A DNA stretch of 64,000 bases. It comes from Anaspis maculata (taxonomy: Eukaryota; Arthropoda; Insecta; Coleoptera; Scraptiidae). Under the pieces are notes generated by a model. That model did not search any database. It had not been told where the DNA came from and saw nothing but the letters and a program-made list of their open reading frames with translations. How positions within the stretch are numbered: position 1 is the stretch's first letter; each line of letters begins with the position of its first letter. The position numbers and the translations under genes were made by a program. Shown here piece after piece: positions 1-64,000 of the stretch. Location of the stretch: NCBI GenBank assembly GCA_949128115.1, contig OX421967.1, positions 5,942,070 to 6,006,069 of the forward strand. Reading direction: 5' to 3'.

Positions 1-45
1 GAGACTATTGACCACAAAGTAATGAATCTAGACTGATCTCTTGAA
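1..45 (-). repeat. outer end of zinc-finger inverted duplication (A arm)
   Basis: The first 45 bases are the approximate reverse complement of 16466-16511, the sequence just downstream of zinc-finger gene B. Shared words include the stretch around ACTTTGTGG and GATCAGT. With 1455-1690 this shows that the inverted duplication of the zinc-finger locus reaches the window edge and probably continues outside it. Confidence 0.65.
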
Positions 46-1453
46 AAAAAAAACTCCACTTCTACACGAAAAAGCTATACATTTTTGACCGATAAAAGGT
101 TTGAAATTCGCGCCATTATTGCCCAAGCTAAAAATCAATCATTATTATTAACCTAGGTCAATAATGAGAATCCACGTTTACCATCACGTACATCACTTCA
201 GCGCATACATGAGAACACATACCTGCAGAGCGCGGTAATTTCAATTTTGACGCACGAAGTGTCACTGTCAATGGCAACTGTCAATCAATAATCGAAATGT
301 AAACAAACAACAAACATAACCTCCTAACCATTCAACATTCAATATTGTTCAGAATGAAATGTTACGTGCCGTATGGCAGAAAGACGCAGGAAAGATTCAG
401 GTGATACGAAACACAACGAGCTGCAAGGCGATCGACGAAACAAGAGCGTTATTTGGTTAGATCTGTCGAAACGTCAAATCGACGTCAAGCGCTGTCAGCT
501 GAAATTTGCGTGACATTACACACGCACACCGTATTACAGTGTTGTCAACTTGTTGTCGTGATATAGATATGGCAACGTCCTACTTTCACAGGTATGCGCA
601 GAAACCTTTCGGGAAACGTGGATTGTCAACGTGCTATCAACTAGCGCTTGGTCAATTGCAGTCTGTCAAACGAAAACGAAACACAATAAACTTTTACCAC
701 AAGAAAAAGAAAACGACTTAATGATATGTTTCCGTAGAAATAATTATAGCCACACTTCGTGAGGATTTTTTTTCTTCTATGAAGGTGATTATGAAATAGG
801 GTTATTAAAAACAAGACCAACAATCGTAAACATTCAACCATGCCAAAGGTATATCGTCCGAAGGGTCGGAAACTCAAAAAACATGATCCAGAGAAGATCC
901 AAGCTGCCGAAAGACATGATATTCCTCGTGATATTCACTATTCCGTCCTGTATCGTCATTCTAAGAGGAAAATGAGTCCAAATGGAGATGGAGAATTGTT
1001 TAGATGTGCAATTGACCAATAAAACTTTTTTTTAATATACCCACGTGCCTTCATTTTCAACATTTAAAAAATTAATTTCATTGTTTCTATTAGCCCTGGA
1101 CTGCACAAACAAGCAAAATATATCTAAAAACAGTGTACATTTCTATTCACCCCATACCCGGGAAAAATTTTAAAAATATTTTTTTTTTTTTAATATCGTA
1201 TAATTTTTATTTTTTTATCAAATCTGCATAAGTTATTGTACAGAGCAGGACTGAAATTTCGGGTTTTTTAGTTTTTGTGTGAGTTACTCCAGATGCTTTG
1301 GGGATGTACGCAAAGGTAGGAGTCATGTTTCTATAAACTCCATATTACGGTTAGTTAATATGCAATAATGATTGTGGGTAAAATAGTATACATACACTCA
1401 ACGGTAAATAGATCATTCTTGCTTTGACCTGGAGGCTCTCGGTATGTAATATA
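41..1453. mobile_element. insertion of about 1.4 kb in the A arm, class unknown
   Basis: Comparison with the B arm shows this block interrupts sequence that is contiguous around 16465 in B. The junctions lie near 41 and 1453. I see no clear terminal repeats. It contains one short reading frame resembling a pipsqueak-type helix-turn-helix (840-1022), so a decayed DNA transposon is possible. The rest shows no recognisable gene. Confidence 0.45.
840..1022 (+). pseudogene. possible pipsqueak/CENPB-like HTH fragment of a pogo/Tigger-type transposase
   Basis: A 60-residue frame starts MPKVYRPKGRK and contains HYSVLYRHSKRK. Insect pogo/Tigger-like transposases commonly begin with a Met-Pro-Arg/Lys-x-Tyr run and a pipsqueak helix-turn-helix whose recognition helix ends in a 'SxLYRH' pattern. 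Only about one third of such a domain is present, with a presumed deletion in the middle, and no DDE transposase follows. It lies inside the 1.4-kb insertion of the A arm. The resemblance is to short motifs only; a chance frame is the main alternative. Confidence 0.3.
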
Positions 1454-1454
1454 C

Positions 1455-1690
1455 TATAACGGGCTACATTTGCTTTGATTGTTTTTGTGTTCTAAAAGTG
1501 AGTTTGGAAGTTTTTCAGAAAAAATCGAAAATTTCCAAGGATTTTATTGACCCTAAAAAAAAGCCAAGCCTTGCATCGATCCACCTTGCAAATTCTGCAT
1601 TGATCCATCAAATCTCGTCAAGTTCCGAATTTATTACCGGTTGAAACCTATTTTGACTGGACTATTATTACTATTATTATTATAGTAGTG
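1455..1690 (-). repeat. A-arm copy of sequence downstream of the zinc-finger gene
   Basis: Reverse complement of about 16240-16465, sharing the stretch that includes TCGATGCA, GGTTTCAACCG and the interval around AATAGTCCAG. In the B arm it follows the gene after about 60 bases; here it is 5.4 kb from gene A because other elements have inserted between. Confidence 0.7.
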
Positions 1691-4600
1691 AATTAGTAGA
1701 AAACATTTTTGATACCTTTTTTGTAAATAGAAAGTTCAAATTCGGCATGCGACTTTCTTGGGGAAAGATGCATTGTCGATGCTATCTAGTTTTTGAATTT
1801 TCAAAAATCAAAACCAAAAATTTTCAATTTTTTTTTGAAATTCACAAAGTTTGATAGCAATGCCCGTACATTTTTTTCTTGGAGGATTTTCTACTTGACG
1901 GAAAAAATAAAATAGAGCCTATTCTCGTCAACAACTTTTTCAGTCGCATCAGAAATCCCTTAAACACACTGTCACTTATTTCATGAATCTGTCACCCTGT
2001 CTTGATTATTTTTCCCAAACATAGTAGTCGTGTTCCATGGCCTACGCTCAATTTTTTTTTTTTTTTGTAATTTCATTATGAATTTTCATGACAGGTAGGG
2101 TAATGTTCAAATCGATTTCACTCGAGAACGGTGCTTCCTATCGGAGTTGAACAAGAGGACCTTTTTCATGCAAAATGCTTTGACGTTTCATAACTTCATG
2201 CTAAAGTTGCAAAAAAACGACACTTGAAAAAGTTGGGGTGATTTTACCCCCAACCCCTCACAGTCTGATAGTCATCAAAAGATTGGCCAATGTGCAAAAT
2301 TTCATGATTCTGCTGTCAACAGTTTCAAAAATATTGAATAAAAACCATCTTCAGGGTACTACTTTTAGAGGGCTGTAGCTCGCTTATGAAGCATTTTTCG
2401 ACCTATGTTTATAGCAAAAATTTTTCTTATTTTCAGCCGTAGAATCTGCTTGTGAAGTATTGCACGCTAATAGGTCCCTTCGTTTCGGTTTTTTTGAGTG
2501 CGCATGTCTGGCGCGAATTTCATAGTTTCGTACACCAATATTGAAAATTAACACAAAAAAATATTGTAGTGCACCTAAAATTTCACAAATAATTTGGTTG
2601 AATGTTAGATACCATTTTTTATATTCAAAGGAAATGTTTCATTAAAATTAAATTCAATGATCATTTGTGAGAGTTCAGGAACAACGGAAATGGCAACAGC
2701 GCTCAAAACAACAAGACATCGGCGCCAACTGTCACTTGTGACAATCATGATCACACTTCTCGTTTCTACCTGACCTACATTTCATTTGCTTATGTTTTGA
2801 CGAAAGAACAGAACCTGTTGAAAATGGCTGTACCGAGAAGGAAGTTCAAAGAAGCTACGAAGAGATGCATTTACGGTATGTATAAAAGTGACAGCCACGA
2901 ACCAGTTGTTGGTCAGGCGGCTAGACAGAGCATGCAGCGTTGCCATTCAACTGACAGGTGTACGAAAGTTTTCAAAATTTGGAGCCTTCAAGCATGCGCA
3001 CCTGCCCAAACGAAGTAGCCTATTATGGGACACCTGTATAATAGCTATTTACGATACAAGAGTTGAAAGTGACATATCATTAATAAGACACTTAACGTGC
3101 GTGTATTTTATTACAAGATTTTATCTACAATGGTCTTTAAAACATGTTCAGTACTTAAATGTCATAGTTTATTGAAAACATATGACAGGGACGGGCAGGA
3201 TCATCACTTTTAGCATGTCGCCTATCGCGATTGGCTGAATTTTATATGAATCTTCATGATTTTATATGTTATATTTTACGTATCGTGTTCGAAACACGTA
3301 TACAATTATATGTTTTTATATGCCAAATGCTGTATCTTATATGCTCCAGGTGGCACACAATATATATTTCATGTGAATGGAATATCAATAAAATATCATA
3401 TATTTTCAAATATGACATATTCCTTCAATATTTATTCTATGTTGTAAAACAAAAATTTTGTGCGAAATATTTATTCAATATTCAAGTGAAATATGAATAT
3501 TATATCATATTCCAATATAGTTATCACATATTTTTTTGATATATATTTCAGATTCTTAAAAAAATATTGTTTGCGAGGTATTCATTCAATATTTAACTGA
3601 AATATGGCTATACAGGGTGCCCCAAAATTAATGCAACAAAATTTACAGGGAAGTAGACAATTGTAAAATAAGGGGACTTCCTCAATAAAAATACTCTCGC
3701 AAACGTAATAACGGAGATACAGGCCTTAAAAGTTGGTTTTTCAGAACAGTTTTTTTCAGTTTACAAGCCGGTTTTACATTATCAACAGGGAACTTCTTGG
3801 GGAATTAAAAACGAAATTGTTGGAAAGGGAGAGTATTTGGGAACCAGTTACCTCTTGTTTGAAAATAAATTGGTGAAAATCGGTTCACAAGTTTACCTGG
3901 GGCAGAGTTCTTATTATTTGCACTTCAGAGCCCCAAACAAGAACGGGGCTCAGTGAGGCCCCAAGAGACACCTGTGAACAGTGAACATTAGGCATGGGCC
4001 CGAGGGGCCTGTGCCCAGGGCTCCGGCGTTTTCTGGAGCCCCCGAGACCCTACTTGGAAATTTCCAAAAGTGAAGATTATTTGTGTGGAAATATATTGTT
4101 CTCATATCCCGTTCACGACGGTTTTACAATTATGTCACTTCTTGAGTTGATCGTGCCCCCCTTTTCAATTGAAAATAGCGAATAGCAATTAGGTATTCCG
4201 GGGAGGGCAAAAAAAATTACCATTCAATAAATTGAAACTGTATGAAATCGTTATTGGTGGGTACAATCATAATATCTACATATTGATTTTAATATTCAAC
4301 ATTTGGATGAGGTACATTTTTCACAGAAACAACAAGGAAAAGACATCCAAATGCTACTCGAGAGGAAATTCAAAAAATCATCAGTTTATTTTTCGCATCG
4401 AGCAGGTCTCAAACGACTCCATCTAAGAGGTATTTTTCGAATATTTTCTTACTTAAATTATGCTATTACTCATATTAATAATTATTTGCAGGAACCAAAA
4501 CGATGAAGAAATCGAGGGATCAGGCCAAGAATGAATTATTCTGATGTTGTATTTATATTTTTCATACAATAAATATTTTGAAAACAATATTTCTTGCATA

Positions 4601-4787
4601 TTCCATCTAATATGAAACTAATATACCTAAATAATATTAGGGGTATATTAAAAACCATGTCACGTTTTATATCAGACAAATATTTAAAAAAATATATTAA
4701 TTTCATATTTCATACACAGCATTAAATAAATATATCTAGATAATATTAGGGGTATATTAAAAACCATGTCGCGTCTCATATTGGGAG
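1691..4787. other. gene-free transposon-derived sequence
   Basis: No gene recognised. Contents seen: homopolymer A/T runs; a very AT-rich stretch (3230-3600) dominated by ATAT words; the word TATACAGGGTG at about 3612, which often begins the inverted terminus of short nonautonomous DNA elements in this window; and a 50-base segment containing ATTAGGGGTATATTAAA repeated about 104 bases apart (around 4637 and 4741). Open frames here are composition artefacts. Confidence 0.5.
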
Positions 4788-6832
4788 AATAAACTGCTTG
4801 ACAATTGAACTGCAACACCTAAAAATTAGGTGCGTTTTCAAATTGAGATAGCTCAAAAAATATCTGACGGATTCCAGAAATTCAGGCATGTGAGGAAAGA
4901 TCATTTCTTTGACTATCGAGTGCTGGTGTTGATGATAAGTTTGATTGCACAATTTGTCATATACAGGGTGCCAACGGAGAGCGTGCAGATATGGGCAATC
5001 TTTCACCTTGTGCAACTTTCGAAAAAAAAGTCCGAGACTTTTTCTATCGCGTGCTTTTGAAAGGTTGAATCATTATGCCGACACGGTTTTGGAATTTTGA
5101 CCCCAACTTTTTTTTTCAAAAAATTGTGCTCAATTTTCTGAAATATGCACTTTCTGATTGAGAAAAAGAAATAGAGACATTGTTTGTTTTCGAACGGCGT
5201 CCATATTGAATTTACTCACGAAGATTTTCATTTGAGCCTCCACATCCCCTAGAAACTACCCCTTTGGGGACACCGTCTCACAACAAGATATGCAATGCTT
5301 CATTTAAAAGGCCTAAGAAAAGTACTCATCAATAATTGGATTGAAATAAGTATACTACGATGACCTCACACGTACAGCTCCCTAAAAACCACCTCTTGAC
5401 TTCAAGGGACAGGGTTGGTATTGATAAGACATGCAATACATGAAAATTCCAAAAACGTCTTTTTCAACTGTTTCACTAAAAAAGTGATGCTACACGATTA
5501 CCCTTCACATAGGTCATCCCAACAGTAGGTACCCTCTCGAAAAAAGAACTACCCTTTAAAAAACCAGTACTTCCGCAATACCTCATTTGTTAGGATTTTT
5601 TTGAAATCTGTCGCAATAGTTTGCCGTTACGATGATTTCATTCACATATCTACTCGAAACTACCCCTTCAACTACCCCTTCAATATCGCATAGCCTCTAC
5701 CTTGCTGCGTTATTAACGAGTTGAAAGAACTTTTGCCTACTAACCGTTTCATTGAAATGATGGTGTTTTCTAAGATGATAGTAGAAAACCTTTCCTGAAA
5801 CTCCCCCTAGAAATCGCCCCTTCAGTAAAAGGTATGCAATACCTCATTTGGAAGCTCAGAAAAGGTGCGATTGAATAAGTTCAAAATGATTTCGCGATAA
5901 CCTTACACGCATCAAGGTAAAGGCTATGCGATATTGAAGGGGTAGTTGAAGGGGTAGTTTCGGGTAGATATGTGAATGAAATCATCGTAGCGGCAAACTA
6001 TGGCGACAGATTATGAAAAAATTCCAACAAATGAGGTATTGCGGAAGTACTGATTTTATAAAGGGTAGTTCTTTTTCCGAGAGGGTAGCTACTGTTGGGA
6101 TGACCTACGCAGAGGGTCATCGTGTAGCATCACTTTTTTAGTGGAACAGTTGAAAAAGTCGTTTTTCAAAATTTTCATGTACATATTGCATGTATTATCA
6201 TACCAACCCTGTCCCTTGAAGTCAAGGGGTGGTTTTTAGGGAGCTGTACGTGTGGGGTCATCGAAGTATTCTTATTTCAATCCAATTATTGATGAGTAAT
6301 TTTCCTATGCCTTTTAAATGAAGCATTGCATTTTTGTTGTGAGACGGTGTCCCAAAAAGGGTAGTTTCTAGGGGATGTGGAGGCTCAAATGAAAGTCTTC
6401 GTAAGCAAATTCAATATGGACGCCGTTTGAAAACAAACAATGTCTCTATTTCTTTTTCTTAATCAGAAAGTGCATATTTCAGGAAATTGAGCACAATTTT
6501 TTGAAAAAAAAAGTTAGGGTCAAAATTCCAAAACCGTGTCGGCATAATGATTCAACGTTTCAAAAGCACGCGATAGAAAAAATCTCGGATTTTTTTTTCG
6601 AAAGTTGTACAAGGTGAAAGATTGCCCATATCTGCACGTTCTCCGTTGGCACCCTGTATATGACAAATTGTGCAATCAAACTTATCATCAATACCAGCTC
6701 TCGATAGTCAAAGGAATGACCTTTCCTCACGTGCCTGAATTTCTTGAATCCGTCAAATATTTTTCGAGCTATCACAATTTGAAAACGCACCTAATTTTTA
6801 GGTGTTGCAGTTCAATTGTCAAGCAGTTTATT
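4788..6832. mobile_element. 2.05-kb palindromic (foldback) element
   Basis: The two ends are near-perfect reverse complements: AATAAACTGCTTGACAATTG at 4788 matches its complement ending at 6832. The match runs inward to about 5703 on the left and 5923 on the right, giving arms of about 910 bp and a loop of about 220 bp. The short frames at 4830-5060 (+) and 6560-6790 (-) are the same sequence read from the two arms. No transposase is visible. It resembles a foldback or long-TIR nonautonomous DNA element, or a collapsed inverted duplication. It lies in the region separating gene A from its original downstream sequence. Confidence 0.8.
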
Positions 6833-7079
6833 TTGAAATAAATATTTCACCCATATTTCTGTGCCACCTGGGGCTTCTATATGTACCCTATAAGTTTTTG
6901 CAGATATAATTCTATGTTTTCTATCTGCGAACTACTGTTTCGAAAACAGAATACAGAACATATAGAAAACATATAGAATTCTATATGATTTTTTTCATGA
7001 TTTTATCTGAAATTTCCGACAGGGATATTTTTGGAGATGGGTTTTGTTTAGCTCGGTACAAACAGCGGTTGTACTGGAA
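6833..7079. other. 3' flank of zinc-finger gene A
   Basis: About 7036-7079 is the 3'UTR shared with gene B and with the duplicate at 16879-16935 (complement of AACCGCTGTT and CTCCAAAAATAT). The similarity stops at about 7035. The remainder is AT-rich with no recognised gene. Confidence 0.5.
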
Positions 7080-9224
7080 TTAGTTGATTTCTTCATTCGC
7101 AGCATGTCTCAACATGTGTCTATTCAACTGTGACTTCTGTTTAGCTTTGTACGAACAATGGTTGCACTGGAACCAGTTGACCTCTTCATTCGCAGCATGT
7201 GTCAACATGTGCGATTCCAAATGTGACGTTCGCTTAGCTCGGTACGAACAATGGTTACACTGGAACCAGTTGATCTCTACATCTGCAGCATGTTGCAACA
7301 TGTGTCTATTCAAATTAAATTTCTGTTTAGCTTTGTACGAACAATGGTTGCACTGGAACCAGTTGACTTCTTCATTTGCAACATGCTTACACATGTGGTG
7401 ATTCTTTAAATGTGACTTTTGTTTAGCTTTGTACGAACAATGGTTGCACTGGAACCAGTTGACCTCTTCATTCGCAGCATGTGTCAACATGTGCGTCTTC
7501 AAACTTGACTTGAGTTTAGCTTGGTACGAACAATGGTTGCACTGGAGCCAGTTGACTTCTTCATTCGCAGTGTGTTTCAACATGTGCTCCTTCAAATGTG
7601 ACTTCCGTTTACCTCTGTACGAACAATGGTTACACTGGAACCAGTTGATCTCTTCATCTGCAGCATGTTTCAACATGTGTATTTTCAAATGACACTTGTG
7701 TTTAGCTTGGTACGAACAATAATTGCACTGGAACCAGTTGACCTTTTCATTCGCAGAATGTTTTAACATATTGTGCATTTTCAAATTTGACTCATGTTTA
7801 GATTGATACAAACAATGTTTGCAAACGAACCAGTTGATCTCTTCATCTGCAGCATGTTTCAACATGTGTCTATTCAAATGTGACTTGTGTTTAGCTTGGT
7901 ACGAACAATGGTTGCACTGGAACCAGTTGACCTCTTCATTTGCAGCATGTTTTAACATGTGCATTTTCAACTGTGACTTCTGTTTAGCTTTGTACGAACA
8001 ATGATTGCACTGGAACCAGATGACCTCTTCATTCGCAGCATGTTTTAACATGTGCATTTTCAAATTTGACTTATGCTTAGATTGATATGAACAATGATTG
8101 CAAACGAACCATTTGATTTCTTCATTCGCAGCATGTTTCAACATGTGTCTATTGAAATGTGACTTTTGTTTAGCTCTGTACGAACAATGGTTACACTGGA
8201 ACCAGTTGATCTCTTCAACTGCAGCATGTTTCAACATGTGTATGTTCAAATGACACTTGTGTTTAGCTTGGTACGAACAATGATTGCACTGGAACCAGTT
8301 GACCTCTTCATTCGCAGCATGTTTCAACATGTGCATTTTCAAATTTGACTTATGTTTAGATTGATACGAACAATGATTGCAAACGAACCACTTGATTTTT
8401 TCATTCGCAGCATGTTTCAACATGTGTCTATTCAAATGTGACTTCTGTTTAGCTCTGTACGAACAATGGTTACACTGGAACCAGTTGATCTCTTCATTCG
8501 CAGCATGTTTCAACATGTGCATTTTCAAATTTGATTCATGTTCAGATTGATACGAACAATGATTGCAAAAGAACCACTTGATTTTTTCATTCGCAGCATG
8601 TTTCAACATGTGCCTATTTAAATGTGACTTCTGTTTAGCTCTGTACGAACAATGGTTACACTGGAACCAGTTGATCTCTTCATTCGCAGCATGTTTCAAC
8701 ATGTGCATTTTCAAATTTGATTCATGTTCAGATTGATACGAACAATAACTGCAAATGAACCACTTGATTTCTTCATTCTTCACTCCAATATTTCTGACGG
8801 TTATTCTTGCACCGGTCCTATCCAAATCTGACGAATCCATGTCTTCGGCCTCTTCTGTGGTTTGTTGTGATTTGCCCGCCGGCTGAATTACACATAAACC
8901 CCGATGTTTCACAAGAGATAAACTCGAGTCCGACTTGTACCTGCAGTGGTCACACAGATATCTTTCAAATGCTTTGCAAAACGTCCCATTTTCATTGTTC
9001 CCGATAGTCCTCAGATCATGTACTTGTTTGCAATGTTCGTACAATTCGAACTGATAGTAGCTCTTGTAGTCGCAAATCATGCAAGGAAACTCTCTAGGTT
9101 CGACAATGGCATGGTACAATGCGGCTGCATAAACATTTTTGTGATTCCTTTGGACGTGGTGGGCGAGTTGAAAGGCGGATTCAGTCCGATGCGAACATTG
9201 CGAACAGTTGTACGTGTCGGCCAT
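7080..9224 (-). CDS. tandem C2H2 zinc-finger protein A (714 aa)
   Basis: A probable nuclear DNA-binding protein. The start chosen is ATG at 9224 (MADTYNCSQC); the 24 codons open upstream belong to the 5'UTR intron, as gene B confirms. Three divergent N-terminal fingers are followed by an acidic spacer and about 18 near-identical fingers, C-x2-C-x12-H-x3-H with the core WFQCNHCSY. Linkers are about 10 residues (AANEEINWFQ type), not the TGEKP linker. Repeats differ mainly at helix positions -1, +3, +5 and +6, the DNA-contacting residues of C2H2 fingers. Two fingers have an extra residue before the second His (HHMCKH, HNMLKH). No KRAB, ZAD or BTB domain is visible. The frame is intact. Gene B is its inverted paralogue. 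Target unknown. Confidence 0.85.
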   Translation of the reverse strand: MADTYNCSQCSHRTESAFQLAHHVQRNHKNVYAAALYHAIVEPREFPCMICDYKSYYQFELYEHCKQVHDLRTIGNNENGTFCKAFERYLCDHCRYKSDSSLSLVKHRGLCVIQPAGKSQQTTEEAEDMDSSDLDRTGARITVRNIGVKNEEIKWFICSYCSYQSEHESNLKMHMLKHAANEEINWFQCNHCSYRAKQKSHLNRHMLKHAANEKIKWFFCNHCSYQSEHESNLKMHMLKHAANEEINWFQCNHCSYRAKQKSHLNRHMLKHAANEKIKWFVCNHCSYQSKHKSNLKMHMLKHAANEEVNWFQCNHCSYQAKHKCHLNIHMLKHAAVEEINWFQCNHCSYRAKQKSHFNRHMLKHAANEEIKWFVCNHCSYQSKHKSNLKMHMLKHAANEEVIWFQCNHCSYKAKQKSQLKMHMLKHAANEEVNWFQCNHCSYQAKHKSHLNRHMLKHAADEEINWFVCKHCLYQSKHESNLKMHNMLKHSANEKVNWFQCNYCSYQAKHKCHLKIHMLKHAADEEINWFQCNHCSYRGKRKSHLKEHMLKHTANEEVNWLQCNHCSYQAKLKSSLKTHMLTHAANEEVNWFQCNHCSYKAKQKSHLKNHHMCKHVANEEVNWFQCNHCSYKAKQKFNLNRHMLQHAADVEINWFQCNHCSYRAKRTSHLESHMLTHAANEEVNWFQCNHCSYKAKQKSQLNRHMLRHAANEEIN

Positions 9225-9240
9225 TTCGGGTAATTTTAAC

Positions 9241-9311
9241 CTAAAATAGCACAGAAAATGGGACTTTGGTGGGAACTGTTCCAGGCATAGGTACACTAGC
9301 TAGGTACTTAC
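9241..9311 (-). other. 71-bp 5'UTR intron of zinc-finger gene A
   Basis: Read on the minus strand, a GTAAGTACC donor at 9311 and a TTTTAG acceptor at 9241 bracket exactly 71 bases. Gene B has the same intron at 13846-13916. The start codon lies 16 bases past the acceptor, so both copies begin translation in exon 2. Confidence 0.75.
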
Positions 9312-9443
9312 ATTTTCTGATGATGATGATGAGGTGAAAATAAAACGGAAAGTGAGATTCTAGCAATATGAACGATAAGTCTGTCTCTGATTGAACCGCA
9401 TACTGTCACAGGACGCCATATTGGGCGATTTCCATTCACAACA
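9312..9443 (-). promoter_or_regulatory. 5' exon and upstream sequence of gene A, shared with gene B
   Basis: This block is the reverse complement of about 13706-13845. Both copies have an ATC/ATG triplet run (GATGATGATGATGAGG) just before the splice donor. The outer edge of the match coincides with a half-terminus of the local MITE family (TTGGGCG-TTTCCATT). A promoter is inferred from position only; no clear TATA box is seen. Confidence 0.5.
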
Positions 9444-10479
9444 TAGACAAATTAATAAAGCTACTTATTGCAGACGCCTGTAACCCAAAACCGAAGTAAT
9501 ATTCGAGAAACATTGACACCACAGCTCTACCCTTGACAACAGGCGGAACTACAATTTTTAGCGGGAGATTCAAATGGGGATCAGAGCTTTAATGATTATA
9601 TGATTAGAATTGAAGAGAGAAAACGAACTTAGTGAACGATGTGTATTCCATATAACAAATAACATGACATTATTATCATTATTATATACCGGGTGATCAT
9701 TTGAAAACTATCCACTTGCAATAACTCCCGATTCCTAGTCAATATTTCTTCGAGCAAAAACAGGTCGATTTTTATATCGAGGGAGACATCAAAAACATAC
9801 ATTGGCAAGTTTCTATATTCAGCCCCCTCGCTCCCACCCATCCCAAAAATAAAATTCCGAAGGTCACTACCTACCTTGCGATACATCAAATTGAAGAAAA
9901 TTTAATTCTCTTTTCGAAAAAGATATTTTCAAAAATTCTAACTCTACCCCCCTTCTCCCTAAAAATTCTCTGAGTGTTCCTTTCAATATTCTGGACCCCT
10001 CAATTCTCTTCAGTTAAGCCAGCATCATCCTGAATAGCTTCAAAGAAGAGAATTTTTGGTGGAAAAAGTGCCACTCAAATTGACCCCATTGCTCTCCCCA
10101 CCTCAGCTTGAAAATTTAATAAAATACCATTCACTTTGTGATACATCAAATTAAAGGAAACTAAATTCTCTTTCTTAAAACAATTTTTTTGAAATTTTCA
10201 ACCCCTCTCCTATTCAACTGGACATTTGGAGTATTTTAGTGAGAAAACGAGGGTTTTCAAAATTTCGAAAAAATGGCAGGAAATAACACAAGGACAGAGA
10301 CTTTACAGCTGCTTCCAAGCGGCAGGTTTCACTTTATTAGAGCATTTTTTACTAGTGGCGTGCGTCTATTGAAATAAAATAACGATTACGATAGGCAGAG
10401 AGGCATAAGTGTACTTACTTCAAAATGAAGAAATTTGGCTTAAAACGTCCCCAAACAGAGGAGAGGACCACTTTAACAT

Positions 10480-10514
<35 letters not shown>

Positions 10515-11910
10515 CGCCATAACCAAACACTTTTCTCTCTCTGCGCGGGAAGATCAGCTAGACGGGTGACAGATGAGCAACGCAGACAACTAAAATCACC
10601 AGATAAACGACACCAGAAACTGAAGCTATTTGTTTAGTTCACGCCAAATTGGCAATTTGGGTGCTTAATCCTAAGGGTAGTTACGTACAACTGCCACCAC
10701 TGACTCAGTTATTTTACATGGAGAGGCAGATCCATAGAGGAAGGGAAACAGACCATCTGGGCACATCTAGAATTTTAACCTCGGTCGATAACGTGCATTC
10801 TAGCTCAAGTATTCATGGCTTTAACCCTTCGGAAAGGCGTTTGAGTGAGTCCGGCAGACGAGGAATTTGAATCGAGTCGAACCCTCCAGCTATTTATCTG
10901 TCTACATGATTGTGAAGGGTGGTTAGGTAAACAAGAGATTTTTAACAAACATTATATATTCAAATAAGCAAAATTAAAATAAGTACCAACAGAGCATAGG
11001 TTAACTAATAAAAGCTAGTATTAAAAACATTCACAATGTAGCCACCTCGTGGCGAAATAATAATAATAATTAGTTGAGCAAACAAATACAAACTCAACTA
11101 CCACTGTGATTTTTGACGTTTATTGATCATGGATCGTGTCCATGACGTAAGTGGGGATAAGAGAGAGAGATACAGAGTGAGACAAAAAGAGTCGCCAGAG
11201 AGAATTTGGCGAACGACTCATTTTTCATCCGCGATCGCTTTGCATGCATATGGAAAATAATGGGTCAATCCTAACTCATCGGTGACATCACACCATAAAT
11301 AATTTTAGATTTACGCTCCACCCTGACCCTGAGTACCAACAGGGTAAAAACACTCGCGTAAAAACACAGGGGTAATATTTTTAGGACGATTGGTTTCTGC
11401 GTTGACGAGGAACATCGCGTCTTGGCGCGTCGGTGAATTATTCATCAAATATGCTCGGACACGCGTCTCGCGTGTTACGGTGATTCACTCCACACTTCGG
11501 GCGGTTCGATTAATCAATCGCGCGCGTCTTGCAACGATAATACTGTGGATATAATTACTCGAAATTCGGGAATTTTACGGCCATTGGGACGCCCAAGCGG
11601 CGTCCCAGCCGGGTCCATACGCGGGGCCGGAATTAAGTGACTTTCAGTTATGACTGTGAATAGACTATTAATGCACTGTCCGCGTCGAGTCTACTGGGGT
11701 AGGTACTTGCCAATAAGATAGATTTGACTAACAATTCACCTCACTTCTGAAGAAGTAGGCCGTTCAAGTGTATTACCACCAAAGTCATTGGTGAAAACAC
11801 CCCTCCAGAATGACCAACCTCAAACATTTGAATAGTTTTCACTTTTTTAAGAATATTTCCAGTGTTGTTCGGTTAATTGTTTCAACAAATACACCTCTAG
11901 GTTCGATATA
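9444..11910. other. spacer between the divergent zinc-finger genes, left part
   Basis: No gene recognised. It contains an element beginning TACCGGGTGATCATT near 9687, a CAA microsatellite, GA-rich runs near 11161, and a GC-richer block (about 11340-11700) that could be LTR or UTR sequence, but I find no partner copy in the window. Confidence 0.4.
10480..10515 (+). repeat. (CAA)n microsatellite
   Basis: About twelve consecutive CAA/ACA triplets between AACATA and CGCCATAA. Confidence 0.95.
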
Positions 11911-12060
11911 TTGGGCGCTTTCCATTTAAAACATTTGTGTCGGTTTGTGTCAGCTTGTGTTAGCTTGTGTCGATGAGACAAAGGAAAACAGATCAAATGG
12001 AACGCATTTGTGTCGATTTGTGTCAACACAAGTCGACTTGTGTCGGTAAATGGAAAGCAC
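11911..12060. mobile_element. MITE copy 1 with TGGGCGCTTTCCATTTA termini
   Basis: It starts TTGGGCGCTTTCCATTTA and ends with the complement (TAAATGGAAAGC). The interior is a degenerate minisatellite of GTGTCGGTTTGTGTC-type words in both orientations. The same ends occur at 12578-12741, and half-ends lie upstream of both zinc-finger genes (about 9421-9443 and 13706-13730). Confidence 0.7.
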
Positions 12061-12577
12061 ACATTATCGCTTACATCTCGATTTACACTCGGATCCCCTC
12101 GTGAAAATCCTCCATGTAGCGATAATACACCTCACCTATCGGCGTATTACATACGACAATACTTTCAATCATCAACAAGAGTGCTAAAGTGTATTTCCTG
12201 GAAATTTCCAAAAAATATATCCATTGGTTGAAAAGATTTTTTTTTTCAAAAGGTTGGTAACAGTGAGGAAACTTCAGTGGAGTTTCCATTTTTGTATTTT
12301 TCAAATATTGTCATGCCACTCTTGGCAGTTTCTTGAGTTTTCAATCCAACAGTGCTGTTTATTTAGTTTTTAGTATATTTGTGACGTCACAAATATATTT
12401 TCAAAACACGCATTACGCCGCAATTTTGGGAATATAAGGAAAAGAAAAAATACCGGAAGATTATTTTTGACCGATCGATCGATTAAGCTAATAAAAAAAA
12501 AATTGGGCAAGTAACCCCATAAAGTAGGATGCTGCATGTCTCCCATCGACACAAGCTAGCACAAGCCGACTTATCTG

Positions 12578-12741
12578 TTGGGCCTTTCCATTTACAACAC
12601 TTTGTGTCGGTTTGTGTCCACAGAAGTCGGCTTGTGTTAACTTGTGTCGATGACACACAGGAACACAAATCAAATGGAACGCATCTGTGACGATTTGTGC
12701 CGACACAAGTCGACTTGCGTCGGTAAATGGGAAGCGCCCAT
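12578..12741. mobile_element. MITE copy 2 with TGGGCGCTTTCCATTTA termini
   Basis: Same organisation as the copy at 11911: TTGGGCCTTTCCATTTAC at the left, TAAATGGGAAGCGCCCA at the right, interior of GTGTCGG words. Its right flank (GTCTTTTTCGAGCGAGTAAC, 12760-12780) reappears inverted at about 13680-13700. Confidence 0.7.
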
Positions 12742-13705
12742 AACCACAAACCGCCACAAAAGTCTTTTTCGAGCGAGTAACTTTTTGCAACCGTTATTAG
12801 CGGTTGACATTAGATTGACAGATACTGTCATTTTTTTGACATCTGACATTTCTCGCTAAAACGTTGCGGTTATAACTTATTATGCTTATCATCAGCATTC
12901 GGCGGAAAAAGAGGAACTAATAGCTACAGATAGTTACGTAGGTACTTGTACATGTCTCTGTTACGTACCGTCTACTTGAACCATTCGTAATCTATAGCAC
13001 AGCTTTGAAGGTGAAAAATTCAGTCATTCAGCCAATCCAGTCACTTGAGTCGATGAACATTTCGTTTCCGAAGTCACCCCCTGATTACGCGAATTTCGTG
13101 GATCACAACGTGTATCGTGAACACATCACACATACCTACAATTTTTATGAAATCCTGTTGTTTTCTTGTTAATGGTGTAATACCGAAGGAACAATGAATT
13201 TATATAGAATTGAATTGAGAATCAACTATCCATAATTCTACTATAAATAGGAGGTATGAAAAGTACTTTTCAGGATTGAAACAATAGCAGGCGGCCATCG
13301 GGCATCTGGATTACCCGATGTTCTTATGGGTCCATCGGCCATCGCAGATGAGTCCATCGTCTCCGTCTTGGATTTTTCTTCCCTCGTTGGCAAGTCAAGT
13401 TGTCAAGTTTTTGAGGTAAGGTTAGGTACGTTTGAAGTTTGGAAATTCTGGACCGCTGCTTCTTTCAAATTCAAATATGTTGCCTGTTTATCTGTTTAAT
13501 AAAAAAAAATCTGTTGCCGCTACAATTTGTTCCTCCACCATAACAATAACAAGCCCAATGACCAGGTTATGAAATGTATAACCGGTGATGATATCAAAAT
13601 GGCGGCACTTCCATTACCGCTTATAACCAATCCTCGCTCAAACGTCAAATTCTATAACCAAGTGTAACCGGTCATGAAAGGTTACTCGCTCGAAAAAGAC
13701 TGAAG
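12742..13705. other. spacer between the divergent zinc-finger genes, right part
   Basis: No gene recognised. The end (13680-13700) is an inverted copy of 12760-12780, so the spacer has its own short inverted repeat. The remainder is unremarkable AT-rich sequence. Confidence 0.4.
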
Positions 13706-13845
13706 TGTTGTAAATGAAAAGTGCCCAATATGGCGTCCTGTGACAGTATGCGGTTCAACCAGAGACAGACTTATCGTTCATACTGCTAAAATCTCACTTC
13801 CCGATTTATTTTCACCTCATCATCATCATCATCATCAGAAAATAT
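13706..13845 (+). promoter_or_regulatory. upstream sequence and 5' exon of gene B
   Basis: Reverse complement of the gene A upstream block (9312-9443). It ends in a CATCATCATCATCATCATCAG run just before the splice donor. The transcription start cannot be fixed from sequence; promoter assignment is positional. Confidence 0.5.
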
Positions 13846-13916
13846 GTAAGTACCCCTCTAGTGTACCTGTGCCTGGAACAGATCTCACCATAGTCCCATT
13901 TTCTGTGCTATTTTAG
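13846..13916 (+). other. 71-bp 5'UTR intron of zinc-finger gene B
   Basis: GTAAGTACC donor at 13846 and CTATTTTAG acceptor at 13916. Length and both splice sites equal those of gene A. Confidence 0.75.
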
Positions 13917-13932
13917 GTTAAAATTACCCGAA

Positions 13933-16179
13933 ATGGCCGACACGTACAACTGTTCGCAATGTTCGCATCGGACTGAATTCGCCTTTCAACTCGCCCACCA
14001 CGTCCAGAGGAATCACGAAAATGTTTATGCAGCCGAACTGTACCATGCCATTGTCGAACCTGGACAGTTTCCTTGCATGATTTGCGACTACAAGAGCTAC
14101 TATCAGTTCGAATTGTACGAACATTGCAAACAAGTACATGGTCTGAGGACGGTCGGACACAATGAAAATGGGACATTTTGCGAAGAATTCGAAAGGTATC
14201 TGTGTGACTACTGCAGATACAAGTCGGACTCGGGTTTATCTCTTGTGAAACATCAGGATTTATGTGGAATTCAGCCGGCGGGCAAACCACAACAAACCAC
14301 AGAAGAGGCCAAAGACCTGGAATCGGCAGATTTGGATAGGACCGGTGCAAGAATGACCGTCAGAAATATTGGTGTGAAGAATGGAAAAATCAAGTGGTTC
14401 CTTTGCAATCATCGTTCGTATCAATCTGAACATGGATCAAATTTGAAAAAGCACATGTTAAAACATGCTACGGATGAAGAGATCAACTGGTTCCAGTGTA
14501 ACCATTGTTCGTACAAAGCTATACAGAAATCAACTTTGAATAGACACATGTTGGAACATGGTGCAAATGAAGAGGCCAACTGGTTCCAGTGCAACCATTG
14601 TTCGTACAGAGCTAAACGAAAGTCACAATTGAAGAGGCACATGTTGCAACATGTTGCAAATGAAGAAGTCAACTGGTTCCAGTGCAACCATTGTTCGTAC
14701 AGAGCTAAACAAAAGTCAAACTTAAAGACGCACCACATGTGGAAACATGTTGTTAATGAAGAAGTCATCTGGTTCCAGTGCAACCATTGTTCGTACAAAG
14801 CTATACAGAAATCAACTTTGAATAGACACATGTTGAAACATGGTGCAAATGGAGAGGCCAACTGGTTCCAGTGCAGCCATTGTTCGTACAAAGCTAAACG
14901 AAAGTCAGTTTTAAAGACGCACCACATGTGGAAACATGCTGAAAATGAAGAAGTCAACTGGTTCCAGTGCAACCATTGTTCGTACAGAGCTAAACAAAAG
15001 TCAACATTGAAGAGGCACATGTTGCAACATGTTGCAAATGAAGAAGTCAACTGGTTCCAGTGCAACCATTGTTCGTACAAAGCTAAACAGAAGTCACAGT
15101 TGAAAATGCACATGTTGCAACATGTTGCAAATGAAGAAGTCAACTGGTTCCAGTGCAACCATTGTTCGTACAGAGCTAAACAAAAGTCACAATTGAAGAG
15201 GCACATGTTGCAACATGTTGCAAATGAAGAAGTCAACTGGTTCCAGTGCAACAATTGTTCGTACAGAGCTAAACAAAAGTCACAATTAAAGAGGCACATG
15301 TTGCAACATGTTGCAAATGAAGAAGTCAACTGGTTCCAGTGCAACCATTGTTCGTACAGAGCTAAACAAAAGTTACAATTAAAGAGGCACATGTTGGAAC
15401 ATGTTGCGAATGAAGAAGTCCACTGGTTCCAGTGCAACCATTGTTCGTACAGAGCTAAACAAAAGTCAAATTTAAAGACGCACCACATGTGGAAACATGT
15501 TGCAAATGAAGAAGTCAACTGGTTCCAGTGCAACCATTGTTCGTACAAAGCTATACAGAAATCAACTTTGAATAGACACATGTTGAAACATGGTGCAAAT
15601 GAAGAGGCCAACTGGTTCCAGTGCAACCATTGTTCGTACAAAGCTAAACAGAAGTCACACTTGAAAATGCACATGTTGAAACATGCTGCAAATGAAGAGA
15701 TCAACTGGTTCCAGTGCAACCATTGTTCGTACAAAGCTAAACAGAAGTCACAGTTGAAAATGCACATGTTGAAACATGCTGCAAATGAAGAGATCAACTG
15801 GTTCCAGTGCAACCATTGTTCGTACAGAGCTAAACAAAAGTCACATTTAAAGACGCACATGTTGAAACATGTTGCGAATGAAGAAGTCAACTGGTTCCAG
15901 TGCAACCATTGTTCGTACAAAGCCAAACGGAAATGTAATTTGAATAGACACATGTTGACACATGCTGCGAATGAAGAGATCAAGATCAACTGGTTCCAGT
16001 GTAACCATTGTTCGTACCGAGCTAAGCAAACGTCACATTTGAAATCGCACATGTTGACACATGCTGCGAATGAAGAGGTCAACTGGTTCCAGTGCAGCCA
16101 TTGTTCGTACAAAGCTAAACAGAAGTCAAAGTTGAATAGACACATGTTGAGACATGCTGCGATAGAAGAAATCTACTAA
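13933..16179 (+). CDS. tandem C2H2 zinc-finger protein B (748 aa)
   Basis: Inverted paralogue of gene A with the same start (MADTYNCSQC). Three divergent N-terminal fingers and a linker about 150-165 residues in are followed by about 19 fingers of 27-30 residues with the core WFQCNHCSY. The first of the array is broken (CNHRSY, second Cys replaced by Arg) and one has CNNC. The HHMWKH type recurs three times, a sign of block duplication or gene conversion within the array. Helix positions +3 (Q, H, T, N, V, K) and +6 (R, M, T, S) vary while scaffold residues hardly change. One linker is longer (EEIKINWFQ). The frame is uninterrupted. Likely a sequence-specific nuclear DNA-binding protein; target and effector function unknown. 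Confidence 0.85.
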   Translation: MADTYNCSQCSHRTEFAFQLAHHVQRNHENVYAAELYHAIVEPGQFPCMICDYKSYYQFELYEHCKQVHGLRTVGHNENGTFCEEFERYLCDYCRYKSDSGLSLVKHQDLCGIQPAGKPQQTTEEAKDLESADLDRTGARMTVRNIGVKNGKIKWFLCNHRSYQSEHGSNLKKHMLKHATDEEINWFQCNHCSYKAIQKSTLNRHMLEHGANEEANWFQCNHCSYRAKRKSQLKRHMLQHVANEEVNWFQCNHCSYRAKQKSNLKTHHMWKHVVNEEVIWFQCNHCSYKAIQKSTLNRHMLKHGANGEANWFQCSHCSYKAKRKSVLKTHHMWKHAENEEVNWFQCNHCSYRAKQKSTLKRHMLQHVANEEVNWFQCNHCSYKAKQKSQLKMHMLQHVANEEVNWFQCNHCSYRAKQKSQLKRHMLQHVANEEVNWFQCNNCSYRAKQKSQLKRHMLQHVANEEVNWFQCNHCSYRAKQKLQLKRHMLEHVANEEVHWFQCNHCSYRAKQKSNLKTHHMWKHVANEEVNWFQCNHCSYKAIQKSTLNRHMLKHGANEEANWFQCNHCSYKAKQKSHLKMHMLKHAANEEINWFQCNHCSYKAKQKSQLKMHMLKHAANEEINWFQCNHCSYRAKQKSHLKTHMLKHVANEEVNWFQCNHCSYKAKRKCNLNRHMLTHAANEEIKINWFQCNHCSYRAKQTSHLKSHMLTHAANEEVNWFQCSHCSYKAKQKSKLNRHMLRHAAIEEIY

Positions 16180-16239
16180 TTCCAGTACAACCGCTGTTCG
16201 TACCGAGCTAAACAAAACTTATTAAAAAAATATTAGCAG

Positions 16240-16511
16240 AGTGGTATAATAGTCCAGTATAAATAGGTTTCAACCGAAAATAAATTCGGAACTTGACGAG
16301 ACTTGGTGGATCGATGCAGAATTTGCAAGGTGCAAGGTAGATCGATGCAAGGCTTGTTTCTAGGACCAATAAAATCCTTGAAAATTTTCGATTTTTTTTC
16401 TAAAATACTCCAAACTATCACCTTTAGAACACGGAAACTATAAGCAAATGTAGCCCGTTAAATTTCAAAGAGATCAGTTTAAATTCATTACTTTGTGGAC
16501 AATAGTCTCGA
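16240..16511 (+). repeat. B-arm downstream segment of the inverted duplication
   Basis: Matches the complement of 1455-1690 and then of 1-45, in order. It contains an AATAAA hexamer at about 16368 that could serve gene B as a polyadenylation signal. Confidence 0.65.
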
Positions 16512-16728
16512 GATGCAGAGTCTGCTGAAACGCCAAGAAAATTACTCAAAATTTATTTCCGGATTTTACGTAACAATTTGCATAGTGTCAGTTCAGGGGC
16601 TGTAACGTGGACAGCAAATGTGCGGATTTCAATGTGTTTTACATTTTTGGAAAGCCAATTCAACATTCGGTATCACATTTCCGTCTGGAAGTCGCTAACT
16701 TCAAAATGGTACTTTTCCCCGACCTTTG

Positions 16729-16878
16729 AAAGTCACACTTAAAGACGCACATGTTGAAACATGTTGAAAATGAAGAAGTCAACTGGTTCCAGTGCAACCA
16801 TTGTTCGTACAAAGCTAAACAGAAGTCACAGTTGAAAAAACACATGTTGAGACATGCTGCGGATGAAAAAATCAACTA
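16729..16878 (+). pseudogene. duplicated 3' end of the zinc-finger gene
   Basis: The frame from about 16729 reads the last fingers of the gene B type (HMLKH, then WFQCNHCSYKAKQKS, then HMLRHAADEKIN and stop at 16876-16878). It is followed by the same 3'UTR as gene A (AACCGCTGT, CTCCAAAAATATTAGCAGAG). There is no start codon or N-terminus. It is a local partial duplication placed 550 bases after gene B, in the same orientation, with a 3'UTR closer to gene A than to B. Confidence 0.8.
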
Positions 16879-17113
16879 ATTCCAGTACAACCGCTGTCCG
16901 TAACGAGCTAAACAAAACCCATCTCCAAAAATATTAGCAGAGTGGTATACCTTATTGCTAATATAAGAGCATCACTGTATAGCATCTCCAAGTTCCTTAT
17001 TTGTATTTGAACAAGAAGTTATTGATAAGTTTTTACCTGATATTCTCTTATGTACATTTCAGCCATTAAAGAAATAAAAGTTGATTTAAGCAAAGCAAGA
17101 TAGGTTATACAAA

Positions 17114-17127
17114 TTGGCGACGAAGGG
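17114..17127 (+). other. possible primer-binding site of a gypsy/Mag-like element
   Basis: TTGGCGACGAAGGG follows GGTTATACAAA. A TTGGCGAC start after an ...ACA end is usual at the LTR/primer-binding junction of Mag-lineage Ty3/gypsy elements. The sequence before it does not visibly match the candidate 3' LTR at 20569, so the 5' LTR is unproven. Confidence 0.4.
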
Positions 17128-17330
17128 TTAAAATTAAACCCTCAGGGGTAGCTGGAAAATCACCAAAATGGCCGCACGATTTGGAAGCCAAACTGGGTAG
17201 GGTGGGTAAAAATCGCTTGGGAAAATAACGGGTAAATACCCGATTTATATTAACTTAGTGTATTTTGAGTGAGTTATGCTTGTCGAAAACAAAGTGAAAT
17301 AATTGTCAATCAACGCCCCTGTGAATACTT

Positions 17331-17880
17331 TTGCTCTGGCCGGAGAATGGCCACTTGAAGCTGCAAAAAATTCACCAAACTTCCGAATTCAACGAGAAAG
17401 AAAAAGACAAATTAGAAGCCGTGATCGAAAAGATCAACAGATACTTCAAGCCAAGAGGGAAGAAGGTGGAAGGGCCGTGCAAAGGATTTCTGCGGGATTC
17501 GCACAAAAGAAAAGAAATTATTTCGTAAATCATGTGAAACAATCAATATATGTTTTCTTCGTTATAAATTCTTCCAGTCGCACCAAGAAGAGCAGACCCT
17601 CGAGCAATTTGTCACAGATTTGAAGAAACAAGCCTCACTGTGCAAATTCGAAGAATTAAATAATGACTTGATAATATGCTTGCTAATCAGTGGTAGGAAC
17701 AACTCCGAAATCCGAGAAAAGTAACTACAAGAAGATTTAAAGCTTGGAAAATCAATCAAAATATGCGCGATTCACGAACAAGCCAGGAAGCAGTCAAAGA
17801 AAATTGGAAAGGACAACAACCATCAATACCGGAGCGAAGACCCATCAGTTGGTGCCATAAATCATTCCATCAAACAAACA
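17331..17880 (+). pseudogene. gypsy Gag, capsid region, frameshifted
   Basis: One frame carries FNEKEKDKLEAVIEKINRYF (17380-17450). After a frame change, 17580-17700 reads LEQFVTDLKKQASLC and NNDLIICLLISG. This is the characteristic end of the Mag/K02A2.6-like Gag capsid domain (an 'EqFvtdLk..a..CdF' pattern). At least two frame shifts or stops interrupt it. In the intact element it would assemble the particle; here it is not translatable. Confidence 0.75.
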
Positions 17881-18441
17881 ATGAACAGGCGTCCACATAC
17901 CAGACAACCTGTTGGAAATCGTTCCAGTAGCACTAGGAGACGGAGTAATGCAAACAGAAGACATCAGGTATCAAGGTCAGACAATGTCATTAACAACTTT
18001 ACTAGATGTGGATCGTCACATCAAATTAGCAAGTGTCCAGCGTATTCGAAAACGTGTATTAAGTGTAAGAAAACAAATCATTTCGCCTCAATGTGTAGGT
18101 CGATAAAAAAAAGTCAAATTAGTGCAGTTTTGAGTCATAATAATTCGAATGATACGACAGAATTCTATGTAGGTAGTATAAATAATCAGAAAATTGAGCA
18201 GACTCAAATTAAAAATGTTGTTGCGGGTGATTGTTCCTGGATAACAAAGTTAGCAATTGAAAACAAACAAATCAAATTCAAAATAGATAGCGGAGCTTCA
18301 GTGAATCTAATGCCTATAAATATGTACAAGAACGTTCTGAAATTGCCAATGAATGCATTGCAAACTCCTAAGTTAAAACTGACTCCATACACGAGAAATC
18401 AAATCACTGTAGTTGGAACATGTGAATTAATTTTCAATTGA
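17881..18441 (+). pseudogene. gypsy Gag zinc knuckle and aspartic protease
   Basis: A 186-residue frame. Residues about 43-72 hold a CGSSHQISKCPAYSKTC / CIKCKKTNHFASMC double knuckle of the Mag type, and residues about 134-140 the protease signature KIDSGASVNLMP (catalytic Asp in DSGA). A stop at 18441 separates it from the next frame, where a protease flap-like VESNSEPLLGLPTC continues. Part of the decayed element running to about 20735. Confidence 0.8.
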
Positions 18442-18557
18442 ACATGAAAAGAATCTAATTGAATTCTATGTAGTTGAAAGCAATTCAGAACCTCTTTTAG
18501 GTTTACCAACGTGCATGAAGCTGCAACTGATCCAAAATACAGATTTGTTGTGTATCA

Positions 18558-19232
18558 ATGAAAATGAAGCTGAGGTGCATACATAATATTCGACATACAA
18601 AAGATACTGTCATGGGAAAATATGGAGATTTGTTTTCGGGAATAGGAGAAATCAATCCACCCTATCACAATAATTTAATTCCAAACGCACAAACGGTGAT
18701 CACCCCAATAAGAAAAGTACCATTTGCTTCACTTGATCCTCTTGAAAAGGCGCTAAATGATTTAGAAAAAAGTAAAGTAATAGAAAAAGCTGGAGGACCG
18801 AGTGATTGGATGAATCCATTGGTACTTGTGAAAAAGCCCGACAATTCATTGAGAATCTGCCTTGATCCGTTTCATCTAAACAAATCAATTAGGAGCAGAG
18901 AACATAGCAGATTATTAACTTTTGAAGAAATAACAAGTCGTATGTCCGGAGCTGAAATTTTTAGTAAATTAGATGCAAATCAAGCGTTTCATCAAATACC
19001 GCTTGATGAAGAAAGTTCAAATCTCTGCACATTCGGTACACCCTTTGGAAGGTACAAGTACAAAAGGTTACCCTATGGTATTACTTGTTCGCCCGAAATA
19101 TTCAATGAAAGGTTCAGAAGCATTTTTAATTGCAATAACGTAGGAGTGTACTTCGATGACATCATTATTTGGGCAAAAGATCAAGAAGAACATGACGAAA
19201 TTCTTGAAAAAGTATTGAATTCAGCCAGATAG
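18558..19232 (+). pseudogene. gypsy reverse transcriptase (fingers and palm)
   Basis: The 224-residue frame has the expected order: EKSKVIEKAGGPSDWMNPLV, RICLDPFHLNKSI, FSKLDANQAFHQIPL (catalytic Asp), LPYGITCSPEIFNERF and VYFDDIIIWA (the usual YxDD with Phe). A stop at 19232 follows the palm; the continuing thumb sequence (FMGHIINEKGIGID) is readable at 19233-19380 before another frame change. The enzyme is therefore split and inactive. Confidence 0.85.
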
Positions 19233-19634
19233 CATGGAGTCAAATTCAATCTAGCAAATTGCCCAATTGCGGTTGATAAAATTAAATTTATGGGACACAT
19301 TATAAATGAGAAAGGAATTGGAATTGATACAAATGGAGTTGAAGCTATAAAAGAAATTCCCACACCAAAGTGTAAAGAAGACGTTCGGTCTTCGCTCGTT
19401 CGCGTTTGATCGGTGTTGTAAGTTATGTAAATAAATACATTCCGAACTATTCAATAGAAACACAGGCACTGAGAGATCTTTTGAAAAAAGATACACACTT
19501 CAGTTGGAAAGAACCTAAACACAAGCTTTCGAAAAAATTGAGAAAAAATTAACTCAAAGTCCTGTTTAACAGTTTTTTAATCCCAAGAAAAATATCACGA
19601 TGTCAGTAGATGCAAGTCAAAACGGCGTAGGTGC

Positions 19635-19997
19635 ATGCCCACTACAAGAAAACAAACAAACAAACCAGTCTGCTATTCATCAAAATCATTTACAGAAACA
19701 CAGAAATTCTATTCCCAGATAGAAAAAGAGATGTTTGCAGTTTTATACGGGTTGCAAAAATTCCACCATTATGTTTTTAGAAGACAAGTCATAGTGGAAA
19801 GTGACCATAAACCACTTTTGGCCATAATTAAAAAACCAATCGATGAATGTCCGCCCAGACTACAACGTTTGCTGCTACAATTACAAAAATACCAATTCAC
19901 TTTAAATTACAGAAGAGGCAGCGAACTAATAATTGCAGACGCATTGTCGCGAGCCTATTTGCCTGAAACGGACCCAAATAACGAAGAACATATATGA
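19635..19997 (+). pseudogene. gypsy RNase H domain
   Basis: Reads VCYSSKSFTETQKFYSQIEK (catalytic Glu), ESDHKPLLAI (catalytic Asp) and IIADALSRAY (final Asp), the normal RNase H motif order of Ty3/gypsy Pol. The first Asp of the domain lies just upstream in another frame (MSVDASQNGVGA, about 19600). Confidence 0.8.
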
Positions 19998-20227
19998 CAA
20001 TGAATGAAAACGAACAAATATGCGTAATTAATTCAGGTTCAAATATTACAGATGAATATCTCGAAAAAATAGAAATTGAAACTGAAAAAGATGAATAATT
20101 GAAGACTCTTTCTCAAATTGTTACCAGGGACTGGCCAAATAACAATAGAGTAAACGAAAAAATTTCAATTTATTCGAAGTACAATAGCGAACTAACATTA
20201 AATAACGGTATTATTTATAAAGGGCAA

Positions 20228-20481
20228 GCATGCGTCATCCAAGGTCATTGAGAAAAGAAATCCAGGGTAAAATACATTACAGTCACTTCGGTTATAACAA
20301 AAGTGTGGAAATGAGCGAGGACAGTGTATTCTGGCCCACCATCCGAAACGAATTAAGACAATTGATAGAATTGTGTCCGATTTGCCAAAAATACAACCCA
20401 TCTCAAAGAAATGAACCGTTGCGTACCCATGACGTACCTGCGATCCCTGAAAATGTACAGTTATTCAGATCTCAAGTGTGA
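20228..20481 (+). pseudogene. gypsy integrase, zinc-binding N-terminus only
   Basis: KIHYSHFGYNKS and CPICQKYNP supply the His-His-Cys-Cys set of the integrase zinc domain. The frame ends 25 residues later and the DDE core and C-terminus are missing: the sequence passes straight into 3' noncoding and LTR-like DNA. An internal deletion explains this. Confidence 0.75.
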
Positions 20482-20568
20482 TAGGAATAGGTTAATTATA
20501 CATATCATATAAGTAATTTCAAAACATTGTTAAAGATTATGTTACCTAAATAATCAAAAAAGGGATAT

Positions 20569-20735
20569 GTGGGATAACCTTATACCACACCCTGTATGTG
20601 TAATTTACATCTACCTATTATTACCTGTTCCCTATAAAAGAAGACCCTTCCTTGTAATGAGCAGTTTAAATAAACATCTCATAGTATACATATGTGTGTT
20701 TACCTGCACCGCTTCACCGAAAATACTACATAACA
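20569..20735 (+). repeat. candidate 3' LTR of the gypsy element
   Basis: A purine run (AAAAAAGGGATA) precedes TGTGGGATAACC. A TATAAAAG box near 20633 and AATAAA near 20671 follow in LTR-like order, and the block ends near CTACATAAC. No second copy is visible, so the limits are approximate. Confidence 0.45.
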
Positions 20736-20774
20736 GATAGGACCTATAAGAAACAATACATTATCGGCAATATT

Positions 20775-20780
20775 TTTATT
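20775..20780 (-). promoter_or_regulatory. polyadenylation signal of secreted-protein gene copy 1
   Basis: AATAAA on the minus strand, 57 bases after the stop codon at 20837-20839. Confidence 0.55.
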
Positions 20781-20836
20781 GTTATCATTGGATAAAATAT
20801 ATAATACAATTCCAATACTTACTAGCTTTGGTTATC

Positions 20837-21142
20837 TCAAGCGATATCAGCGCATTGTCTCAACGCAAAAGTTTCAAAATTGTCGATTCGTTTCTCCACT
20901 TGATCCGTCGTATCCAGATACATCAGTTCGTACTTCCCATTCGCATTTTTCGAGATTTTTCCGTAAGGTCCGGTTGTCGAGACAGCGCCCAAGTAGACGA
21001 ACTGGTTGTTTTCCACGCCGATGATCAACGAAGCCTCTCTCAAGTCGGGCCACCCCTGCCAAAACGAGCTCTGCATGGTGCCGGGCCACACTTTGTAGGT
21101 TCCAAACATGTCCGGCTTGTACTCCCCGTAGTAGCACAGCAC
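20837..21142 (-). CDS. secreted-protein family copy 1, exon 3 (C-terminal)
   Basis: Encodes residues 115-215 of a predicted 215-residue protein and ends in TGA. I place the acceptor at CCTCAG before GTGCTGTGC because copy 2 has the homologous phase-0 junction TCTCAG/GTATTGTGC. Conserved with copy 2: VLC at the start, WPGTMQS, REAS-LIIGVENNQF-YLG, G-YEL-Y-D, and a final Cys (RQCADI). The motifs around WPGTMQS and GVENNQF recall the second half of a DM9 repeat, but weakly. The frame also stays open upstream, so a longer exon cannot be excluded. Confidence 0.7.
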   Translation of the reverse strand: MLCYYGEYKPDMFGTYKVWPGTMQSSFWQGWPDLREASLIIGVENNQFVYLGAVSTTGPYGKISKNANGKYELMYLDTTDQVEKRIDNFETFALRQCADIA

Positions 21143-21238
21143 CTGAGGACCATACGAGCTCGATAAGACTCGGCACCTGTGCAGCTCGGCACGGATACCT
21201 TCCGGCACGCGTGCCGAACTGGGAGTCGGACGAAGTGT

Positions 21239-21402
21239 AAAGCCTAGTCTACAATATGGTTTTCAGTTGCAAGTTGCAAGTCCTTAGTCGCAAGAATTGG
21301 GCTAGAACCAACTATCACTGCGACTAGCGACTGCAATTCCAACCTCACTTCCACCTTGCGACTTGCAACTTGCAACTAAAGACCATATTGTAGACTAGGC
21401 TT
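21239..21402. mobile_element. MITE filling intron 2 of gene copy 1
   Basis: The ends are inverted repeats: AAGCCTAGTCTACAATATGG at the left and its complement at the right, followed inward by TTGCAAGTTGCAAGT and its complement. It makes up 164 of the 283 bases of this intron. Family unassigned. Confidence 0.75.
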
Positions 21403-21425
21403 AATGGCGGCCGCTCAGAACTCAC

Positions 21426-21694
21426 ATGGATTTTTTTACGGGCAATGTCCCCGTTGTTGGTGAATGTCATCTTGCCGTCCTCTTTGACTACGGTGAGGTG
21501 CAGGGTGCCGTTATTCGAGAGGAATTTTGCCAGGTATACTGGCTCGCCGATATTGATGACTTGCATCGCATTGGGGGGCATCGAGTAAACTGTACCATCC
21601 AACTGGGCTGTTTTCAACCAGACATAATGATCTGCGCGGCACCTGATATGGTCGGAGTCGGGCACGCACATTGAGTGCGCGGGACACGAATCTT
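21426..21694 (-). CDS. secreted-protein family copy 1, exon 2
   Basis: Bounded on the minus strand by acceptor TTTCGCAG and donor GTGAGT. It is entered in phase 1 and left in phase 0, the same as copies 2 and 3. Encodes residues 25-114: SCPAHSMC, then CRADHYVW, LAKF, GTLHLT and FTNNGDIA. Three cysteines (28, 34, 43) are at family positions. The pattern W..., P..A..., LA-F suggests a divergent DM9-like fold, which needs a profile search. Confidence 0.8.
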
Positions 21695-21836
21695 CTGCGA
21701 AAGCGAGATTCAATGAAAATTGGTCTACTTCATGTGTCACATTGTCAACGTCACGTCATTGTCAATTCCGTCATGTGCAACGCCCCAAATGACAAGCTTC
21801 ATTTTTTCAAGTCGATATTAGCGAGGGTATTGGCAA

Positions 21837-21866
21837 CAGGTCAGGTCAGGTCAGGTCAGGTCAGGT
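21837..21866 (+). repeat. telomere-type (TCAGG)n array, left
   Basis: Five perfect TCAGG units plus partial units immediately before the R1/SART-like element. TCAGG is the telomeric repeat reported from Tribolium and other beetles; R1-clade TRAS/SART elements insert into insect telomeric repeats. It lies in intron 1 of gene copy 1, so it is interstitial here. Confidence 0.8.
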
Positions 21867-22166
21867 CGTCGGCCGGCTTGCGAGGAGCAAACCTCTATGA
21901 AATATCCGACAGCGAAGTCGAAAAAACCTGTGGGGCACCAGGCTCTCCCCACAGTATGAGTGCCTTCCTCCCGGTATGGACCCTCTGCCGGGGGGTGACT
22001 TGCAGTTGGTTCCGATTCGTGGGAACAGAATGGAACCAAAAAAACAAATCCAAGAAAGACGACACGTCAATGGCGACGACAACGACAGAAGGAAAGGGAC
22101 TTCCTGAAGAGGACCGCACCACTTGATTTCAGCAATAGAATAAACAATGAAGCGACAAATTCGTAT

Positions 22167-22871
22167 ATGACGGAAGCTGAAGAGAAAGAAAAGGTTTTTG
22201 GTCGAAGCGGTAGTTTCAAACGCTCTCCACCGAGACTGCGTTCGGCGTCAGTACCGAATATGCGGGAGGACAGCGTTGACCTGACAGAGGACGAGGACTT
22301 CAAGACCCCTGCGGGAACGGGGACATCTTTTTTCAGAAAGCTGGAGGCTGTAGAGCGTAAAACTCCTAAGTCGAGACATCCAACCAAAAAGAGACTTGCC
22401 GAGGAAAGCCCAATTATGGACATCGAATTGAGCACTACGCTGAAAAAGATATAAGACAAAACAGAGGAGCTGGACAGGTTTGAAAAAGCTAGCTAGAACG
22501 TCCATCGAGAGGTGAAGAAGCTGACCGGAGAACTGATGTCACTTGTTAGAAGAGAACTACAGGAGCAACGACAAGAAAGAGTTAAACATCAGGAAAACCT
22601 CACCAAAGACGAGGAAATCTGTTGTCTTCGAAATAAGGTGGGAAGACTTGAAACTGCAATGGTCAAGTATGAACAAATTGAAGGAGATCTAAAGACAGAA
22701 AGCAAAAAAATGGAAGAGAAGATCAAATGCCTTCTGCAAATTGACGAAGAAAACCTCACTGAAAAAGAACTTGAAGAAAAACGGAAAGCTGAGATGGAAA
22801 GCCAAGAGGATTCGATATGCCCGAGTTGCCTAAAAGACAGAACAGCACCACTGTACTCCATTGAAAATTGA
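22167..22871 (+). pseudogene. LINE 1 ORF1, N-terminal and coiled-coil part
   Basis: The first frame (22167-22454) is a charged, Ser/Pro-rich leader (FKRSPPRLRSASVP). A stop at about 22452 is followed in another frame by a long Glu/Lys/Leu-rich coiled coil (22512-22820; LVRRELQEQRQERVKHQENL). A coiled coil ahead of zinc knuckles is usual in R1-clade ORF1 proteins, where it supports RNP assembly. No enzymatic motif. The reading continues in a broken form into the macrodomain. Confidence 0.6.
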
Positions 22872-23019
22872 AACGAAGTATACTATCGGTACCCAGACAT
22901 TGGATTCAATGCTCAACGCAAATCCCTCACAAAAGAGGATAATGGAACCATCGAACGGTGTCAAGATTGGACCACCACTGAAATGGTGATCGGGGCCGAA
23001 TGGCCAGAAGATGCATTCA

Positions 23020-23461
23020 GCGTTGTCAAGGAGAAAGTAGGCGACGTTCTCGAGGTCCCGGAAAAATTTGCCCTCGCACACTGCGTCGCCGCAGACCTGA
23101 GAATGAGCAGGGGCATCGCTGTGAAGTTCAAAGACAGGTTTCAAAGTGTTGCACAGTTGAAAAACAGAACGCTCAAACAGGAGAAGTCGCAACCCTGTTG
23201 AAAGAAACAGAATTGGAGGGAGGTGAGGTTACCCTGAGGAGGGTTTATTATCTGGTGACAAAACCCAAATCAGACGAAAAGCCAACACTGAAATCTATGT
23301 ACGACAGTCTGGTCGAACGAAGAAAGCTCATGCAACAACATGGAGTCAAGAAACTTGCAGCCCCGAAAATTGGATGCGGAAGGGACAAATTAAAATGGAG
23401 CGACGTGAAGAAGATTTTGGAGGTGGTGTTTGAAGAAGGAGACATCGAGATATTGATATAT
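23020..23461 (+). pseudogene. TARG1/OARD1-like macrodomain inside LINE 1 ORF1
   Basis: The first part (22983-23201 frame) has VPEKFALAHCVAADLRMSRG and GIAVKFKDRF. After one frameshift near 23180, the second part (frame from 23000) has GEVATLL, RRVYYLVTKP, EKPTLKSM and APKIGCGRDKLKW, then DIEILIY. This is the element order of the TARG1/OARD1 macrodomain, which removes ADP-ribose from proteins and deacylates O-acyl-ADP-ribose. The family's catalytic Lys (EKPT) and Asp (GCGRD) are both present. It runs directly into the usual pre-knuckle region of ORF1 (GTQIAVITATRKEAERLL), so it looks fused to Gag rather than merely adjacent. Confidence 0.8.
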
Positions 23462-23785
23462 GGAAGCGGAACGCAAATCGCAGTCATCACAGCCACAAGG
23501 AAGGAAGCGGAGAGATTACTGGGAGAAAAAAGAGTACGCATAGGCCTAACCTGGTGCAGGATACAGGAAAGGGTCCTAGCAAATAGATGTTTCAGGTGCT
23601 GGGAGACCGGCCACTCGACATCAACATGCAAGGGTGTCGACAGGTCTCAACTCTGCTTCAATTGCGGCGCAGCGGATCTCCAGGCGAGGGAGTGTAGGCC
23701 GTCTGCCAAATGTGTGAAATGCGGACAAGAGGGCCACAGGACAAACTCTAAAGGTTGTAACGTGAGCCCACAAAATGAACAATAG
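23462..23785 (+). pseudogene. LINE 1 ORF1 zinc knuckles
   Basis: Three knuckle positions: CFRCWETGHSTSTC (complete CCHC), CFNCGAADLQAREC (the His is missing) and CVKCGQEGHRTNSKGC (complete, slightly long). R1-clade ORF1 proteins normally end with three CCHC knuckles that bind RNA. The frame stops at 23785 and the endonuclease frame overlaps it from 23775. Confidence 0.8.
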
Positions 23786-24660
23786 CAACACATCACCAAC
23801 TCGGATGCCAACGGGCCAAACACACCACGGAGAAGGCAACGAAACCGTCCAGAAACTGAAGTTTTTGCAGATCAACTTCAACCGAAGTAGAGCAGCCCAC
23901 GACATATTGCAAGCCACAGCGACTCAAGAAAAAATTGACTTCCTTGTAGTGTCTGAACCAAACAAGTCCCTGGTGAAGAGCAACGAAGCCTGGATCACGG
24001 ATATAGAAGGAGACACCGCAATTCCAGTACTGGGGCCTGACATTCCAGTGCTTGAATCTGGGACAGGGCAGTGCTACGTCTACGATGAAACTCCTGGACT
24101 TTATCCTGGTGAGCTGTTACTTTTCGCCCAATTGCTCCTTACAGGAACTACAGAACAACCTGGAATTCCTGGCAAACGACATAAGAGGAAGAGCTAAAAA
24201 CACCATCATCTGCGGCGACTTCAACGCCAGCGCCCCAGAATGGGGATGTGGTCTAAACAACCAAAGAAGCGATGCAGTGAATGGATGGCAACACTAAATC
24301 TCTGTGTCCTGGACGGAGGAAGCTCTCCAACCTTCGAAGGCTCTGGCGGAACCTCTACGGTTGACTTAACGATGGCCCATGGCGCACTTGCATCACAAAT
24401 TACGAATTGGAGAGTTCTAGATGAAGAAACGCTAAGCGATCACAAATATGTCAGTTTCGCCTTACTTGGCTCGAAGACAAAACTTCCTAAAGCAAAACCC
24501 GGTGGCTGGATGTTGAGGAAAATGAACCCTGCGTCACTGTCGGAAGCCTCAGAGAGGGAGTTCAAAAGAGTGCATGACAGGACCCCGGAAAACCTCATCA
24601 TCGCAATAACAAGAGCGTGTGGCAAAGTGATACCCCGCAGGAACTCAGGAAGCCAAACCA
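23775..24660 (+). pseudogene. LINE 1 AP endonuclease domain, frameshifted
   Basis: Motifs in order but in three frames: LKFLQINFNRSRAAHD, VVSEPNK (catalytic Glu), IICGDFNASAPEWG (GDFN), STVDLT and SDHKYVSF (SDH). This is the R1-clade apurinic-like endonuclease that nicks the target. The domain is nearly full length but split. Confidence 0.8.
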
Positions 24661-24690
24661 TCCTATCGCCACCGGAAGCAATGTTTACTT

Positions 24691-25320
24691 GTGACGATAG
24701 ACATCAGGAACGCCTCCAATTCGGCTTCGTGGGTTGAAATCGTGAAGGAACTCGACAAAAGACAAGTGGACCCTAACCTCTTTCTCTTGATCATATGCTA
24801 CTTCGAGAACAGAAACATAGACATAGGCGAAGGAAGGAAATCCGAAACGATAAGCGTGAACTCTCAGCGAGTGCGAGCGAGCGAGCGAGTGGTGTTCCCC
24901 AGGGAGCGGTCCTGGGACCAAATCTCTGGAGCCCTGTACGACGGTGTGCTGAGACTACCAATGCCAGAGGGAGTGACGATGGTGGCCTTTGCCGACGACC
25001 TCGCGATCGTGGTCGTCCACAAGGACCCCGAGACCCTTGTTCGGAGGACGAACGTAACCGTCGAAAGAGTCGTGGCCTGGCTCAGGAGCAAGTCACTGGA
25101 AATTGCTTCGGCAAAAACGGAGGCCGTACTGCTGGCAACGAAAAGAAAAGCACCGGACATCACGATCCAGATTGCCAATCTGGAAGGCAGTCGCGATCTT
25201 CCTGGGCACCGTGATTCGCAAAAGGTCCGAAGCCGAAAGAAAAAGAGAGAAGGAGACCATCTGAACATCAAACGCCAACCATTTGTCGAAGTTGATACTA
25301 ACGTGGTTCCAACACATAGA
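24691..25320 (+). pseudogene. LINE 1 reverse transcriptase, fingers deleted
   Basis: It joins the endonuclease directly to the palm: VTIDIRNASNSASW (first catalytic Asp), then GVPQGAVLGPNLW in another frame (about 24891), then VAFADDLAIVV (FADD box). The fingers region, with the PGxDG and RPI motifs, is absent, an internal deletion of roughly 150 codons. A thumb-like VAWLRSKSLEIASAKTEAVL follows. Confidence 0.75.
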
Positions 25321-25435
25321 TAAACATCAGGCATGAAGAGAGGTTTAGTGGGTAGTGCTCCGGCGAGTCCCACACTACCCCGGTGCTGTCCAGCCGGGGT
25401 GTGCGTGAAAGGCATTTCTCTCCTCCCGAAAAAAA

Positions 25436-25464
25436 GGTCAGGTCAGGTCAGGTTAGGTCAGGTC
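25436..25464 (+). repeat. telomere-type TCAGG array, middle
   Basis: Repeats of GGTCA with one GGTTA unit (that is, TCAGG with one TTAGG), placed exactly between the A tail of LINE 1 and the 5' end of LINE 2. Confidence 0.8.
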
Positions 25465-25740
25465 CTCTCCTAGGTGCTGTAAGACCTTGTAGTTAGTGGA
25501 GAGACTCAAGTAACTGCGATGATCCTGAGAGATATGTCGGCGGGGGCCGCGCAAAAAGGCCCCTGGCAAGGACATTTATGCCGAAAAGGTCGATGGAGAG
25601 TGGTGAAAGCCAAGAAACAGCACAAAGAGGGCTGAGCGGAGCGTCAGTCAGCCTTCCATCATACCGTTATCACAGAGCACTCCACAGAGACTTTGGCAAG
25701 GCGTTGTTAAGGAACGTTGGATGTACTGTGACCGGGGGGC

Positions 25741-26244
25741 TTGGAAGAATTCGAAGAAACTAGCGACGAAATGGCTACAGAAATGGACGATCCCTTCACA
25801 CGTAAAGGATCAAGCAGAACTTCATCAAGACAGAGGTCACAGTCGATGCCGGAGGTCAAGGACATCCTCAAAGACCTTGTACTGAGCCCAATTCCCTTTG
25901 TGTTCGAAGAACAGGAGACTGAAACGACTCAACAGCAAGCGATTGTGAGGATTTTCCGTACAAAGGAGATTGACGGCTTTCCCGAAGAATTCAATGAAGA
26001 AGGAAAAAGAACAAGAGAAGAGAAAAACACAGAGGAGACACTCAGAAAAGATAGTGAAGACAAAGTGTACCGCGAACGAGTACTTGTCGATACGCTCGAC
26101 GATATCGAGAGTCTGACCACGCTTGTCAAAAACAACACAAATACTAAAAGGGAAATAAAGGGCATGGCGTGCAGACTGAGGGACTGCTCTTTCGGGATGA
26201 AGGCAAAGAGGATCAACAGCTTCTTGAACAGGGTGCTCAAATAG
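25741..26244 (+). pseudogene. LINE 2 ORF1, N-terminal part
   Basis: 167 residues, Ser/Arg-rich leader (SSRTSSRQRSQSMPE) then a charged helical region and KGMACRLRDCSFGMKAKRIN. Such a leader and helical block is usual for R1-clade ORF1 proteins. It is followed by stops; a related fragment continues at 26530-26784 (IFRMFRDRYPGKL ... IWMATIDNEEDT). Confidence 0.6.
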
Positions 26245-26529
26245 AGGTCTGCCTTACACGAAGAAGCAAAGATCGTCCAAAACACCGGGCGAAACATACA
26301 AAATACGATAGACAAAAGGAACCGTGATAGTAGGAACACAAACAGAGGAACTTGAAAACGTTGCACAGACGAAAGGACATGAGAATGTTGACGTCGATGG
26401 ATTCTCCTGCAAGCACTGCGGTGGAACAGGAAGAGCAGATCGCTAGCGTCACTCGGAAATTGCTGTCGGTAACCCACAAGAGAAAAAGATGCCGAGCTTC
26501 TCATCCTAGTCGGAAATAACAGAAAGATT

Positions 26530-26784
26530 ATGGAAAAAGGAATATTCCGGATGTTCAGAGACAGATACCCTGGCAAACTGACGAGCATAAAAAACGTGAC
26601 AATAACGGAGGTAGCTGGTGCAGAAATAACAAGAACCCGTCAAATATGGATGGCCACAATCGACAATGAAGAAGACACTTCCTGGCTGTGGGAAGAGCTG
26701 AAGAATAAGATCAAAACAGAAGACAACAGGGTCACTGTGACTATGCCAAAAACTGGCACAAGAGTCACAGAACAGCTGAGGTGA
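26530..26784 (+). pseudogene. LINE 2 ORF1, middle part
   Basis: 84-residue frame with GIFRMFRDRYPGKLTSIKNV and WMATIDNEEDTSWLWEELKN. It lies between the N-terminal and knuckle parts of the same ORF1 and shares their codon style. No named domain recognised. LINE 1 has the macrodomain in this position. Confidence 0.5.
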
Positions 26785-27106
26785 GGCACTTATGAAACTC
26801 AGACATCAGAACCAAAATTCACGTACCAAAACGTACACAGGGAACCCACGTCTCTGAAGCAAGAAACGAGGCAATAATTGTGGAAACCAAGGGAACGAGC
26901 TACAAAGAGGTGCTGCGGAAACCAAAGAGGGAAACCTTTTTGTCAGGATGGGGGAGCAAAGCAAAGCAGAGCCTCTGGCTAAGATTCTTGAAGAGGTGAT
27001 TGACAAGTACGTGTCACCACAGACAAAAAAAGGCTTACTATTCGGGACCTGGACGAGTTGGTGACAGAGGAAGAAGTGAACACGGAAATCACGAAGCTGA
27101 TGGGGG

Positions 27107-27550
27107 ATGAAGGCCAAAGCTATTCTCAAGAGCCTTCCAGCCTTCTCGCAAGATCTTTCTGCAAGGTTGGTCAAGCTAATGGAAGAATCAAAGTGGGCTG
27201 GAACAACCGCCGAATCGGCGAAAAGCCCAGGAGTCAACAGATGCTTCCGTTGTTGGAAGAAAGGCCACATGGCACACGATTGCAAAAGCATCAACAGATC
27301 CTATCTTTGTCATAATTGCTGCAGGGAGGGTCATCACGTGGGAGAGTGCAAAGCTCCTTCGTGGTGCCCGTGGTGTCGGCAAGAGGAGCACAGAGCAACA
27401 CATGAAGGTTGTGAAATGGTCAAGGAACAGGAGAGAACTTATACCCCAGAAGCAAAGAAGAAGAGACAAAAACACAATGAAGTGGAGAGAAAAAAAGAAG
27501 AAATGGAGGAAGAAGATCCTATCGAAGGAAGACATACGGAAGAAACGTGA
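27107..27550 (+). pseudogene. LINE 2 ORF1, zinc-knuckle part
   Basis: Three CCHC knuckles in a row: CFRCWKKGHMAHDC, CHNCCREGHHVGEC and CPWCRQEEHRATHEGC, preceded by LPAFSQDLSARLVKLM and followed by a very basic/acidic tail (EAKKKRQKHNEVERKKEEM). RNA-binding end of an R1-clade ORF1 protein. Confidence 0.8.
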
Positions 27551-27554
27551 AAAG

Positions 27555-28055
27555 TTCCGGGACTGGACGGACTTCCACCCGAAGTGATTGAAAACGTGAT
27601 TCTCGGTAATAACGCATCCTTTAGGAGCGTCTTTGATCAGTGCTTGAAGGAAAATAAATTTCCGGAAGAATGGCAGGTTGCAACCTAGATCCTCCAGGTC
27701 TAGGATCCTCATAGATGAGCCAAAAAAAAGTGAAAATGCGAAAATGACCCAGAGACCCATTTGTTTTCTTGACGTCCTTGGAAAAGTCTACGAAAACCTC
27801 ATTCTGAAGCGGCTAACAGCTGAAATTGAAGACACAGGAGGCCTACATCCAAACCAGTTTGAATTCAGGAAAAGAAGATCAACAACGGATGCGGTACAAA
27901 AAGTGATGGAGATAGCAAAAGATGAAAGAAGAAAGTGACGCGCAATGGTACTGGTGGAAGTCAAAAACGCATTCAACACAGCATCGTGAAACAAAATCAT
28001 GGATAAAATGGAAAAACGTGGGATATCCAAGTACCTCATAAACCTGGTGAAATCA
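27555..28055 (+). pseudogene. LINE 2 reverse transcriptase fragment
   Basis: Reads PGLDGLPPEVIENVI, then RPICFLDVLGKVYENLILKR, then LHPNQFEFRKRRSTTDAV and VEVKNAFNTASWNKIM (first catalytic Asp replaced by Glu/Lys context). These are the fingers and early palm, which LINE 1 lacks. The copy stops before the FADD box. Confidence 0.75.
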
Positions 28056-28084
28056 AAAAGATCAGAGACGAACAGTGTTGACAG

Positions 28085-28430
28085 ATCCGGAAGTGAAGAA
28101 GGTCATCGACGTTTTTGAGACGGTTGACAACCCTGAATCACCTAATTGGACGAAATCTAGTTACGTGATGTGCACAGGGATCGAAATTGATCGACAAGAT
28201 GATACTGAGGTACGATACATTAAGAGGAAATGACGCAGCTTACATCAGGCTGCCTAGATTTCGACAGAAGAGCAGCCTATCATCCAGAAACGAGTCCAGT
28301 GGAAAGCATTAACCGGAATTTAAAGACGCAACAAGCGATTCTAGTTGGAAACGACCACTTGAAGTGGGCTGAAAATTATCATTTCAGCAATCGTAATAAC
28401 TTTCGGGTATTCTACGGGAAACCATGATGG
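28085..28430 (+). pseudogene. gypsy integrase fragment (family with PVExINRNLKT)
   Basis: VKKVIDVFETVDNPESPNW near 28090 and AYHPETSPVESINRNLKTQ near 28275. The second motif is the 'YHPQ..P.ERVNR.LKT' segment that carries the catalytic Glu of gypsy integrases. A related copy lies at 30555-30905. Broken by stops. Confidence 0.6.
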
Positions 28431-29930
28431 CTTATGTTGACAGTTGACTTGAAACTGAGAGAGAGCATTCGGGACTTGATAGCCTTGATTTTAAATTTAT
28501 CATAGTCAGTTTTGAAATCCCTGGAAATCCCGTAGAAATCTGCAAAAATCCGTAGAGATTTCCAAAAATACTGAGCAACTTTTAGGATTCCCATACTAAT
28601 CAACAGGGATCCGTAGAAAACCAGCAGAAATCTTGAAAATCCTTAGAAATATTCCAGAAATCCTTGAGCCCCGAATTCTTGGGAATAAATTTAGTCGAAA
28701 GAGGAAGTAAAGTTGAGAAGTGAAATAAAATCCTCAGAAATCTTGAAGAAATCCTCAGAAGCTCTCAAAAATCTTGCAGAAATATTCAGAGGTCTGTAGT
28801 AAATAGTGGAAACCTTCGGAAAATCCGAGAATATCGTAGAAATTTCTAGAACTTCCTGAAACTCTCTGAAATTCTCAGAAATCTCGTAGAAATTTTCACA
28901 GATCTCTGAAAATCTTTGACAATTCCACAGAAATATTAGAAACCTTAGAAACTTTAGCAGATATCCACTCTGTCTGTAGAAATCTTGAACACAATAGAAA
29001 TAACATACACATCTTCAATCTCAAGACTCTATAGACATCCTTAGAAATCCTTAGTGAACCCCGTGAAAATCTCTGGAAATCTCTGAAAAATATGTAGGGA
29101 TCTTCAGAAATCATCACAAATTCCGTATAAGCATTCAGAAACCTTCAGAAATCTAAAACAAATCTTCGGGGATCCTTAGAGATCCATTAGGAATGTACAG
29201 AAACCCTAAGAAATTATCACAGGAAGTCTCAGAAATTTCGTGAATATCTTTAGTTATCTTGTAAAAATCTTCACAAATCTCTATGAATTCTTAAAAAATC
29301 TCATGAGAATCTTCAGGATCCCCAGAAATGTGATACAAATCTTGATGATTCGTAGAAATCCTGCAGGAATAATTGAAGAATCCATAGACATTTTACCTTG
29401 ACATTTTAAAAAAACTACAAAATCCTGTAGAAACTTTTGGAGATGTTTGGGAATCCCTTAGAAATTTCCAAAAACTAATTAATGGCAATTCTTGGAAATT
29501 GTTGGGGAATTTTTGAAATTCCTTATGAGTCGTTATAAATCTCCAGATATCCCGTAGAAATCCTTGAAAATCCCTGAAAACTTCTGGAGATCTCGTGGAA
29601 ATAATTAGAAATTCCATAAAAATATCTAGAAATTCCATAGAATCTTCAGAACTGCTTATGAATTCTCAGAATATATTTATAATTCCATAGAAGCCTTTTT
29701 GTAATCCTTAGGAACTGTGGGGATATTTGAAGGAATCCTTGGAAAATATTGGTTATCTTCAGAAATCCCTCGAATTGTCGTAGAAATCAGTAGAAATTTC
29801 TTGAAAACTACTGAAATCTTCACAAATCTTACAGACATTTTCGGAGATTCCTATGACTGAGAAATCTCATATAAATTTTTGGAAGTCCCTTGAAATGTTC
29901 AGAATATTCTCCAAATCTTATACAGAGTCC
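28430..29930 (-). repeat. AT-rich satellite, inverted block
   Basis: Dense repetition of AGAAATCC / GAAATCTC words, the reverse complement of the GGATTTCT words that fill 31540-37497. No gene. With that array it brackets exon 1 of secreted-protein gene copy 1 (31062-31134). Confidence 0.8.
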
Positions 29931-30554
29931 ACCATCTCCATCAATAACACTGAAACTTCATTGTCAGTATAAAAATGTAAAATGACGTCAATCTATTTTG
30001 AAGGAATCCAATGTTTTTCGTGACGGGCATCCGACACAGTTTGACACCACCATACCATCCCGCCAGCAATGGAGCTGCGGAGAATTCGGTGAAGTCGGTG
30101 AAAAACGCATAGTAAAACCGGCAAAGATAATGCATACTAAATCAAGAACAAATTGACGAGCATATACAGAGTGTTCATCTTTTTCGTCAATATTTCAGGA
30201 GATGATAGAGCATCAAAAAGTAAGTACTTTCGCAAAAAAAAAATTAAAAAAAAGAGAGATACGTTACTTCAGAGGCGAATAAATTTGTCTTTCCGACAAA
30301 TGTTACAGACTTGTTCCAATTTTTTCAAGTTTGGCATAAATCAATTGTTTACAGTTTTTAGAAGACGCAACATTGACCAGAATAAAACATTTTCGCTACT
30401 TTTCAGAAAACCATAAAAAACCTAGCTAGACCTAGACATACGCTTATTTATATTGAACTGTCTGAGATACGCTAGTATATAATGTAAAATTTGACAAACG
30501 CCAGTCGATATTGTGCAATTTGAGATACGCCAGTCTAACTAGGAGGCATTGAGT

Positions 30555-30905
30555 TGACATATCCGGGAGTCAAGAATGTCATCGACGTTTTTGATAGAGT
30601 CAACCACTCTGAGTTACCCAACTGGACGGCACGTTTGATATGCACAAGCACAAGGATCCTGTAGCTAACTGCATAAAAAACGACATCACTGAGCTTGGCA
30701 GGAGCTGCACTGAGTATCGGCGGTGAGAGGCCTGAATTCTGAAGCCGGCAGGGTCAAACGGACCTCGATTCCAGTCCATCACCCACAAGCGAATCCAGTG
30801 GAAAGAATAAACCGAAATTTGAAGACGCAACGTCATGTTGTAATTGTCAATTTCGATGTCATGTCAATGTCAAGGTCAACTCAATATCAAAATGAACGTC
30901 AATTT
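30555..30905 (+). pseudogene. gypsy integrase fragment, second copy
   Basis: VKNVIDVFDRVNHSELPNW and VHHPQANPVERINRNLKTQ correspond to the copy at 28085. The shared order of the two motifs shows both derive from one element family; a stop separates them here too. Confidence 0.6.
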
Positions 30906-31061
30906 GAACATCAATGTCTTCATAGCCGTCATGTTATTGCCAACAGAAAAGGGATATTCCGGGCGTCTCCCTTCGATTATCTCTCTGGAAGCCGTCTTCC
31001 GATATTAAAAAAACTGAAATAGTCCACCGATCTCCTTCGGTAAAAACGTTTGTATAGTTAC

Positions 31062-31134
31062 CTGAGAATACTGGAGTGTTTGAGAATAACAATGTCAGGA
31101 ACGTAGTTAAGGTCAAGGTTGCTGTCGAGGCCAT
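31062..31134 (-). CDS. secreted-protein family copy 1, exon 1 (signal peptide)
   Basis: Start ATG at 31134 in TAAAACATGG. It encodes MASTATLTLTTFLTLLFSNT and PVFS, a plausible signal peptide, and ends in TCAG/GTAACT in phase 1, as in copy 3 (TCAG/GTAAGT). This phase fits the phase-1 acceptor of exon 2 at 21694, giving a 9.4-kb intron. The mature protein would begin near the SCPAH motif. Pairing this exon with exons 21426-21694 and 20837-21142 is inference from phase, order and homology; transcripts would settle it. Confidence 0.65.
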
Positions 31135-31539
31135 GTTTTAATTGTTTCAGGCTTCGATAAGCACTTTGGGTAAACACCTGAAAAAAGCTCGATGTATCCG
31201 ATTTACGGATACTCGAAAAAAACAGTAGCTATTGATCAGCGTGTGGATTTTCAAGGGAAGAACGTTGCCGTTCTCTGATAAATTCGAAAACTTTGTCAGA
31301 AGTAATAAAAATTGATTGTAGGTACTTAACGCTTTATGTTATGGATTTCATGGATTTTGTGTTCTATTGTTTTCACTTCTTTATCCTGAGCCACTTGTTA
31401 CGAGTTTCTGCTGATGGAGGTGTACCACTACAATAACAAAAGGAATACGCAATAATTGTTGAGCACTTGAGCACTTGTTAAGCCTTGGGGGGCTTCCAAA
31501 ATACCTTAATTATGTGATTTCTTATGAGAGATTTTTGGA

Positions 31540-34500
31540 CATGCAAGAAAATGAATTTTTTCAACTTTCAACTTTATTCTCTCTTTCGACTGAGTCTATT
31601 TTTAAGAATTCAGGAATCTCTGAAGATTTTTAGGTACAGGATTTTTGAGGGTCCTCAGAATAAGTATTTTCAGAGAAATTTGAAGATTTTTGAGAGATCT
31701 ATGGAAATTGCTGATAATTTGATCGAGATTTCTGAAAATTACTCAGTATTTTTGGAGATTTTTGAAAATTTCTACAAGATCTCCAGGGATTTGATTTTTT
31801 TGGGGATTTTTATAGATTTCTAGAATTTTGTATGGGATTGTCAAGGATTTCTAGAGCAATCCTAGGATTTTCTGAATATTTCGGAAGGTAGCTAACTAAT
31901 AATCTCCAAAGATCCTGATATTTCCACGGTTTCTAGGGAAAACAGGAAGCTTTTATGTGATCATCAAACTATTCTGGGAATTTCTAAGCAGTTCTAAAAA
32001 TTTCCGAAATTTCTAGGGCTTTTTATGAAATTTAAAGATATTTCTACAAGATTTACAAAAACACCCAGAGATTTTTAGGGATTTCTACGGAATAGGGTTT
32101 CCAACGATTTCCAAGTATTTCTATGGGTTTTTGGAAATTTCTACGGGATGCCCAATGATTTCCTGAATATTCCCAGGAAATTTCTGAAGAATTTCTTGGA
32201 ATTTCCGAAGATTTTTACAGGACTACTTGAGAAATTCACGAGATTTCTGAGAAAGCATGTGGAAAGTTCTAGGGATTTCTGTACATTTCTACGGAATCTC
32301 TAGAGATTCCTTAAGATTCGTTTTGGATTTCTGGGGATTTCTGAATTTTTCTACGGAAAAGTTTTTCGGGGTTACTAGGGATTTCCAAGGATCACTGAGA
32401 TTGTGTAGGGAGCTGTGAGATTGAAGATGTGTATGTAATTTCTATTGTATTCAAGATTTCCACGGCCACAATAAAAATTCGTAGGACATTTCTGGGGTTT
32501 TCAAGATTTCTATGGAATTTTTATTATTTCTAGAGATTTCTAATGATTTCAGAAAATTTTAGGGTGTTCTGGAAGTTTCCACAAGATTCTTGAGGTTTCT
32601 GAAGATTTTCACGGTTTATTGCAGATTTCTGAGTATATCTGCTAAATTTTTGAAAGCTTCTAGACAATTCTATGAGATTTCCGATATTTTTTTCCACAAC
32701 TTTCAACTCTATCTCCTCTTTGGACAGTGAAGTTCATTTTCAAAAATCAAAGAGTTTCTGTATATTTTCACAAGATTTAATGAGAGTCTTTGGAATATTT
32801 TCCGGGATATTTGAAGATTTCTGCGGAATCTCTAGGAATTCCTGATGATTCGTTTGAGATATCTGAAAAATGCTCAGTATTTCTGAAAATCTATAGTTTT
32901 TTTTTGCAGATTTTTATGGAATTTTCAGGGATTTAAACAATATTTTTGAAAAAATTTGAAGGGATTTCCAAGGGGATGTCTTTAAATTTCCTAGGACCTC
33001 AAACTTTCTATGCATTTCCATGAATTTTTCTCGGAATTTTTAGAAATGTCCATAGGATGTCTAGAAATTTCCTGGACATTACCACGTGATTTTTGAATAA
33101 TTTCTCGAGATTTCCGAAAGATTTCTACAGGATTACTGAAGATATTTACAAGATTTCTGAGAATTCCTGTAAAAAGTTCAAGGGACTTGTGCGCATTTCT
33201 ACGGGATCTCTAGAGATCTCTTAAGATTCGTTTTGGATTTCTAAGGATTTCGGAATTTTTCTCCGGAATTTGTGAGGATTTCTAAATCTTTTTTCGGGGT
33301 TACTAGGGATTTCCAAGAATTACTGAAAATGTGTAGGGAGTTCTGAGATTGAAGATGTGTATGTAATTTCTGTTGTGTTCAAGATTTCCACGGCCACAAT
33401 GAAAATTTGTAGGTATGACATTTCTGGAGTTTTCAAGACTTCTATGGAATTTTCAAAGATTTCTAGAGATTTCTAGGAATTTCTACGAGATTTTGAAGGA
33501 TTTCAAAGAATTTCTCAAGAAGTTCTTGAAGTTTCTACAAGATTCATGATGTTTCTGAAGATTTTCACGGTTTTTTACAGATTTCCGAATATATCTTGAA
33601 GATTTTCGAGAGATTGTAGACATTTTTACCAGATTTCTGGAAATTTTCGTTCAAGTTTCAACTTTATTCCCTCTTTCGATTGAATTCATTTTGAAGAATT
33701 GAGGAATTTCTGAAGATTTCTGAAGAATTTTTTCGAAAATCTTTGGAATATTTTTATGGATATTTGAAGATTTCTGCGGGATCTCTAGGAATTCCCAATG
33801 ATTTGTTAGAGATTCCTGAAAATATTTCTTGGAATCTAATCTTTTTTGGAGATTTTTACGGGAATTCCAGGGATTTCTAAAATATTTCTTAAGAAGGGAT
33901 TTCTTCAGGTGTTTCCAAATTTTCTCTTTTGATTCTTTCAGATTTTCACGATACTTCTTGGAATTTATGAAAATTTGTATAAGATTTTCTAGGGATTTCT
34001 GAAAATTTTATGAGAATTTTAGGAATTTCTAGGCATTTATGAAGATTCCTACTCAATTCACAAAGGTATTTCGAGATTCTTGAGGATTTCTGTGAAAATT
34101 TCTAGGGAATTTCAAAGATGTTTGCAAGAAATTCAAGGATTCCTGAAGATTCTTCTAGAATTCCAAAGGATTTCTAGAAATTTCTACAAGATTTTCAAGA
34201 TTTTCCAAAGATTTCATCAGGATTCTAGGGATTCCCAAAGCTTTATCAGAATGGCAAGGGCTGGAGTAAAGACTTGTATGGAACTCTTGTTTTTCCAAGC
34301 TAACTACGGTATCTTTTTATATTTCTAGGGACTTCAGAGATCATTTATTCATTTATTACCATTTACTTTGGGCATTTCTAAACGAGATCTACAAGATTCA
34401 TGGGAATTTCCAAAGATTTTTACAGGATCACTGGGGATTTCTGATGATTTCTGGCGGGATCATTAGGATATTATAGAAACTTTAGAAAAATTCCAAAGGA

Positions 34501-37497
34501 TTTCTAAGAATCTGTCTGGAATTTACAGAAATTCCCAAAATAATCCAAAAAAAGAGTTTTCATTAGGTGTTTCGGGACCTCCAAAATTTATATGGACTCA
34601 TCAAGATTTCCACAAGTTTTATAGGAATTTATGAAGATTTTATGAGAATTTGTGGAATTTCCAGGCATTCATAAAGATTCCTAGGTACTTAATTCACATG
34701 GGTATTTCGAGATTGTTGAGGATTTCTTAAGAAATTTCTAGGGACCTCCGAAGATTTTTACAAGAAATCTAAGTGCTCCTGAAGACTCTTCGAGAATTTC
34801 TAGGGATCTGTTATAATTTCTACAGAATTTCCAAAGATTTCTAGATATTTCTGTGAGATTTTCAAGGTTTTCCAAAGATTTCACCGGGTTCCTAGGGATT
34901 CCCAGAGCTTTATCAGAATGGCTAGGGTTAGAGTGAAGATTTGTATGGAACTTCTGTTTTTCCAAAATCACTACGGTATCTTTTTATATTTTTGGGTATC
35001 TCAGAGATCATTTATAGATTTTAACGCGATCACTGGGGATTTCTGAAGATTTCTGACGGGATTTCTGAGATGTTATAGAAACTTTGGGAAAAATTACAAA
35101 GATTTTCCAAGAATCTGTCTGGGATTTCCAGGGATTCCCAAAATATTTCTGAAAAAGAGATTTCGTCAGGTGTTTTGGGACCTCCAAAATTTTTATGGAC
35201 TTATCAAGATTTTCGCAAGTTTTGTGGGAATTTATGAAGATTTTATGAGAATTTGTGGAATTTCCAGGCATCTATAAAGATTCCTACTCAGTTCACAAAG
35301 GTATTTCGAGATTCTTGAGGATTTTTGAGGAAATTTCTAAGAAATTCCGAAGACTTTTTCAAGAAATCCAAGTATTCCTGAAGATTCTTCTAGAATTCAC
35401 GGGGATTCTTGATAATTTCTACAAAATTTACAAAAATTTCTGATAATTTTTACAGAATATCCAAGGATTTCTAGGAATTTCTGCAAGATTTTCAAGGTTT
35501 TTCGAAGAGTTCACCGGGTCCCTAGGGATTTCCAAAGCTTCATCAGAATAGCTAGGGCTGGAGTAAAGATTTGTATGAAACTCTTGTTTTTTCAAGCTTA
35601 CTACGGTATCTTTTTATATTTCTAGGGACTTCAGAGATCATTTATTCATTTATTACCATTTACTTTGGTCATTTCTAAACGAGTCCTACAAGATTCGTGG
35701 GAATTTCCAAAAAATTTTACGGGATCACTGGGAATTTATGATGATTTCTGGCGGGATTATTAAGATATTATAGAAACTTAAAAAAAAATTCCATGGGATT
35801 TCTAAGAATCTGTCTGCAATTTACGGAAATTCCCAAAATAATCCAAAAAAAGAGTTTTCTTCAGGTGTTTCGGGACCTCCAAAATTTATAAGGACTCATC
35901 AAGATTTCCACAAGTTTTATAGGAATTTATGAAGATTTTATGAGAATTTGTGGAATTTCCAGGCATTCATAAACATTCCTACTTAAATCACATGGGTATT
36001 TCGAGATTCTTGAGAATTTATAAAGAAATTTCTAGGGACTTCCGAAGATTTTCACAAGAAATCCAAGTGCTCCTGAAGACTCTTCTAGAATTTCTAGGGG
36101 TTTGTTATAACTTCTAGAGAATTTTCAAAGATTTCTAGAAATTTCTGTGAGATTTTCAAGGTTTTCTAAAGATTTTACCGGGTTCCTAGGGATTCCCAGA
36201 GCTTTATCAGAATGGCTAGGGCTAGAGTGAAGATTTGTATGGAACTTCTGTTTTTCCAAAATTACTACGGTATCTTTATATATTTTTGGGCATCTCAGAG
36301 ATCATTTATAGATTTTTACGCGATCCATGGGATTTCTGAAAATTTCTGACGGGATTTTTGAGATGTTATAGAAACTTTGGAAAAAATTCCATAAGTTTTC
36401 TGAGAATCTGTCTGGGATTTCCAGGGATTCCCAGAATATTTCTGAAAAAGAGATTTCTTTTGGTGTTTTGGGACCTCCAAAATTTCTATGGACTTATCAA
36501 GATTTTCACAAGTTTTGTGGGAATTTATGAAGATTTTATGAGAATTTGTGGAATCTTCAGGCATTTATAAAGATTCCTACTCAATTCACAAAAGTTATTT
36601 CGAGATTCTTCAGGATTTTGTAAGAATTTCTAGGGGGTTCCAAAGATTTCCACAAGAAAGCTAAGGCTTCCTCAAGATTCTTCTAGAATTTTTAGGGATT
36701 TGTGATAATTTCTACAGAATTTCCAAGGATTTCTAGCAATTTCGGTAAGATTTTCAAGGTTTTCCAAAGATTCCACCGGGTTCCTAGGGATTTCCAGAGC
36801 TTTAACAGAATGGCTAGGGCTAGAGTGAAGATTTGTATGAAACTTCTGTTTTTCCAAGATCACTACGGTTTTTTTTTAATATTTTTAGGTACCTCAGAGA
36901 TCATTTATTCATTCATTACCATCCACTTTGGGCATTTCTAAGGAGTTCTACAAGACTCGTGGAAATTTTCAAAGATTTTTACGGGATCACTGAAGATTTC
37001 TGACGGAATTTCTGAGATATTATAGAAACTTAGGAAAAAATTCTATAGGATTTCTAAGAATCTGTCTGGTACTTCCAGAGATTCCCAAAATATTTCTAAA
37101 AAAGGTAAATCTTCAGGTGTTTTGGGACCTCCCAAATTTCTATGGGCTCATCTAAATTTTCGCAAGTTTTCTAGGAATTTATGAAGATTTCATGAGATTT
37201 TGTGGAGTTTCCAGGCATCTATGAAGATTCCTACTCAATTCACAAAGGTATTTCGAGATTCTTGAGGATCTCTGAGGAAATTTCTAGGAAATTCCGAAGA
37301 CTTTTTCAAGAAATCCAAGTGTTCCTGAAGATTCTTCTAGAATTTACAGGGATTCTTGATAATTTCTACAGAATTTACAAGAATTTCTGATAATTTCTAC
37401 AGTATATCCAAGGATTTCTAGGAATTTCTGCAAGATTTCCAAGGTTTTTCAAACCCGGAAACGAGTTCACCGGGTCCCTAGGGATTCCCAAAGCTTT
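31540..37497 (+). repeat. AT-rich satellite array, main block left of the LINE
   Basis: Almost wholly made of degenerate GGGATTTCTA / GAAGATTTTT words. From 34240 a higher-order organisation is visible: the segment beginning GCTTTATCAGAATGGC recurs at 34240, 34907, 35537, 36201, 36799 and 37493, giving units of 667, 630, 664, 598 and 694 bases. Open frames in it are not genes. Confidence 0.85.
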
Positions 37498-37527
37498 ATC
37501 AATCAATCAATCAATCAATCAATCAAT
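37498..37527 (-). repeat. 3' tail of the CR1-like LINE, (TTGA)n
   Basis: About seven AATC units on the plus strand, that is (GATT)n on the element strand, preceded by an AATAAAG. CR1-type LINEs end in short tandem repeats rather than poly(A). Confidence 0.85.
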
Positions 37528-37666
37528 TAACTTTATTGCCTTTGAGTTTTACAACTATGGCTGGCGTCTTCATATAATGTTCAGCACTAAAGTGCAACTA
37601 ATGTAACATATAAATATAATACAAACATCACAATAAGTACTTAAACTATGACAATAACACAAAAAT

Positions 37667-39997
37667 TTAAAATCCGAATTCAGCCATATCTCCATCTAGA
37701 AACTCCCCGACGGTGTAAACGACCCGACTCAGAAGCAAGTTCCTGACCGCCTTGCGAAACCCTCTAATGCTCACGATACGCTTGATCTGATCTGGAATCT
37801 TGTTGTACAATTTAATCGGCATTATCCGGGGACTCCCCCCCGTCATTGTCAACCTATAGAATGGTACAGCCACTCTCTCACCGCAACCCCTCAAGCCATA
37901 GCCCGAATCCAAAGCTCTGTCGTAGGTGGAGAAGAGCTGTTTGTTTGAATGAACGTACACCACGCACCGCAAGATGTATTCAGAGGCAACAGTCAAGATT
38001 TGTAACTCGGAAAAAATAGGTCTACAAGATGTACGGACTGATTTGAATGTCATAGTGCGCAAAATGCGTTTCTGCATTCTCAGAACATCTCCAGCTCTGG
38101 TGCAATTGCCCCACAACAAAATTCCATAGGTCACGATGGAATGCACGTAGGCGTGATAATATGTCTTTAGCAACCCCAAGTCGACTCTGTCGCGCAACTG
38201 ACACAGAACGAAACATGCAGAGGCCATCCTCGACAAAAGATGGTCCACATGAGCCTGCCAAGACAGCCGGGAATCGAGATGGAATCCCAGGAATTTTACA
38301 GAGTCAACCTGAGGTATGCTACATCCAGCCGCTCTCACAAGTAAACTGCACTTGGAACCACGATTGGAAAAAACCATTAAGTTGGTCTTACCGCTATTCA
38401 AATGGAGACCGTTCTCCTGGCAAAACTTCATCATAGCAGACACAGCCGTATGTGCCCTATCACTCAACACACCGAGGTCCGAAGCACCAACCGCCACCGA
38501 GGTGTCGTCAGCGAACAACGTCAAGAGGGATGAATCAATATTAAGGTCATTTATAAAAATTAAAAACAAAAGTGGCCCCAGAATACTGCCCTGGGGCACA
38601 CCTGCTTCAAGATGTTCAAAGCTAGATTCATAATTGACAAAGTTGTGCGACAACGCCACCCGCTGCTTCCGATCGGCAAGGTAGCTGCGCATCCACTCGA
38701 AAGCCGGACCCCTGACACCGTATCGGGACAGCTTCTGTAACAGCAGTCTATGTGACAGAACGTCAAAAGCCTTAGTAAGGTCAAAGAACACACCGGCAGT
38801 GTCCACTCCGCCTTCCATATTTTCAATAATATAATTATAAAGTGACAAGGCAGCATCGACAGTTGTCTTGCCCTTGCGGAAGCCAAACTGATATTTAACA
38901 AAGAAGTTGTTTTTTTCGAGGTGGCATAATAACCTAGAGTAATATATCTTTTCGTAAATCTTCGCAAACACAGACAACAGAGCTATCGGTCGGTAGTTGC
39001 CTAATTTTGACTTGTCTCCCTTCTTAGGTATTGGGATGATGTTAGCCAGCTTTAACCTATCAGGAAACCTGCCCTCAGAAAATGATGCGTTTATTAGATC
39101 AACCAACGGCATTGCAATGGAATCAATGGCATGCCTCAAAAGGGAGCAGGGAATTCCATCGCAACCGGCCGAATTCTTATTCGAAACAGAATAAATAACC
39201 TCTCCCACCTCGCTCGGATCAGTAGGAAACAAAAACATAGAGTTCAGAATTGATGGAAAATTGTTTTTGAGCTGGAGACCCTGAGACTTAGCGGACAGTC
39301 CCTTGACCGTTCCCAAGAAATGCCTGTTGAATTCACCCGCGGCTACGCGCATATCAGTGATCTTGTCACCCGAAGTTCCCAGAAAAAAATCAGGAAGAAC
39401 ATTTTTCTTACGAACGCGACCGGTACTATCATTTATTATTTTCCAAGCTGTACGTGAATAATTTGTGGAGTTATCAAATTTGGAAGCATAATATTGTTTT
39501 TTTGCTTGAGAGATAGCAGCTCGATGTGACTTTTTTAACTCCGTATATTTTTGATGAAGGCTTGGATCATCAGTGAACTTACATAATTTGAACAAGTCTC
39601 TCAAAATAAAACCTTGCTTTATAAGGGATCCAGATACCCATGGCTTTCCTTTTGGTCTACTACCACCAAACCTGCGTAAAACGACAGGAAAGGAGTCCCG
39701 AACAACGTCCGAAAAAATGTCAACAAATGAATTAAATTTATCATTACTGCTCAGATCAGGTGACCGCAAAAAACTCCAGTCCTGGAGTGATAGTGATTGT
39801 TTGAATTTCTCAATGTTGGACACATCTCTGAAATTGCGCACGTGAGCAAAACCACCGGATCGGGGAGTATTCTCGATGAGACCTGAAAAAGAATAAACAA
39901 CACGTTGCATAAAATGGTCAGAGATATCGGTATAAATAGTTTCAGATTTTAAAAAACAGCCATCCACATTCGTAAAAATGTTGTCGATAGTTGACAT
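37667..39997 (-). CDS. CR1-like LINE ORF2, reverse transcriptase part (776 aa open)
   Basis: Residues about 1-30 finish the endonuclease (STIDNIF, TDISDH). The RT follows: NIIPIPKKGDKSKLGNYRPI (319-338), FGFRKGKTTVDA (371), VFFDLTKAFD (catalytic Asp 406), GVPQGSILGPLLF (466-478) and LFADDTS (FADD 495-498). A thumb and C-terminal region with no RNase H runs to the stop. All catalytic residues are intact. Upstream codons in this frame (VGIYDFTRVQG) continue the endonuclease, which lies in the other frame from 40023; one frameshift near 40035 separates them. This is a young copy. Confidence 0.9.
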   Translation of the reverse strand: MSTIDNIFTNVDGCFLKSETIYTDISDHFMQRVVYSFSGLIENTPRSGGFAHVRNFRDVSNIEKFKQSLSLQDWSFLRSPDLSSNDKFNSFVDIFSDVVRDSFPVVLRRFGGSRPKGKPWVSGSLIKQGFILRDLFKLCKFTDDPSLHQKYTELKKSHRAAISQAKKQYYASKFDNSTNYSRTAWKIINDSTGRVRKKNVLPDFFLGTSGDKITDMRVAAGEFNRHFLGTVKGLSAKSQGLQLKNNFPSILNSMFLFPTDPSEVGEVIYSVSNKNSAGCDGIPCSLLRHAIDSIAMPLVDLINASFSEGRFPDRLKLANIIPIPKKGDKSKLGNYRPIALLSVFAKIYEKIYYSRLLCHLEKNNFFVKYQFGFRKGKTTVDAALSLYNYIIENMEGGVDTAGVFFDLTKAFDVLSHRLLLQKLSRYGVRGPAFEWMRSYLADRKQRVALSHNFVNYESSFEHLEAGVPQGSILGPLLFLIFINDLNIDSSLLTLFADDTSVAVGASDLGVLSDRAHTAVSAMMKFCQENGLHLNSGKTNLMVFSNRGSKCSLLVRAAGCSIPQVDSVKFLGFHLDSRLSWQAHVDHLLSRMASACFVLCQLRDRVDLGLLKTYYHAYVHSIVTYGILLWGNCTRAGDVLRMQKRILRTMTFKSVRTSCRPIFSELQILTVASEYILRCVVYVHSNKQLFSTYDRALDSGYGLRGCGERVAVPFYRLTMTGGSPRIMPIKLYNKIPDQIKRIVSIRGFRKAVRNLLLSRVVYTVGEFLDGDMAEFGF

Positions 39998-40022
39998 TGA
40001 ATTACCCTGTACACGAGTAAAG

Positions 40023-40634
40023 TCATAAATACCTACATTTATTCATACCACACGACAGAAAAGCGTTACAGACATCTCTGGCAGCTCTGTCCGCGTCATC
40101 GCCGAAATCAACATTGAAGTCGCCACAAGCAAATAAACGATTGCACTTAGATAATCGCATTAAAAGAGATTCAAGCTTATCAGTGAACACAGCGGCATCG
40201 GCACTGGGCGATCTATAAAAAGCAATAACATTTATATCTGTATTATGAATTGAAACTGTGGTTAGGGCAAACTCAAACAATGATTCTTCCGGGCGCAAAC
40301 CGCACTCCAAAGACTTAAACAAGACATCACTCCGTACGAAGACAGCAACACCTCCGCCCCGCGCATCGGACCTGGAGAAAGAAGCCGCCAGAGCATAGGA
40401 ATTCAGGTGAATCTCGCCGATCTCACGAGCACTGCACCAAGTTTCCGTCAGGCATAGGACGTGGGGGAACTGAAGAGAATGCAGAAGAAGCTCCAAGTCA
40501 GGTGTTTTCTTTCTAAGGCTTCTAACGTTTAAATGGCAAACTTGCAGCTTTATTTCCTTCGATCCGGCCCCCGTCGTGGGTGGAAAAAACGCGAAACACG
40601 CACTCCAACAGGCCAACGACTGGACTCCAGACAT
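40023..40634 (-). pseudogene. CR1-like LINE ORF2, endonuclease part
   Basis: Contains LQVCHLNVRSLRKK, CLTETW (catalytic Glu), GGGVAVFVR, VIAFYRSPS and FACGDFNVDFG. This is the AP-endonuclease order of CR1/Jockey-group LINEs. The frame stops at 40023 because of a single frameshift; the remaining SDH motif is in the following frame. It overlaps the end of ORF1 (40550) by 85 bases. Confidence 0.85.
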
Positions 40635-41524
40635 TTATCCAAGCCATGCAAATCGATGGTTGCCTTAAAGGATGAATAATGAGATGGAGACTTTGACTCC
40701 AGATCGATGCACTCGACTTCCGGAAAGTCTTTTTTAAGGAATTTCACAATATCTTGAGCCTTTGTATCCGGGGAGAAACGACTGAGGTGTAAATATGCCT
40801 TTTTGGGGGCACTTTTAAGGTTATTAAGATCGGCACTCTTGCCTGAACCAATAACAGCTGTTTGTCCTCTGCCCTGAGATCTTCGCTTTCGTGATGAAAC
40901 CTTTTCCCATCCACGGTCGCCGCCCTCTTGTTTGGGAGCATCCCTCGGAGCATCCCTATCCGAATCCGGGGGAGAAAGTTCTTTCGGCACTGGCTTACGC
41001 TGCACAGGCTGCTGCCCGTTGTCAGATTGCGGTTTGTAAAGGTCAACATTCCTAGTAGATGACGTTGATACCTTCTTTTCTTTGTTTGTTTTTTGCTTCA
41101 CGGTATTATCATCATGAACTGTTGAAAAAGACACGCTGGCTTTCTTCATTAAGGCGAGTTGCTCCATAAGACTGTCGATTTTACCCTGCATTTGTCGAAT
41201 TATACAGTCCTTCTGCTTCACCACGTAATTGAAAATACGTGTGTCTACTACCCCGCCATCCAAAGCAGATCGAGGCCCGGCAAGGGCGTCAAAAAACTCT
41301 TGGTCTTCATCAGCAGCAGGCGTCGAACTGAGGCTGGTCGCAGCACAACAAGTTACCGTGCCATCAGAAAAAAATGCAACATAGTTACACAACTTTGCAC
41401 AACTATTGTGGAAGACTGATCCACAGTTTACACACTTTACACCACTTTTGAGTGAACTCTTACACTTTTTACACTTATTACTGGAAGCTGGGTCGTCGGA
41501 CGCGTGCTCGCCCACCGGCGCCAT
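40550..41524 (-). CDS. CR1-like LINE ORF1 protein with PHD-like finger (324 aa)
   Basis: Starts MAPVGEHASD. Residues 18-46 carry CKKCKSSLKSGVKCVNCG, FHNSCAKLC, a PHD/esterase-type Cys4-His-Cys finger known from ORF1 of CR1-group LINEs. Then come a heptad-like stretch (VKQKDCIIRQMQGKIDSLM), a charged linker and a C-terminal RRM-like region (AYLHLSRFSPDTKAQDIVKF). It is intact. It binds element RNA in characterised relatives. Confidence 0.85.
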   Translation of the reverse strand: MAPVGEHASDDPASSNKCKKCKSSLKSGVKCVNCGSVFHNSCAKLCNYVAFFSDGTVTCCAATSLSSTPAADEDQEFFDALAGPRSALDGGVVDTRIFNYVVKQKDCIIRQMQGKIDSLMEQLALMKKASVSFSTVHDDNTVKQKTNKEKKVSTSSTRNVDLYKPQSDNGQQPVQRKPVPKELSPPDSDRDAPRDAPKQEGGDRGWEKVSSRKRRSQGRGQTAVIGSGKSADLNNLKSAPKKAYLHLSRFSPDTKAQDIVKFLKKDFPEVECIDLESKSPSHYSSFKATIDLHGLDKCLESSRWPVGVRVSRFFHPRRGPDRRK

Positions 41525-41530
41525 CTTAAT

Positions 41531-42130
41531 CAGAATGGCTAGGGCTGGAGTAAAGATTCGTGTGGAACTCTTGTTTTTCCAAGCTTACTACGGTATCTTT
41601 TTATATTTCTACGGACTTCAGAGATCATTTATTCATTTATTACCATTCACTTTAGGCATTTCTAAACGATTTGTACAAGATTCGTGGGAATTTCCAAAGA
41701 TTTTTACGAGATCACTGGGGATTTCTGATGATTTCTGACGGGATTATAAGGATATTATAGAAACTTAAAAAAATTTCTATGGGATTTCTAAGAATTTGTC
41801 CGGGATTTCTAGGAGTCTCTGTATATTCCTGCAAGATTATCAGGAATTTTTCAGAGATTTCCAAGTTTGTATTGATTTCCAAAAATTCCAGAGAGTTCTC
41901 CCAAAAACTCCAGCAATTTCGAAAAAGATTCAGAGCTTTTCTGCAGGATTTTGACAAAATTTCCAGGGATTTCTACAGGATTGCTAAGGATTTTTGCGAG
42001 AATTTTCAAGAACTTTGGAAAATTTTCACGGGATCCGTCAAGGATTTCTGAAAATGTTCTTAGAGTTTCCATGGATTTTCCGAGACTTCCACGGGATTCC
42101 CGAGGCTTTTGAGAAGATTTCATAGGTATT
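41531..42130 (+). repeat. AT-rich satellite, continuation right of the LINE
   Basis: Resumes exactly at the word interrupted at 37497 (AGAATGGCTAGGGCTGGAG) and continues with GGGATTTCTAAGAATTTG-type repeats until about 42130, where unique sequence begins. Confidence 0.85.
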
Positions 42131-42816
42131 TTGTAAGGATAAGTACGAATTCGCAGTTTTTGTTCGACGATCGCATCCGGGGTGCTAAACAATACAATAA
42201 TGGATGAATAAAAATAAATAATAAACAAATAATAACAATAATACACCATCATCCATAGCATTATTGAGTGATTGAGGAAGAGTTGTCCAGGAAAACTACA
42301 AACCCCAGATTTATCCAACTGACGTGTTGGACAAAAGAATAATACGTTTAGCCGTCCTATTTTTTCCTCGCAGGAGAGGGGTGGTGTAGCAGTTCAATTT
42401 TTGCACAGGTGAAGATGATCGCGAATAAGTGACCAGCTGAAGTGTTCAAAAGTTACGGTGAAAACGATTTTTGAAAGCCGACTCCAACACCCTGTATCCT
42501 TTCAAGGCATGACGCGCCAGTTGGGTCTAATTAAGCTTCTGCTGGCGATACGGCGAATAATGTAGAACCCTCCCGAGTGTGTTTCACAGCGTGTGAAAAC
42601 CGTTGGGCGAACACCAAATCTGTAACAACACTCTCCTGATTTCATGAATTTTATGATCCATTGTTCTTTCTCGGGTATCTAGACCTGCAGCAGCTATGTT
42701 CTTACAACCAAGCCATATCGAATTACTCTCAGATCAGATCCAGCTGTTCAGGCTGAAAGAGAGAATACAGTAGAACACAGATCCATAAAATTTATATCGT
42801 TAGCCGAGTACATATA
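42131..42816. other. gene-free stretch before copy 2
   Basis: Low-complexity ATAATA runs (42190-42250) and unassigned sequence including an ACACCCTGTATCC word at about 42487. No gene or RNA recognised. Confidence 0.4.
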
Positions 42817-43009
42817 CAGGGTGATCGTCAGTTTGTGAAGTTCCTGTCAAGGGTTCCTCGACTTCTCGCTCGGCTTGTTCCAATGCAAACAAAGATCTAT
42901 TTCCAACCCCCCCCCTCCTCCCCACCGCTTACTTCAACTTGTATCTTCAAGCTATTTACGGCACGGTCTCTACCATTGACAAGAACTTCACGAGTTGTGA
43001 ATCACCCTG
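42817..43009. mobile_element. 193-bp MITE with TA target duplication
   Basis: Left end CAGGGTGATCGTCAGTTTGT with GAAGTTCCTGTCAA; right end the complement with a few mismatches; TA on both sides. CAGGGTG ends with TA duplication are usual for Tc1/mariner-type nonautonomous elements. It ends 215 bases before exon 1 of gene copy 2. Confidence 0.8.
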
Positions 43010-43223
43010 TATCTGCTACGCTAGAATAGAATAATACATTACAATTATTGGAGCAATGAATTTTTTTATTATTTCTGCCCAAGTTCTCGAAAAACTGCGA
43101 CGTTGTTACTTGAAAAATTCGTACATACCACGATGAACAGCTGTTGTAATTCCGATTATTCCTAGATCGGGCTTTTATCACCTGTTCACCAGAGTGCTTG
43201 CTGGAGCCGAAGACGAGAAAAAC

Positions 43224-43299
43224 ATGACCCCAATCCCAACTGGAATCTTGATCTTGATTGCGTTTCTGGAATTATCATTTTCTATCCCAGGATCCTCGG
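43224..43299 (+). CDS. secreted-protein family copy 2, exon 1 (signal peptide)
   Basis: ATG in AAAAACATGACC. It encodes MTPIPTGILILIAFLELSFS then IPGSS, a short polar start, a hydrophobic core and small residues at the likely cleavage point. The donor TCGG/GTGAGT leaves phase 1, completing an Ala codon with exon 2 at 46647. Intron 1 is 3.35 kb. Together the three exons give a 251-residue secreted protein with no interruption, the most complete copy in the window. Confidence 0.75.
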
Positions 43300-43812
43300 G
43301 TGAGTATTTTTTTTTATTTATTATTATTATTATTATTTATTTACACCAATGAAGGCCGGTGTACCGGGTCGTTTTGGAATACCAGAAGGCGATTTGATAC
43401 TTGAGAAGAAACGCTCGGAATATTCCTTTCCATATCTTTCGGGACCCGGGAACCGAATTCTTCAACTTTAGGCTCAGTACACTCGACAGCAAAAATAGCG
43501 CCCACTTGATTTGTGACGAAGACAACTATTTGCTTGGCTTATCATGGTTGAACTTTTGAATTGTTCATTGAAAGACAATATAAATATGAGGGCAGCATTG
43601 CTCTATTCTTCTCTAGTACTACTACTACTACCTACTACGGTAAAGTAGGCCGAGCAAATAGTCATCTTTCTCATGAATCAAGTGAACGCAATTTTTGCTT
43701 AAGTGTAGCGTCACATTGTAGGAGCCCGCAGGGTGTGTTTCCATATGCTAGCACCATATGTACTGCTGGGACCATCCGATGCTGTGGCAGTCAGAGATCT
43801 CATGGTATAATA

Positions 43813-46023
43813 CACTTCTGAGCAAAAGTTAAGGGCCACTTTTTCGAATGTGAATAACTCACAAACGCTTTTTTTGATTTTGACGAATTTTCGCACAGAG
43901 GTGGTCTTATGTGTTGTAAAGACAAGTGTGAAGTGGCGCACTCACCAATCCATAGGTTCGTGGTAGAGAGGTCTCCGACTGTTGCTTTGCAGAAATGCGT
44001 AATTTTTAGTGAAATCAAAGCATTGGATTTTGGACAAAATGGAGGTTCATCCAATAAAAAACGTCTAGTTTGCTTTGTTACAATGTTCTCAAGCAAGTAC
44101 CATGCTAAGTTTGTCCATTGACATCTTTCATCTTCAAATTTTGACCATCAATCTCTTCTTATGGCTTGAACAATGTGTGAGGCACTACTTTGCGTGATTT
44201 TGGTTACATACAGTTCAGTCGTGTATTTCTTGTGATTCTGCGTCAACGTTTTGTGATTTTGGCCACTCTTGAGCCTCAAAAACAATAAATCCTCTATGCA
44301 GATTGTTACTAATGAACAAAAACAAGAGAAAAAAGCTCACAAAAATGTCAAAATTTTGAGCATTGACAAGAAATAAGTCATAATTTTCATCACATGCCGA
44401 TAAAACACCTCTACAGTGACCAAAGAAGAAATGGTGAATTTCTTCAATTCTTTTGGGGAAAAGACATTTACGGGGTGTCGCCAAGAGGCCAAGCGCAAAA
44501 ACGATGAGTGACAACCTTGATTGATCATTTGCCATCAATATTCAAGAGTTTAAATCACTTTAACGCCATCAGGCCCTTTCGAATGCGAATATGTTGAAAA
44601 ATTAACTTCAAGTTTGTTTCTCTGCACTGAGTGAACCCATGGACGGATATGGATGATGGCCATACTCAGAGATGTGTATAAGCCTTGTGTTTGAATGTAG
44701 AAACCACCAAGAGCATCTGGCGACGCAAAAATTTAAAATCGATGTTTGTTTGAACCTCTGCAGTGTGAAAAACAGCTCAAATCAAATGACGTTCTCAATC
44801 GGAACTGTCGTCTTTTGTAATTGTACAGGAACTGATCAAAAAGATTCCTGCTCACACCATGATAGAGCCACTTCCATTCGGAATTCTGAGTGGAATGCAA
44901 TTTGCATGAAACCGATGTCCACGACGACGAAGACATCATACACGACCGCGCTAGTCGTTTCCTGTCAGGGAGATACGTGTTTTACGTTTGTCGTTTTTGA
45001 CCAGGCCCTGTACAATTACGAAAGACGAACAATCCCGATTGAGAACTCATTCGATTTTGGCTGTTTTTCACACTGCAGAGGTTCAAACAAACACCGATTT
45101 TCAAATGTTCGCGTCGTCGGATGCTCTTGGTGGTTTCTACTCTTGAACACAAGGCTTATGCATATCTCTGAGTATGGCCATCATCAATCTCCGTCTTTGG
45201 GTTCACTCAGAGCAGCGAAACAAATTTGAAGTTAATTTTTCAACTTCTTCGCATTCGAGAGAGCCTGATGGCGTTAAAGTGATTTAAACTCTTGAATATT
45301 GATGGCAAATGATCAATCAAGGTTGTCACTCATCGTTTTTGCGCTTGGCCTCTTGGCGACACCCCGTAAATGTCTTTTCCCCAAAAGAATTGAAGAAATT
45401 CACCATTTCTTCTTTGGTCACTGTAGAGGTGTTTCATCGGCATGTGATGAAAATTATGACTTATTTCTTGTCAATGCTCAAGATTTTGACATTTTGTGAG
45501 CTTTCTTCTCTTGTTTTTGTTCTTTAGTAACAGTCTGCACAAAGGATTTATTGTTTTTGAGGCTCAAGAGTGGCCAAAATCACAAAACATTGACGCAAAA
45601 TCACAAGAAATACACGACTGAACTGTATGCAACCAAAATCACGCAAAGTAGTGCCTCACACATTGTTTGAGCCATAAGAAGATATTGATGGTCAAAATTT
45701 GAAGATGAAAGATGTCAATGAACAAACTTAGCATGGTACTTGCTTAAGAACATTGTAACAAAGCAAACTAGACGTTTTTTATTGGATGAACCTCCATTTT
45801 TTCCAAAATCCAATGCTTTGATTTGACTAAAAATCACGCATTTCTGCAAAGCAACAGTCAAAGACCTCTCTACCACAAACCTATGGATTGGTGAGTGCGC
45901 CACTTCACACTTGTCTTAACAACACATAAGACCACCTCTGTGCGAAAATTCGCCAAAATCAAAAAAAGCGTTTGTGAGTTATTCACATTTGAAAAAGTGG
46001 CCCTTAACTTTTGCTCAGAAGTG
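43813..46023. mobile_element. 2.2-kb palindromic element in intron 1 of copy 2
   Basis: Ends CACTTCTGAGCAAAAGTTAA and its complement, flanked by TA. The arms (43813 to about 44845; about 44990-46023) are about 1.03 kb each and highly similar; the loop is about 145 bp. The frames at 44215-44538 (-) and 45299-45499 (+) are the same arm sequence. No transposase motif. TA duplication and termini suggest a Tc1/mariner-mobilised foldback element. Confidence 0.85.
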
Positions 46024-46027
46024 TATA

Positions 46028-46403
46028 TACCCAGGAGGACTCCTGATATGTGAGTCCTCCAAGCGGCGCCATCTATCAAAGGCATTCCGCAGATGCTATA
46101 TTTCAAGGCATCGGGCAGGCGAGAGAATTGAACACAAGCACGTGAAGTCAACCGTCGCCAAGAGCATCGATGGTGGGGGTACACATGTATATTCAAAACG
46201 AGTAGAGCAATGTTAAGAGACAACAAACACGCAAATATAAATAATTCGCCTCTCAGGGCCATAGAGCGGGCACCTCGAATTTTAATTGAAACAAAGCTCT
46301 CCGACTACCACAACATCAGACGGTCGGACCGAAACTGCACAGACACGTGTTTCTCTTGGCGCCGCTTGGGGAGGACTCACATATTTGGAGTCCTCCTGGG
46401 TGT
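46028..46403. mobile_element. small palindromic element beside the 2.2-kb one
   Basis: Left end ACCCAGGAGGACTCCTGATA; right end its approximate complement (GGAGTCCTCCTGGGT). GAGTCCTCCAAGCGGCGCC and its complement lie just inside. A second inverted pair (46287-46349 against 46489-46553, containing CACGTGTCTGTGCAG) overlaps its right edge, so this interval is a mosaic of nested inverted repeats. Confidence 0.6.
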
Positions 46404-46646
46404 ATATTACCATGAGATCTCTGGCTGCCGCAGCATCGGATGGTTTGACCTGATGCCTGCGCACTGACGAGCTCCCGATAGGGGCGAAGCACGTGTCTGT
46501 GCAGTTTCGGTCCGACCGTCTGATGTTGTGGTGGTCGGAAAGCTCTTTGTTTCATCGGTGACAATGTCAACGGCAATGAAAACGAATGCGACGAGGGCAA
46601 AGCCCGATGCACGAGAGCCGAATTCCACTGAATCTCACTTTTGCAG

Positions 46647-46945
46647 CCCAATCGTCATGTCCTGCGCATGCGCCATGCCTACCTGCGTCCAAATACGTCA
46701 TTTGCCGCGCAGATCACTATTACTGGAAGACTTTACCTCAAAAAGATGGTCTTGTTGAAACGCCTGCCCCAGGTTCGTTGCTCACTGCGATGCAAATCAA
46801 CCAAAGGTATCAACAGGCAACAGTCGGCGACATGCACTTGGCGCAATTTCGCTCGAAAGATGGCACCATGCATTTCAGCACAATCAAAATGACAGATACG
46901 AAGTTGATGTTCACCAACAACGGCGATATCGTCGGTGACGTTGAA
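46647..46945 (+). CDS. secreted-protein family copy 2, exon 2
   Basis: Acceptor CTTTTGCAG, donor GAA/GTGAGT; entered in phase 1, left in phase 0. Encodes residues 26-125: SSCPAHAPC (Cys 30, 36), CRADHYYW (Cys 45), MHLAQF, GTMHFST and LMFTNNGDIV. Lines up with copy 1 without large gaps until the variable middle (about residues 55-75). Confidence 0.85.
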
Positions 46946-48365
46946 GTGAGTTTTTGGCAGCCGCATACAGTGAATATTGGGCCAGTCAAATGAGGAAAGC
47001 TGGAGGGAAAAAACTGTCGGACATTTGGAAATTCGACAGTGTAGTTTCGCAGCAGTCAGGTGAGGTGTGCTGATAAACATACTGAAAGTCCCCAACTCTA
47101 CCTATCGAGCTCGAGCTCGTTTTCTGCTTATATTGCGCTAACCGACAGAGATATTCAATCAAGTTTCATACAAAATCAAGCTTACAAAATTGTCAACAAA
47201 AAAGGCTTCATACCGATTCTTCTCTTGTATCAGTCAACAACAAAAATCAATAAAATAAGCGATTTTTTGCCTATGGCTAGAGATATTGTCTTTAGAATTT
47301 GTGAAGATGTTGGCAGTCTACATAATAGTCAGGTACCATGGGTCCGAAAAACTGATCCCGTGGGATCCTTCGTGAAGGGGGCAAGTGAGCTTTTACTTCT
47401 TATAGTTCTATATGTGGAGATACCGGAATGTTTTGGTGCCACTTTCAAAATGGCGTCGTTTCAAAATGGCGGCCATTTGATTTTGAAAACATGAATTCAC
47501 ACTCAACTTACGCCTATTGTATGGATTGACGTTTTCTATTTGCTATTGTGCGAAATTTGCATGTGTGCCTAATTTTCCGAAAAGTGAAAAAAAAACTAAA
47601 ATTTTTGTGATTTTTACAATTCCTATTGCCTCAGGTGCTGTGTGCTTCTCTGTAAGAAGCATGCCAAGTAAATGTTTTTTTATTATTCTCATATGTATGA
47701 AGTTACCGAAATGCTTTGGTGCCACTTTCAAAATGGCAGCGTACCGATTTGGCGGCCACCTTTATTTTGATAAGGTGTTCGATAATGCAAAAATTCCAAC
47801 TCGGTAACCAAACGAGTTATAGTAATTAAAGTCACAAGATAGATTTACAATTCAATGCTCGTTGAGATAAAACAAACCGCATCTCCATTTTTTAAGCCGT
47901 TCTTAAAAAATCCACCGATTTATCAAAAAATGTCAATTTTTATGCAACTGACCACTAATATCCGGATTTTCCCAGAACAGCTCAAGATATAAAGATGCGG
48001 TTTACTTTATCTCAACAAGCATTGAATTGGTCATCTACCTTGTGACTTTCATCACTATAACTCTTTTGATTACTTGATCTTTTGAAATTTTTGCATTATT
48101 GAATACCCCATCAAAATCCAGGTGGCCGCCAAATCGGTACTCTGTCATTTTCAAAGTGGCACTAAAGCATCTCGGTAACTTCATAGGTACATAGGGTTGC
48201 ATTTTGACCGGTCAAATAAGATTTGGTCAATTAACCGGTCAATTGTCGGTCAATTGACGGTCAAATCGGTCAAATAATAAAAAAATACATAAAAACAGGT
48301 GTTAGTATCATTCAACATCATTTATTGAAATTAGACAACACTTTGAATATTTCGTTAGGTAAATA

Positions 48366-48480
48366 CCGTATGATCGAAAACTTTCCTCCTCTAGGCAGGC
48401 TGTGGCATGGCCAAAATCAGCCTTGTTTGTCTGCCAATGACCACAGCCTGTCTAGAGGAGGAAAGTTTTTGATCATACGG
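48366..48480. mobile_element. 115-bp palindromic MITE nested in the hAT-like element
   Basis: Ends CCGTATGATCGAAAACTTTC and the complement; TA on both sides. Inner CCTCCTCTAG-CAGGCTGTGG words pair as well, so nearly the whole element folds. Confidence 0.8.
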
Positions 48481-48487
48481 TACTATA

Positions 48488-49071
48488 CAGGGTGCTTCGG
48501 GGATGATAGCGAAAAATTTAACTGTGGGTAGATCTTGTCAAAATATGACGAAAACCTTTGAAGCATTTTGAAAAGTTCGGCCTAATGACGAAGATATAGC
48601 TCTCTGAAGTTCACTTTTTTCGGATTTCAAAATTTTTTAGCTCAAGAACGTTCCGAGAAATTCAGCTTTAATTCAGCATAAGCTGGTTTGTCATAATTAT
48701 CTATCAACCTGCCAAATTTTAAAAGAATCCAATCAGTGGCGTGGAAGTTATGAGGGGTCACCTTAAGTCAACTTTTCTTCGAATGCTTCTAAATTATTGA
48801 CACTCATAACTCCTGAACCACTGGTTGGATTGTTTCCAAATTTGGCAAGTTGATAGATAATTACGACAAATCAGCTTTTGCTGAATTAAAGCTAACTTTG
48901 TCGAAACGTTCCTGAGTTACAAATTTTCGAAATCCGAAAAAAGTGAACTTTGGAGAGCTGTATCTTCGTCATTATAGGTCGAACTTTGCAAGATGGTATA
49001 TAGGTTTTCGTCATATTTTGACGAGATCTACCCACAGTTGAATTTTTTGCTATCATCCCTGAAACACCCTG
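48488..49071. mobile_element. 584-bp palindromic element nested in the hAT-like element
   Basis: Ends CAGGGTGCTTCGGGGATGAT and complement of CAGGGTGTTTCAGGGATGAT, TA on both sides, arms about 285 bp. A partial copy (one arm and the centre) lies at 51015-51355. Confidence 0.85.
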
Positions 49072-49629
49072 TATTTTACTCGATTTTTATTTTATTTCAA
49101 AATAAATAAATTTAAATAAAAATATATTTCAATTTTAATTTTTGATAATTATAGGTAGGTGCGCAAACACCTCAACTAACTCAGTTCAGGTACTCATACA
49201 AATATATGGTATATGACATAACATGTTCCAAAAATAAAACGAATATTTGGTGTTATTTTTAGACTTTATTAAATTAAAATTACAAGAGATAAGACCGAAA
49301 CGCAGCTTTTTTACTATACACTGATGAAGAGTTCAGGTCCATAGGACCATAGGTACTGATATATTTCACGGATTTGAATGAGCTAGTTCTCCGTTCGATA
49401 TACTGACGTCTTAGTTTGGCAATTAACCCACGAACACCCCAAAAAGAATACTTTACGTGTTTGTTGTGTTAATACATAAGATGTAATGACTTTTTAAATC
49501 GTGCCAAACAAGGCCCGGGGGCTCGTATTTGACCGGTCAATTGACCAGAGTATTTGACACGGTCAAATGACCGGTCAATTGACGGCTCATTTGACCGGTC
49601 AATTGACATCGTGCAACCCTATAGGTACA

Positions 49630-50640
49630 TATGAGAATAATAAAAAAATATTTGCCAGACATGTCTCTCACGGAAAAGCACATAGCACCTGAGGCAATAA
49701 GGATCGTGAAAATCACTGATTTTCTAGTTTTTTTTTCACATTTTGGAAAAACTATTCAGCACACATGCAAATTTCAGACAATATACCAAATAGAAAACAA
49801 CAATCCATACCTGATCAAAAGAAAAATCGATAAAATCGGTTTGAGCCGAGCGAAAATAGGCGTGAGTTGAGTGTGAATCCACTTTACCAAAATCAAATGG
49901 TCGCCAATTTGGAACGACGCTATTTTGAAATTGGTACCAGAGCATTTCGGTGTCTTCAGAGGCCAAAGAAGTAGTAACTGGAAAATCACAAGTATACCGA
50001 CTTCCTGAAAAAACACACGGCACTTTCCTTCTTAATTTTACCATTTTTCGTGAATATCGCTCTTTTTCTACCTACTGTATCACTTGTGGCCATTATATTT
50101 CCAGCAAGCTGAGTTTTTAGTGAACTTCATTTTTTGTAGATGCTGTTAGGATCAATACAACTTGAATTAGGTTGAGAAACAGTCGAGAAACCTATATGTA
50201 GAGCTAAAAGTCATCATAATTTCCAGTATTTTTCTAATTCCGGTCGAACAGATCAATATAAATGATAACCGATGACAGCAGCGGATAGAGAATATGAATT
50301 CACGTATTTCTACAAAAAAAAATTGAAATCGGGTGAGAATGGAGCAAGTTAGATCCGAATAAATGTCACCGGAAACAGATGGCCGCCATTTTGAAATGAC
50401 GTCATTTTGAAAGTGGCACCAAAACATTTCGGTATCTCCACATATAGGACTATAAGAAATGAAAGGTCCCTTGCCCTTGCCCCCTACACGAAGGAGCCCA
50501 CGGGATACCGGATGACCCCTGACTATAAAGCTGATCGTGACATTTGAGCAGAAAAAATGCGAAAATATTTTTCAATTTTTTTTTAAATAAGGTTTTCCAA
50601 GAGAGCACAGTGAAGGTTTCGTTTGATTCAGCAATCAGTC
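49630..50640. other. palindrome right-arm remainder and unassigned sequence
   Basis: Matches the left arm of the large palindrome in pieces (see 47075-51680), including two copies of the AAATGGC-AAAGTGGCACCAAA segment. No gene. Confidence 0.5.
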
Positions 50641-51014
50641 TTGATATTCACATATTGTAAGACAAGATTTCAACAGTATTGTTACGAGCGCCGATTCCGT
50701 GCATTCTGGTGAACACGCGATCTTTCTAGGTCCTTTCATTCATCAGATCGCGGTGTAGATACAAGTGCGGAACTCTGAACATTTCCAGAAGTATACGCGA
50801 TGGCTTGGCATTGGGAACCTTCAACGCTCGATCAAGACACATCTCTTCATTCTGGCGGAGGCGCCGCCGCCGGTTCTAAGGCACGGCCGAATTATTCGGG
50901 TGATGTGCATGATTTTTCGGGAGTCGTATGGAAAGTGGAAATCGTATGTAGGGTCACTGTGGAAACTGCTGGAGGATGAATGGAACATTTCGAGATGAAT
51001 TAGTCGGACCTATA

Positions 51015-51355
51015 CAGGGTGTTTCAGCGATGGTAGCAAAAAATTCAACTGTGGTCATATCTCGTGAAAATATGACGAAAACCTCCATACCATTTTGCAA
51101 AGTTCGGCCTAATGACGAAGATGCTGGTTCAAACTTCAGAGTTCACTTCATTCGGATTTCGAAAATTTGTAGCTCAAGAACGTTTGGATGAAATTAACTT
51201 AAATTTACCATCGATTGGTTTGTCGAAACTATCTACCGACCTGCCAAATTTTGAAAGAATCCAGCCAGTGGCGTAGGAGTTACGAGGATAAATAATTTAG
51301 GAGCATTCGAAGAACAGTTGACTTGAGGTGACCCCTCATAATTTCTACGCTACTG
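51015..51355 (+). mobile_element. partial copy of the 584-bp palindromic element
   Basis: Starts CAGGGTGTTTCAGCGATGGT after TA, follows the left arm of 48488-49071 (AAATATGACGAAAACC, GTTCGGCCTAATGACGAAGA), passes through the centre (GTTGACTTGAGGTGACCCCT) and stops; the second arm is missing. Confidence 0.75.
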
Positions 51356-51823
51356 AATCCCTCAGCTTTGATGTAGACTGCCATCATCTTCACAAATTTT
51401 GAAGACGACATCTCTAGCCATAGGCAGAAAATTCCTTATTCCTTCGATTTCTTTTGTCAAGTTGTTTTTACTAATACCAACAGAAACGAGAAAAAAATCT
51501 GTATGGAACAATTTTTTTAGACAATATTCTAACCCTGATTTTTCATGAAACTCAATCGAATAATATCTCTGATGGTTAGCGCAATATAAGCAGAAAACTG
51601 GATCGAAAGACCATTTTTCAAGATGACGGCTCGAGCTCGATAGATAGAGTTGGGGACTTTCAGTATGTTCATCAGTTCAGCTACCGGACATTTCTGTCAA
51701 ATTTCCAAAACAGTTTTTTCCTTTAAACGGAAAAATTTGTTCTAATTTGACTGGCCTATACCTATGTATAGAAATAGACCGCGCAAATATTCAATTCAAT
51801 TCAATTTTTTTTGCTATTCTCAG

Positions 51824-52204
51824 GTATTGTGCAACTTCATGTATGGTAGTGCGCCCAGATTCAAATGGTTAACTATGTGGCCCGGCACCATGCAATCCAG
51901 GAGGATAGATGGATCGCCTGATATGAGAGAGGCCGCGATAATTGTCGGTGTGGAAAACAACCAGTTTACCTACTTGGGTTTACCCTTAGTCAATAAAGAT
52001 GAGCCCTACCGCTCATCCGCTCTACCGCTTTATGGAAGAATCATCCAGGATGGTTATGGAAATTATGAATTGTTGTATCGAGATGTCGATGACGTGTATC
52101 AACGAACCGAACACTACCGAACTTTGGTTCATAAGAAATGCGCTGATGCCATAGAGAGGAATCCATATGGGCTTCGGGATAAGCCTCAGCATTGGGATTC
52201 ATAA
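51824..52204 (+). CDS. secreted-protein family copy 2, exon 3
   Basis: A good polypyrimidine acceptor (TTTTTTTTGCTATTCTCAG) gives phase 0 and starts VLC. Encodes residues 126-251: Cys 128, MWPGTMQS (143-150), REAAIIVGVENNQF, YLG, GNYELLYRD and KKCADA (Cys 231), then a 20-residue tail and TAA. Compared with copy 1 it has an extra loop after YLG and a longer C-terminus. Confidence 0.85.
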   Translation, partial: VLCNFMYGSAPRFKWLTMWPGTMQSRRIDGSPDMREAAIIVGVENNQFTYLGLPLVNKDEPYRSSALPLYGRIIQDGYGNYELLYRDVDDVYQRTEHYRTLVHKKCADAIERNPYGLRDKPQHWDS

Positions 52205-52230
52205 TTTTATAATTTGGGGGGAAAACCATG

Positions 52231-52236
52231 AATAAA
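52231..52236 (+). promoter_or_regulatory. polyadenylation signal of copy 2
   Basis: AATAAA 27 bases after the stop codon of exon 3. Confidence 0.65.
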
Positions 52237-52484
52237 TTGGGTATTGCAATATAAATCTGTTTTTACCGAAGGCGTTGATAGTATCAAGGTTGAGAAAGTA
52301 GGTATTGTATCCAAAGATTCCCAGAAGTCCTGAAAAACTATTCAGAAATTGTATGAAAAATTCAAATTCCCCTATGAAATCTCATAAGTCCCCAGTAATC
52401 CCAATGTACTCTTTGTTCCATCTACTCCAGATGTGTTGTATCATTTTCTGGAGGCGTTCGAAGCGAGACAATCGGTTCGACAAA

Positions 52485-52832
52485 CTAATCGAAGGGACTG
52501 AGATTCACGCCAAACGGGAATCGGGTAGACTTTATATAGGTCGAACGGTTCATTATGATAAGGGGAATTTTCAGAATAAATACAAGTTTGTCGTTGTAAA
52601 TGTATGAATCTACTTCAATTAATTTGGAAATATAGATTAGATTTTTCGGCTTTATTTCAAACGGCAATTGTGGCATTTCCACGGTTGACTTCAATTTTGA
52701 AAGCGCATTGAAAAGATCCTTGGTGGATATGATGCTGGGATGAAAGACTTTTGATTTTGTAAATGATATAGCCAGTAATAATTGATCTAGAATTTTTGAG
52801 ATAGTCTGATACATTAACTGGATTTGGTTCAA
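52485..52832 (-). pseudogene. errantivirus-like envelope, C-terminal part
   Basis: 115-residue frame resembling the membrane-proximal part of insect errantivirus envelope proteins (HPSIISTKDLFNALSKL, then a VFILKIPLI strand). In intact relatives envelope is a membrane fusion glycoprotein. It is separated from the N-terminal part by stops and frame changes (52833-53098) and lacks the transmembrane end. Not functional. Confidence 0.65.
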
Positions 52833-53098
52833 CGTATCAGCAAGATTATGGAGGTGATTGTTGAATTACTTCGTCTCTTAGGATCACTTCAGCTTCCGTT
52901 ATTCGTGTTTCTAAAATTACCTCATTCTGATAAAGATCCATTATAGATTTGTTGAATTTTTCAATAATTTCTGTGGAAAGAGAGTAGTTTTTTGATATTT
53001 TCTTGGAGTGAATTTTGATTTTCGGCTAGTTCCTGAATCATACTCTCGAAGTGAATTCCGTCTTCATCATCTAAATTTCCGGTAATACTTTTAAAAAC

Positions 53099-53500
53099 TT
53101 AACCAAGTGCATTTATCAATCCGCGTTTTTTCCTGTTCAAATTTTGATTCTCTCTAACTGTTGTCTTGTTGGGTAAAATTTCAAAGATACTTTCCTGAAT
53201 GGCGTTTTTTGTATTGTCTATAACTTTCAAATAATTTCCTATTTCCATTGAGTACGTTAGGTTGTTGAATTGTCGTGTCTGTCGGGTCGAGGTTGAATCT
53301 TGTGTGATTATTCGTGTGAGAGAATTGAGGTTTCTGTTGAGTTTTTCAAAGCGGTTGACCAAAATGGATATGTCATAATAGTAAAGTAATTTATGGGAAT
53401 ATGGCTGAATTTTTGCAGTACCTAGGTGTACTAGGAGGAGTCCTGGATTATTTTTAAGGTTCCGTATCTCTATCGGACTCGTGGTCGTTATCAATACCAT
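53099..53500 (-). pseudogene. errantivirus-like envelope, N-terminal part
   Basis: 133-residue frame whose last residues hold a basic RKKR site directly followed by a hydrophobic GLINALG, the furin-type cleavage and fusion-peptide arrangement of errantivirus envelopes. It overlaps the end of the integrase frame by 47 bases, as env commonly does in these elements. A stop immediately after the fusion-peptide start breaks the protein. Confidence 0.7.
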
Positions 53501-54992
53501 GAGCAGTAGGGCGAACCTGCAACAATTTATTGATCTTTAATGCTCGCTTAATGTTTCTCATGTGATATTTGCGTTGTTTTGTGGCAATAACATGTTTGTT
53601 CCTATCAACTGCAACGGGTTTTATCGGTGACCTGAATTTATTTTGGGTTTTGGTCACCCGTCCAGTTTCCTCAGGGTAAATAGCTTGTTCAGCGTCAAGT
53701 TCGATTTGTTCTTTGTCTTTGTTAAGTCTTGATAAGGTTTTCGTTTTATTTTCTTGTAGCCTGTCATTGAGTTCACGGTATAACAGTTTGGTCTTTTCTT
53801 TGTGATTCTGAACATAATTACTAGTCAGTAATTTTTGGCAGTTTATGTCAACAGAGTCGTCTAATTCTAGGTGGCCAAATACAATGTCGATAGGTTTTTT
53901 GCCAGTTGAGGTGTGTATAGAATGGTTATAGGCGAGAACTGCGAAAAGAGTTTTAGTCTTCGAATCTTCAGCTGGGAATTGTTCGTCGAGCAGCCGAATG
54001 TGTTCTAACAGTGTACTGTGTAACCTTTCTACCATGCCGTTGGATTGTGGATTTTCAGGAGTGATAAAATGAATTTTTATTTCATGTAATCCAAATAGTT
54101 CTCTCAAATTTGTGTTTTTGAATTCTGTGCCGTTATCACAAATGATCATCTTTGGAATTCCAAGGTGTGAAAATAATTTCAGAAGGCTCTGAATTATGTC
54201 GATTGAGTTGTGACTTTGTATCTTATAGATTTGAGCGTATTTCGAGAATGCATCTATGCTCGTGAGAAATATTTCCTTATCAATCGTTATCGCATCGATA
54301 TGTATCGTCTCGAAAGGTTTAGTTGCTGTGGGTGTTGGGTTGATTCCCAGTTTCAAGGGGTTGCGTTCGTATTTTGTACGTTGGTAGATATCGCAGGTAT
54401 TTATGTATGTCTGAATTGAATTTTTCATGTTAGGCCAATAATAAAGACTTTTAATTTTTGCCTCTGTTTCATTTATACCGCGATGATTGCTCTTGCTCTC
54501 GTGATATATTCGTAGTACTTCAGGTATTTGGTTTTCCTCTACATCTATTAATTTTTGTTTTGTACAAATGAATTTATAGTGAGGCCACTTGAATGTTTTC
54601 CTCACTGTCTCGCAAAATGAATAGTATGCTTCTGGGGGATCAAAAATCATGTGATAAGTTATTTCGGGTACGATGTATTCCCTTATAAAGTCAATGATTT
54701 CGGTGTCGAAATTATTTTTATCGATTTGGACAAGTAATCTCTGTCTGTTTGGGAACGCCTTTATAATTTTGGTTCGAGCTGGAGAGTGATTGACCAGTTC
54801 GACTTCAATTCGATTTTGACTTTTATTCAATATGTCGTCAGATATCGGAATTTCAACAATAGGGTTTTCTTGGTCATTAGAATGTTGAGTACCTACCGTC
54901 ATCATTTTCAGGCTCTGGTAATGGGCTATCAGGTTCTGGTAATGGGTCATTAGGTTCTGGTAATGGGTCATGAGGTTCTGGTAATGTGTCAT
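53454..54992 (-). pseudogene. gypsy integrase (512-residue frame)
   Basis: Residues 164 and 170 give the His pair, Cys 200 the first Cys; the second Cys is replaced by Tyr 203 (TCDIYQR), so zinc binding is probably impaired. The DDE core is intact: Asp 233 (IHIDAIT), Asp 286 (ICDNGTEF) and Glu 322 (NGMVERLH), with 35 residues between the last two. The C-terminal region is basic. The first 28 residues are a frame-shifted reading of the PEPD repeat of the preceding frame, so the true upstream join is by frameshift. Confidence 0.85.
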
Positions 54993-55010
54993 CAGGTTCA
55001 GGTACCTGCT
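54895..55010 (-). repeat. minisatellite in gypsy pol encoding PEPD repeats
   Basis: About five copies of an 18-21-base unit (plus-strand GGTTCTGGTAATGGGTCAT). One frame reads PEPxDPLPEP, another MTHYQNL. The pol and integrase frames overlap here, so repeat slippage is a natural cause of the frameshift that separates them. Confidence 0.85.
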
Positions 55011-55113
55011 GGATGTCGTTTTCGTGGTCGCGATCTATAACAACTGGTTCAAGGGTTTGATCATCGGCTTCGTCTATAGCTATTGTTGGTACGATTTTGG
55101 GCTCAGTTTCGTT

Positions 55114-55533
55114 AAGAATGTGAATGCGTATATTGACGGGAGTGTTCCGAAAGGTGGTTTCGATCATTTGGGATATTCTTTCCCATTTTAGGCCATCAAG
55201 CCCACAAGAAATTTTTGACATAGCAAGATCTTCAACATTACGTCGTAAACAGAGATCTTTCAAATAGGTGAGTGATTCTTGCAGATTTTCGTAGGTAGGC
55301 TTGTCATGGTAACTAGACTTCGTGATCATATAATAAACGTATCTAGAAGGGAGTTTTAAACAGGCGACCTCTCCAACTTCTTTACGTTGTTTTGTTAGAG
55401 TCGATATATGATTAAATCTTGTTCGAAACTGAACTGCGATCCCTTTGTTCATTATAAGGTCTTGAGAAATACAGTGAGCAAGGGAGAAATGTTCAGGGGC
55501 GTCAAAAAGGTTTCCATTCAAAATTTTGATTCC
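55114..55533 (-). other. TARG1/OARD1-like macrodomain in gypsy Pol
   Basis: Residues 276-415 of the Pol frame: GIKILNGNLFDAPEHFSLAHC, MNKGIAVQFRTRF, GEVACLKL, RYVYYMITK, HDKPTYENLQESL, LAMSKISCGLDGLKW and VNIRIHIL. Length (about 140) and motif order equal the TARG1 family (about 150 residues), which removes ADP-ribose from glutamate/aspartate and deacylates O-acyl-ADP-ribose. Lys 353 (DKPT) and Asp 388 (CGLD) sit at the family's catalytic positions. The domain itself has no stop or frameshift. Its origin is probably a host TARG1 gene. The role in the element is unknown; opposing host PARP-dependent silencing is a guess. Confidence 0.88.
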
Positions 55534-56398
55534 ATTTGAATTTTCTTTTTGTGACGTCGAAGGCATACCGATCTCTGATTGTTCGTCTTTGTTGGCGATT
55601 AGAGAGGCTTTTTCTAATTCGTCATTGAATTCTCTGATATAATCATGAATATTCTGAGGTATATCGGTTTCATTGATATTGATTTCTATGCGAGATAGAG
55701 CGTCTGCATTGGAATTCAATTTTCCTTTTTTAAAGATGATTATATAATCATATTCCTCGAGCTTGAGGCGCCACCTGACCAGTTTGGAGTCGGGTTCCTT
55801 GAGAGAGAATAACCATATCAAGGGTTTGTGATCAGTGATAATAATAAACTTACGTCCAAAGACATAGGGCCTCAAGTACTTCACGGCGTACACAATTGCC
55901 AGAAGTTTCTTTTCGATCGTGGAGTAGTTTTGTTCCATATCATTGAGAGTTCGTGATGCAAAGGCCAAGGGCAGGTCATTACCAATGGGCCCTTGAGACA
56001 AAACGGCTCCAATGGCTACGCTGCTCGCATCGGTGGTCAGGTTAAACGTTTTAGAAAAGTCAGGATACTGAAGGATGGGCTCGTTCATCAATGCCTTCTC
56101 ACATGTGTCGAAATAAGACAAGAATTCATCATTATGGGTAATTGTGGCATCTTTTTTCAAACATTTAGTCAATGGTTTGGTGAGTTTCGAGAAGTCTTTG
56201 ATGAACTTTCTATAGTAGCCCAAGAGCCCTAGAAATCTTTTTAGCTGCTTTGGCGTTTTTGGGATGGGAAAATTTTGAATAGCACTAACTTTTTCTGGAT
56301 TGGACTTAATGCCATTGAGTGTAACATCATGACCCAAGTAATTTACTTCTTTTCTCAAGAACTCGGACTTGTCCAGTTGAAATTTTTCACTTTTTTCC

Positions 56399-56697
56399 TT
56401 TTTTAGTGGTGGGGGGTAATTTTGACGTTTGTCATGTCAAAACTGTTTTTTTGTATTTGTCATCATTGAAATGTCAACATGAACGTAATCTACCATTTCC
56501 ATATCAGTAGTGGAACCAAAAGACCAACAAAGGTTTTCTCAGGAAACCTGGACTCAAAGGAAAAAACACCGAACGAAAACTAGAAATTTATTAGCTGAAA
56601 ATGACAGTATACATTCATGTTGACATTTCAATGATGACAAGTACAAGAAAAAAGTTACGACATGACAAACGTCAAAATTACCCCCCACTACTGAAAA
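56399..56697. mobile_element. palindromic MITE of about 300 bp
   Basis: The left arm (56399-56484; TAGTGGTGGGGGGTAATTTT, GACGTTTGTCATGTC) pairs with the right arm (56613-56697). Arms are about 85 bp with a few mismatches and a spacer of about 130 bp. It marks the 5' end of the truncated gypsy element. Confidence 0.8.
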
Positions 56698-58012
56698 AGT
56701 ATAAACGTGAAGAATTTGCACATTATGCTCGAATGGCCAACAATGTGTCCAATTGGAATCAAAAAAAGAATTATGGTCCTACTTGTATTCGTCTAGGAGA
56801 TATCACTTCTGGAAATTTCCAGTGACTTGGGCAGGAACAAAATCACCCATGATGTGACTGATTGGTAACCATGGTAATTTTGATGCAACGTATGGTCACC
56901 AGTCTTGCATTTTTATTCATGCTGGAGTCAATAAGTGTCAATGTGATGTCACAGCATGCTTCATTAGGTACCTCCCCCGAAGAGGTCCAGAGGAAAACCT
57001 CTTCTGGGGGCCCATGAGGTCAAATTTTCTCATGGTATAATTCATTCAGCAATTGTGTACGTTTCTGCAAATTTTCAAGAAAAAGCAACAGCTCTAGCAA
57101 ATTATGTATCAAAAAATCCAAATTCCACAAAAAAATCAAGAACTCTTTGAAGAAACAAAATACGATCAAACGTCAAAAACCGTTGCGAGATATTTGAATC
57201 CGCTTTCTAAAACTGAAGAGAAAAAAAATCCGAAATTTTTCCTAAAAAAGTTCCACGACTTCAAAAATTGACACTTTTGACACTCCTTCCTTTAGCATCC
57301 TGTGTATCATGGACAAAGTCAATGGTGTCGTAAGTCGACATAACGTCTTACAGCTAAAGAAAAGCTGTACCAGGCACCATAAACTTTTTTCAAATCGGAT
57401 ATTTTTTCCCTAAGATATCTCTCCTTGAAATTGGAGCAAATTTTGGTCTATGCTTAACTTTTGACGAGCAGTTTAGATTATTGCTTGTACCGCTCCGACT
57501 ATACTCAGTTATCACTCAGCAAGGATAGATTAACTCAAAATCTACGACGTCAAAATGCAATATTGGATATTTCGGTTATTCGGCCAGAATTCGCAATAGT
57601 TCGCATGTTTTCTGCATGAATGAAGCTTGGTGGCACTGTAGTAATAAAATAGTGGATCATGCCAAAAAATCAGTCATGAAGTGATCGAAATTTCCATAAT
57701 AATAACTATTAGGTTAAAATCCAACAATAAACCGCAAGGTACCTACACCATAGCTATTTAGATATATTTGAGTGATTTTATGAATTTCGTGTTCACCGTA
57801 TTTCATTGGTTTTTTATCAGGTACTCATTGCTAGAACAGGTAAAAAGTAGCACGATAAAATTTTCATTATTTTTGACCTTTTTCTCTCGAAGGAATATCA
57901 GAACATTGCGAAACTGCTTTGATCCCTATTATTTGTGTTCGTATATTCACGTGGACCAGATTCCGTCGATTGACTCACCAACTTTCCCATCGAAGTTCAA
58001 AATAAACAAAAC
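56698..58012. other. gene-free stretch before copy 3
   Basis: Contains a 74-residue frame (56601-56825) that I do not recognise. The final 250 bases upstream of exon 1 of copy 3 should hold its promoter, but no convincing TATA box is visible. Otherwise AT-rich, with no gene. Confidence 0.4.
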
Positions 58013-58085
58013 ATGGGGCGAGCAGCAGTCTTGATCTTGCTCACGCTCTTGGAAATGATCCTATTTTCCGCTCCAACATCCTCAG
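58013..58085 (+). CDS. secreted-protein family copy 3, exon 1 (signal peptide)
   Basis: ATG in AAAACATGGGG. It encodes MGRAAVLILLTLLEMILFSA then PTSS, with a hydrophobic core; donor TCAG/GTAAGT in phase 1. It aligns with exon 1 of copy 2 (ILILIAFLELS against LILLTLLEMI). Intron 1 is 1.2 kb. Confidence 0.8.
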
Positions 58086-58636
58086 GTAAGTTTTTTCTTC
58101 CACTGCAATAGGCCGGTTTGTATCAGACTAGTTTTGGTGTATCAGAATAAAATGTCCAGAACGATAATTAAACAGAATAAAGGCTCATATTCAAGCTCAA
58201 TCCGGGTTCGATTCCTGGACAAAGTCTGGGTGTTTGAATTTATCTGTAATGAGTATGTTATCAGTGAATCTTGCAGTCAATGAAGACAATAAACTAGAAT
58301 GGTCGAGTGAGAAAAAATTGAAATCATTGTATCAGTTGATTTTGTGACTCCTTGTGAAGAATTTCTGAAACTCGAATCTGTTTCAAGTATTCAATTATTT
58401 AAGACAAGTCTGGCAAATTTCAGTCAAACACAATAGTTCTCAAGCCGTCCATCAATTATGATTCATGAAAAACCATGGGAAAAGTCACATTTTAAAAAGC
58501 GGTACGACATTGATATGACACTGGCACAGCACTGATACAGCACTGATACGATACGGACACGACACTGACACAGAACTGATGGGTAACGGAAAGAATATTG
58601 AAATATGAAGGTCGCAAACAAAATTGATTGCGACAG

Positions 58637-58846
58637 TCAAAAAACAAACATATTTTTCGCAACTCGGTTCACTCGTTTGCCTGGGTCTGCCTGCGGGTGG
58701 TACACAGGAGTGTACATGATCCGTGTCTGGCCCCGAGAACAGTAACCGCGGAATTCACGTGACCCCCGCTTGACTCCAACATCACAAAAAACCGCGGCCG
58801 GAGCACCATTGAAAAGAAAGACATCAATCTCAAGTTTTTCGACCAA
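58637..58846 (-). pseudogene. gypsy integrase fragment, inverted, in intron 1 of copy 3
   Basis: Minus-strand frame with AVFCDVGVKRGSREF and MYTPVYHPQADPGKRVNRV, the DNGV...YHPQ segment of an integrase core. It forms an inverted pair with 59060-59230 and is the same family as the tandem array from 60386. Confidence 0.7.
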
Positions 58847-59059
58847 GAACTCCGCTGTGGCGAGCTTGAGCGGGAAATGAACAACAAATTTGGAGAAGTA
58901 TTCCGGATGCTACTACATAGAATGTGCGTACAACCGGATGTCAATCTTGAGAATGGCTCAACAAAGTCAGTATCACGAAGGCATTTATTTCACAGTCGTG
59001 ACAGACCACTGGAGTTTGCTCTGGCTGAATAACCTCAAGGATCCTGTGGGTACGTAGAT

Positions 59060-59230
59060 GAGGCCTCGACAACGGTTCTTTCTGATAACGGAGTCAAGAC
59101 GAGGTCACGTGAGTTTCGCAATTCGTGTTCTCGTGACAACACACCGATCATGTACAATCCTGTATACCATCCGCAGGCAGACCCGGCCGAACAAGTGAAC
59201 CAAGTTGCGAAAACGACGTTGGTCGCTCAA
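59060..59230 (+). pseudogene. gypsy integrase fragment, direct, in intron 1 of copy 3
   Basis: Reads LSDNGVKTRSREF and MYNPVYHPQADPAEQVNQV. It ends only about 80 bases before the acceptor of exon 2. Confidence 0.7.
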
Positions 59231-59311
59231 GACACGACATCGACAGTGACAAATGGAAACGGTCACGAGAACATTTCCATAAGTTATATAAGTAACAAGT
59301 TTTTTTCGCAG

Positions 59312-59601
59312 CCGCCGAGCCAGTTTGTCCCGCCCACGAAACCTGCGAGCCCCAGCCCAGCCTGCTCCCTTGCAGGGCGACCGACTATTACTGGTTGCCG
59401 GTTTCGACCTACAGGCGTTTTCAGAAAAGCGACATACCCGCTAACGCGCAGATGGTCAACCAGAGGGCTGTCAAGCAACGGTTCGGTAACATGGCCTTGG
59501 CACAATTCCACGACGGAGATGGCGTCACACACCTGTCCACCCTCGGCATGGACGGCAAGGTCCACTTCAACAACTACGGCAACGTCGCGTCCTTATTCAA
59601 A
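59312..59601 (+). CDS. secreted-protein family copy 3, exon 2
   Basis: Acceptor TTTTTTTCGCAG, donor AAA/GTGAGT; phase 1 in, phase 0 out, as in copies 1 and 2. Encodes residues 25-121: VCPAHETC, CRATDYYW, IPANAQMVN, MALAQFHDGDG, THLSTLGMDGKVHFNNYGN. It is clearly more GC-rich than its surroundings. This copy best shows the DM9-like spacing (YYWLPVS, then IPANA). Confidence 0.85.
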
Positions 59602-59879
59602 GTGAGTCACGTTCGCCCGTGCTTGCTAACAGGAGAGACCAGCAATTGAACTGGTCCACCCAAAAATTTCACATTGATTCAAACGGCCATATCTCGGATA
59701 AAAACTGACGGATTTCAAAAAGCTTGGTGAAGCCTGGAACGGCGTTCTGTCAACTCCATAGCTCACCCTAGCATAATGGGTGTCAGCTGTCATCATACTT
59801 GATATACAGCTTGACAACTGAAGGTGTGTCGAGGAGCTCTCATTTCAACCGTGTGTAACTTTTGTAGAAAAAAAAACAG
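59602..59879. other. start of intron 2 of copy 3
   Basis: Unassigned sequence with no repeat partner in the window and no gene. Confidence 0.4.
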
Positions 59880-60330
59880 ATTTTCGCTTGTTCTCTATAC
59901 TCTGGTTCTAATTTTTTTCTCCCAAGTACTCGGTTGTTTTTCCTTCTTCTTCTTCTCTATATTCGTATTGTTGCCTTCTTCGTTCTCGGCGTCTTTCTCT
60001 TGTTTTTGTTCACTATACTCTGGTTCTGATATTTTTTGTTTTATGTAGGTACTCTGCTGTTTTGACATTTTCCATTTCTTGTTTTTGGCCTCTTTTTTTT
60101 CTTGTACTCTATACCCCGGTGCCGATTTTTTTCTTTTCATACACTAAGCTGTTCTTCCTTTTGTTCTTGTTCTCTCTACATATTTTTATTGAGACCTTCT
60201 TAGGTTTTCGTTTTCGGCGTCTTTTTCTTTCTCTTGTTCTACATACTCTGGTTCTGATCTTTTTTCTTCCATGTACTCGGCTGCTTCTTCTTTTTCTTGT
60301 TCACTATACTTTGATTGTGACTTCCTAAAC
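59880..60330 (+). repeat. pyrimidine-rich minisatellite, unit about 115 bp
   Basis: The words CTCTGGTTCTGAT and ATGTACTCGGCTG recur near 59895, 60015, 60105 (degenerate) and 60245, separated by TTC/TTT-rich runs. Long open frames here come from the base composition. Confidence 0.7.
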
Positions 60331-60385
60331 TTACCTGTTTCGGCCTTTTGTTTCTTGTTCTCTGGTTCTTTGTAAATTCCAATTC

Positions 60386-62440
60386 ACAAAAATGTCTTTC
60401 GGCTTGACAAATGCTCTCGCTGCGTGGCATTGCATCATCGACACTATCCCGGGTCCACAGCTCAAACTGTACATGATGACATACTCACTTTGACAATATT
60501 ATTGTTATATTCTCTGATTTCGATCATCTGGCCACTTCAACAATTGTTTTGGATCGTCTATGTGCTTCTGGATTGATTGTGGGCCAGAGTTTGCTCTGGC
60601 TGAACAACCTCAAGGATCCTGTTGATAAGTAGATGGGGTTTCGGCCGCGGTTCTCTGTGATAATAGGGTCAAAATAAGTTCACGTGAATCTCGCAATCCA
60701 TGTTTTCGAGACCACACATGAATCATGTACACTCCTGTATACCACCCGCAGGCATACCTGACCGAACGAGTGAACCGAGCTGTGAAAACGATGTCAACGT
60801 TATACGTCAAGAATAATCAACAAAGATGGATCAACTACTTTGCGGCTGCGCCATACATTCTGTTTGACACGACGACACAGGATTCCCCCAAAATGTTTTT
60901 AGGCTTGACAAATGCTCCCACTACTATGAACCATCGAAACTATTCTCGGCCCAGAGCTCCAATCGTAAGTGATGGTATTCTTGGACGGTATCATCGCTAT
61001 AACCTCCAATTTTGTTCATAATTTGACCACATAAACATTTGTTTTGTATCGTCTTTGTGCTTCTAGATCGATTGTAAGCCTGGAGTTTGCTCTGGCTGAA
61101 CAACCTCAAGGGTCCTGTTGGTGGGTAGATGGTGTTCCGGCCGCAGTTCTTTGTGATAATGGTATCAAAATAAGTGACCGTGAACCTCGCAATTCATGTT
61201 TTCGGGACCACACATAGATCATGTACACTCCTTTATATCACCCGCAGGCAAACCTGACCGAACGAGTGAACCGAGTTGTGAAAACGACGTTAGCGTTATA
61301 CGTCAATCAACGAAGATGGATCAACTACCTTGCGGTTGCGTCATACATTCTGTTCGACACGGCGCTACAGGATTCCTGCCAAAATGTCTTTCGACTTGAC
61401 AAATGCTTCCGACACAATTAACCATCGGAACTATTTTTGGCCCAGAGCTCCAACCGTGAGTGATGGTATCCTTGGACGGTATCATCGCTATAACCTCCAA
61501 TTTCGTTCATCATTTGACCACATAAACATCTGTTTTGGAACGTCTTCGTGCTTCTGGATTGATTCTTGTAAGCTTGAATTTGCTCTGGCTGAACAACCTC
61601 AAGGATCCTGTTGGCAGGTAGATAATGTTTCGGCCGCAGTTCTTTGTGATGACGCTGTCAAAATGAGTAACCGTAAGTCTCACAATTCATGTTCTCGAGA
61701 CCACACATGGGTCATATACACTCCTGTATACCACCCGCAGGCAAACCTAACCGAACGAGTGAACCGAGCTGTGAAAACCATGTTAGCGTTATACGTCAAG
61801 AATAATCAACAAAGATGGATCAACTACTTTGCGGCTGCGCCATACATTCTGTTTGACACGACGACACAGGATTCCCCCCAAAATGTTTTTCGACTTGACA
61901 AATGCTCCCGCTACTATGAACTATCGAAACTATTCTCGGCCCAGAGCTCCAACCGTACGTGATGGTATCCTAAGACGGTATCATCGCTATAACCTCCAAT
62001 TTTGTTCATCATTTGACCACATAAACATACGGTATTTTGAACTTCCTTGTGCTTCTTGATTAATTGTAAGCCTCAGTTTGCTCTAGCTGAACAACCTCAA
62101 GGATTCTGTTGGCAGGTAGATAATGTTCCGGCCGCATTTTTTGCGATAATGCCGTCAAAATGAGTAACCGTGAATCTCACAATTCATGTCCTCGAGACCA
62201 CAGATGAATCATGTACACTCCTGTATACCACCCGCAGGCAAACCTGACCGAACGAGTGAACCGAGCTGTGAAAATGTTAGCGTTATACGTCAAAAATAAT
62301 CAACGAAGATGGATCAACTACCTTGCGACTGCGCGATACATTCTGTTTGACACAGCGCCACAGGATTACTGCCAAAATGTCTTTCGGCTTGACAAATGCT
62401 CCCGCTACGTGGCAATGAATCATTGACACTATTCTGGGTC
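60386..62440 (+). repeat. tandem array of chimeric gypsy RT/integrase fragments, unit about 495 bp
   Basis: The junction AAAATGTCTTTCGGCTTGAC recurs near 60386, 60891, 61380, 61879 and 62374 (spacings 505, 489, 499, 495). Each unit has an RT scrap (LTNAPATMN), a linker with FALAEQPQGS, and an integrase scrap ending MYTPVYHPQANLTERVNRAV and VKNNQQRWINYFAAAPYILF. In normal Pol, RT precedes integrase by hundreds of residues; here the integrase end leads straight into RT. Units differ by scattered substitutions and stops, so none is coding. Confidence 0.85.
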
Positions 62441-62604
62441 CAGAGCTATCCATATGCGACGTGCATAGAACTATCTATAGAGAGGTCCATATGCGACGGT
62501 ATACTTGGACGATATCATCGTTATGTCCTCTAATGTCGATCATTATCTGGCCACTTTAACAACTGTTCACTTCCGTCCAACTGGATCGCTGTCGTGACTC
62601 TGGA

Positions 62605-63180
62605 TTGACCGTTAGAATAAAACCGTATCAGATTTTCCGAACGCAACTAAAGTTCTTGGGGTACATCCTTGATCGTCGTGTACTGAGGAATGACCCGGTT
62701 GAGGTTCAAGCCATTCTGGATACTCCTGTTTCCACCAGCGTTGCAGATGTTGCTTTCTTGGAACCGCATCATGGTACCGCCTATTTGTCCTGGATTCTCT
62801 ACTGTCCTGACCCCGGTCATCTTACTCTTTGGAGTACCACGGACGTTATGGTGTGATAACGGAGTTCAGTTTTGGAGCCACGAATTCACCCGTTCAGCTA
62901 AAAAGTACAAGACTCACATCTGATTATCATCCTCAATCTAACCAGGTTGAGCGATTCAACCGTGTTTTGAAGATTGTGTTGCCTTGTTATTCAGGAGAAG
63001 ATCAACGAAGGTGGGAAGAGCATCTGCAATCAGTCACTTGTGCGATCTTTCAACCGCGAACCATTTTACCCAGGAGCTTGCTTCAAGATTTGTAGGACCT
63101 TATCGTGTGAAGGAAAAGTTGAGTTTTTAGATCTCCAAATTAGAAGACAAGCTTGATCACAAGTAGCCAGGCGCATGACC
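62605..63180 (+). pseudogene. gypsy Pol remnant: RT thumb and integrase C-terminus
   Basis: QLKFLGYILDRRVLRNDPVEVQAIL (thumb) is followed by VPRTLWCDNGVQFWS (integrase Asp), YHPQSNQVERFNRVLKIVL (integrase Glu) and WEEHLQSVTCAIF, then RFVGPYRVKEKL-type GPY/F residues in other frames. RNase H and the integrase N-terminus are missing. Probably the parent family of the tandem array. Confidence 0.75.
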
Positions 63181-63990
63181 GGTGGAAGATTTGAAAACTC
63201 CGTCAGAATAGGACCTTACACCAGTTTCTCTTGTTACCTTTCACTTTCTCTGTTTGATCTTCTATCTGTTTTTCTTATCATGTTCTTTGATTTTTTCTGT
63301 TTGTCATAACTTCTATATGGAGTTTGTCTCCTTTAGAAAAAGGGAAGATTTGTAATGTCCATTTTTTTCAATTTTTGATAAAGCTATTTAAATGAATTAG
63401 AAAAAAAAATTTCAACTTGTTTGATTCCAACGTCAAGTAAAAACTTGAAGTAAGGGAAACCAGAGACATGCCTAGAGTGAGCATAGATGATTTGATTTAA
63501 CGGGTTAACCTGGGGGAACAAACTTGAATGTCAGTATAAGATGAAGGACAGGTGGGTAATGCAGGAAGATGAAGGACAGGTAAGTAGGTCAATACTATCC
63601 GGGAGGATAGGACCCATGCCCTGCCTCTTACTTTTGATACAGGTCAGAACAATCTTGGGAGTCAAAGCGCAGAAGTCATTTTCTCAACAGGTGTCAAAAA
63701 CTGAAGAGATTCAAACTTTTCCTGATACTAGTTAAAGTCACAGGTGTTATCCTGACTGCCTCATGCGACAGTTCAAAAGGCCTTCATAGGCATCATCAAG
63801 CTTTCAGAAACTAGTTACCGAGTAATCATTTTAGAAATGTCTTTTTGAAGTGAGAGGAAATTCTTGATTGGACCAGCTCAGCTGATCGCCTGCTTGATTC
63901 GGCACGCTTCCTGCACGGCACGGACAGCAAAATTTGCCTCCAAATCCGTGCCGAGCCGGAAGCGAGCCAAGTCGATCGGACCCGTGTGAT
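63181..63990. other. end of intron 2 of copy 3
   Basis: AT-rich then GC-rich toward the end (63890-63990, with GGCACGCTTCCTGCACGGCA). No gene recognised. Confidence 0.4.
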
Positions 63991-63996
63991 TCGCAG

Positions 63997-64000
63997 GTGC
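63997..64000 (+). CDS. possible first bases of exon 3, copy 3
   Basis: The window ends in GATTCGCAG/GTGC. Exon 3 of copy 1 starts GTGCTGTGC after CAG, so GTGC fits the start of the missing third exon. Only four bases are visible. Confidence 0.3.

What the first reader, a model, noticed from the sequence alone, without database searches (positions are those of the whole stretch)
55114..55533. TARG1-like ADP-ribose macrodomain captured in an errantivirus-type gypsy Pol, between RNase H and integrase
Seen: residues 276-415 of one uninterrupted frame follow the RNase H domain and carry the macrodomain signatures SLAHC, GIAVQF, DKPTYENL and SCGLDGLKW. Known: in TARG1/OARD1 the Lys of the KPT motif and the Asp of the GCGLD motif are catalytic; viral macrodomains of other classes remove host ADP-ribosylation. 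Inference: the element took up a host enzyme and kept it intact under selection, possibly to counter PARP-based defence or chromatin ADP-ribosylation. I cannot say whether this has been reported.
Basis: partly seen in the sequence, partly recalled or inferred. Interest (0 to 1): 0.92.

Follow-up and report, generated by a model that had tools for sequence, protein, structure and literature searches.

The report
Host-like ADP-ribose eraser inside retroelements
A damaged insect-type endogenous retrovirus in this window carries a domain that closely matches the animal enzyme TARG1, which removes ADP-ribose tags, and the same genome holds many relatives with open reading frames, including other kinds of retroelement with the same domain in other places, which hints at a little-known contest between mobile DNA and ADP-ribosylation.

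The parts
55114..55533 (-). TARG1/OARD1-type macrodomain (P0001). Catalytic Lys of the KPT motif (residue 78) at 55300-55302, Asp of the CGLD motif (residue 113) at 55195-55197
54877..56436 (-). 519-aa stop-to-stop frame: RNase H, macrodomain, acidic Pro-rich repeats
55750..56115 (-). RNase H (PF17919, PF17917)
54910..55014 (-). 21-nt tandem repeats after the macrodomain; macrodomain and integrase frames overlap here (54877-55034)
54528..54899 (-). [not shown]
54048..54539 (-). integrase H2C2 zinc domain and rve core, in the next frame
52488..53536 (-). broken env: 53536-53102 (Baculo_F 18.1 bits, below cut-off 24.1) and 52865-52488 (34.2 bits, above cut-off)
56380..56717 (.). 122-nt inverted-repeat arms (86% complementary) where the Pol similarity stops
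22872..23785 (+). second TARG1-like macrodomain, spread over two frames, followed by zinc knuckles: ORF1 of a non-LTR retroelement
24007..25323 (+). endonuclease (PF14529) and reverse transcriptase (PF00078) pieces of that non-LTR element

Best explanation
The domain is a TARG1-type ADP-ribosylhydrolase that retroelements carry as cargo. In the window's family it is made as part of Pol, between RNase H and integrase, so it is expected in particles and near the integration machinery. Most likely it removes ADP-ribose that host transferases attach to the element's DNA ends or single-stranded cDNA, or to Pol, Gag or chromatin proteins, and so favours completion of cDNA or integration. Shown: identity, predicted fold, catalytic residues, position, many copies, constraint, recurrence in several slots. 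Inferred: catalysis, the substrate, the benefit, and the donor.
Against: No activity was tested. Many macrodomains of elements elsewhere have lost Lys, Asp or both and yet persist, so the fold may serve another purpose. Nothing here shows ADP-ribosyltransferases acting on retroelements in this animal. Family 2 alone does not reach significance in the N:S contrast (p 0.16). Families 4 and 6 lack the CGL part of the CGLD motif though not the Asp. Pfam Macro is not reported for family 3, family 5 and LINEa and is below cut-off for family 6; there the call rests on my own profile and, for family 5 and LINEa, on PDB matches to TARG1.
Confidence: 0.6

Rival explanations
1. Reader, not eraser: the domain binds ADP-ribosylated chromatin or repair sites and tethers integrase there, as chromodomains are said to guide integrase of chromoviruses (recalled; a reference list seen cites this).
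For: In elements with macro but no bridge it directly precedes the H2C2 domain; catalytic motifs are degenerate in several of the 29 macro-bearing proteins.
Against: Lys and Asp kept in the representatives of eight families of this genome; the slots before protease, between protease and RT and in LINE ORF1 are not next to integrase.
Confidence: 0.2
2. Structural spacer: a stable globular insert tolerated between Pol domains, with no ADP-ribose chemistry.
For: Degenerate macrodomains persist in other elements, e.g. P0048, P0076, P0121, second domain of P0029; the bridge may have a related fold.
Against: One enzyme type in different slots and element classes, with both catalytic residues in the eight representatives.
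Confidence: 0.15
3. One-off chimera, dead insertion or assembly artefact.
For: The window copy is truncated and split over two frames.
Against: 64 of 150 scored genomic matches at 74% identity or more, many in long open frames; a macrodomain in 29 of 120 listed Pol proteins from other sources.
Confidence: 0.01

Closest known systems
TARG1/OARD1 (human terminal ADP-ribose glycohydrolase 1)
   Same: predicted fold, length, catalytic Lys and Asp, 50% identity
   Different: cellular stand-alone enzyme; here fused inside Pol; activity untested
DarG antitoxin macrodomain (DarTG)
   Different: 22-23% identity; bacterial antitoxin; NCBIfam DarG model far below cut-off
Errantivirus / insect endogenous retrovirus, Ty3/gypsy
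   Same: RNase H, integrase, Baculo_F-type env remnant; in family members short LTRs and 4-bp duplications
   Different: extra macrodomain between RNase H and integrase; nearest Pol relatives P0004, P0008, P0044 lack it
Fish epsilon-like retroviruses with macro-domain ORFs (Basta et al. 2009; seen only as cited in a passage of PMC4977317; the paper is not held)
   Same: retrovirus with a macro domain
   Different: described there as additional open reading frames; whether TARG1-type could not be checked
Viral TARG1-like macrodomains, e.g. Kadipiro virus VP8 (45% identity), a thrips flavi-like virus, an entomopoxvirus, iridescent viruses (predicted structures)
   Same: same fold in viruses of or from arthropods
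   Different: not retroelements
Orchid Ty3/gypsy with a captured m6A demethylase (PMC9289625; listing and passages)
   Same: retroelement that acquired a host-like modification eraser
   Different: separate ORF, plant, other chemistry

Membership tests
TARG1/OARD1-type macrodomain | macrodomain fold closest to TARG1 | tested here: met
   [not shown]
TARG1/OARD1-type macrodomain | catalytic Lys84 and Asp125 equivalents | tested here: met
   KPT and CGLD motifs aligned with OARD1; their role from passages of PMC8501950 and PMC5725667
TARG1/OARD1-type macrodomain | ADP-ribosylhydrolase activity | not testable with these tools
   needs an assay
TARG1/OARD1-type macrodomain | one clade with animal OARD1 apart from phage and other element forms | tested here: inconclusive
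   trees of about 139 columns do not resolve donors; one cellular OARD1 (human) only
Errantivirus-type Ty3/gypsy | Pol order with RNase H then integrase H2C2 and rve | tested here: met
Errantivirus-type Ty3/gypsy | env gene | tested here: met
   Baculo_F 34.2 bits in one piece of the broken env; env of other copies not examined
Errantivirus-type Ty3/gypsy | LTRs with short target duplications | tested here: met
   family 1: LTR pair in 6 of 7 copies, with 4-bp duplications TATA, TATA, TACA, TACA, TGCC, TACA; family 2: pair in 3 of 3, a clear duplication in 1. Not looked for around the window copy beyond the repeats
Errantivirus-type Ty3/gypsy | placement among named errantiviruses by RT | not tested
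   no reference set was used; one relative is labelled TED virus (P0078)

The most novel reading that the evidence does not exclude
A TARG1-type ADP-ribose eraser is a portable anti-restriction module that has moved into at least four kinds of place in retroelements of one insect genome (between RNase H and integrase in two or more gypsy lineages, between protease and RT, before protease, and LINE ORF1), from the host gene or from element to element, which implies an unrecognised ADP-ribosylation step that restricts reverse transcription or integration in insects.
Probability: 0.35. Interest if true: 0.93.

Novelty: new variant of a known kind. Interest (0 to 1): 0.82.

Why it matters
Viral macrodomains are known from coronaviruses, alphaviruses and others, and a fish retrovirus precedent is cited. 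A catalytically complete-looking TARG1-type domain inside Pol of many errantivirus-like copies, some with identical LTRs, and also in other retroelement classes of the same genome, would make ADP-ribosylation a candidate arm of defence against mobile DNA. It is directly testable with a 140-residue protein.

Full report

THE WINDOW COPY IS DEAD. Similarity to related Pol proteins stops at 56385, at an inverted repeat with arms 56380-56501 and 56596-56717; five Pol queries found no RT of this element upstream. Macrodomain and integrase are in different frames. An env remnant follows: Baculo_F 34.2 bits in the piece 52865-52488, 18.1 bits, below cut-off, in 53536-53102.

RELATIVES ELSEWHERE. The protein search with P0002 gave 1443 hits, 120 listed. 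Of these 120, five carry a precomputed Macro domain, and an iterated profile finds a macrodomain in 29, three of them from named insects (P0048, P0076, P0113; names). The catalytic motif ranges from complete (e.g. P0005, P0014) to lost (P0048, P0076, P0121). Five degenerate domains still match a profile of 14 other macrodomains, with no shared sequence, at 99.5% probability. A second domain, the 'bridge', precedes integrase in 62 of 120; two of the 120 have both. An RNase H tree was built from 86 of the 120 plus the window; 29 whose architecture could not be judged and 5 with under 200 aa of RNase H were left out. With a midpoint root it shows one clade of 22 rows, 19 with macro, and one of 65 rows, 59 with bridge only. 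In the second, macro occurs in two separate places: five rows around P0013 and P0016 (95/84), and the window, whose starred four-row set (98/89) holds otherwise only P0004, P0008 and P0044, all without macro. So the window lineage gained the domain separately, or its kin lost it.

THE SAME GENOME. The window lies in a 757.8-Mb, 50-contig genome, unnamed; I take it for an insect from named kin. P0001 matches 150 scored places of 489 candidates; counted by eye, 64 of them, window included, have at least 74% identity (family 1), and seven have a 1482-aa open frame. I examined these seven for LTRs: six have aligned pairs of 191-192 bp, 100% identical, with matching 4-bp flanks; in one the pieces fetched held no pair. 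Three family-2 copies have pairs of 160-210 bp, 97.6-100%. Families 1 and 2 read RNase H, macro, bridge, integrase in one frame (L021, L088); family 3 (L089) is a more distant gypsy element with macro and no bridge found. Family 4 (L090) has the domain between protease and RT, next to a degenerate macro stretch; family 6 (L125) has the same pair of stretches before RT, its protease lying outside the frame read. Family 5 (L124) has it before the protease; five listed matches with a 1341-aa frame, of which only L124 was read, look like one family. ORF1 of non-LTR elements carries it ahead of zinc knuckles: LINEa 805 aa (five listed matches of that length; macro found in 9 of 9 related loci scanned), LINEb 661 aa, and the broken copy in this window. 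Pfam Macro is above cut-off in families 2, 4 and LINEb, below it in family 6, and not reported for family 3, family 5 and LINEa. My own profile finds all of them, and family 5 and LINEa match TARG1 in the PDB at 2.3e-36 and 2.9e-29. One representative of each of the eight families keeps KP and G-x-D. Four kinds of slot mean at least four insertion events, whatever the donor.

SELECTION. In 41 family-1 copies (the window and 40 of the 63 others, full-length matches; six have a stop) private codon changes are 79 N to 28 S, as under neutrality (2.55-3.41 expected), while changes shared by two or more copies are 20 to 19, Fisher p 0.016; 35 stop-free copies p 0.0067; 16 family-2 copies p 0.16. Majority codons served as reference; shared ancestry makes p rough. 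Between families 1 and 2, pS is 0.79 and pN 0.30.

ORIGIN. The only cellular sequence I had is human OARD1. Trees of about 139 columns leave donors open: one clade of all LTR macrodomains is neither shown nor rejected. A clade of families 1-4 (878 of 1000 bootstraps) was no longer resolved when families 5, 6 and the LINEs were added. The host gene was not found because the request did not complete.

HOW IT MAY WORK. TARG1 is reported to cleave ADP-ribose from Glu/Asp, from thymidine and from DNA ends. Made within Pol, the domain would enter particles and be near cDNA and integrase. I infer erasure of host ADP-ribosylation on cDNA or its proteins. Rivals are a reader that tethers integrase, and a structural spacer; both are kept alive by the degenerate relatives.

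KNOWN OR NEW. A review passage says that some fish epsilon-like retroviruses include additional ORFs encoding for example macro domain proteins, citing Basta et al. 2009 (PMC4977317; original not held). Predicted TARG1-like folds exist in viruses of or from arthropods. My ten paper searches listed no report of a macrodomain inside gypsy or errantivirus Pol or LINE ORF1; they cover open-licence papers only and show their best rows.

Noticed in passing
window 22872-25323 (+): Non-LTR element whose ORF1 carries a TARG1-like macrodomain ahead of zinc knuckles; related 805-aa and 661-aa ORF1s are open elsewhere in the genome.
   Followed up: partly
L090 and L125: Gypsy-type elements with two macro-like stretches, one degenerate and one catalytic-type; in L090 they lie between protease and RT, in L125 before RT.
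   Followed up: partly
P0029 residues 484-620 and 659-787: Two macrodomains in tandem, the second degenerate, in a Pol filed under a spirochaete MAG (probably contaminating animal DNA).
   Followed up: partly
window 18597-19979 (+): A second, more distant gypsy-type element with RT and RNase H.
   Followed up: no
window 7042-8778 and 14380-16217: Two long repeat arrays in inverted orientation to each other; pieces about 81-87% alike.
   Followed up: no
L001-L019; phage records H1-H14: TARG1-like macrodomains of 27-41% identity in viral contigs and phage records.
   Followed up: partly
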